From Myxococcales bacterium (GTDB taxonomy: Bacteria; Myxococcota; Myxococcia; Myxococcales; JAJYLH01), in the NCBI GenBank assembly GCA_021787845.1, contig JAJYLH010000058.1, forward strand, positions 1-33,281: 33,281 nt of DNA. The letters run 5' to 3'. The notes under the pieces are model-generated. The model had not been told where the DNA came from and ran no database searches. It was given only the letters and a program-made list of their open reading frames with translations. Below are positions 1-33,281 of this stretch, one piece after another. How positions within the stretch are numbered: the first letter of the stretch is position 1; every line of letters begins with the position of its first letter. The translations under genes and the position numbers were made by a program.

Positions 1-28
1 CGCAAGCGGTAGGACGGGCTCGTCATCA

Positions 29-118
29 GTGGCACGGGCGTCTTCGCCCGTGAGCGCTTCGGACCTGCCATGCCGGTGGATTCGGCAGGACTTTCACGGG
101 CGAGGACGCCCGCGCCAC
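29..118. repeat. Dispersed 90-bp inverted repeat, copy 1 of 4
   Basis: Starts with GTGGCACGGGCGTCTTCGCC and ends with a near reverse complement (GGGCGAGGACGCCCGCGCCAC), with a less conserved middle containing CTGCCATGCCGG. Related copies lie at 30909-30990, 31082-31172 and 33191-33280. Each could fold into a long hairpin. No open frame is shared by the copies, so this is a non-coding dispersed palindrome (REP/BIME-like) and not a gene. Confidence 0.85.
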
Positions 119-123
119 AAGTC

Positions 124-204
124 GTAGGATGGGCGAGCGAAAGCGAAACCCGTCGGCGGCATCGGCTGAGGACGATGGGTTCCGCTCCGCTCCACCCATC
201 CTAC
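124..204. repeat. Long hairpin repeat (GTAGGATGGG family)
   Basis: The left arm GTAGGATGGGCGAGCGAAAG pairs with the right arm that ends CTCCACCCATCCTAC, giving imperfect arms of about 30 bp around a short centre. Hairpins with GTAGG-TGGG ends built around GAGCGAAGCG-like sequence are dispersed in many bacterial genomes. Only one copy is present here. It sits six bases after the neighbouring 90-bp repeat and three bases before the 42-bp tandem array, so three repeat classes are packed end to end. Confidence 0.75.
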
Positions 205-207
205 CTC

Positions 208-541
208 CTGACGCGCCATCCGCGGCCAGATCACGACGTGATCTCGGAGCTGACGCGCCATCGGCGACCAGATCACGACGTGATCTCGGAGCTGACGCGC
301 CATCGGCGGCCAGATCACGACGTGCTCTCGGAGCTGACGCGCCATCGGCGACTAGATCACGACGTGCTCTCGGAGCTGACGCGCCATCCGCTCCCAGATC
401 ACGACGTGATCTCGGGCCTGACGCGCCGTCCCCGGCCGTTCCGCGACTGCAACGGGGGAGCAACGCGCCGTTCCCGATGTTTCAAGACCGCAACCGAAGC
501 CTGACGTGCCGTTCGGACGCGGTAGCGCGAAAATCGGGTCA
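208..541. repeat. 42-bp tandem array of palindromic units
   Basis: Five near-identical 42-bp units start at 208, 250, 292, 334 and 376. Each has a CTGACGCGCCATC lead and an AGATCACG-A-CGTGATCT palindrome (8-bp arms, 1-nt centre). In units 3 and 4 the right arm reads CGTGCTCT. Decayed units follow at about 418, 460 and 501 with 41-42 bp spacing, and a trace begins near 542. The units abut with no unique spacers, so this is not CRISPR. The 42-bp period equals about four turns of B-DNA. Because 42 is a multiple of three, several frames stay open with 14-residue repeats; I regard those ORFs as by-products. Confidence 0.9.
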
Positions 542-603
542 CAGCCGCGCCATCGCCCCGGCGGAGTCGTCCGCCGACTTCGCCCTTTCGTGCCCTCGCC
601 CAC

Positions 604-631
604 TTGACAGCTCGCCACAGCGAGTTACAAA
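604..631 (+). promoter_or_regulatory. Candidate sigma70-type promoter of the 672 lipoprotein gene
   Basis: A perfect TTGACA -35 box (604-609) is followed after 16 nt by TACAAA (626-631), which matches four of the six TATAAT positions. It lies about 40 bp upstream of the 672 start codon, whose own GGAGG Shine-Dalgarno sequence is at 658-662. The assignment rests on sequence alone. Confidence 0.5.
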
Positions 632-671
632 ATCCGCGGCGCGACATTTTCGTCGCCGGAGGTAAGACATC

Positions 672-1598
672 ATGCGCATTCCTGCCATCACGAAAGGCGT
701 TCTCGCGTTCTTCCAGGTCATCCTCTTCGCCTTGGGCGCCTGCTCGGCCTCGGGTCCGAACGCCGACCTCGCGAAAGAGTTGGATGTCGTCTACACCGCC
801 TTGGAGGACAAGAGCCACAAGAAGCGGCTCGCGGACAACGAGGTCCTGCGGGCGGAAGGCGCCGCGAGCAAGCGCTGGGTGGGCGCGAAGAAGGCGACCC
901 GGGCCTTCTACAAGATGGAACTGGCGCACATCGCGAACGACGCGCCGAAGGGTTACAAGCCCCTCTTCACGATGACGCCGCCGCAGATGGAGAAGCTGTC
1001 GGACGCGGAGAGGCAGGCGGAGTACGAGCGGGTCGCGACGGCCGCCGGGGGAACGCTGCCGGCGCTGATGAAGTCCTCGGGGAAGAACGCGAAGGCGGAA
1101 ATCGAGCTCTGGCTCGCGGCGGAGGCGGTGCTCGCGGCGGCGGTGGGCGCGGCGGGGAAGGCCGGCGAGGCGGTGGACGAGGCGAAGGCGAACGCCATCA
1201 CCGCGCTGCAGAAGTTCAAGGGCGACTTGGCGAGCCGCTACCCGGGCGACCACGAGGAGCAGGATTCCTACTCGAAGCCGGCGGCGCACGACCACGCCGC
1301 GACCGCCGCGCCCGCGCCGGCGCAACCGCCAGCTCCGACCGGAGCGAAGGACGCGGCGCCCGAGGCCGAGGAGAAAGCGGAGTCGGCCGGGGCAGAGGGC
1401 GAGGCCGAGCAGGCGAAGAGCGAAGACCCGGCAGCGACGGCCGCCGCCAAGGCGCAGCGCGCGAAAGTGGGACCGGTCGCCAAGGGCGAGGCCGCCGCTG
1501 CGGCGCCGGCGCCGACGACGACCATCACCATCACCACCACCTCGGGCCCCGCGCCCGGCGAGGCCGTCACCACCGTCCAGACGCCGCGCAAGAGCTGA
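672..1598 (+). CDS. Putative lipoprotein, Ala/Glu/Pro-rich C-terminus, unknown function
   Basis: 308 residues. The ATG has a strong GGAGG at 658-662, nine bases upstream. The N-terminus is a short basic stretch plus a hydrophobic segment ending in LGAC (residues 21-24), a classic lipobox, so the mature protein should be lipid-anchored at Cys24. Residues 28-195 look helical and Lys/Ala-rich with no family I recognise. From about residue 210 the chain becomes low-complexity Ala/Pro/Glu, and a Thr/Ile run near 280 (TTTITITTT) precedes the end. The tail resembles a disordered or cell-wall-spanning linker. It is a single gene, downstream of the 42-bp palindrome array and a good promoter, so the array might affect its expression (inference). 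Confidence 0.75.
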   Translation: MRIPAITKGVLAFFQVILFALGACSASGPNADLAKELDVVYTALEDKSHKKRLADNEVLRAEGAASKRWVGAKKATRAFYKMELAHIANDAPKGYKPLFTMTPPQMEKLSDAERQAEYERVATAAGGTLPALMKSSGKNAKAEIELWLAAEAVLAAAVGAAGKAGEAVDEAKANAITALQKFKGDLASRYPGDHEEQDSYSKPAAHDHAATAAPAPAQPPAPTGAKDAAPEAEEKAESAGAEGEAEQAKSEDPAATAAAKAQRAKVGPVAKGEAAAAAPAPTTTITITTTSGPAPGEAVTTVQTPRKS

Positions 1599-1638
1599 AG
1601 GCCGCGCCTCTGGTTGACCGCACCTGTCGGTTTGCACC

Positions 1639-1767
1639 ATGCGTATCCGGTTGACACGCTTGGAGCCGGACATGTCAATGTCCGGGTCGGATGCAGCGTC
1701 CCGAGCCAACCCGGGCACTGACGTGCCCGGCTCCAACGTCGGGCAAGTGTGTCAACCGGATACACAT
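1639..1767. mobile_element. MITE-like element with terminal inverted repeats and flanking direct repeats
   Basis: The ends 1639-1657 and 1749-1767 are 19-bp inverted repeats (18 of 19 match; core GTATCCGGTTGACAC). Immediately outside, GGTTTGCACC occurs in the same orientation at 1629-1638 and 1768-1777, as expected of a 10-bp target-site duplication. Inside is a second inverted pair, 1662-1687 and 1709-1734, of the GGAGCCGG-CA-GTCA family also found near 29381 and 31413. It is about 129 bp with no coding capacity. It would be a non-autonomous element moved by a transposase elsewhere; no transposase is in the window. Confidence 0.6.
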
Positions 1768-1842
1768 GGTTTGCACCAGTAGTGCCGGTCCTCTGGCCCG
1801 GCACCACTGTTTTCCGAAGAGCAGATCGCGTAGGATGCGCCC

Positions 1843-3642
1843 GTGAGCCAACTCCTCTGCGCCGCCGAGACCGTGCTGGTAGCCCTCTCGCACGCGGCCG
1901 GTCGGTCGGCGGCGCATCATCCTGCGATCGACGATAAGGTGCCGATCCTCTTGACGGCCCTGATGGTCGCCGCGGTGCTGGTGCGCGTGGTGTTCGGAAC
2001 GAAGGGCGCAGAGAAGCCTCCGGCCGAGGATTCCCAGCCGCTCTTGCTTCTCCCGAGCGACGACCGGCTTCCCTCGGAAACGGAGCGCGATGCGGGCCTC
2101 GTGAAAATCAGAGGTCGCGACCCCGGCTTCTCGGTCGAAACTCTCCTCGAGCGGGCCGGACGGGTCTTCGTCGCGGTCGAGAAGGCGATCACCCGCGGCG
2201 ACGTGGCGAGCGTGCGCGCGCTGATGACCGACGCGGCCTACCAACAATTCAAGGCGCGCTTGTCGCTGGCGGGCGTGTTCGGGGTCCGGCCCGCGGTCGC
2301 CGACGTGACGCCGACCGGCGTGCGGGTGAGCGCGCTCGAGGTCGCGGGCCGCCACGATGGCGCGCACGTCGGCATCCAGTTCGAAGCGCGCCGGACCGAG
2401 GTCCCGGTCGGCACCAGCGCCGCGGCCGCGCTCGAGGCCGCGAGCTCCGCCCCGGCGGTCGCGGGCGCCGAGGTCTGGTCGTTCCTGCGGCGACAGGGCA
2501 CGAAGACGACCGCCGCTGGCGTCATCGAAGGGCTCTGTCCGAGCTGCGGCGCGGTCTTCCAAGGCGGCGAAACCGGTGAGTGCGCCTACTGTCATGCCAT
2601 CGTGAACTCGGGCGCGTTCGACTGGGTCCTCGCCAAGATCTCGGAAGTCGACGCCTTCTCCGTCCGGGGCGCGGTGGCTCCGGGTCTCGCCAACCTCGTC
2701 GTCCGCGACTCCGATTGCGGGGCGGAGATCATCGAGAATCGAGCCGTGCTGTTGTTCTGGCGTACCATCGAAGCTCTCGCGACCGAGGACGCGGGACGGC
2801 TAAAGAAGGTGGCCAGGCCGAAGGTGACGGCCGGGCTCCAGGACCGCTTCGAGCTCGATCGATCGGACGGCCTGCGCGAATGGTACCGCGACGTGCAACT
2901 GATGAGCGTCGATCTGGTCGCGGTCGACGGTGACGCGGGGGCGAGCGACCTCGCGCACGTGCGCGTGCGCTGGCGCGGGGAACACGGGTTGGGGTCGCGA
3001 GATGCGCCCGCCGCGACGCGCCGGGTGGAGCGGGCTCACGTCCTGGTGCTCGGACGCAGGCATGGCGCGCGGACCGACCAGGACCTGGGCATGCTGACAT
3101 TCCGCTGCTGGAGCTGTCACGCGCCGTTGTCCGACTCGGACTCGACCCGATGCGACTTCTGCCAGGCGGACCAGGTCGACGACGGTGATCACTGGCGTCT
3201 GGAATCTTTCGAGAGCAACGATCTCTGGCTTGCGCGGCGAGGCCAGTCAGACACCGCGAGCGCCACCGAGCTGGGGATGTTCGGACGGCAGCGGCTCTTC
3301 AAGCTGATGGTGGCGCTGGCGCGCGCGGACGGGCAGATCACGGCCGACGAACGCGAGGCGCTAGAGCAGCGCGGCGAGGCGCTCGGCTTGCGGCCGGATC
3401 TGATTCAGGAAGGGCTACGCGACACCGATCTCCAAAGAGCCGACTTCCCGAAACCGGAGGAGGCGGTGCCGTTCCTCGCGGAGCTCGTGGAGCTGGCGAA
3501 GGCCGACGGCGAGGTGACGTCGGACGAGCGGACCTTCCTCGACCGGATGGCACGAAGCATGGAAGCAACTCCCGGCGACCTGCAGCACCTGCTCGACGCC
3601 GAGGCGCAACCGGTCCAGGCCTCGTCGCGCTTGGGACCGTGA
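1843..3642 (+). CDS. Membrane-anchored protein with duplicated Tim44-like and zinc-ribbon modules and a TerB-like domain
   Basis: 599 residues from a GTG start. One hydrophobic segment (about 33-51) is followed by an acidic/Pro linker and a Tim44-like domain (about 95-215, ending in the WSFLRR pattern typical of that fold). Next is a zinc ribbon with Cys232, 235, 247 and 250, then a second Tim44-like region (about 268-405) and a second zinc ribbon with Cys422, 425, 437 and 440. Last is a TerB-like all-helical domain (about 478-585) with two Asp-rich repeats, ARADGQITADE and AKADGEVTSDE. Tim44-like domains bind membranes or protein clients, and TerB domains occur in membrane stress complexes. 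The exact role is unknown. It ends 18 bp from the convergent HD gene. Confidence 0.85.
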   Translation: MSQLLCAAETVLVALSHAAGRSAAHHPAIDDKVPILLTALMVAAVLVRVVFGTKGAEKPPAEDSQPLLLLPSDDRLPSETERDAGLVKIRGRDPGFSVETLLERAGRVFVAVEKAITRGDVASVRALMTDAAYQQFKARLSLAGVFGVRPAVADVTPTGVRVSALEVAGRHDGAHVGIQFEARRTEVPVGTSAAAALEAASSAPAVAGAEVWSFLRRQGTKTTAAGVIEGLCPSCGAVFQGGETGECAYCHAIVNSGAFDWVLAKISEVDAFSVRGAVAPGLANLVVRDSDCGAEIIENRAVLLFWRTIEALATEDAGRLKKVARPKVTAGLQDRFELDRSDGLREWYRDVQLMSVDLVAVDGDAGASDLAHVRVRWRGEHGLGSRDAPAATRRVERAHVLVLGRRHGARTDQDLGMLTFRCWSCHAPLSDSDSTRCDFCQADQVDDGDHWRLESFESNDLWLARRGQSDTASATELGMFGRQRLFKLMVALARADGQITADEREALEQRGEALGLRPDLIQEGLRDTDLQRADFPKPEEAVPFLAELVELAKADGEVTSDERTFLDRMARSMEATPGDLQHLLDAEAQPVQASSRLGP

Positions 3643-3660
3643 GCCTCGGGATGCTTGCCG

Positions 3661-4935
3661 TCAGGCGCGGGCGAGAGGCCCGGCGAGGGCGCGGGCAAGG
3701 TCGCGTTGGTCGGGGTCGACGTAGACCCGGACGAGGCGGGCGCTCTCCCGGTAGCGGCGGAAGAGGGGCGTGTAGGTTTCGATGCGTTCCCACGCGCCTT
3801 GGCTCGTGTGCACCAGAATCGGCGGCCGGGCAGTCGCGTCTTGGAAGTACTTCGACAGCACTCCCCGCGACTCGACCACGAAATGCGCGACGCCCTCGGC
3901 CTCGAGCGCATGGATGAGCGGCGCGAGGTCGACCTCGCGCTCGAACGGATTCGCCTCCACCGCCAGCCAGAACCCGCGCCGCTCGACCAGCCGCCGCGCC
4001 CACGGGTTTTGACTCCGCCTGAGCGCATGCCAGAGCGTCACGTCGTCGGTCCCCAGGTACTCCTCGGGGTCCGGCGAGAGCGCGAACTCGCCGTCGCTCG
4101 TCTCGTAGAATCGCTGCAGCAGATGTTCGTAGTTGACCGACGTGTAGTGGTAGTAGACCGAAACGAACATGTGGTAGCGAGAGAGGAGGAAGTCTTCGAA
4201 CGCGAACACCGCCCGATGCGACAAGCCCAGGTACCACGCGCCCTCGCGTTCGACCGGCGCGACGTTCTGCACAATCCAGTCGAGATCGTAATGGCCGTAG
4301 TTGACGCCCGTGTAGTAGGCATCGCGCAAGAGATAATCCATCCGGTCCGCGTCGAGCTCGCTGGAGACGATCTGCCGGAGCAGCGGCGCGTGGTCGACCC
4401 CGCCGGCGACGAACGGGTCCGCCCCTTCCGGCCCGCGACCGCAGATGAGCGAGGCGACGTGCTCCGGCTCGATGCCCTGGCTCGCGAACGCCCGCCGCAT
4501 CAGGTCCGCGAGCGCGCTCTGGACGATCAAGAGGACGGTCATGTCCTCGTGCGTCGCTTGCGCGCTCTCTCCGAGACCCGTCCAGGCCGGCAGGCCGAGC
4601 GCCTCCCGCGCGGGCAGGATGCGCTCGCTCGTGTGCGACAACGGCGGGTGGCCGAGGTCGTGCAAGAGCACCGCGAGCCTGAGCGTCTGGCGAAACCGCT
4701 GCCGCTCGGCGTCGGGCAGGCGCGCCTCGCGATAGAGCGCGTCGAAGACTCGGGTGGCGACGCTCATCGCGCCGATAGAGTGGGCGTAACGGGTGTGCGT
4801 CGCGCCGGGGAACGCGAGGTCCGAGAAGCCGAGCTGCTTGATGTGCCGCAGCCGCTGGAACGCCCGGCTGTCGATGACCTGCCGCTCGGCCGGCGTGATG
4901 TCGATGGAGCCGTGGATGGGATCGCGGATGTGCAT
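3661..4935 (-). CDS. HD-domain phosphohydrolase (SAMHD1/dNTPase-like)
   Basis: 424 residues. The family hydrolyses phosphate esters, often dNTPs, at a divalent metal site formed by H...HD...D. Here the ligands are visible as His52 in RYAHSIG, His92-Asp93 in LLHDLGHPPLSH, and Asp195 in ELDADRMDYLLRD, and the N-terminus (MHIRDPIHGSI) is typical of this clade. It is full length. The start is ATG, with no strong Shine-Dalgarno sequence. It diverges from rnhB with 46 bp between the start codons, so the two may share a control region. The substrate (dNTP or another nucleotide) cannot be told from sequence. Cytosolic. Confidence 0.9.
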   Translation of the reverse strand: MHIRDPIHGSIDITPAERQVIDSRAFQRLRHIKQLGFSDLAFPGATHTRYAHSIGAMSVATRVFDALYREARLPDAERQRFRQTLRLAVLLHDLGHPPLSHTSERILPAREALGLPAWTGLGESAQATHEDMTVLLIVQSALADLMRRAFASQGIEPEHVASLICGRGPEGADPFVAGGVDHAPLLRQIVSSELDADRMDYLLRDAYYTGVNYGHYDLDWIVQNVAPVEREGAWYLGLSHRAVFAFEDFLLSRYHMFVSVYYHYTSVNYEHLLQRFYETSDGEFALSPDPEEYLGTDDVTLWHALRRSQNPWARRLVERRGFWLAVEANPFEREVDLAPLIHALEAEGVAHFVVESRGVLSKYFQDATARPPILVHTSQGAWERIETYTPLFRRYRESARLVRVYVDPDQRDLARALAGPLARA

Positions 4936-4981
4936 CGCTCAGGGAAGATAGCGAGAACGGGGCAGCGCGGCCCTCGAGTTC

Positions 4982-5821
4982 GTGCGAAGCTTCTTCCTCG
5001 TGAGCCGGCGCATCGAAGACGAGCTCGAGTCGATGACCCTCGCAAAGGTGCGCGAGCGCCTCGCCGGCCGCGAGCCGACGCGCGCCGAGTGGGAGGCGCT
5101 CCAGGCGGACGGTCGCGCTGGCGTCAAGCGAATCGTCGAGCGCGTCCTGGCGGCGCGCCGGCGCGAGGCGAGCGAGTCGCGCCGGTTGTTCGAGCGCACC
5201 CGGTTCGAGCGCGAGCTGTGGGAGCGCGGGCTCGAGCTGGTCGCCGGCTGCGACGAGGCGGGCATGAGCCCTCTTGCTGGGCCCGTGGTCGCCGGCGCGG
5301 TGATCCTCGAGCGCGGCGACCGAATCCGCGACGTCGACGACTCGAAGAAGCTCTCGCCCAAGGAGCGCGAGCGGCTCCAAGTCGAAATCAAGGCGCGCGC
5401 TCGGTCGTGGGCCATCGGCATCACGACCCACGAGGAAATCGACGAGCTCAACATCTTTCGCGCCGGCCTCCTCGCGATGCGCCGGGCGATCGAGGGGCTC
5501 CTGCCCGCGCCGCAGCACGTGCTCCTCGACGCGCGCCGTGTGCCCGAGGTTTCGATTCCGCAGACGCCGATCATCAAGGGCGACGCGCTGAGCCTGACCA
5601 TCGGCGCCGCGAGCATCCTCGCGAAGACGACGCGCGACCGGATGCTCGTCGAGCTCGACGCCGAGTACCCCGGCTACGGTTTCGCCATCCACAAGGGCTA
5701 CCCCGTAGCGGCGCACGTCGAAGCGCTCCGGCGCCTGGGCCCGTGCCCGATTCACCGGCGCTCGTTCGCACCGGTGCGCGAGGTGCTCGGTCTCGAGCCG
5801 GTGCAGCGCGAGCTGTTCTGA
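4982..5821 (+). CDS. rnhB: Ribonuclease HII
   Basis: 279 residues from GTG. It cleaves RNA in RNA-DNA hybrids and at single misincorporated ribonucleotides. The acidic residues Asp91-Glu92, Asp183 (HVLLDARRVP) and Asp219 (AKTTRDRM) form the DEDD site. There is an extra helical N-terminal region of about 80 residues before the catalytic core, as in some Gram-positive RNases HII. One oddity: the usual GRG after DE-x reads GMS (94-96), at the loop that in studied enzymes contacts the RNA-DNA junction. The gene is divergent from the HD phosphohydrolase and followed by yqgE about 75 bp downstream, so rnhB and yqgE may be cotranscribed. Confidence 0.93.
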   Translation: MRSFFLVSRRIEDELESMTLAKVRERLAGREPTRAEWEALQADGRAGVKRIVERVLAARRREASESRRLFERTRFERELWERGLELVAGCDEAGMSPLAGPVVAGAVILERGDRIRDVDDSKKLSPKERERLQVEIKARARSWAIGITTHEEIDELNIFRAGLLAMRRAIEGLLPAPQHVLLDARRVPEVSIPQTPIIKGDALSLTIGAASILAKTTRDRMLVELDAEYPGYGFAIHKGYPVAAHVEALRRLGPCPIHRRSFAPVREVLGLEPVQRELF

Positions 5822-5896
5822 GCGTGAGCGGCTCCTCGCTTTCGCCAGCCGAAGTCGCCCTTGCCCCTCGGGGTGCATCGCGCGAAGCTCCCGGGC

Positions 5897-6442
5897 GTGT
5901 CGGAGATCGCTCCAGGCTTTCTCGTCGCGGTGCCGCAGCTCGGCGATCCGAACTTCGTCCACGCCATCGTGCTGATGCTCGAGCACTCGCCCAAGGGTGC
6001 CATCGGTCTCGTCGTCAACCGCCCTTCGCCGCTGACGCTCGACGAAATCGCACGCTCGCAAGGGCTGCCGGAGCAGGACGGCCAGCGCGGCGCGCACGTC
6101 TTCACCGGCGGTCCCGTCGAGCCCGAGCGCGGGTTCGTCCTCCACGCCGACCCCAAGCTGCCGGAGAGCGTGAAGCTCGTCGACGAGCTGTTCGTCTCCA
6201 GCTCCATCGAGGCGCTGAAGAGACTCCTCGGCGGGTCGCCCGTCGGGTGGCGGTTGTGCCTCGGGTACGCCGGCTGGGGTCCTGGTCAGCTCGAAGAGGA
6301 AATCAAGGAGGGCGCCTGGCTCGTCGCGCCGCCCGTGCCGCGACACGTGTTCGAGACCCCGCCCGAGAAGACCTGGGACGCGGTGCTCCACGACCTCGGC
6401 ATCGACCCCTTGATGCTCCAGCACACGACCGGTATGAACTAG
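5897..6442 (+). CDS. yqgE: YqgE/AlgH (UPF0301) family protein
   Basis: 181 residues from the GTG at 5897, chosen because the family begins just before APGFLVAVPQLGDPNF; an upstream TTG at 5861 would add 12 residues of poor similarity. Family signatures are GAIGLVVNRP, the FTGGPVEPERGFVLH block and LGYAGWGPGQLEEEI. The biochemical role of the family is unsettled. It is often found near rnhB, yqgF or nucleotide-metabolism genes, which fits the rnhB neighbour here. It ends 43 bp before the convergent aminotransferase gene. Confidence 0.92.
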   Translation: MSEIAPGFLVAVPQLGDPNFVHAIVLMLEHSPKGAIGLVVNRPSPLTLDEIARSQGLPEQDGQRGAHVFTGGPVEPERGFVLHADPKLPESVKLVDELFVSSSIEALKRLLGGSPVGWRLCLGYAGWGPGQLEEEIKEGAWLVAPPVPRHVFETPPEKTWDAVLHDLGIDPLMLQHTTGMN

Positions 6443-6464
6443 AGCGCTGCCGCAAAGGCGGGCA

Positions 6465-6479
6465 CGGTCCCTGGGACCG
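6465..6479. terminator. Small palindrome between convergent genes
   Basis: CGGTCCC-T-GGGACCG, seven-base arms with one central base, lies between the stop codons of yqgE and the aminotransferase gene. It could act as a short bidirectional terminator, but the loop is tight and no T-run follows. Confidence 0.25.
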
Positions 6480-6485
6480 GGCGCT

Positions 6486-7607
6486 TCAGCCAGGCCGCGC
6501 TATCCAGGTCAGCGCGGTGACCGCGCGGATCAGGTCGTCCTCGTTGTTGAAGGCGTGGACCGACAGCCGCACGCCGGCGCCCCGGGCGGTGGCGACGATT
6601 CTCTCCTGGCGCAGCGCTTCCACCACCCCGCGCGGGTCCGCGACCGGCACCACCGTGATCCCCGACAGCTCGTGCTCCGGCACCCGCCGGGAAGCGAAAC
6701 CGGCGTCGTGGAGCTTGTCGCGCAGCGACCTCGACAGCTCCCGCACCCGCGCTTCCACCCGCTCGGGGCCGGTGTCGAGCCACAGCTTGACCGCCGCGCC
6801 CAGCGCGAAAATCGACGGGTTCGGCCCGGCGCCCATCTCCAGCGCCCGCGGCTTCTGGACGATTTGCAGCCGGTCGTTGCGCATCTCTTCCGCGTGCTCC
6901 TGCGAGAGCCACCCGACCTGCGGCCAGCGCAGGCGCTCGTGGAGCTCCCGCCGAATCGCGAGGTAGCCGGCGCCGAAGCCCGCGCACAGCCACTTGTGGC
7001 TGTTGCCGGTCATGAACGAGGCGCCGATGCGGCCAAAGTCGACCCGCAGGGCGCCGAGCGACTGCGTCGCGACGAAGAGGAAGTCCGCGCCGTGCTGGTG
7101 GGCGACCCGGCTGAACGCCTCCGGGTCGATGGCGTGGCCGGTGCGATAGAGCACGTGGCTCGCGATCAACAGGTCGCGGCCCTTGAGCGCGCGGTCCACG
7201 TCCTCCAGCCGAGTGCGGCACTCGACGCTCTTGACGAACTTCAGGTCGAAGCCCCGGTGGAGAAACGGCAGCGTCGAGGAAGGGAACTCGTCCTCCAGCG
7301 CGACCGCCGTCCGCTTGCCCTGCTCCCAGAGCATCTGCGCGATGAGCGAGGCGCCGTGCGAGGTGTTGCGGGTGAAGGCTAGCTCATCCGGAGCGCAGCC
7401 GGAGAGCTCCGCGAGCCCGCGCCGCGCGTCCTCCATTCTCGCGAGCTGCTCCCGCCAGTCGACGTCGCCGCCCGCGAGCAGCGACTGGAACGGCTCGCTT
7501 CCCGCTCGCTGGACCTCCGGCGTGATCGGCCCGGCGCCGGCGCTGTTCAGATAGGTCCACCGCTCGAGGGCGGGAAACTTCGCGCGTAGCTCGTCTTCCC
7601 AGCGCAT
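6486..7607 (-). CDS. Class V aminotransferase-like PLP protein
   Basis: 373 residues, full length for the fold. The family (cysteine desulfurases, isopenicillin epimerase-like enzymes, kynureninase) binds PLP through a lysine, here Lys205 in TGNSHKWLCAG. Other landmarks are YLNSAGAGP near the N-terminus and NTSHG for phosphate binding. One oddity: the position normally held by the Asp that pairs with the pyridine nitrogen (the D-x-x-Q motif) is Val179 in FLFVATQSLGAL, with codon GTC where GAC is expected. Either the protein has changed chemistry, is inactive, or carries a mutation. It lies 59 bp downstream of kdsC on the same strand, so cotranscription is possible. The substrate is unknown. 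Confidence 0.85.
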   Translation of the reverse strand: MRWEDELRAKFPALERWTYLNSAGAGPITPEVQRAGSEPFQSLLAGGDVDWREQLARMEDARRGLAELSGCAPDELAFTRNTSHGASLIAQMLWEQGKRTAVALEDEFPSSTLPFLHRGFDLKFVKSVECRTRLEDVDRALKGRDLLIASHVLYRTGHAIDPEAFSRVAHQHGADFLFVATQSLGALRVDFGRIGASFMTGNSHKWLCAGFGAGYLAIRRELHERLRWPQVGWLSQEHAEEMRNDRLQIVQKPRALEMGAGPNPSIFALGAAVKLWLDTGPERVEARVRELSRSLRDKLHDAGFASRRVPEHELSGITVVPVADPRGVVEALRQERIVATARGAGVRLSVHAFNNEDDLIRAVTALTWIARPG

Positions 7608-7666
7608 CGATAGCTCTCAGCTTTGGCAAGCCTTGGCCAAGCCTCATCGGCAGCGGTGCCGCTCAC

Positions 7667-8170
7667 CTAGCGCCTCGCTTCCAGAATCAGGTCGCACAGC
7701 TCCCGCGCGGCGCCGAGCCCACCGCCCGCTCGCGCGACGAGGTGGGCCCGCTCTTTCGCTTCGGCACAGGCGTCGGCGGGGCAGGCGGCGAGCGCGCACC
7801 GCTCCAGCACCGGCACGTCGTTCACGTCGTCGCCCATGTAGGCGACCTCGCTAGGCGTGACCGCTGCTGCTCGGCACAGCCGGCCGAACGCGTCCGCTTT
7901 GTCGCGCTCGCCCTGATAGACCCGATAGACGCCCAGCTCGCGCATCCTCGTGCGCACGATTTCGCTCTCCCGTCCGGAGAGCACCGCGCATTCGACGCCC
8001 GCGAGCCGGAGCAGGACGATGCCGTGGCCGTCGCGGACGTTGAAGGTCTTGAACGCTTCGCCCTGCGGGCCGTAGACGAGCCGGCCGTCGGTTAGCACCC
8101 CATCGACGTCGAACGCGCACAGGCGCACCCGGCGCGCGCGGTCGAGAAGGTCGTCCCGAGCGAGCGACAC
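7667..8170 (-). CDS. kdsC: 3-deoxy-D-manno-octulosonate 8-phosphate phosphatase
   Basis: 167 residues from a GTG start (VSLARDDLL); a GTG a few codons upstream is also possible. It is a C0-type HAD phosphatase that removes phosphate from KDO-8-phosphate during lipopolysaccharide core synthesis. It shows the nucleophile motif FDVDGVLTDG (Asp21, Asp23), the FNVRDGHGI loop, LSGRESE, and the metal-binding YMGDDVNDVPVL. The short length without a cap domain matches KdsC. No other kds gene is nearby. It runs leftward, opposite to the small secreted-protein gene 138 bp away. Confidence 0.88.
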   Translation of the reverse strand: MSLARDDLLDRARRVRLCAFDVDGVLTDGRLVYGPQGEAFKTFNVRDGHGIVLLRLAGVECAVLSGRESEIVRTRMRELGVYRVYQGERDKADAFGRLCRAAAVTPSEVAYMGDDVNDVPVLERCALAACPADACAEAKERAHLVARAGGGLGAARELCDLILEARR

Positions 8171-8308
8171 GCCGGACGAATGCCACACCGGCGCACCCGG
8201 TCGCAAGCGGCGCGGGACGACGGCCGTTTCGCCGGCTGTTCGAGGGCCGCCGGTCAAGGTTTGAAGGCGGCGGCCGAATCGTCGCACTGACGGGAGGCGA
8301 TGGGCAGG

Positions 8309-8767
8309 ATGGGCAGCGGGTGGGCACGCGTGGCGCTGGTCGGAATCCTGGCGGCGGCTTCGGTCGCGCTGGGATTGGCGACCGCGCACCACACCTTCGC
8401 GTGGGTCGAGGGCGAATCCGCGGACGGGCGTACGATCGATCTTCGCGGCGAGCCGACGGTCGAGGCGACGCCGGGCGGGCTGGTGCTCGCGGTCGCGGGC
8501 GACAATCAGCGGCTCCAGGTGACCGTCCGGTCGCCGGTGAGCCAGGCGGACCGGGTGCCGGTGCAGGTCGCTCTGGTCGACGAAACCGGTGAGCACGCGG
8601 GCGCCGGAGTGCTCGACATCGACGAGGCGGGCGCTTACCTCGGAGGCACGCTGCGCGCCGAGGTCGGCGGCTTCACCCTCCACGGCGGCCTGCGCGTGCG
8701 CGCCGTCGCACCCGGGCGCGCATCGCACTCCCGCCCGCGCGCGAGCGGCCGCCGCGTCCGGCGGTAG
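8309..8767 (+). CDS. Small secreted or membrane-anchored protein, unknown
   Basis: 152 residues from the ATG at 8309, preferred because GGGAGG at 8292-8297 is 11 bases upstream; the ATG at 8300 is only two bases from it. A hydrophobic segment (about 5-25, VALVGILAAASVALGLATA) should act as signal or anchor. The remainder is beta-rich with repeated Gly/Val/Asp strands, and the C-terminus is Arg/Pro-rich and basic. I do not recognise a family. It is isolated between kdsC (divergent) and the convergent gshA, from which it is separated by repeat hairpins. Confidence 0.6.
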   Translation: MGSGWARVALVGILAAASVALGLATAHHTFAWVEGESADGRTIDLRGEPTVEATPGGLVLAVAGDNQRLQVTVRSPVSQADRVPVQVALVDETGEHAGAGVLDIDEAGAYLGGTLRAEVGGFTLHGGLRVRAVAPGRASHSRPRASGRRVRR

Positions 8768-8840
8768 CGCGGCCAGCGACGAGCCTCTCGGTGCTGGAAA
8801 CAATCGACCCGAGCATCTTCGGGCGCTTTCCCGTTCCCGC

Positions 8841-8885
8841 TCATTCTGAACCCTTCGGCAAGCTCAGGATGAACTTCGTCGAAGG
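8841..8885. repeat. Dispersed hairpin repeat (CTTCGGCAAGCTCAGGATGAAC type)
   Basis: TCATTCTGAACCCTTCGGCAAG continuing to CTCAGGATGAACTTCGTCG is a single copy of a palindrome type widespread in bacterial genomes. It lies downstream of two convergent genes, where a hairpin could serve as a terminator. Confidence 0.5.
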
Positions 8886-8902
8886 CTGGGCGGGAACACG
8901 GT

Positions 8903-8942
8903 GGACCGCTCGCCCTTCGATTGCGCCCAGGGTGAGCGGTCC
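8903..8942. repeat. Divergent R30 repeat with extended arms
   Basis: GGACCGCTC at 8903-8911 pairs exactly with GAGCGGTCC at 8934-8942. The core 8908-8937 (GCTCGCCCTTCGATTGCGCC and on) is a degenerate member of the 30-bp R30 family found inside hemA, hemF and the ABC exporter locus. Here it is non-coding, just past the 3' end of gshA, and could terminate transcription in both directions. Confidence 0.6.
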
Positions 8943-8964
8943 AGGACACCCCGACTTGTCGCCA

Positions 8965-10326
8965 TCATCCTGTCCCGGATGCTTGGTACCGCATCGCTTC
9001 GATCAGCGCGGGCACGTCTCCGCCGGTCCGGGCGTGCACCTCGAGAATCCGGTCGGCGCCAGTCCGTTCCGCTTCGAGGATCTCCCGCACCGGGTCGAGC
9101 CAGGAGCGGGCGTCCGGCATCCCAGCCTGGCTCAAGCGCTTCAGCCCCTCGTCGGCGAGACGCACGAGGTCGCGCCCCAGGTCGAGCGCGCGCGCGTTCC
9201 CGAGCTTCGCGAAGAGCGCGTGGCGCCCGACCTCGGTCTGGAAGTCGACCAGCTCCTCGAAGGAAGAACGGATGAGCGCCCGGGCGTCCTGCCGGGCGTC
9301 GCGATCGTAGAGGAGCCCCAGCCAGAGGCACGGTAGCGCTCCCGTAGTGCGGGCGTCGACCGCGTCCGCGCCGCGCACCTCGATCACCCGCTTCAGGCGC
9401 ACCTCGGGGAAGAGCGTCGAGAGCAGGTCGGCGAAGTCGTCGAGCGTCGCCTCTTCGCCCAGAAACCCCTCGCGCATCAGGTCGCGAAAGGTCCGGCCGC
9501 CCGCGTCGTGGTAGGCGTTCTGCCGCCGGACGAAGACGAGCGGCACGTCGAGCGCCCACTCGACGTAGGCGCGGTAGGTGAAGCCCGGCTCGAGCATCTG
9601 GCGGCTCAGGCCGCAGCGCGCCTGGTCGACGTCCTGCCAGACGCGGTAGCGCAGGCTCTGGTAGCCGCTGGGCGCGCCGTTCTCCAAGGGCGAGTTCGCG
9701 AAGATCGCCGCGACGACCGGCGAGACCGCGGTGGCGCAGGCGACCTGCTCGGCCGCCTCTTCTTCCGAGGTGAAATCGAAGCTCGCCTGGACCGACGCGG
9801 TCATCTGCATCATGTCGTGCGCGCGCTTGCCCGTCAGGCGGTTCTTCATCAGCTCGTAGCGGCCGCGCGACAGCCACGGCACGCCCTCGCGGGGGCCGAA
9901 GGGGCGGTAGCCGACGGCGAGCCAGGCGACGCCGGGCTCCTGCGAAGTGCGGCGGGTCGCCTCGAGGTGCCGGGCGACTTCGGCGCAAGCCTCCCCCAGG
10001 AGCGGTGTCGGTTCCCCGGAGAGCTCCAGTTGCCCGCCTGGCTCCAGCGCGATCGACGAGCGCGCCAGCGTGATGCCGATCGGCGTGCCATGCTCGGTCA
10101 GGAGCTCGCCGTGCTGGTCCCGGGCGAGCTTCTCCAGCACCTTCGCGATCGAACGGTCGCCCATGAGCGGTGCCGGGAGGCCGGTGCGCTCCTGGACCCC
10201 GAGCTTCTCGGTCTCCATCCCGCAGCGCCGCTCGTCCGGCCGCTTCTCGCCGGCCCGGAACCACGCGACCATGTCGTCCACCCCGTGAACCGCGGGAGAG
10301 CCGCTCGAGGGCGCGTCCAGGGACAT
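8965..10326 (-). CDS. gshA: Glutamate-cysteine ligase, plant/alphaproteobacterial type (GCS2)
   Basis: 453 residues; ATG with GAGG six bases upstream. It joins glutamate and cysteine with ATP, the first step of glutathione synthesis. Family marks are GMETEKLGV (substrate/ATP site), LEPGGQLELSGEP, a MKNRLTGKRAHDMM block, TASVQASFDF and the NAYHDAGGRTFRD region. Length fits the family (about 450). No gshB is near. A close relative, EgtA of ergothioneine synthesis, has similar chemistry, but no other egt gene is present. It is divergent from the EI24-like gene, with 161 bp between the starts. Confidence 0.9.
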   Translation of the reverse strand: MSLDAPSSGSPAVHGVDDMVAWFRAGEKRPDERRCGMETEKLGVQERTGLPAPLMGDRSIAKVLEKLARDQHGELLTEHGTPIGITLARSSIALEPGGQLELSGEPTPLLGEACAEVARHLEATRRTSQEPGVAWLAVGYRPFGPREGVPWLSRGRYELMKNRLTGKRAHDMMQMTASVQASFDFTSEEEAAEQVACATAVSPVVAAIFANSPLENGAPSGYQSLRYRVWQDVDQARCGLSRQMLEPGFTYRAYVEWALDVPLVFVRRQNAYHDAGGRTFRDLMREGFLGEEATLDDFADLLSTLFPEVRLKRVIEVRGADAVDARTTGALPCLWLGLLYDRDARQDARALIRSSFEELVDFQTEVGRHALFAKLGNARALDLGRDLVRLADEGLKRLSQAGMPDARSWLDPVREILEAERTGADRILEVHARTGGDVPALIEAMRYQASGTG

Positions 10327-10487
10327 CGAATCCTCACGTTGGGGCTTTGCGTCCGAGCCGATGCGCGCGTCGTCCGCTCATCTTAGAACGCGGACCGACG
10401 AGGAACGCCGGCCACGACCGCGGACGGGATCCATGCTCGCATTCTCGCCTTGACGCCCCGGCGAGCGGACCGCCAACATCGGCCCCG

Positions 10488-11330
10488 ATGGCCAGACCCC
10501 TCTCGGCCTTGCGCGATTTTCTCACCGGTGCCCGCCTGCCCCTCGACGGGGCGCGTCTCGTCGTCTCCGACGGCCGCCTGATGCTCCTCGCGGCGCTGCC
10601 CGTCGCCCTGACGACGCTCGTCACCTTCGCCGCCGGCCTCGTGGCCCTCCTCAGAGGGAAAGCGCTCCTGGAAAGCGTCTGGCGCATCGGCGGCGCCTGC
10701 TCCGGCTGCGGCGCCTTGGCCTGGCTCTGGAGCCGGCTGGAGGTCGTCGCGTTCGAGGCGGCGTTCATCGTCCTCGTGCTCCTGTGCGCGGCGGCGGCCG
10801 GGCTTGTCGCGGCGTGGGTCCTCGCCGCCCCTGCGATGGATGCCCTTTCCCGCCGGGCGATGCGGGGAGCCCCGAAGGGGAGCCCGGAGGTGGTGCCGCT
10901 CGGGGAGCGGCCTTTGTGGGTGCAAGGTCTTCGCAGCGTGGCCCGGGCGGCACGGCACGCGCTCGTCTACCTCGCCGGGGCGGCGCTCTTCGCCCTCCTC
11001 GCCCTCGTCCCCGGCGGCGCGGCGGTGGCGACGCCGCTGGAAGTCGTCTGGACAGCGGCGTGGATGTTCGCGAACTCGCTCGTCTACCCGCTCCAGTGGC
11101 AGGGCGAGGCGCGGTTCGCGAACGTGCTCCAGGTGGCCAGGAGCCGTCCCGCTCTATCGCTGGGGTTCGCCACGGGTCAAGCGGTGCTGCTCTTCATCCC
11201 GTTCGCCGCTCTCGCGGTGACGCCGATGGCCATCGCGGGCGCGTGCCTGCTCGTGCAGCGGGCCGGCCCGGCGCCGGCGTCCGGGAAGCCCGCGCCGGTC
11301 GCTCCCGCGGCGCGGCCCGGTCTGACCTAG
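10488..11330 (+). CDS. EI24/CysZ-like integral membrane protein
   Basis: 280 residues. Predicted hydrophobic segments lie at about 31-55, 86-112, 155-185 and 245-268. The N-terminal pattern (a short cytosolic stretch, then a long hairpin of membrane helices) and the PLEVVWTAAWMFANSLVYPLQWQG segment resemble the EI24/CysZ group. CysZ members conduct sulfate, but no cysteine-assimilation gene is adjacent, so I leave the substrate open. It begins a rightward group: the next gene starts 12 bp after its stop and the glycosyltransferase follows closely, so the three are probably cotranscribed. Confidence 0.75.
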   Translation: MARPLSALRDFLTGARLPLDGARLVVSDGRLMLLAALPVALTTLVTFAAGLVALLRGKALLESVWRIGGACSGCGALAWLWSRLEVVAFEAAFIVLVLLCAAAAGLVAAWVLAAPAMDALSRRAMRGAPKGSPEVVPLGERPLWVQGLRSVARAARHALVYLAGAALFALLALVPGGAAVATPLEVVWTAAWMFANSLVYPLQWQGEARFANVLQVARSRPALSLGFATGQAVLLFIPFAALAVTPMAIAGACLLVQRAGPAPASGKPAPVAPAARPGLT

Positions 11331-11342
11331 ACTGCCGTCGCC

Positions 11343-11849
11343 ATGACCCGACGCCTCCCTCTGGCTCTCCTCGTCTTCACCCTGTCGCTTCCCGCCTTCG
11401 CGGTCGACCTGTCGACCCACACGGTCGGCGTCGGCGCTACCGCCCAATTCGCTGGCCAGCTCGCCGAGTCGCCCGCTCAGCTCTCGGTGCGCTTTCCGCT
11501 GAAGCCGCGCCTGACCGCGGGCCTCCTTCTCGGCCTTGAGTTCTCGCCGGGCTCGACCATCGTCCCCGGGCTGGAAATCGACTGGGTGCTCTTGCCCGAG
11601 ACCCACATGAACCTGCTCGCCTCCTTCGCCGTCGCGCTGAACCTGGGCTCGCCGGAAGGCCTGCGGTACTTCCAGTACCAGGTCGGCCCGGCGGTGGAGC
11701 TGTTCACCTCCGACTGGCCGAACCTCGGCTTCCTGTTGGGCTTCGGCTTTACGGGAGCGGTGTCGAGCCGCAGCTTCACCGCGACCGAGCCGGGCTTCAC
11801 GACGGCGCTCCTGCCGTTCGGGAGCGCGGGGATCCACTATTACTTCTGA
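11343..11849 (+). CDS. Small outer-membrane beta-barrel-like protein
   Basis: 168 residues with a clear signal peptide (MTRRLPLALLVF to PAFA, cleavage after about residue 20). The mature part alternates hydrophobic and polar residues in short Gly-bounded strands and ends in IHYYF, a C-terminal aromatic typical of barrels inserted by BamA. It is small for a porin, closer to an eight-stranded barrel. No specific family is recognised. It sits 12 bp after the EI24-like gene and 22 bp before the annotated glycosyltransferase start. Confidence 0.7.
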   Translation: MTRRLPLALLVFTLSLPAFAVDLSTHTVGVGATAQFAGQLAESPAQLSVRFPLKPRLTAGLLLGLEFSPGSTIVPGLEIDWVLLPETHMNLLASFAVALNLGSPEGLRYFQYQVGPAVELFTSDWPNLGFLLGFGFTGAVSSRSFTATEPGFTTALLPFGSAGIHYYF

Positions 11850-11871
11850 CGGCCCGCGCCCGCGGGTCAGC

Positions 11872-12858
11872 GTGCTCCTTCCCGCCCGCAACGCGCAGAC
11901 GACCCTCGCCGCGGCCCTCGGGAGCGTTCTCGCCCAGAGCTTTTCCGACTTCGAGCTGGTCGTCGTCGACGACGGCTCGACCGACGAGACGCCCGCCCTC
12001 CTGCGTGGGTTCGCCGGCCGCGATTCGCGCTTGCGGATCGTGACGACGCCCGGGCTCGGCATCGTCGGCGCGCTCGAACGCGGGCGCGCCGCCTGTCGGG
12101 CGCCCTTCGTCGCCCGCTTCGACGCGGACGACCTGATGCACCTCTCCCGCCTGGCGGCACAAGTCTCGCTCCTCGACGCGCGCGAGGATCTCGCCGGCGT
12201 GGGCTCCCTCGTGCGCGTCTTCCCGCGGCGGACGATGAAGGACGGGCTGCGGCGCTACGAGGACTGGCAGAACGCGCTTCTGACGCCGGAGGACATCGCG
12301 CGCGAGCGGTTCGTCGAGGCGCCGCTCGTCCATCCGTCGATGACCCTCCGGCGCTCGTGCCTGGAAGAGCTGGGCGGCTTTCGCGAGGTCCCGTGGCCGG
12401 AAGACTGGGACCTGTGGCTGCGGGCGCTCGAGCGCGGCCATCGTTTCGCGAAGGTCGCGTGCGTGCTGCACTTCTGGCGCGACGGCCCGTCGCGGCTGAC
12501 GCGCACCGACCCGCGCTACTCGGCGGCAGCGCTGTCGCTCGCCCGGGCGCACTTCCTCGCTCGCGGCCCCTTGCGCGACCGGCCGGCCATCGTCTGGGGC
12601 GCGGGGCCGGTGGGCAAGGCGCTCGCGAAGGCGCTTGGCGCCGAGGGCGCGTCGGTGCTCGCCCTCGTCGACCTCGACCCGCGAAAGATCGGCCAGTCCG
12701 TCCATCGGGTGCCGGTGGTCGCGCCGAGCGCGCTGCCGATCGACCGAACAGCGGTGCTTCTCGCGGCCGTCGGCGCGGCCGGCGGGCGGGAATCCATCCG
12801 GTCTGTAGCGCGCGCCTTCGGCTATTGCGAAGGCACAGACTTCTTCGCGTGCGCCTGA
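11872..12858 (+). CDS. Family 2 glycosyltransferase with C-terminal Rossmann-like domain
   Basis: 328 residues from the GTG at 11872. It is a GT-A fold with VVVDDGSTDET (nucleotide-sugar binding), a DADD metal motif (84-87) and WPEDWDLWLR (acceptor/base region). After about residue 235 comes a second domain beginning AIVWGAGPVGKALAKAL and continuing to LVDLDPRKIG, a dinucleotide-binding-like Rossmann module. The start is uncertain: the expected N-terminus (RVSVLLPARN) extends upstream, where the frame is open but offers no ATG, GTG or TTG for at least 36 codons; an ATT at 11839 inside the preceding gene is the only near-cognate start I see. Likely role: polysaccharide or glycolipid decoration. 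Confidence 0.85.
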   Translation: MLLPARNAQTTLAAALGSVLAQSFSDFELVVVDDGSTDETPALLRGFAGRDSRLRIVTTPGLGIVGALERGRAACRAPFVARFDADDLMHLSRLAAQVSLLDAREDLAGVGSLVRVFPRRTMKDGLRRYEDWQNALLTPEDIARERFVEAPLVHPSMTLRRSCLEELGGFREVPWPEDWDLWLRALERGHRFAKVACVLHFWRDGPSRLTRTDPRYSAAALSLARAHFLARGPLRDRPAIVWGAGPVGKALAKALGAEGASVLALVDLDPRKIGQSVHRVPVVAPSALPIDRTAVLLAAVGAAGGRESIRSVARAFGYCEGTDFFACA

Positions 12859-12991
12859 CATTCGAACGGAACTGCCTATCCGGTCGACCGCATCTGGCGA
12901 GAGCGCCCGTATAGGTCGGTGGTGGCGAGCCGCTGGTGGGGCCAACTTGACATGCAGATCGATCGCGGCTCCGGCGCCGGGCAGGAGCGCT

Positions 12992-13189
12992 CTAGACGTC
13001 CATCTTCTTGAGCGTCTCCCGGCGGTTCCCGCTGCAGCGCGCGGCGGCCTTGTCGATGAGCGCGTAGACCTCGTCGTTGAGCGCGGCGAGGAAATCCTCG
13101 CTCACCCGCATCTCCTTCTTGCGGACCTCGTCGCGCACCTTGCTCTGGATGATCAACATTTCCCGGGGAGCAGGATTGGTCTCGGTCAT
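12992..13189 (-). CDS. Bacterial histone-fold protein
   Basis: 65 residues. ATG with AGGTG about eight bases upstream. After a short N-terminal tail (1-10) the chain matches the histone-fold pattern of archaeal and bacterial histones: an S-K-V-x-x-x-V-x-K helix (about 16-24), a Ser that caps the long central helix (30-52), then the loop NRRETLKKMD, equivalent to the R-K-T-x-x-x-x-D of archaeal histones. The chain stops right after that Asp-Val, so the third helix is essentially missing, as in short bacterial histones related to Bdellovibrio Bd0055. Predicted role: DNA-binding dimer. It lies downstream of an RluA-family gene on the same strand, 132 bp away. Confidence 0.75.
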   Translation of the reverse strand: MTETNPAPREMLIIQSKVRDEVRKKEMRVSEDFLAALNDEVYALIDKAAARCSGNRRETLKKMDV

Positions 13190-13321
13190 GCTTCACCTCG
13201 ATGGCGCCGGTTTGTTGGTCTCGACCCACCATGTGCGAACGGAGGACACCGCGGCGCTGCGCCTTCGTGATCCGACGCCGCCGCGAGGGCGCGGCCGTCT
13301 TACCAGCGCGCCCCTCGGGCA

Positions 13322-14305
13322 TCAAGGGTCTCGGGCATCGAACGGCTTCACGCTCTCGCAAGCGACCGAAAGAGCGCGCTCCAGGCTCGCGAGGTCCGCC
13401 GGCCAAGGCGCGCTGAGCGTCATCGCGCCCAGTCGCGGATGCTCGAACGACACCGCGCTCGCGTGCAGGGCGACGCGGGGCGGCACCACCTGGGCGCCCG
13501 TTCGCGAAGTGAGCAGGACCGGTCCTCCATAGCGCTTGTCGCCCAGGAGCGGATGGCCGACCGAGGCCAGATGGACGCGAATCTGATGGGTGCGGCCGGT
13601 GCGGGGATGCGCCTCGACCAGCGCCGCCGACAGGCCGCTTCCCTCGAACAGGCGGCGCCGCAGGAGCTCGGTGCGCGCCGGCCGCCCGCGGGGTCCGACG
13701 GCGAAGGAACCGGGACGCGTACGGTCGGGCGCGATCGGCAGGTCGACGGTGCGCCCCTCCCACGCGGGCGCGCCCGCGACGAGCGCCAGGTATCGCTTAC
13801 CCACCCGGCCGGCGCGGAATTGCTCGGCGAGCGCCCGCTGGATTCCCGGCGTGCGGGCGAAGAGGGTGACGCCGCTGGTCTCCAGGTCGAGACGGTGAAC
13901 GAGACCGATCCAGGTGTTCTGCTCCCCTTTCGCCCGGAGAAGGCGCTGCGCCGCGGCGTCGAGGCCGGCGCCGAGGTCGGTCGCGGTCGCCTGCGCGGCG
14001 ATTCCCGGCGGCTTGTCCAGTGCGACCACGACCTCGTCGAGGAAGAGCAGGCGCTCCAGGTCCAACGCGGTCGGCCGCGGTCCTGGGCGGCGCTCGCGAA
14101 GGTGCGCGACCACCTCGTCGCCGGGACGAAGCGGTTCACCGCCATCCTTCGCGCGCCGCCGGTTGATGGTGATGGCGCCCGTCTGGAGCACCCGGCGGAA
14201 TGCATCGGGGGCGAGAGCGCCGCGGCCAGTCAGGAGCGCTTCGAGTGAGCTCGAGCCCTCCGCCGGACCGACGAGGAGCCGGATCCGCTTGGGGGTCGGC
14301 GGCAC
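13322..14305 (-). CDS. RluA-family pseudouridine synthase
   Basis: 327 residues. It converts uridine to pseudouridine in rRNA or tRNA. An S4-like N-terminal domain (about 20-70; LLTGRGALAPDAFRRVLQTGAITIN) precedes the catalytic domain with the RluA signature HRLDLETSG (catalytic Asp140). Further marks are KRYLALV, HPRTGRTHQIRVHLA and GHPLLGDKRYGG. It is full length. Exact specificity (RluA, RluC or RluD type) is not resolvable from sequence; the S4-like domain favours a RluC/RluD-type enzyme. It starts 13 bp after the fmdB-like stop, so the two are probably cotranscribed. Confidence 0.92.
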   Translation of the reverse strand: MPPTPKRIRLLVGPAEGSSSLEALLTGRGALAPDAFRRVLQTGAITINRRRAKDGGEPLRPGDEVVAHLRERRPGPRPTALDLERLLFLDEVVVALDKPPGIAAQATATDLGAGLDAAAQRLLRAKGEQNTWIGLVHRLDLETSGVTLFARTPGIQRALAEQFRAGRVGKRYLALVAGAPAWEGRTVDLPIAPDRTRPGSFAVGPRGRPARTELLRRRLFEGSGLSAALVEAHPRTGRTHQIRVHLASVGHPLLGDKRYGGPVLLTSRTGAQVVPPRVALHASAVSFEHPRLGAMTLSAPWPADLASLERALSVACESVKPFDARDP

Positions 14306-14318
14306 GTCAACCGGGCCG

Positions 14319-14591
14319 CTAGGAGTCGGCTTTGGCCGCGCAGGCGTCGCAGCCGCCGGCGCCGCAGGCGGGCGTGGGGCTCGACGATTCCGCGGCGGCG
14401 CTCTTCTTCTGGGTCTGGTAGCCGTCGCTGTACCACCCGCCGCCCTTCAGGCTGAACGAGGTGGCGGAGATGAGCTTGTGGACGGCTTGACCGCAACCGG
14501 GGACCGTGCAGACGGTCAGCGGCGCGTCGACGATGCGCTGGGAGACCTCGAAGCGACCGTGCGTCGGGCATTCGTACTCGTACAACGGCAT
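14319..14591 (-). CDS. FmdB-family zinc-ribbon protein
   Basis: 90 residues. The ATG is preceded by AGGAG about nine bases upstream. It starts with MPLYEYECPTHGRFE, the FmdB/putative regulatory domain signature, with zinc ligands Cys8 and His11 and the second knuckle CTVPGCG. The middle (SLKGGGWYSDGYQ) is also typical. The C-terminus is Cys/Ala-rich (PACGAGGCDACAA) and could hold a second metal. The function of the family is poorly defined; it was first noted as a putative regulator of formamidase/amidase genes. It is followed by an RluA-type synthase gene in the same transcription unit. Confidence 0.88.
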   Translation of the reverse strand: MPLYEYECPTHGRFEVSQRIVDAPLTVCTVPGCGQAVHKLISATSFSLKGGGWYSDGYQTQKKSAAAESSSPTPACGAGGCDACAAKADS

Positions 14592-14780
14592 GACGACCAC
14601 TCCTACGCACTCTTTTTGTAACCGCGACGGGCCTGCCGTCAAGGGCGGCCGGCCGGCGGCTGGCGAAGCTTCGCCCCGCCCGGCGAGACAGGCCCTCGAT
14701 CTTCGAGCGCTCCGGGCCGCGGAGGATTCGGCCGAGCCTTCGGCGAAGGCACGGCGGCGTGATCGATCGCGTGGCTGCCC

Positions 14781-14818
14781 ATCAGACCGATCAGTCGGAT
14801 CCGACCGATCGGTCTGAT
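14781..14818. terminator. 38-bp palindrome centred on GGATCC, likely terminator of the radical SAM gene
   Basis: ATCAGACCGATCAGTCGGAT continues into its own reverse complement, with one mismatched pair and no loop; the centre is the GGATCC at 14797-14802. It starts 26 bp past the radical SAM stop codon on that gene's strand and 190 bp upstream of the fmdB-like start. A stem of this length would pause or stop polymerase. It could equally be a dimeric protein-binding site or a dispersed repeat. Confidence 0.5.
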
Positions 14819-14844
14819 CGTCGGGATGCGAGGCAGCGGCCATG

Positions 14845-16068
14845 CTACTTACCGCCAGCCGGCTCCTGGTCCGCCGGCAGCGCGAGCTCGGTCTTTTCCA
14901 TCGAGACGCCCAGCGACGCGGCCTTCTTCGCCTCCGCCCGGCGCTTGGCCTCGAAGAGGCGCAGGCCGCGGTCGGTGACGGTGCCGACCGGAATCGACTC
15001 GTCGCGCATCTCGGGCGGCGGCACGGCACTGCTGGGGCGCTCTCGCTGGGCGGCGAGCGCTTTCGTCTCCTCGAGGCGCTGGTCGAAATCGGCGTGCCAT
15101 TCGGCGAGCGTCCGGTAGCGGTACGACGGGTCGTGCGGGTCGTGGATGATCTTCTCGACGATGGCGTCGCGGGAGACGAAGAGCGGGTAGAGCTCGCCGG
15201 GGTCGTAGGCGTTGCCGCGGTCGAAGAGGCCGCCGCAGATGGTGCGCACGCTGCACGCGTCGCAGGCGGGCGCGTAGATGTGGCCCCACTCGGTCTGGCG
15301 CACGGTCTGCTTCTGGTCGAGGAAGTGGACGATGCGCTCCTCGCCCTTGACGATTTTTCGCGTCTCCGTGCTCGCCCAGGCGAAATCGGCCATGTAGCAC
15401 AACGGCACCTTCTCGACGCGGAACGAGCGGCCGCTCTTTTCGAGAAGCCGGAGCGCGCGGTGGAGCGACAGCTCGAAGTCGGCGAGGCGCGGCGTGAACT
15501 GCGCCTGGTTCACCTCGGCCCGGCCCATCGAGGGGTCCAGGTTGTTCCAGACGAAATGGCGCACGTAGGGGTGGTGCTTCACCCAATAGCGGATGTTCTC
15601 GTCGAGGTGGTCGGCGTTGAGCTTGTTGATGACCGAGTTCGCGTTGACATCTATCCCGAAGCGGTGCGCGTTCTCGACAGCGCTGAAGGCGGCCGGGAGC
15701 GTATCCGGTGTCCCTCGCAGCCGCGCCTCGATCTCCGGGCGGACCGAGTAGACCGAGACGTGGACGAGCTTCAAGCCCGCCTCGGCCATCTCCTGCGCGA
15801 AGGCGGGCTCGCTCATCCGGGAGCCGTTGGTGATCATCCGGACGTGCAGGCCGCGGTCGGTCGCGTAGCGGCAGATGCGCGGCAGCTCCGGGTGGAGGCT
15901 CGGCTCGCCGCCGGTCAAGATGATGCCGAAATAGCCGCGCTGGACGAAGTCGTCGACCAGCACCTTCATCGAGTCGAAGGTGTGGACGTAGGGCGTCGTC
16001 GGGTTGGAGCAGAAGCCGCAGAAGTGGTTGCAGTGCCGGACGACCTGGATGTAGCCGATGTTCGCCAC
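14845..16068 (-). CDS. Radical SAM protein with auxiliary Cys cluster (SPASM-like)
   Basis: 407 residues, GTG start. The CX3CX2C motif is Cys13, Cys17 and Cys20 (CNHFCGFC), and GGEP at 53-56 is the SAM-binding motif. A C-terminal Cys set, Cys224 plus Cys269, Cys272 and Cys278 (ACDACSVRTICGG), would bind a second iron-sulfur cluster as in SPASM/twitch enzymes. The tail after 330 is charged and helical. No small precursor-peptide gene was found beside it, so a RiPP role is unproven. The neighbouring haem genes raise the question of a NirJ/AhbD-like role, but I see no specific sign of that. It ends at a 38-bp palindrome. Confidence 0.88.
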   Translation of the reverse strand: MANIGYIQVVRHCNHFCGFCSNPTTPYVHTFDSMKVLVDDFVQRGYFGIILTGGEPSLHPELPRICRYATDRGLHVRMITNGSRMSEPAFAQEMAEAGLKLVHVSVYSVRPEIEARLRGTPDTLPAAFSAVENAHRFGIDVNANSVINKLNADHLDENIRYWVKHHPYVRHFVWNNLDPSMGRAEVNQAQFTPRLADFELSLHRALRLLEKSGRSFRVEKVPLCYMADFAWASTETRKIVKGEERIVHFLDQKQTVRQTEWGHIYAPACDACSVRTICGGLFDRGNAYDPGELYPLFVSRDAIVEKIIHDPHDPSYRYRTLAEWHADFDQRLEETKALAAQRERPSSAVPPPEMRDESIPVGTVTDRGLRLFEAKRRAEAKKAASLGVSMEKTELALPADQEPAGGK

Positions 16069-16206
16069 GTGTTCGCCCGCCGCCTCGATTTCGGATGATG
16101 CGGTGGCGCGCGAAGGCGAGTCAATCGCGCCCGAGCCGGAAGACGAGCGCTCGACCCGGTGGAACCACTTCGGCTCGGGGTTGCTGTCGGCGAACCGGCG
16201 CGCCTG

Positions 16207-16773
16207 TCAGCTCGCGAGAGGGTTCGCGTAGACCTCGCTGAGCGGCAGCGCTACCCCCAAGGGTCCGACCGGCGCCTCGCCTTCGGTGTACTCGCGCAAG
16301 GTCCAACTGCGGTCGTCGTTGCGCGTGAAGACCTCGATGCGCTGCTCTTTCTGCGCGACGAGGACGTAGGCGCGCAGGCTCTCGATGCGGCGATAGTGGC
16401 TGAACTTGTCTTCGCGGTCGAACGATTCGGTCGAGTCGGAGAGCACCTCAACCAGCGCGATGGGGTTCGTCGCGGCGTGCGCGTCTTCGGGATGTGCCTC
16501 GAATTGGCCGCAGACGATCGCGACGTCCGGATAGGACGAGAAGCCAGTCGCCAGCACGCGTACGCGCAGGTCGGAGCTGAAGACGCGGCACGGCCTGCCA
16601 GCGAGGCGGTTGCCGAGCACGCGCGCAACGCTCGCGCCGATGCCGGCATGATCCGGGGTCCCGCCGGCCATCGAATAGACCCGACCGTCGAAGAACTCGT
16701 GCTTCTCGGGGCTCGTGCGCTCGAGCTCCAGGTATTCGGCGTACGAAATCAACTGGGATGCTGGCATGCTCAT
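16207..16773 (-). CDS. Uma2-family (DUF820) PD-(D/E)XK nuclease-like protein
   Basis: 188 residues, ATG start (Met1 or Met3). Family marks: the Glu in KHEFFDGRVYSM, the PDVAIVCG strand with Pro82-Asp83, ALVEVLSDST with Glu109, and Lys123 in the DREDKFSHYR helix. Together these form the PD-(D/E)XK-type active site. These proteins are common in multiple copies in some bacteria, and their biological function is not established. It stands between hemD (75 bp upstream) and the radical SAM gene on the same strand, probably as an independent unit. There are no flanking direct repeats. Confidence 0.9.
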   Translation of the reverse strand: MSMPASQLISYAEYLELERTSPEKHEFFDGRVYSMAGGTPDHAGIGASVARVLGNRLAGRPCRVFSSDLRVRVLATGFSSYPDVAIVCGQFEAHPEDAHAATNPIALVEVLSDSTESFDREDKFSHYRRIESLRAYVLVAQKEQRIEVFTRNDDRSWTLREYTEGEAPVGPLGVALPLSEVYANPLAS

Positions 16774-16848
16774 ACCGACAGAATAGCAGCTCCCTCGGTC
16801 GAGCGCATCCCGGCGCGGGAGCGGTCGGCTCCCTTCCGAGGCCCGCGC

Positions 16849-17556
16849 TCAGTGCCGTAACCAGTCGCGGATGCCCTGCGCCAGCCCTTCCGTAGTGCTC
16901 GACGGCGCGAGGCGGCAGGCGATTGCTCGCTCCTGACAAGCGCGGGCGGTCGTCGGGCCGATGGCGAGAATCTCCATCGATTCGCCGCGCGCATTCGCCG
17001 CGAAGAAGAAGCGCACCGCGGAGGGGCTCGCGAAGACGGTCAGCGTGACGCCGTCGAAGGGCGGCAGCGGCGCCTCGATGGCGCTCGCCGTGCGGTAGAC
17101 GACGACTTGCTCGACCCGCACGCCACGGTCGGAGAGCGCTTGCGCAATCAGCTCGTCGCCGAGATCGCCCCGCGGATAGAGCACACGCTCGACGCCGGGA
17201 AGCAGCGCGTCGATTTCGCGCGCGGCGACCTCCGCCAGCGCTCTCGAGGGGCGGGAGGTGACCCGCCAACCGCGTTCGCGCACGGCGCGTTCGGTTGCCG
17301 AGCCCAGGGCCATCACCTGGCGGGGGGCAGGAGCGCTCGCGTCGATCACCACCTCTGCCGAGTGGCGGCTGACGAAGACCGCCGCGTCGAAGGCGCCTCC
17401 TTGGAGGTCCCTCCGGATTTTCTCGGGCAGCGAGAGCAGCTCGACGCGAATGCAGGGGTAGTCGACGATGGTCGCGTCGATGCCTCCGAGCATCCGGCGC
17501 AGCGCGGCGTTGTCCTCCGCGGTCCGGGTCAGGACCAGGCGTCGATTCGTTGGCAC
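16849..17556 (-). CDS. hemD: Uroporphyrinogen-III synthase
   Basis: 235 residues from GTG, with AGGAG seven bases upstream. It cyclises hydroxymethylbilane with inversion of ring D. The sequence is diverged, as is normal for HemD, but has the two-domain alternation with FDAAVFVSRHSAEVV and the hallmark second-domain segment LTVFASPSAVRFFF, then LAIGPTTARAC. It is the last gene of the haem operon, and its first 28 bp overlap the 3' end of hemC, indicating translational coupling. Confidence 0.9.
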   Translation of the reverse strand: MPTNRRLVLTRTAEDNAALRRMLGGIDATIVDYPCIRVELLSLPEKIRRDLQGGAFDAAVFVSRHSAEVVIDASAPAPRQVMALGSATERAVRERGWRVTSRPSRALAEVAAREIDALLPGVERVLYPRGDLGDELIAQALSDRGVRVEQVVVYRTASAIEAPLPPFDGVTLTVFASPSAVRFFFAANARGESMEILAIGPTTARACQERAIACRLAPSSTTEGLAQGIRDWLRH

Positions 17557-18479
17557 AGCGCCGCTCCTTCGAACGAGGCGCGTTCGCCCGATGCCGAGCG
17601 CGCGTTGAGCTCAGCGAAAGCGGTCTCGACCGCCGACGAAAGATCCGCCGCGTCGATTTCGCAGCGCACCAGCCGGTCGGGTTCGGGCGCGAAGCAGGCG
17701 GTGAAGTGGAGGCCCGTCGCCGTGCGCCTGGCCAGCGTGCCGAGCGGCAGGTGGCAGCCGCCTTCGAACCGCGCGAGCAGCCCGCGCTCCACCGCCGTCG
17801 CGTCGCGCGTCGGCTCGTGCTCGAGCTTGGCGCACACGTCGAAAGCGGAATCGTTCGCGCGGGTCTCGATGGCGAGCGCGCCCTGCCCCGGCGCCGGCAG
17901 CCACACGAGCGGATTCAAGCGGTAGGCGACGAGCGGCTGGAAGTCGAGCGCCAGCCGCGACAGCCCCGCCTCGGCGAGGACCACGGCAGCGTACTGGCCC
18001 TCCTTGCACTTGCGCACGCGGGTCGGAACGTTGCCGCGCAGGCTCGCCGGCTCGACATCGCCCTTCGCGGTTCGCACGTAGGCCTGGCGCCGCAAGCTCG
18101 ACGCGCCCACCTGGGCGCCCGCCTTCACCGGAAACGGCTGCGACGGGTCGTGCCAGTCCGGGTGCACGAGGAGCACATCCGCTACCGGTGCCCGTTCGCA
18201 CACCGCGGCGATGGCGAGCCCGGGCGGCGTCAGGGTCGGCAGGTCCTTCAGGCTGTGCACCGCGAGGTCGACCTGGCGCGCGTAGAGCGCTTCCTCCAGC
18301 TCCTTGGTGAAGAAGCCCTTCCCCTCGGCGCCGGAGAGGTCGCGGTCGAGGATGCGGTCGCCCTCGGTCTTGATGATGACGAGCCCGGTCGCGGCCGACA
18401 GCCGTGCCGCCACGTGCTTGGACTGCCACAGCGCGAGGTCGCTACCGCGGGTGCCGATGAGCAGCGTCCGATCGTTCAT
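17529..18479 (-). CDS. hemC: Hydroxymethylbilane synthase (porphobilinogen deaminase)
   Basis: 316 residues; ATG with GGAG seven bases upstream. It joins four porphobilinogen units into hydroxymethylbilane. It shows LLIGTRGSDLALWQS at the N-terminus, the catalytic Asp79 in AVHSLKDLP, ASSLRRQAYVR, LRGNVPTRVRK, and Cys242 in FEGGCHLPLG, to which the dipyrromethane cofactor attaches. It is complete. The gene begins 38 bp inside the end of hemA and ends 28 bp inside hemD, so hemA, hemC and hemD form a tightly coupled block. Confidence 0.96.
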   Translation of the reverse strand: MNDRTLLIGTRGSDLALWQSKHVAARLSAATGLVIIKTEGDRILDRDLSGAEGKGFFTKELEEALYARQVDLAVHSLKDLPTLTPPGLAIAAVCERAPVADVLLVHPDWHDPSQPFPVKAGAQVGASSLRRQAYVRTAKGDVEPASLRGNVPTRVRKCKEGQYAAVVLAEAGLSRLALDFQPLVAYRLNPLVWLPAPGQGALAIETRANDSAFDVCAKLEHEPTRDATAVERGLLARFEGGCHLPLGTLARRTATGLHFTACFAPEPDRLVRCEIDAADLSSAVETAFAELNARSASGERASFEGAALCQRIDAWS

Positions 18480-19944
18480 CCGTTTCTCCCGATGGCGCTT
18501 CCGACGCGGCTTGCCCGTTTTCGGAGAGCGCGCGCGTGACGGTCTGGAAGACCCCTTTCGAGTAGCTCGTCAAGAGCCGGTGCATCGCGTCGGCGACGAG
18601 CCGCTGGTGCTCGGCCGACAAGACCGACAGCTCGCCGTTCAGCGCCTCGGGGATGCCCTGCTGCTTGTGCGCGTTCGACAGGCTCTCCAGCGAATCGAAC
18701 AGCGTCGAGTAGCGGCGGACGTTGGTCCAGGCCGCCACCCGGCGCACGCCCTCGTCGACGATCGCCTCGGCTTGACGGAGCGCCTGCTTCGCTTGCGGGC
18801 GCTGGCCGAACCCGGTGGTCGTGAACCAGTCCAGGCCGAACAGCCGGGTGCCCTGCACGCCCTCGCACGTCGGCTCGACCTGCGGCGGGATGCCGATGTC
18901 GACGAGGACGAGCGGGCTCCTCCCTCGACTGCGCTCGGGATGAGCGGCAGGGGCCATCGGCCCGCTCAACGCCTCGGGACGAGCGGCAGGGGCCATCGGC
19001 TCGCTCAACGCCTGCCAGAGCTCCATCCCGCTCACCGGGAGCGCTCGCGTTCCGCTCAGCGCGCGTGGCTCCTTCCCGCTCATCTCGAGCGCAGTCGAGG
19101 GAGGAGCGGCGTGCTGGTCGCTCAAGGCTTGCTGGAGCGCCTCTTCTCTCAGGACGGGCCGCGACGCGCCGGTCGCGAAGACGATGGCGTCCATCTCGCG
19201 CAGGAGCGAGGCCATCTCGGCGATGGGCACGAAGCGGCAGGCGGCGAGCAGGGAGCCCAGCTCTTCGGGCGAGCGCGGCCGGCGGCTGGAGACGGTGAGC
19301 TCGACCCGGCCGTCGCTCGCGAAGGAGCGCGCGGTCTTCAGGCCGATTTCACCGAGGCCGATCACCGCGACCTTCGGACGGGGGCCGGAAGCGGTTTCCT
19401 GGAGCACGAGGTTGCGCGCCAGCGTGAAGACGCCCACCGACTCCGCGGCGATCGAGGTGCGGCTGTGGATTTGGCGGGCGTTCTGCACCGCGATGTGCGC
19501 GAGGCCGTTGAGCCCCTTGTCGAGCCAGCCCGACTTGCGCGCCTGGTCGAACGACCGGCGGAGCTGCTGGGTGATTTGCCGCTCGCCGACGACCAGCGAA
19601 TCGAGCGACGCCGAAACGCGCAGGACGTGCCGCACCGCATCCTCGCCGGTGTAGCGGTAGGGCTCCGGCAAAGGCCGCGGCTGGTCGCCCAGGCGGGCGT
19701 GGAGCTGCGCGCGCACGAGCTCCAGCGCGAACCCCGGATGCTCCGCGCTGAGCACCACCTCCTGGCGGTTGCAGGTCGAGACGAACGCCACGCCGTCGGC
19801 GAGCCCGGCGTTCTTCAGGCTCTTCGCGAGCTGATCGCACCAGGCGTCGTCGAACGCGAGCAGGCCTCGCTGGCGCGCGGGCACCTGCCGGTGGTTGAAG
19901 CCGACCACGCCGAAGCGATCGATCTCGGTGGCGAGCTCGGTCAT
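18442..19944 (-). CDS. hemA: Glutamyl-tRNA reductase with a repeat-derived internal insertion
   Basis: 500 residues against the usual 420-450. It reduces glutamyl-tRNA to glutamate-1-semialdehyde, the committed step of the C5 haem pathway. Visible: GFNHRQVP near the N-terminus, Cys58 in STCNR (the thioester nucleophile), SLDSLVVGERQI, and the NADPH-binding GLGEIG (197-202) leading to VFATGASRPVL. Between residues 275 and 343, where relatives run directly into LVDIGIPP, an in-frame insert of about 69 residues is present; its ends are R30 repeats (280-289 and 334-343) in inverted orientation. The site is a loop after the NADPH domain. The C-terminal dimerisation region is intact, so function is probably kept. 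ATG start, 112 bp after hemY. Confidence 0.95.
   Translation of the reverse strand: MTELATEIDRFGVVGFNHRQVPARQRGLLAFDDAWCDQLAKSLKNAGLADGVAFVSTCNRQEVVLSAEHPGFALELVRAQLHARLGDQPRPLPEPYRYTGEDAVRHVLRVSASLDSLVVGERQITQQLRRSFDQARKSGWLDKGLNGLAHIAVQNARQIHSRTSIAAESVGVFTLARNLVLQETASGPRPKVAVIGLGEIGLKTARSFASDGRVELTVSSRRPRSPEELGSLLAACRFVPIAEMASLLREMDAIVFATGASRPVLREEALQQALSDQHAAPPSTALEMSGKEPRALSGTRALPVSGMELWQALSEPMAPAARPEALSGPMAPAAHPERSRGRSPLVLVDIGIPPQVEPTCEGVQGTRLFGLDWFTTTGFGQRPQAKQALRQAEAIVDEGVRRVAAWTNVRRYSTLFDSLESLSNAHKQQGIPEALNGELSVLSAEHQRLVADAMHRLLTSYSKGVFQTVTRALSENGQAASEAPSGETDERSDAAHRHPR
18916..19107. repeat. 192-bp R30-bounded element inside hemA
   Basis: R30 copies at 18916-18945 and 19078-19107 point toward each other. 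The element is exactly 192 bp (64 codons) and codon-aligned. Within it, a 39-bp unit repeats in tandem (AGCGGCAGGGGCCATCGG from 18943 and 18982), also a multiple of three. Read in the hemA frame, the R30 ends encode APPSTALEMS and AHPERSRGRS. The element adds residues that normal HemA proteins lack. Confidence 0.85.
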
Positions 19945-19989
19945 GCGCGGCCCCGTTGAAGCGCACGGTTTCGTGCCGCGGTCGAACCC

Positions 19990-20019
19990 GCTCGTCCTGA
20001 GCGCAGTCGAAGGGCGAGC
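19990..20019. repeat. R30 repeat between hemY and hemA
   Basis: GCTCGTCCTGAGCGCAGTCG to the GCGAGC end: a single R30 copy in the 112-bp gap between the hemY stop and the hemA start. It is transcribed with the operon and could form a hairpin ahead of hemA, but lies about 45 bp from the start codon. Confidence 0.8.
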
Positions 20020-20056
20020 GCGTTGAACGCCGGATCGGCTCGAAGGACTGCCGCCC

Positions 20057-21400
20057 TCATGCCGCCTTCGCCTGCGCGCCGCGTCGCGCCGCGATTTGCT
20101 GCGCCACCTTCTCCCCGCGCGCGATGGTGTCGCCCATGGCGATGCCGTCGAGGTAGTTGCTCGCGAGCGACAGCCCCGGCGTCTTCGCGACGAGCGACTC
20201 GATCTTCCCTCGCCACGCGAGGTGCCCGGTGCCGTATTGCGGAATCGCGCGCGCCTGCCGGACGACAGCGGCGTCGAGGGGCGTCCCCTCGAGGCCCATC
20301 ATCGGCGTCAGCTCGCGCTCGACGGTGCCGACGAGCTCCGCGTCGCTGAGGTCGATCGCCTTCGGATCGAGGGCGCCGCCGATGAACGAGGTGAGCGCGG
20401 CGTCGCCAGGCTTCGCCACGTCGAACAGCGCCGAGCTCCAGATGCAGCCGAGCGTCCGCACCTTCTCGCGCCGGGGAATGAGGAAGCCGAAGCCATCCAG
20501 CGGCTGGCGGATCGAATCGCTCCGGCGAAGGAGGTGGACGCCGGCGATGGGCGCGTACTCGACCTCGCGCAGACCGGTCGCCAGCTCCGGCGCGAGGCGG
20601 TCGAGCAGAGCGGCAGCGGTGTCAGCCGGCGTCGCGAGGACCAGCTCGGGGGCCTTGTGCGCTCCTGCCACCCATTCATCGCCGTCGCGCGCAATCGTCA
20701 CCTCGACGCCCAGCTCCAGCCGGTCGCCCAGCCGCTTCGCGAGGGCGTTCGGCAGGTCCGCGAGGCCGCCCGCGAAGGAGAAGGTGCCGCGGAGCTTGCG
20801 CTGTCCCTTCTTGCCTTTCTTGCGCATCGAGGCGAAGGCGCCGCGGGTGATCGACCCGTGCTCCTTCGCCATCGCGTACACGCTCGGGAACGACGCGGCG
20901 ATGCCCATGCGCGACACGTCGCCCGCGTAGATGCCGGCGACGAACGCGTCGACCAAGCGGCTCGTCACCTCCGGCCCGAGCCTTCGGTCGAAGAAGTCGC
21001 GGACGCTGTCGGTCTCCTCGGCGCCGCCCCTCCGGAGCGGTTCCGTCAGGAGCCTGAGCTTGGCGCCGAAGGGCAGGAGCGGTGTCGTGATGGCCGAGAC
21101 CGGGCCGCCGGGGAGCGCCTGCAACTTGCCGTCGATGAAGAGGTAGCGCTTGTTCGCCTCGGGCCTCGCGAGGAGCGGCTCGACCCCGACCTCGTGCGCG
21201 AGCGCGTGCATGGCGGTCGCGCTGCCGAGGAAGCTGTTCGGTCCCGCCTCGTGCCGCCAGCCGTCGCGCTGGACGGTGCGCACGTGCCCGCCGGCGTAGC
21301 TCGCGCGCTCCAACACTCGCACGTCGAGGCCCAGCGTCAGCAGCCGATGCGCCGCCGCCAAGCCCGACAATCCCGCTCCCACCACAATCACGTCCGCCAT
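20057..21400 (-). CDS. hemY: Protoporphyrinogen/coproporphyrinogen oxidase, FAD type
   Basis: 447 residues. It oxidises the porphyrinogen ring with O2 using FAD. The N-terminal dinucleotide motif is VIVVGAGLSGLAAAHRL, followed by an ERASYAGGHVRT ribose-binding segment. DAFVAGIYAGD and TFSFAGGLADLPNAL are typical HemY blocks, and the C-terminus carries NYLDGIAMGDTIARGEKVA, the second FAD contact. The ATG overlaps the hemF stop by one base (TGATG), so translation is coupled. Sequence does not settle whether the substrate is protoporphyrinogen or coproporphyrinogen, though the presence of hemF favours the classical protoporphyrin route. Confidence 0.95.
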   Translation of the reverse strand: MADVIVVGAGLSGLAAAHRLLTLGLDVRVLERASYAGGHVRTVQRDGWRHEAGPNSFLGSATAMHALAHEVGVEPLLARPEANKRYLFIDGKLQALPGGPVSAITTPLLPFGAKLRLLTEPLRRGGAEETDSVRDFFDRRLGPEVTSRLVDAFVAGIYAGDVSRMGIAASFPSVYAMAKEHGSITRGAFASMRKKGKKGQRKLRGTFSFAGGLADLPNALAKRLGDRLELGVEVTIARDGDEWVAGAHKAPELVLATPADTAAALLDRLAPELATGLREVEYAPIAGVHLLRRSDSIRQPLDGFGFLIPRREKVRTLGCIWSSALFDVAKPGDAALTSFIGGALDPKAIDLSDAELVGTVERELTPMMGLEGTPLDAAVVRQARAIPQYGTGHLAWRGKIESLVAKTPGLSLASNYLDGIAMGDTIARGEKVAQQIAARRGAQAKAA

Positions 21401-22554
21401 CAACGCCCTCCAGAAGCCCAGTCGCGGGGCTGCAAGAAGAATTCGGTCAACCGCGCTTCGGCCGTGCCCGGCTGCGGGTGCCAGTCGTATCGCCAGGCGG
21501 CGAGCGGCGGCATCGACGCGAGAATCGACTCCATCCGCCCGCCGGAATGGACCCCGAAACGCGTCCCGCGGTCGTAGGCGAGGTTGAACTCGGCGTAGCG
21601 GCCGCGGCGCAGGAGTTGGAACGCGCGCTCTGGCTCGCCGAACGGCGTCGCCTTGCGCCGCGCGACGATCGGCCGGTACGCCGGGAGGAAGCTGTCGCCG
21701 ACGCGGCAGAGGAGCGAGAAGCCGTTGGCGAAGCCGCCGTCGTCGAAGTCGTCGAAGAAGATGCCGCCGACGCCGCGCGCCTCGCCGCGATGCTTCAAAT
21801 AGAAGTATTCGTCGCACGCTTTCTTGAAGCGCGGGTAGAGGAGCTCGTCGACGTCGTCGCAGGCGCGCTTCGCGGTCTGGTGCCAGTGGATGGCGTCCTC
21901 TTCGAACCCGTACACCGGCGTCAGGTCGTAACCGCCGCCGAACCACCAGACCGGGTCGCCGTCGCCGGTCACCAGGAAGAAGCGGAGGTTCAGGTGCGCC
22001 GCCGGCACGTAGGGGTTTCGCGGGTGCACGATGAGCGAGAGCCCTATCGCTTCCCAGGGGCGCCCCTCCATCACGGGACGGCTCGCGGTCGCCGACTTGG
22101 GAAGGTCGGCACCGCTCAAGTGGGAGAAGAGCACTGCCGCTTTCTCGAACACCGGTCCGTCTTCGAGGACCCGCGCGCGCCCGCCGCCGTCGCCCGTCTT
22201 TTCCCACGCGTCCTCGCGAAACTTCGCGCCGCCGTCCTCCTCCTCGAGCCCGGCGCAGATTTCGTCCTGCAGCCGCACCAGCGTTTCCTGGACCGCCTCG
22301 ATGGAAATCGGGTCGCGCAACGGCAGGTCCTCGAGGACACCACCGCTCACCCTGAGCGCAGTCGAAGGGCGAGCGGTGTTCTGCGGCGGTGTTCCCTCGC
22401 CGTCGCTCGTCCCTCGACTGCGCTCGGGATGAGCGGCACTGTCCGAGCGCACCGCCTCGTCGCGCGCACCGCTCGCCCGGAGCGCAGTCGAAGGGCTCGC
22501 GACGTGCGGGTCCTCGCGGTGCGAATCCCGGCGATGCAAGCTCGGGCGTGCCAT
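21400..22554 (-). CDS. hemF: Oxygen-dependent coproporphyrinogen-III oxidase with a repeat-derived N-terminal extension
   Basis: 384 residues, about 80 longer than usual HemF. It decarboxylates two propionates of coproporphyrinogen III using O2. The core starts near residue 82 (DPISIEAVQETLVRLQDEI) and holds GLSLIVHPRNPYVPAAHLN, WWFGGGYDLTPVYGF, FFDDFDDGGFANGF and FNLAYDRGTRFG. The ATG at 22554 overlaps the hemE stop by one base (TGATG), so the extension is probably translated. Residues 19-28, 41-50 and 61-70 are three R30 copies read as ASPSTALRAS, AHPERSRGTS and ARPSTALRVS. The extension is low-complexity and has no membrane signal. The stop overlaps the hemY start by one base. Confidence 0.95.
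   Translation of the reverse strand: MARPSLHRRDSHREDPHVASPSTALRASGARDEAVRSDSAAHPERSRGTSDGEGTPPQNTARPSTALRVSGGVLEDLPLRDPISIEAVQETLVRLQDEICAGLEEEDGGAKFREDAWEKTGDGGGRARVLEDGPVFEKAAVLFSHLSGADLPKSATASRPVMEGRPWEAIGLSLIVHPRNPYVPAAHLNLRFFLVTGDGDPVWWFGGGYDLTPVYGFEEDAIHWHQTAKRACDDVDELLYPRFKKACDEYFYLKHRGEARGVGGIFFDDFDDGGFANGFSLLCRVGDSFLPAYRPIVARRKATPFGEPERAFQLLRRGRYAEFNLAYDRGTRFGVHSGGRMESILASMPPLAAWRYDWHPQPGTAEARLTEFFLQPRDWASGGR
22345..22500. repeat. Three R30 copies in the 5' end of hemF
   Basis: Copies at 22345-22374, 22405-22434 and 22471-22500, spaced 60 and 66 bp (both multiples of three). The middle copy is in the orientation opposite to the outer two. All are codon-aligned with hemF. Confidence 0.85.
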
Positions 22555-23582
22555 CAGGCTTCCAGCTCCCGAAGCGACGTGACGAGCGCCTCGACGCCCT
22601 CGATCGGCGTCGACGGCAACAGGCCGTGGCCCACGTTGAACACGTGGCCGCGCGCGGCGCGTCCGGCCTGGGCGATGCGCCGCGCTTCCCCGGCGATGCG
22701 GGCGGGCGGCGCGTGCAGGGCGAGCGGATCGAGGTTTCCCTGCACGACGGTGTCGGCGCCGAGGTGCGCGATGGCGTCGCTCATCGTCACGTGCCAGTCG
22801 ACGGCGACCGCGTCCGCTCCCGCTTCCTTCACGAGCGGTAGGAAACCGCTGCTGCCGAGCACGAAGTGGATGCTCTTCCCGCCGGCCTCGCGGATGGCGT
22901 CGAAGATGCGCTTCGCCCGCGGCAGAGCGAAGGTCGCGAAGGCCTCCGGCGAGAGGTGTCCGCCCCAGGAATCGAAGAGCTGCACCGCGTCCGCGCCGGC
23001 CTCGACCTGCATCACGAGGTAGCCGATCAGCGCGTCGGTCAGCCGATCGAGCAGCGCGTGCAGCACCTCCGGCTCCTGGTATTCGAGCCGTTTGATCGCC
23101 TCGAAGGAGCGCGTCGCCTCGCCCTCGACCGCGTAGCAGGCGAGCGTGTACGGCGCGCCGGCGAACCCCAAGAGGGCGGTTTCGGTGCCGAGCTCCCGGC
23201 GGAGCTGAGCGAGAGCGGTGCGGACGTATTCGAGGTCGTGCTCGGGTTCGAGGGGCTTGAGCGCCCGCACCTCGTCGAGGGAGCGGACGGTCTTCGAGAA
23301 ACGCGGTCCGCCTTCGGGGAAGTCGAGCGGCAGGCCCATCGCCTCGGGCACGACCAGGATGTCGGAGAAGAGAATCGCCGCGTCGAGCCCGAACCGGCGG
23401 ACCGGCTGGAGCGTCACCTCGGTCGCGACGTCCGGCGTCTTGTACATCTCGGCGAACGAGTACTTGCCGCGGATGGCGCGGTACTCGGGCAGGTAGCGGC
23501 CCGCCTGGCGCATCAGCCACAGCGGCGGCCGGTCGACCGGGCGCCCATCGAGCGCGGCGAGGAAACGTTGGCGTCCGGTCAC
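22554..23582 (-). CDS. hemE: Uroporphyrinogen decarboxylase
   Basis: 342 residues from the GTG at 23582, chosen because GGGAGG lies four bases upstream of it and family members begin like TGRQRFLAAL; an ATG at 23594 would add four residues. It removes four acetate carboxyls from uroporphyrinogen III. The signature is LWLMRQAGRYLPEYR with the catalytic-site arginines, followed by LFSDILVVPEAMGL with its essential Asp, and FAGAPYTLACY. It is the first gene of the operon; the 80-95 bp between it and the divergent HAD phosphatase gene should hold promoters for both directions. Confidence 0.96.
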   Translation of the reverse strand: MTGRQRFLAALDGRPVDRPPLWLMRQAGRYLPEYRAIRGKYSFAEMYKTPDVATEVTLQPVRRFGLDAAILFSDILVVPEAMGLPLDFPEGGPRFSKTVRSLDEVRALKPLEPEHDLEYVRTALAQLRRELGTETALLGFAGAPYTLACYAVEGEATRSFEAIKRLEYQEPEVLHALLDRLTDALIGYLVMQVEAGADAVQLFDSWGGHLSPEAFATFALPRAKRIFDAIREAGGKSIHFVLGSSGFLPLVKEAGADAVAVDWHVTMSDAIAHLGADTVVQGNLDPLALHAPPARIAGEARRIAQAGRAARGHVFNVGHGLLPSTPIEGVEALVTSLRELEA

Positions 23583-23674
23583 GGCACCTCCCATCGCGCG
23601 CCCTTCTAACGCGGCCGCAGCTCGCCCGTGTCACAACCGTGTCACGAGCGCCGGCTTCGCAGTAGCGTCGCCGC

Positions 23675-24331
23675 ATGAGCGGTCGCTTCGTCGTTTGGGA
23701 TCTGGACGGCACGCTCGTCGACTCCGGCGCGGACATCGTCGCCTCGGCGAACGCGGCGCGGGTCCAGCTCGGGATGCCGCCGCTCGCCGACGCCGCGGTG
23801 CGCGAGCTCATCGGCGAGGGCGCGAAGCAGCTCATGGACCGCACGGTGGGCGTCGACGCTCCCGAGGAGCTGCGGCGCCGCGGCCTGGAGCTGTTCTACG
23901 AGCACTACGGCGAGCACCTGCTGGATCGCACGCGCCCGTACGCGGGCGTCGACGCGCTCGTGCGCGCGCACGCGGGGCGGCAGGCCATCGCCACCAACAA
24001 GCCGTCGCCGTTCGCGCATCGGATGGTCGAGGGCCTGGGCTGGCACCGGTTCTTTCGCGCCATCGTCGGCCGCGACGACGTCCCGCACCGCAAGCCCGCG
24101 CCAGATGCGGTCCTGCGCGCCTTGGAAATCGCGCGGGTCGATCTCCCGAACGCGGTGTTCGTTGGCGACTCGCCCATCGACCTCGCCACCGCCCGCGCCG
24201 CCGGCATCGATTTCATCGCCGTCACCTGGGGATTGCGCCCGAGGCAGGAGCTCGCCGACGCGCCGGCGGTCGTCGATTCGGTCGCCGAGCTGGAAGCGGC
24301 GCTCGCGAGGCTGGAGGGGAAGGCGCGCTGA
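23675..24331 (+). CDS. gph: Phosphoglycolate phosphatase-like HAD hydrolase
   Basis: 218 residues. HAD motif I is VVWDLDGTLVDSG (Asp9 nucleophile, Asp11); motif II is ATNKPSPF; motif III/IV is HRKPAPDAVL followed by FVGDSPIDLATARAAGI. The helical cap between about 20 and 90 is of the C1 type, as in Gph. It removes phosphate from 2-phosphoglycolate, a by-product of DNA 3'-end repair and of oxygenase chemistry, though related enzymes take other small phosphates. It is divergent from the haem operon and convergent with the frameshifted DUF5615 gene, whose remnant ends 26 bp away. Confidence 0.85.
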   Translation: MSGRFVVWDLDGTLVDSGADIVASANAARVQLGMPPLADAAVRELIGEGAKQLMDRTVGVDAPEELRRRGLELFYEHYGEHLLDRTRPYAGVDALVRAHAGRQAIATNKPSPFAHRMVEGLGWHRFFRAIVGRDDVPHRKPAPDAVLRALEIARVDLPNAVFVGDSPIDLATARAAGIDFIAVTWGLRPRQELADAPAVVDSVAELEAALARLEGKAR

Positions 24332-24357
24332 GGTATCCGAGCGGCGTCTCGAATCGA

Positions 24358-24728
24358 CTAGCCGGTCGTCATGGGGAGCTTGCGAATTCGACGACGCTGG
24401 TCCTCGACGACGAGGATGCAACCGGCAGCGAGATCGTGGGCGAATTGACCGAGCACCTCCGCCAAGATAGCGCTGACCAGGTCGGGTCGAGCCGAGCGAG
24501 TTCGGAGATGGATGACTGATGGCCCGGGCTGACCGGACACCGCCACGAGGGTCGGGAGATCGCTGTCGAACGTGACCACGATCCGTGCTTCATCGATCGC
24601 GACAGCCACGACTTGCTCGTCGGGAGCCGAGCCGACCAGCCTCTCGGTGGAGTGGATGGCATCATGGCTTCGGCGACCAGGGCGGCCACCGTCCGGCGAG
24701 AGATGTTCGCGTCGCAGAGCAGCTTCAC
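24358..24728 (-). pseudogene. DUF5615 (PIN-like) toxin-type gene, frameshifted
   Basis: The reading frame starts at a GTG at 24728 that overlaps the DUF433 stop (GTGA) and gives VKLLCDANISRRTVAALVAEA, the N-terminus of DUF5615 proteins with its Asp. The matching continuation (SHDAIHSTERL, then DEQVVAVAIDEARIVVTFDSDLPTLV, on to the TAG at 24358) is in the -1 frame. The switch falls within GAAGCCATGATGCC near 24668-24674, consistent with loss of one base from something like GAAGGCCATGAT. Both conserved acidic patches (DAN and TFDSDL) are present across the two frames. It would be a mutated gene or a sequencing or assembly error; I see no slippery sequence suggesting programmed shifting. Confidence 0.8.
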
Positions 24729-24958
24729 GAGATCGTTCCGGCAGGCAGATGCTCCTCCTCGCTGGCCAGCCAAGCGGCATAACTAAGGGCTTGACGAACG
24801 TCCTCCGGTTCGAGCTCTGGGTATTCCTTGACGATCTCAGCCTCGGCAAGGCCGGACGCCAAGAGCTTGAGGACGAACGAAACCGTCAGCCGAGTGCCGC
24901 GAACGATCGGTCGACCGCCGCAGACGCCTTGCACCACCACGATGCGATCCAGGCTCAT
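24725..24958 (-). CDS. DUF433 family protein, presumed antitoxin-side partner of DUF5615
   Basis: 77 residues. DUF433 marks: RIVVVQGVCGGRPIVRGTRLTVSFVLKLLASG followed by IVKEYPELEPEDVRQALSYAAWLA. It is a winged-helix-like small domain that very often precedes a DUF5615 PIN-like gene, with which it is thought to form a toxin-antitoxin-type pair. Here the stop overlaps the next start as GTGA, so translation is coupled. With the partner frameshifted, it may be an orphan antitoxin. ATG start at 24958. Confidence 0.9.
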   Translation of the reverse strand: MSLDRIVVVQGVCGGRPIVRGTRLTVSFVLKLLASGLAEAEIVKEYPELEPEDVRQALSYAAWLASEEEHLPAGTIS

Positions 24959-25000
24959 GCGGCAAGCATAGCACGCTTTCGTGAGCCGGTCGATCAGAGC

Positions 25001-25300
25001 CTACTCCGGGCTCTTCCTCCTGCCTGGCAACAGCCCGCGCAGGGCGCTCTTGACGACATCCTTGGCGGCTTGGGCGGTGGCGAGGAGCGGCAGCTTCTGG
25101 AGCGAGGCGAGCATCGACGCGGCGAGGGCGGCCGGGCTCGTGCCATGAGACTCGAGGCGGACGGTTTCACCCGTCGTCGTATCCTCGAGCGCCGCCCGGG
25201 CGATGGTGCGGGTGCCGTCGGAACGGATTTCCACCACCAGCCGCGCCACGACCGGCGGGTCCTCGGGCCGCTTCTCGATGGAATCGGGCGTGTCGCTCAT
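25001..25300 (-). CDS. 99-aa protein of unknown function, coupled to the FabL-like gene
   Basis: 99 residues. Its ATG overlaps the stop of the reductase gene as ATGA. The N-terminal half (PVVARLVVEIRSDGTRTIARAALEDTTTGETVRLE) reads as an antiparallel beta sheet; the C-terminal half (SPAALAASMLASLQKLPLLATAQAAKDVVKSALRGLLPG) is an amphipathic, membrane-surface-like helix ending in basic residues. I do not recognise a family. The tight coupling suggests a role linked to the reductase or to fatty-acid metabolism. Confidence 0.75.
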   Translation of the reverse strand: MSDTPDSIEKRPEDPPVVARLVVEIRSDGTRTIARAALEDTTTGETVRLESHGTSPAALAASMLASLQKLPLLATAQAAKDVVKSALRGLLPGRRKSPE

Positions 25301-26085
25301 GGCAAGAGATCCTCGCCGCCGTCGACGCCGAGCGTGTTGCCCGAGAGCCATCGCGCGCCGGGCCTCGCGAGCAACGCGACCAGCTCCGCGACGTCTTCCG
25401 GCGTCGTCAGCCGGCCCGCGGGATGCCGCGAAAGCTGCACTTCGAGCATCTTCGCGCCTCCTGGGATCTTCGCGAGCGAGGGGGTGTCGGTGACGCCGGC
25501 GCGGATGGCGTTGACTGTGATCTTTTGTGGCGAGAGCTCGAACGCGAGCTGCCGGCAATGGCTTTCGAGCGCCGCCTTCGCCGCCGCGACCGGGCCGTAC
25601 TGGGGAATCGTCCGGGTCGCGCCGCTGGAGGTCATCGCGAAGACGCGGCCGCCCTCCCCGAGGAGTCCCCGCCGCACCAGGTCGTTCGTCCAATAGACGA
25701 GCGAGTGCGCCATCACGTCGAGCGTCATTTCGAGCTGAGCCTTGGTCACCGCGTTCTCGCCGACGAGCGGCGCCAAGGTCCCGAACGCGAGCGAGTGGAA
25801 GAGCACTCTGACGCCTCCGCGCGGGTTCGGGGCGAGCTCGCGTTCGAGCGCGTCGAGGACCGCAGCCCGCTTCTGCTCGTCGGCGGCGTTGACGTTGAAG
25901 AACAACGCCTTGCGTTCGAGCCCGCGCACCGCCTCGGCGACCGCCTCCGCGGCCGGCTGCGTCGCCCGCCGGTCGAGGTGCACGCCGCAGACGTCCATCC
26001 CCTCGCGCGCCAGCGCCTTCGCCGTCGCCGCGCCAAAGCCGCTCGACGCTCCGAGCACCAACGCGAAACCGCTCAAGCCGCTCAT
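25297..26085 (-). CDS. FabL-like enoyl-ACP reductase (SDR family)
   Basis: 262 residues, a Rossmann SDR with ALVLGASSGFGAATAKAL at the N-terminus. The catalytic Tyr and Lys are spaced as Y-x6-K (YGPVAAAK), the spacing of FabI/FabL enoyl-ACP reductases rather than the Y-x3-K of ketoreductases. The flanking ELSPQKITVNAIRAGVTDT, PAGRLTTPEDVAE and the VDGG end resemble Bacillus FabL more than FabI. It would reduce trans-2-enoyl-ACP with NAD(P)H in fatty-acid elongation; another oxidoreductase role cannot be excluded. It overlaps the downstream 99-aa gene by four bases. Confidence 0.8.
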   Translation of the reverse strand: MSGLSGFALVLGASSGFGAATAKALAREGMDVCGVHLDRRATQPAAEAVAEAVRGLERKALFFNVNAADEQKRAAVLDALERELAPNPRGGVRVLFHSLAFGTLAPLVGENAVTKAQLEMTLDVMAHSLVYWTNDLVRRGLLGEGGRVFAMTSSGATRTIPQYGPVAAAKAALESHCRQLAFELSPQKITVNAIRAGVTDTPSLAKIPGGAKMLEVQLSRHPAGRLTTPEDVAELVALLARPGARWLSGNTLGVDGGEDLLP

Positions 26086-26178
26086 CCGTTCCTCGCTCGC
26101 CCCCAGGATGCCTTATAGCGAAGAAACGGCGAGGGTGCGCGGCCTCGGTGCGGCGCGATGGCAAGCGTCGAAAGCCGA

Positions 26179-26970
26179 TCACTGGGTCGTGAACGTCCAG
26201 GAATCTTCGTCCGCGCTTTGTGTGGCGCCCGCGGGGTAGAGGTGCGTCTCGAGCTGGCCACCGGACTCGCTCTCGACGCCGCCCGAGCCAGGCGGTCCAC
26301 CAACCACCACGCAGGTATAAGTCATTTGGGCTGCCAAGAACTCCGATGGCGTGAAGGTCGCTGTCCGCGTCGAGGGATCGTAGGTCGTGGTGCCCTGGAC
26401 GCCCTGGATCGAGACGTTTCCCGCCCGTTCGACGCTGTCCTTGTTCATCGGGCAAGAGAACTTCGCCTTCATCACGGTAACGCGAGGCACGCCGCTCCCG
26501 GTTGGCTCGTAGCTCTCGATGACGGGCGTCTGGTTCACGCAAGGATCATAGGTGAAAGCCGCGCTGGCCGTGTTCCCACCTTCTGCGTAGATCACGTTCG
26601 GCTCAGCCGGCTTGGCGCAGGTGACAGCGAGTGTGACCTTGGTCGGCATGTCCTGGCTGACTCCCGGAGGCGCGGGTGGCGCCGGGAACGTGTAGGTTCC
26701 CAAAGAGGTCGAGGTGATTTTCACGCTGTCGATCGGTGCGCCCGCGATCGTGATCGTCAGGTTGGCCAAGACGCAGCCGTGTTGCGTGATCACGGTAATC
26801 GGCTGTCCGCCATCGAGATTGGTGCTCGATGGGGTGACGCTCGTGATCGTCAGCCGCACTTGGGGTGGGCTTGGCGGCGGCCGAGGAGGGCCGAACGGAT
26901 CGCCGCACGCTTGCGCGAGCAGCAGCACCCCGAGCAGAAGGACCGTCCGACCCGATTCGGTGCGTCTCAT
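26179..26970 (-). CDS. Ig-like-domain lipoprotein
   Basis: 263 residues. AGGAGG lies eight bases before the ATG. The signal (RTVLLLGVLLLAQAC) ends in a Cys at residue 22; the lipobox AQAC is slightly atypical but plausible. After a Pro-rich linker come an IPT/TIG-like domain (about 36-115, starting LTITSVTPSSTNLDGGQPI) and a second Ig-like domain (about 150-235) of the kind with VTVMKAKFSCPMNKDSV and TATFTPSEFLAAQMTYTC. Cys pairs probably form disulfides. It should face the periplasm or cell surface. It is monocistronic, divergent from the ABC ATPase gene. Confidence 0.8.
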   Translation of the reverse strand: MRRTESGRTVLLLGVLLLAQACGDPFGPPRPPPSPPQVRLTITSVTPSSTNLDGGQPITVITQHGCVLANLTITIAGAPIDSVKITSTSLGTYTFPAPPAPPGVSQDMPTKVTLAVTCAKPAEPNVIYAEGGNTASAAFTYDPCVNQTPVIESYEPTGSGVPRVTVMKAKFSCPMNKDSVERAGNVSIQGVQGTTTYDPSTRTATFTPSEFLAAQMTYTCVVVGGPPGSGGVESESGGQLETHLYPAGATQSADEDSWTFTTQ

Positions 26971-27099
26971 GTCTCGCCTCCTCGATGCAAGTGGCCAAGA
27001 GGTCAGCAGCCCGATTGTCGTGCCGGTCGACGGCCCGGTCAAGCGCTCCGAACCGCCGCCCTTGACCCCACCCCCGCCTCCGGGCGAGTCTCCCGCGCC

Positions 27100-28131
27100 G
27101 TGACGACTCTCTCCTCGGCGGCGCAGGCGCTCGACGATCGGCCGGAGGCGGTGCCCAGCGGCGTGGCCGTCGAGGTGCACGACCTCGAGAAGCGCTACGG
27201 CGACCTGGAGGCGGTGCGTGGCGTCTCTTTCTCGGTGCGCACGGGCGAGCTGTTCGGTTTTCTCGGCCCCAACGGCGCCGGCAAGACGACCACGATTCAC
27301 ATGCTCTGCACGCTCCTCGAGCCGAGCGACGGCCGGGCGACGGTCGCGGGGCACGACGTGGTCCACGCCTCGAGCGACGTGCGCCGGTCGATCGGGCTCG
27401 TGTTCCAGGACCCGACGGTCGACGAGTACCTGACCGCGGAGCAGAACCTGCGCTTCCACGCCGAGGCTTATGGCATGCCGCGGGCCGAGCGCGAGCCGCG
27501 GATGGAGGAGCTGCTGCGGCTGGTCGAGCTGTGGGATCGGCGCAAGGCGCGGGTGCGGACGTTCTCGGGCGGGATGAAGCGGCGGCTGGAAATCGCGCGC
27601 GGCCTGCTGCACCGGCCGAAGGTGCTGTTCCTCGACGAGCCGACGCTCGGGCTCGACCCGCAGACGCGCCGCCGGGTCTGGGAGCACGTCCACGAGCTGC
27701 GCCGCCGCGAGGCGCTGACGATTTTCCTGACCACCCACTACATGGACGAGGCCGAGCACTGCGATCGCATTGCGATCATCGACCACGGGCGCATCGTGGC
27801 GCTCGACACGCCGGCCGCGCTCAAGGACCAGGTCGGCGGCGACGTCGTGACGCTGACCACGCCGGAAACCGAGGCGGCGCAAGAGTCGCTTCGGGAGCTT
27901 TGGAAGCTCGAGTCGAAGCTGGAGGGTGGCGCGATCACCTTCAACGTCCGTGGCGGGGAGCGGTTTCTGCCCGAGCTGGTGAGCAAGCTGCCGCAGCGGC
28001 TGGAGTCGGTGGGCTTGCGCCGGCCGACGCTCGACGACGTGTTCCTCACCATCACCGGCCGCGCCATCCGCGACGAGGAGGCGGGCGACCTGGACCAGAT
28101 GCGTAGCCGCCGAAGGAGGATGCGGCGATGA
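27100..28131 (+). CDS. DrrA-type ABC transporter ATP-binding protein
   Basis: 343 residues from the GTG at 27100; a later GTG near 27161 is possible, as the domain begins at AVEVHDLEKRYG. Walker A GPNGAGKTT (56-64), the Q-loop in VFQDPTVDEY, signature FSGGMKRRLEIARG, Walker B VLFLDEPTLGLDPQ and the H-loop TTHYMDEAEHCDRI are all intact. The C-terminal extension past 240 (VVTLTTPE..., PTLDDVFLTITGRAIRDEE) is typical of drug/antibiotic exporter ATPases paired with ABC-2 permeases. It drives the permease at 28520. Its stop overlaps the ATG of the bridging ORF as ATGA. Confidence 0.93.
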   Translation: MTTLSSAAQALDDRPEAVPSGVAVEVHDLEKRYGDLEAVRGVSFSVRTGELFGFLGPNGAGKTTTIHMLCTLLEPSDGRATVAGHDVVHASSDVRRSIGLVFQDPTVDEYLTAEQNLRFHAEAYGMPRAEREPRMEELLRLVELWDRRKARVRTFSGGMKRRLEIARGLLHRPKVLFLDEPTLGLDPQTRRRVWEHVHELRRREALTIFLTTHYMDEAEHCDRIAIIDHGRIVALDTPAALKDQVGGDVVTLTTPETEAAQESLRELWKLESKLEGGAITFNVRGGERFLPELVSKLPQRLESVGLRRPTLDDVFLTITGRAIRDEEAGDLDQMRSRRRRMRR

Positions 28132-28520
28132 GGGCGAAGTCGGATTCGTGCGCTGAACTGATTTGCCCTCACCCCTCGCTGCCGCGCGCCCAGACCGCTC
28201 GTCCCTCGACTGCGCTCGGGATGAGCGGGTCAGGGTCACGGTGCTCCAATTCAGCGGCGCGTCTGGCTCGCCGGCAAGTCCCTCGCGTTTACGCTCGTCC
28301 CTCGACTGCGCTCGGGATGAGCGGGTCGGGGTCACGGTGCTCCAATTCAGCGGCGCGTCTGGCTCGCCGGCAAGTCCCTCGCGTTTACGCTCATCCCGAG
28401 CGCAGTCGAGGGACGAGCGGAGATGAGAGCGGAGCCGGTCAGTGGCTGGGGGCGGCGCGGCCGGGGTGTGGGGCCGTTTCCCGTGCAGCCTCCAGCCCAT
28501 CCACCCGGGGGCGCCTCTGA
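28128..28520 (+). CDS. Bridging ORF built on R30 repeats between the ABC ATPase and permease genes
   Basis: 130 codons. The ATG overlaps the ATPase stop (ATGA, 28128-28131) and the TGA overlaps the permease ATG (TGATG, 28518-28522), so ribosomes could pass through all three genes. The middle is two 96-bp repeats giving twice ARPSTALGMSGSGSRCSNSA and so on, and a third R30 read as AHPERSRGTS. There is no domain, signal or membrane segment. It may be a repeat-generated translational bridge and not a functional protein; real expression is untested. Confidence 0.4.
   Translation: MRAKSDSCAELICPHPSLPRAQTARPSTALGMSGSGSRCSNSAARLARRQVPRVYARPSTALGMSGSGSRCSNSAARLARRQVPRVYAHPERSRGTSGDESGAGQWLGAARPGCGAVSRAASSPSTRGRL
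28197..28418. repeat. Three R30 copies, two in 96-bp tandem units and one inverted
   Basis: R30 (GCTCGTCCCTCGACTGCGCT to GGGATGAGC) at 28197-28226 and 28293-28322 starts two 96-bp direct repeats that differ by a base or so. The inverted copy at 28389-28418 closes the array. Spacing is 96 and 96 bp, so the coding phase is preserved. Confidence 0.9.
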
Positions 28521-29317
28521 TGTTTGGCATCCTTCGCGGCGCGCGAGTGATCGCGCATCGAGAAATCCTGCGCTTCCTCCAAGAGCCGTCGCGGATGGTC
28601 GGTTCGTTCGCGATGCCGCTGCTCTTCCTGGTCATCTTCGGCGTCGGGCTGGAAAAGCTGGTCGGGAGCCTCGCGCCGGGAGTCGGCTACCTGTCGTTCA
28701 TGTACCCGGGCATCCTGGGGATGACCGTGGTGATGACCTCGCTCTTCTCGGGCCTCTCGGTGGTCTGGGACCGCGAATTCGGATTCCTCAAGGAAGTCCT
28801 CGCCTCGCCCCTGCCGCGGAGCGGCGTCGTCCTGGGTAAAGCCACCGGCGGGGCCTTGGTCGCGCTCCTGCAAGTCCTGATGCTCCTGATTCCCAGCCGG
28901 GCGCTCGGGGTGCATCTGACGTTCGCGCGCCTCGTCGAGCTGGTACCGATCATCGTCATCGTCTCTCTGGCGGTTTCGGGGCTGGGCATTCTGGTCGCGG
29001 CGCGGATGCGCTCGCAGCAGGGCTTCCAGGTGGTGATGCAGGTCCTGGTCTTTCCGCTGATGTTCCTTTCCGGCGTCTTCTTCCCGCCGACGCGGGTGCC
29101 CGCCTGGTTGCGCGTCGTGGTCCGGCTGAACCCGGTGACCTACGGCGTCGATGCCATCCGCCAGGTCGTCCTCGGCCTCCATCCGACCGCCGGCGGCGCG
29201 ACCGGCGTCGTCCTCTTCGGACACGTCCTCGGCGCCTGGACCGAAATCGGACTCGTCGCCGCCCTCGGCACCGTGCTCATCGCGCTCGCCGCCTGGAGCT
29301 TCAGCAAGGTCGGATGA
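28520..29317 (+). CDS. ABC-2 type exporter permease (DrrB-like)
   Basis: 265 residues from the ATG at 28520, where the bridging ORF stops; an ATG at 28442 is in frame but would add non-conserved residues. About six membrane helices: 32-50, 60-90, 110-135, 140-165, 175-195 and 235-258. The family signature is near MFLSGVFFPPTRVPAWLRVVVRLNPVTYGVDAIR. It forms the channel for the ATPase encoded 388 bp upstream; together they resemble DrrAB/daunorubicin-type exporters. The substrate is unknown. Confidence 0.92.
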   Translation: MFGILRGARVIAHREILRFLQEPSRMVGSFAMPLLFLVIFGVGLEKLVGSLAPGVGYLSFMYPGILGMTVVMTSLFSGLSVVWDREFGFLKEVLASPLPRSGVVLGKATGGALVALLQVLMLLIPSRALGVHLTFARLVELVPIIVIVSLAVSGLGILVAARMRSQQGFQVVMQVLVFPLMFLSGVFFPPTRVPAWLRVVVRLNPVTYGVDAIRQVVLGLHPTAGGATGVVLFGHVLGAWTEIGLVAALGTVLIALAAWSFSKVG

Positions 29318-29330
29318 TCTTCGGCTCTGA

Positions 29331-29569
29331 GCTGCTTCGGGTGGGCGAACGCAAGAATCGAAAGCCGTAGAGCTGGAATTGGAGCCGGGCACGTCAGTGT
29401 CCGGGTGCAGGCATGGCCTTCGCGATGAGGATGCTCGGACAGGCGCCTCTTCGTCGCCGGGGCGACGTCGGTACGCAGGCGGCGGGGACAAGCCACCACC
29501 CCACATCTTCGGACGGACAATGTCGAAAGGGTGGCCCTGCCTGACCCGGACGCTGACGTGTCCGGCTCC
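29331..29569. repeat. GGAGCCGGGCAC inverted pair with leader segment, copy 1
   Basis: A leader (GCTGCTTCG, then GGGCGAACGCAAGAATCGAA to CTGGAATT) precedes the 26-bp imperfect palindrome at 29381-29406, and its reverse-oriented mate is at 29544-29569. The leader plus left palindrome recur at 31356-31436. This occupies most of the 375-bp gap between the permease and the next gene; apart from a Shine-Dalgarno sequence before 29693, I see no other signal there. Confidence 0.7.
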
Positions 29570-29692
29570 GACTCCGATTCCCACCCCACCAGCGCAGAGC
29601 CTGAAATTCCGGGTTGACGGGCTGCACGAACTTCGCTACCTCGGTGACTGCGCGGGAGCCCCGAGAAGGTGGGCTCCAACGAGGAGAAAGAA

Positions 29693-30595
29693 ATGCGGCT
29701 CGGCCGAGCGCTCGTGATATCGCTCCTGATCTCGGCGGTGCCCGCCACGGCCTGGGCCTGCGCCTGCGGCTGCAGCGTCTTCGGCGTCGGCACCCGCTGG
29801 ACGATGCCCACCGGGCCTGGCTTTCGCCTCTCGCTTCAGTACTCGTTCATGGATCAAAGCCAGAACTGGCAGGGATGGTCGAGCGCGAGCCCGGCCCTGA
29901 ACGGCGACAAGGACATCCGGACGCACTTCTTCACGCTCAGCGCGGAGGAGATGTTCAACCGCTCCTGGGGAATCCGGGCCGACCTTCCGGTGTGGGACCG
30001 GTATCTGAAGACCACCTCGGATTCCGGCGAGCTCGTCACCGGCGAGCACCTCTCGCTGAGCGACGCGAGCGTGATGGGGATGTACACCGGCCTGTCGGAT
30101 GACATGTCCACCGGCCTCGAGCTGGGCTTCAAGCTGCCGACGGGGCCGGACGACCTCTCGGTGTTCGACCGCGACACCCAGCCGGGTTACGGATCGACCT
30201 CGCTGCTCCTGGGCGCCTACCAACTCGGCCAAGGCAGCAACTGGGGCTGGTGGGCGCAGGGCATCGTGCGGGTCGCGCTCTACGGCACCGGCGGCTACCG
30301 GCCGGGCAACAGCTACAACCTCGGCCTCGGCGCCCACTACGACGGCTTCGCGCGGTATCGCCTGGTGCCCAGCCTCCAACTGGTCGCCTCGATTCGCGGC
30401 TCCGACAGCGGCAGCGCCGCCGACCCCGCGAACACCGGCTTCCAGCGGCTCTTCGTCGTCCCCGGCCTGGAAATCCCCCTCGTCGCCGGCCTCGACTTCT
30501 TCGCCGACCTCGACTTCCCGGTCCTCACCCACACCTCGGGCGACCAACTCGTCGCCCCGTGGCTCGCCAGCGCGACCTTGAGCGAGAGCTTCTAA
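29693..30595 (+). CDS. Secreted/outer-membrane protein with CACGC motif, unknown
   Basis: 300 residues from the ATG at 29693, with GGAG about nine bases upstream. Signal peptide RALVISLLISAVPATAWA, then CACGCSVFGVG: three cysteines in five residues at the mature N-terminus, possibly a metal or haem-like ligand set. The rest alternates in beta-strand fashion, with aromatic girdle residues and Gly-rich turns, and ends in SATLSESF with a C-terminal Phe, suggesting an outer-membrane beta barrel. The family name is unknown to me. It is followed by a hairpin and then by a degenerate copy of its own last 63 bases (31286-31348). Confidence 0.8.
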   Translation: MRLGRALVISLLISAVPATAWACACGCSVFGVGTRWTMPTGPGFRLSLQYSFMDQSQNWQGWSSASPALNGDKDIRTHFFTLSAEEMFNRSWGIRADLPVWDRYLKTTSDSGELVTGEHLSLSDASVMGMYTGLSDDMSTGLELGFKLPTGPDDLSVFDRDTQPGYGSTSLLLGAYQLGQGSNWGWWAQGIVRVALYGTGGYRPGNSYNLGLGAHYDGFARYRLVPSLQLVASIRGSDSGSAADPANTGFQRLFVVPGLEIPLVAGLDFFADLDFPVLTHTSGDQLVAPWLASATLSESF

Positions 30596-30619
30596 AGCCG
30601 TCGTCGCCCGCCCGGAGCC

Positions 30620-30646
30620 CGCGAGCCCCCGGAGCCGGAGCTCGCG
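30620..30646 (+). terminator. Hairpin after the CACGC-protein gene
   Basis: CGCGAGC (30620-30626) pairs with GCTCGCG (30640-30646) around a GC-rich loop, 25 bp past the stop codon. There is no T-tract, which is common in high-GC terminators. A close copy is at 31588-31612. Confidence 0.55.
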
Positions 30647-30908
30647 TCCCCCGGGATGAGCTTCGGGGCCTCGCGGAGGACTTGCAGGGCCTCCCGAAAT
30701 CACTTGCAACCCCCTGGGAATTACTTGTTGCCCCAGCGCCCGACCCGCAACACCACGTTTGCTGGGGCTTGGCCCCGCCGCGGAGACCTGATCGTTCACC
30801 AGAAGGACTTTCAACCCCCAGGGAACTGGTTTCGAGGCCCTCCGAATTGGTTTCGGCCGGGGATTTCAAGCGTCATGAGCTTCCGGTTTGCCAAGGCTCG
30901 CGTCTCCT

Positions 30909-30990
30909 GTGGCATGGGCGTCGTCGCCCGTGGAAGCCTGGGTGCCTGCGGGTTCGGCTGGGCTTTCACGGGCGGGGACGCCTATGCCAC
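30909..30990. repeat. Dispersed 90-bp inverted repeat, copy 2 (shorter, diverged)
   Basis: GTGGCATGGGCGTCGTCGCC to GGGCGGGGACGCCTATGCCAC. Several substitutions and a shorter middle distinguish it from the other three copies. Confidence 0.8.
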
Positions 30991-31081
30991 ATGAGAATGG
31001 GAGCCGGGCCCGAACGTGATCTACTAAGCCTCGAAAGGCTCGCGCGGCGCGCAGATTCTCGGTGCCACGTAGCACGACTTC

Positions 31082-31172
31082 GTGGCACGGGCGTCCCCGC
31101 CCGTGAGCGCTTGGGGACCTGCCATGCCAGCGGGTTCGACTGGGCTTTCACGGGCGAGGACGCCCGTGCCAC
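31082..31172. repeat. Dispersed 90-bp inverted repeat, copy 3
   Basis: GTGGCACGGGCGTCCCCGCC to GGGCGAGGACGCCCGTGCCAC, with nearly perfect arms. It is preceded by GTGCCACGTAGCACGACTTC, a further short inverted copy of the same end sequence. Confidence 0.9.
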
Positions 31173-31285
31173 GATTCCGATCGTCTCCAAGGTCGAGCTT
31201 CGGTTGCGGGCGTCAGCCCGCGCTATGCGAAGCGGAAAGCCCGTAAGTAGAGTACCCTCGCTCGCACCCGGCGCCGCCGGAGCCC

Positions 31286-31348
31286 ACCTCGGGCGACCAG
31301 CTCGTCGCCCGGCGGCTCGTCAGCGCGATTTCGAGCGAGAGCTTCTGG
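31286..31348 (+). pseudogene. Duplicated 3' fragment of the CACGC-protein gene
   Basis: Aligned without gaps to 30533-30595, 54 of 63 bases match by my count, including the end GAGCGAGAGCTTC. The stop TAA has become TGG, and several codons are changed. Nothing upstream of it matches the gene, so only the tail remains. It marks a past duplication or recombination of this locus. Confidence 0.7.
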
Positions 31349-31355
31349 TTCTGCG

Positions 31356-31536
31356 CTGCTTCGCGTGGCGTGTGGGCGAACGCAAGGATCGAAAGCCGGG
31401 GGGGCTGGAATTGGAGCCGGGCACGGGAGTGCCCGGACAAGGCGCTGCCGACGGACATCCGCCGGACGGAGCCCCGACCCTGCGTCGCGGACGGCGGACG
31501 CCGTGCTTTCATCCGGGCACTCCCGTGCCCGGCTCC
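31356..31536. repeat. GGAGCCGGGCAC inverted pair with leader segment, copy 2
   Basis: The leader GTGGGCGAACGCAAGGATCG and CTGGAATT match the segment at 29340-29380. The palindromes at 31413-31436 and 31512-31536 (CGGGCACTCCCGTGCCCGGC) face each other. Confidence 0.7.
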
Positions 31537-31902
31537 TCTGCTCCCTGGGTTCGACGAAGAGCCGAGCCTCCATCGCTCCCTCGGATCCGCGAGCCCCCCG
31601 CCGGAGCTCGCGACCCGGGCGAAGCGCGTTCGCCGAGCGCCATTTCGCCGGCTCCACGACCGAGAACACCTGCGCCCGAATCCCTGGCCGGGCGGCGGCA
31701 TCGACTCTCACCAGTCCACCTCGCGTGCGAGCTCGCGCGTGGACGGACCCCTGTTTGTCCCCCGGTGCGCCGAGCTGACGGGGGGCCGGCAGGTCTCGCC
31801 GTTGGATGCTCGCGGCCACCCCGTCGAGCCTGTCCGGATGCCCGACTGCCGGTGACTCGACTCGAGGAGCCGATGGTCTCTGACCGAACCCCAGGAGAAA
31901 CC

Positions 31903-32946
31903 ATGATGCGCACGACCATTTCCCGCGGCGTCCTGCCCCTCCTCGCGGCCGCCCTGCTCTTCGGCGTCCAGGCCTCGTGCGGGCCGGCCGCCAACCACAA
32001 CGCGAACGCCGGGAAGCCGGCGGGCACCGACGGCGGCACGGCTGCCAGCAGCGACGCCGGCACCGGTGCCAGCACCGACGCCGGGGCCGAAGCCGATGCG
32101 GGCGAGGACGGCGGGATGGACGCGGGCGAGGACGGCGGCGCGCCCGATGCCGGTCCATCCGCGCCGACGACGGGTCACATCGCCTTCGCCGCGTCGCTCG
32201 ACTTCACGACCGCCAGCGCGGTGTCGGCGAGCCTCGATGGCACGGCGGTGGACGCGACCCTGCTCGCCGCCGTCAAAGCCGGCAACAGCGTCGTCTTCTC
32301 CGCGGGCGCCGGCCAGGAGGGCCTCGAGCTGCCGCCGGGCACGCACCACTTCGAGGCGTCGGTCACCGCGCCAGTCCAGACCTGCACCGACGCGAGCGGC
32401 GGCCCGGGCGGCGGCCCCGGCGGACCCGGCTCCGGCAGCCCGACCTGCACCACCTCCGACAGCTCGCTCGACGAGTCGCTGGACGTCGATCTCGCCGCCG
32501 GCCAGGACGTGCTGGTGGCCGTCATGTACTCGGTCGTCGACGACCCGAGCGGCAACGGAACCACCATCCTCGTCGGTCGCATCACCTCGGTCGACGTGAC
32601 GCCTGCCACCTCGGGCGACAACGCGACGATGGGACGAGTGGCCATCCTCCGTGGGCCGAAGCAGAACGCCTACGAGGGCACGTACACGGTGGGCTTCGGA
32701 GACCAGAGCGGGACGACCATCCAGATTCCCGTGGAGTCGGACGGCACCCTCCAGGTTCCAGCCGATCAGGCGGGTGTGCTGAGCGTCACGGAGGCGGAAG
32801 CCGTGTACGGGCCGCAGGACCTGTCGGTGCGACTGCCGGCGGTTCCGGCCGGGGCGGTGCTGCCCGTCGTCGCGCCCTCGAGCTACGACTGGACGGTGCC
32901 GGCCGACCAGGCGGGGCCGGGCACCCAACTCTCACCGCCCAGCTAG
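31903..32946 (+). CDS. Lipoprotein with Asp/Ala/Gly linker and beta-rich domain
   Basis: 347 residues; ATG at 31903 (or the next codon at 31906) with AGGAG seven bases upstream. Signal GVLPLLAAALLFGVQASC, lipid attachment at Cys26. Residues 30-90 are a DAG/GTDGG-type linker characteristic of Myxococcota surface lipoproteins. The remainder is beta-rich; a Gly/Pro loop (GGPGGGPGGPGSGSP, about 168-182) sits between CTDA and CTTS, perhaps with a disulfide. The first strands (HIAFAASLDFTTASAVSASLDG) hint at a carboxypeptidase-regulatory or DUF4382-like fold, but I would not name it. It should be surface or periplasmic. Confidence 0.8.
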   Translation: MMRTTISRGVLPLLAAALLFGVQASCGPAANHNANAGKPAGTDGGTAASSDAGTGASTDAGAEADAGEDGGMDAGEDGGAPDAGPSAPTTGHIAFAASLDFTTASAVSASLDGTAVDATLLAAVKAGNSVVFSAGAGQEGLELPPGTHHFEASVTAPVQTCTDASGGPGGGPGGPGSGSPTCTTSDSSLDESLDVDLAAGQDVLVAVMYSVVDDPSGNGTTILVGRITSVDVTPATSGDNATMGRVAILRGPKQNAYEGTYTVGFGDQSGTTIQIPVESDGTLQVPADQAGVLSVTEAEAVYGPQDLSVRLPAVPAGAVLPVVAPSSYDWTVPADQAGPGTQLSPPS

Positions 32947-33190
32947 GCCGCGCCGAAGACGGTCGCTCCTCCATCGCGCGGCGTCCGCAGCGTCGGGACA
33001 CAACCCGAAGGCCAAGTAGGTCGCAGTAGGTCGGACAGTCCGGCCGCGTGATCTTTCCGTCGCCGTGCTCATCTCCATGGCGACCGGTCTGTCCATCCTA
33101 CTGGCGGAGCCGAAGCCCGGACCCTTCTCGGCGACGGTCTAGTGTAAAGAGGTATCTCCTTCGTTCAGGTTCAGCGCGGGCTCTTCTCCC
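32947..33190. other. Intergenic region without recognisable gene
   Basis: Together with the terminal repeat, this is the last 335 bp. I see no gene; AGTAGGTCGCAGTAGGTCG is a short direct repeat near 33015. The region ends at the fourth 90-bp repeat. Confidence 0.6.
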
Positions 33191-33280
33191 GTGGCACGGG
33201 CGTCCTCGCCCGTGGCCGCTTGGAGATCTGCCATGCCGGCGGTTCGGCTGGGCTTCCACGGGCGAGGACGCCCGTGCCAC
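33191..33280. repeat. Dispersed 90-bp inverted repeat, copy 4
   Basis: GTGGCACGGGCGTCCTCGCC to GGGCGAGGACGCCCGTGCCAC, with arms that are almost exact reverse complements. It ends one base before the window edge. The first and last gene-free stretches of the window therefore carry the same repeat. Confidence 0.9.
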
Positions 33281-33281
33281 A

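Follow-up and report, generated by a model that had tools for sequence, protein, structure and literature searches.

The window, which here means the whole stretch of 33,281 nucleotides that was analysed, encodes a 65-residue protein (MTETNPAPREMLIIQSKVRDEVRKKEMRVSEDFLAALNDEVYALIDKAAARCSGNRRETLKKMDV; 12992-13189, reverse strand) that is an alpha3-family bacterial histone, a placement that is secure from its translation, homology, and structural model. With a probability of roughly 0.75, the protein is a homotetrameric histone of the face-to-face (FtF) type that serves beside HU/IHF as an accessory nucleoid protein, wraps DNA without sequence specificity, and is expressed from its own promoter after rluA. 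FtF histones in Myxococcota are already known from sequence surveys, and the window protein adds a member.

Fold and assembly type

Searches of Pfam and NCBIfam found no significant family for the 65-residue protein (no match above the cut-off), so its placement is based on PDB sequences and published criteria. The sole significant phmmer matches in the PDB were the FtF histones HLp (9QT0, E 8.4e-8) and HTkC (9F2C, 5.7e-6), which, together with the predicted fold and the orthologues, bear out the description as a short bacterial histone given in the first-pass annotation. The sequence elements on which that description relied are all present, namely SKV in helix 1, a central helix, and R57-x-T59-x4-D64 followed by a stop one residue past the Asp.

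A single-chain AlphaFold2 model, made with an alignment of 15 sequences, has a mean pLDDT of 86.5, with helices at residues 12-24 and 31-54 followed by just one turn at 62-64. Helix alpha1 (residues 12-24; 13118-13156, reverse strand) carries the putative DNA-contact positions S16, K17, R19, and R23, mapped from HLp S14, K15, K17, and K21 by an ungapped alignment. Helix alpha2 (residues 31-54; 13028-13099, reverse strand) is the predicted main dimerisation helix, with R51, equivalent to the FtF tetramer residue R49 of HLp, near its end. Loop L2 and the one-turn alpha3 (residues 54-65; 12995-13030, reverse strand) hold N55, the R57-x-T59-x4-D64 motif, and the C-terminal V65, where N55, R57, and D64 correspond to HLp N53, R55, and D62. 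Alpha3-truncated histones have the histone fold with an alpha3 of just 3-4 residues and a shortened alpha2 (Schwab et al., 2024, PMC11390915), and the helices and turn of the model agree with this description, which puts the window protein among the alpha3-truncated histones. The earlier statement that the third helix is lacking needs amending: the ten-residue alpha3 of nucleosomal archaeal histones (HMfB) is absent from the model, but a one-turn alpha3 is modelled, as is normal for alpha3 histones. Moreover, the chain ends one residue beyond the Asp in 15/15 members of the rluA-linked orthologue group and one residue after the clamp Asp in HLp, so such a C-terminus is the family norm.

Fold similarity places the protein among short histones. 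The first four chains found by Foldseek with the model were HLp and HTkC, followed by the Bdellovibrio dimer histone HBb (Bd0055), and VIA-align Z scores were 7.5 for HLp, 7.3 for HBb, 7.2 for HTkC, and at most 5.8 for other histones (HMfB, 5.4). As the monomer folds are near-identical (Z 7.5 versus 7.3, a tie), FtF and dimer histones are inseparable by fold alone. This near-equal superposition of the same short fold is one reason to consider a histone of the HBb type, a DNA-bending dimer that is never tetrameric, and others are that a profile of the Myxococcales group reached HBb at 6e-13 (HLp, 7e-20; HTkC, 8e-16; HMfA, 7e-4) and that Schwab et al. (PMC11390915) list dimers in Myxococcota_A.

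Individual residues speak against the dimer. FtF histones form a double-sided tetramer held by profile residues R48 and N52, both of which bacterial dimers lack (Schwab et al., PMC11390915), and R49, N53, and R55 of HLp participate in its tetramer contacts (Hu et al., PMC12701072). The latter three align without gaps with R51, N55, and R57 of the window protein, which matches all of the FtF profile residues R48, N52, R54, T56, and D61 (R51, N55, R57, T59, and D64), while K17 of the SKV motif matches the strongly conserved alpha1 lysine (profile K16). These residues, along with S16, are invariant across 22 aligned Myxococcales homologues, whereas a profile alignment puts Ser and Asp of HBb at the positions of R51 and N55. 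The RKT motif that dimer histones have in L2 is absent, the window protein reading R57-E58-T59. Pairwise, the FtF histones were found but HBb was not, with no phmmer match up to E 10 and no alignment on direct comparison with the window protein. A tree of 69 columns, weakly resolved and with unresolved deep forks, likewise sets the window protein with FtF sequences and apart from HBb, the only dimer sequence; the window protein lies on a long branch, so some functional divergence is possible. A dimer that never forms tetramers is therefore unlikely, and the assignment to the Bd0055 type in the first-pass annotation gives way to the FtF type, for which a tetramer would be expected by homology. 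Two residues, the R and N preceding the RxT motif, can shift a dimer-type call to a tetramer type.

Putative DNA contacts, charge, and the rluA neighbourhood

Residues R59, K21, K15, S14, and K17 of HLp supply about half of its binding energy, and their counterparts in the window protein (K61, R23, K17, S16, and R19) are all basic or Ser. A further persistent contact, HLp K54, corresponds to R56. This Arg, just before R57, replaces a near-invariant Gly56 and is unusual in the orthologue group. Another peculiarity is E58 (13016-13018, reverse strand), a Glu in the DNA-contact loop L2 at a position that Ser, Ala, Lys, or Thr occupies in relatives. Overall, the protein has a net charge of about +1 and a pI of 7.9, compared with a pI of about 10 in a second group of Myxococcales histones.

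By homology with HLp, which wraps about 60 bp, the FtF histone of the window probably binds DNA as a nucleoid protein, as the first-pass annotation proposed, and may wrap it. Two monomers would pair by their antiparallel alpha2 helices in a handshake, and two such dimers would join on both faces via R51, N55, R57, and the chain ends to give a ring-shaped tetramer. The DNA backbone would be held independently of sequence by K17, R19, and R23 of alpha1 and R56 and K61 of L2, plus S16 and T59, with about 60 bp of DNA around the tetramer. Transcribed from a promoter of its own right behind rluA, the gene would supply an accessory to HU/IHF.

The conserved upstream neighbour is a gene for an RluA-type RNA pseudouridine synthase (13322-14305, reverse strand; PF00849, E 9e-24). 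Orthologues usually sit directly downstream of such a gene; in the window and in relatives of three other families (f2, f7, and f8), rluA immediately precedes the histone gene and shares its strand. Two relatives (L062/L073 and L066/L072) have no such neighbour. A candidate promoter, TTGATG-N17-TAAGAC with an extended -10 TG, lies at 13297-13325 (reverse strand), its -35 element over the rluA stop codon and in the same register as TTGAAA-N17-TAGAGN in relatives. Six f8 relatives (L059, L061, L063, L064, L065, and L075) have TTGAAA over the rluA stop, 17 bases, and TAGAGN, TAGACC, or TACTTC with an extended -10 TG, and three more (L057, L058, and L060) have a similar pattern nearby. All five positions of CTG-N-TA match in the window candidate, at a frequency of 0.00015 of all window positions. 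A generic sigma-70 scan found no promoter; the candidate was derived from comparing relatives, and since the test came after the pattern had been spotted, the evidence is suggestive only. By homology with the relatives, the candidate may be active and the histone made from it.

The rluA neighbour, kept in four families, also raises a different reading, in which a protein with the histone fold binds DNA poorly and instead serves, for example, as a partner or regulator of RluA in RNA modification or pairs as a subunit with another protein. The near-neutral charge, E58 in the DNA-contact loop, and the long branch would fit such a role, and with HU-family genes present a global role for the histone is not required. 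However, the key DNA-contact positions of HLp stay basic or Ser, R56 puts a basic side chain at the position of HLp K54, rluA is absent beside the histone at some loci (L062 and L066), and a promoter-like site belongs to the histone gene itself. We thus consider this reading quite improbable and retain that of a DNA-wrapping FtF tetramer.

Gene integrity and distribution in Myxococcales

The 65-residue ORF is a real gene. It starts with ATG, preceded by a ribosome-binding site GAGGTG (13194-13199, reverse strand), its product ends in NRRETLKKMDV, and its third-position GC is 0.92 (0.84-0.94 in neighbour genes). The gene is single-copy within its own 6.24 Mb genome. Another 14 genomes of the order carry orthologues with 43-53% identity, and the orthologues are spread over four Myxococcales families, including that of the window. 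Between orthologues, in close pairs of one related family, dN is far below dS (e.g., 0.013 versus 0.24), purifying selection that is seen among related genomes only, the comparison of the window gene with its nearest known relatives being left out as too diverged. These orthologues, the PDB homologues, the low dN, and the gene order kept with rluA indicate that the gene did not arise by chance. A chance reading frame or decaying gene, suggested by the very short ORF, the many long overlapping ORFs that arise in GC-rich DNA here, and the absence of Pfam/NCBIfam matches above cut-off, is exceedingly unlikely and is ruled out by homology, as orthologues keep their length, C-terminus, and gene order, relatives show purifying selection, and the gene has a ribosome-binding site and solved homologues. 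A search for a phage homologue of the histone found none, leaving a phage origin unsupported.

Elsewhere in the window, the frame of hemA (glutamyl-tRNA reductase; 18442-19944, reverse strand) contains in-frame low-complexity repeats (LSGPMAPAAHPERSRG-like) that look like a repetitive element inserted into an essential gene, and an ERSR-type stretch near 8800-8950 resembles them.

A histone match is present in 43 of the 195 genomes of the phylum; the alignment-based scan of genome contigs gave matches and a single-sequence scan gave none. The R, N, RxT, and D residues occur in 20/20 loci read, one of which is the window and one archaeal. Within the order there are two histone groups, one linked to rluA (pI 6.6-9.2) and one basic (pI 9.7-10.1), and several genomes of family f8 have both together. 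Members of the basic FtF-type group (L016-L022, L038, L041, L042, and L047) end in HDF plus 1-3 residues, two to four past the Asp. Tentatively, and with the odds against it, the rluA-linked histones may be a separate, nearly uncharged FtF subfamily that occurs alongside HU, in one family also alongside another FtF histone that is strongly basic, and that acts beyond bulk packaging, e.g., through mixed tetramers or a local or growth-phase-specific action linked to RluA.

A similar histone is found on a contig labelled Heimdallarchaeota (L068:1501-1758), which has VQSKVRD in common with the Myxococcales group and may reflect cross-domain transfer or a binning error. Two other genomes of the phylum have tandem double histone matches within single open frames (G182:C18:525880-526263 and G183:C11:628994-629365).

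HU background and comparison with known histones

Genes of the HU/IHF family (PF00216) number four in the genome of the window and 1-5 in each of the other Myxococcales genomes that were searched, in agreement with the first-pass view of a lineage that usually relies on HU. As these genes are kept, the histone adds to HU. In Leptospira, the source of the bacterial FtF histones studied, HU is reported to be absent (PMC12701072), and with HU missing the FtF histone is regarded as the chief organiser of the DNA. Since FtF histones and HU-family genes occur together in Myxococcales, these species provide an opportunity to study the contribution of a DNA-wrapping histone to a nucleoid based on HU. 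The rluA-histone pair is also found in G006, a relative whose genome is a single contig of 4,350,553 bases, so there may be a cultured relative.

The closest parallel is HLp of Leptospira perolatii (PDB 9QT0, 9QT1, and 9QT2; PMC12701072), which is alike in length and fold and shares the chain end one residue past the Asp of the RD clamp, the R49/N53/R55 tetramer residues, the SK motif, and the DNA-contact positions in alpha1 and L2. Identity is about 34-39% in structure alignments. HLp differs in its HU-less host, in its neighbour genes (SMC and MAP instead of rluA), and in having Thr in L2 where the window protein has Glu (E58). HTkC of Thermococcus kodakarensis (PDB 9F2C; PMC11390915), an archaeal FtF histone of the tetramer ring family, has the same fold and the top identity of the solved structures (40-45% aligned), but it has Glu at the N55 position and an L1 region two residues longer. 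Bd0055/HBb (PDB 8CMP and 8FVX; PMC10627809, PMC11317129) shares the alpha3-truncated histone fold and the RD clamp, whereas its identity is about 20%, it lacks the R and N of the dimer-dimer contact, and it has RKT rather than RET. The archaeal nucleosomal histone HMfB shares the histone fold and the R-x-T-x4-D motif, but it has a longer alpha2 and an alpha3 of three turns and forms hypernucleosomes through a different interface.
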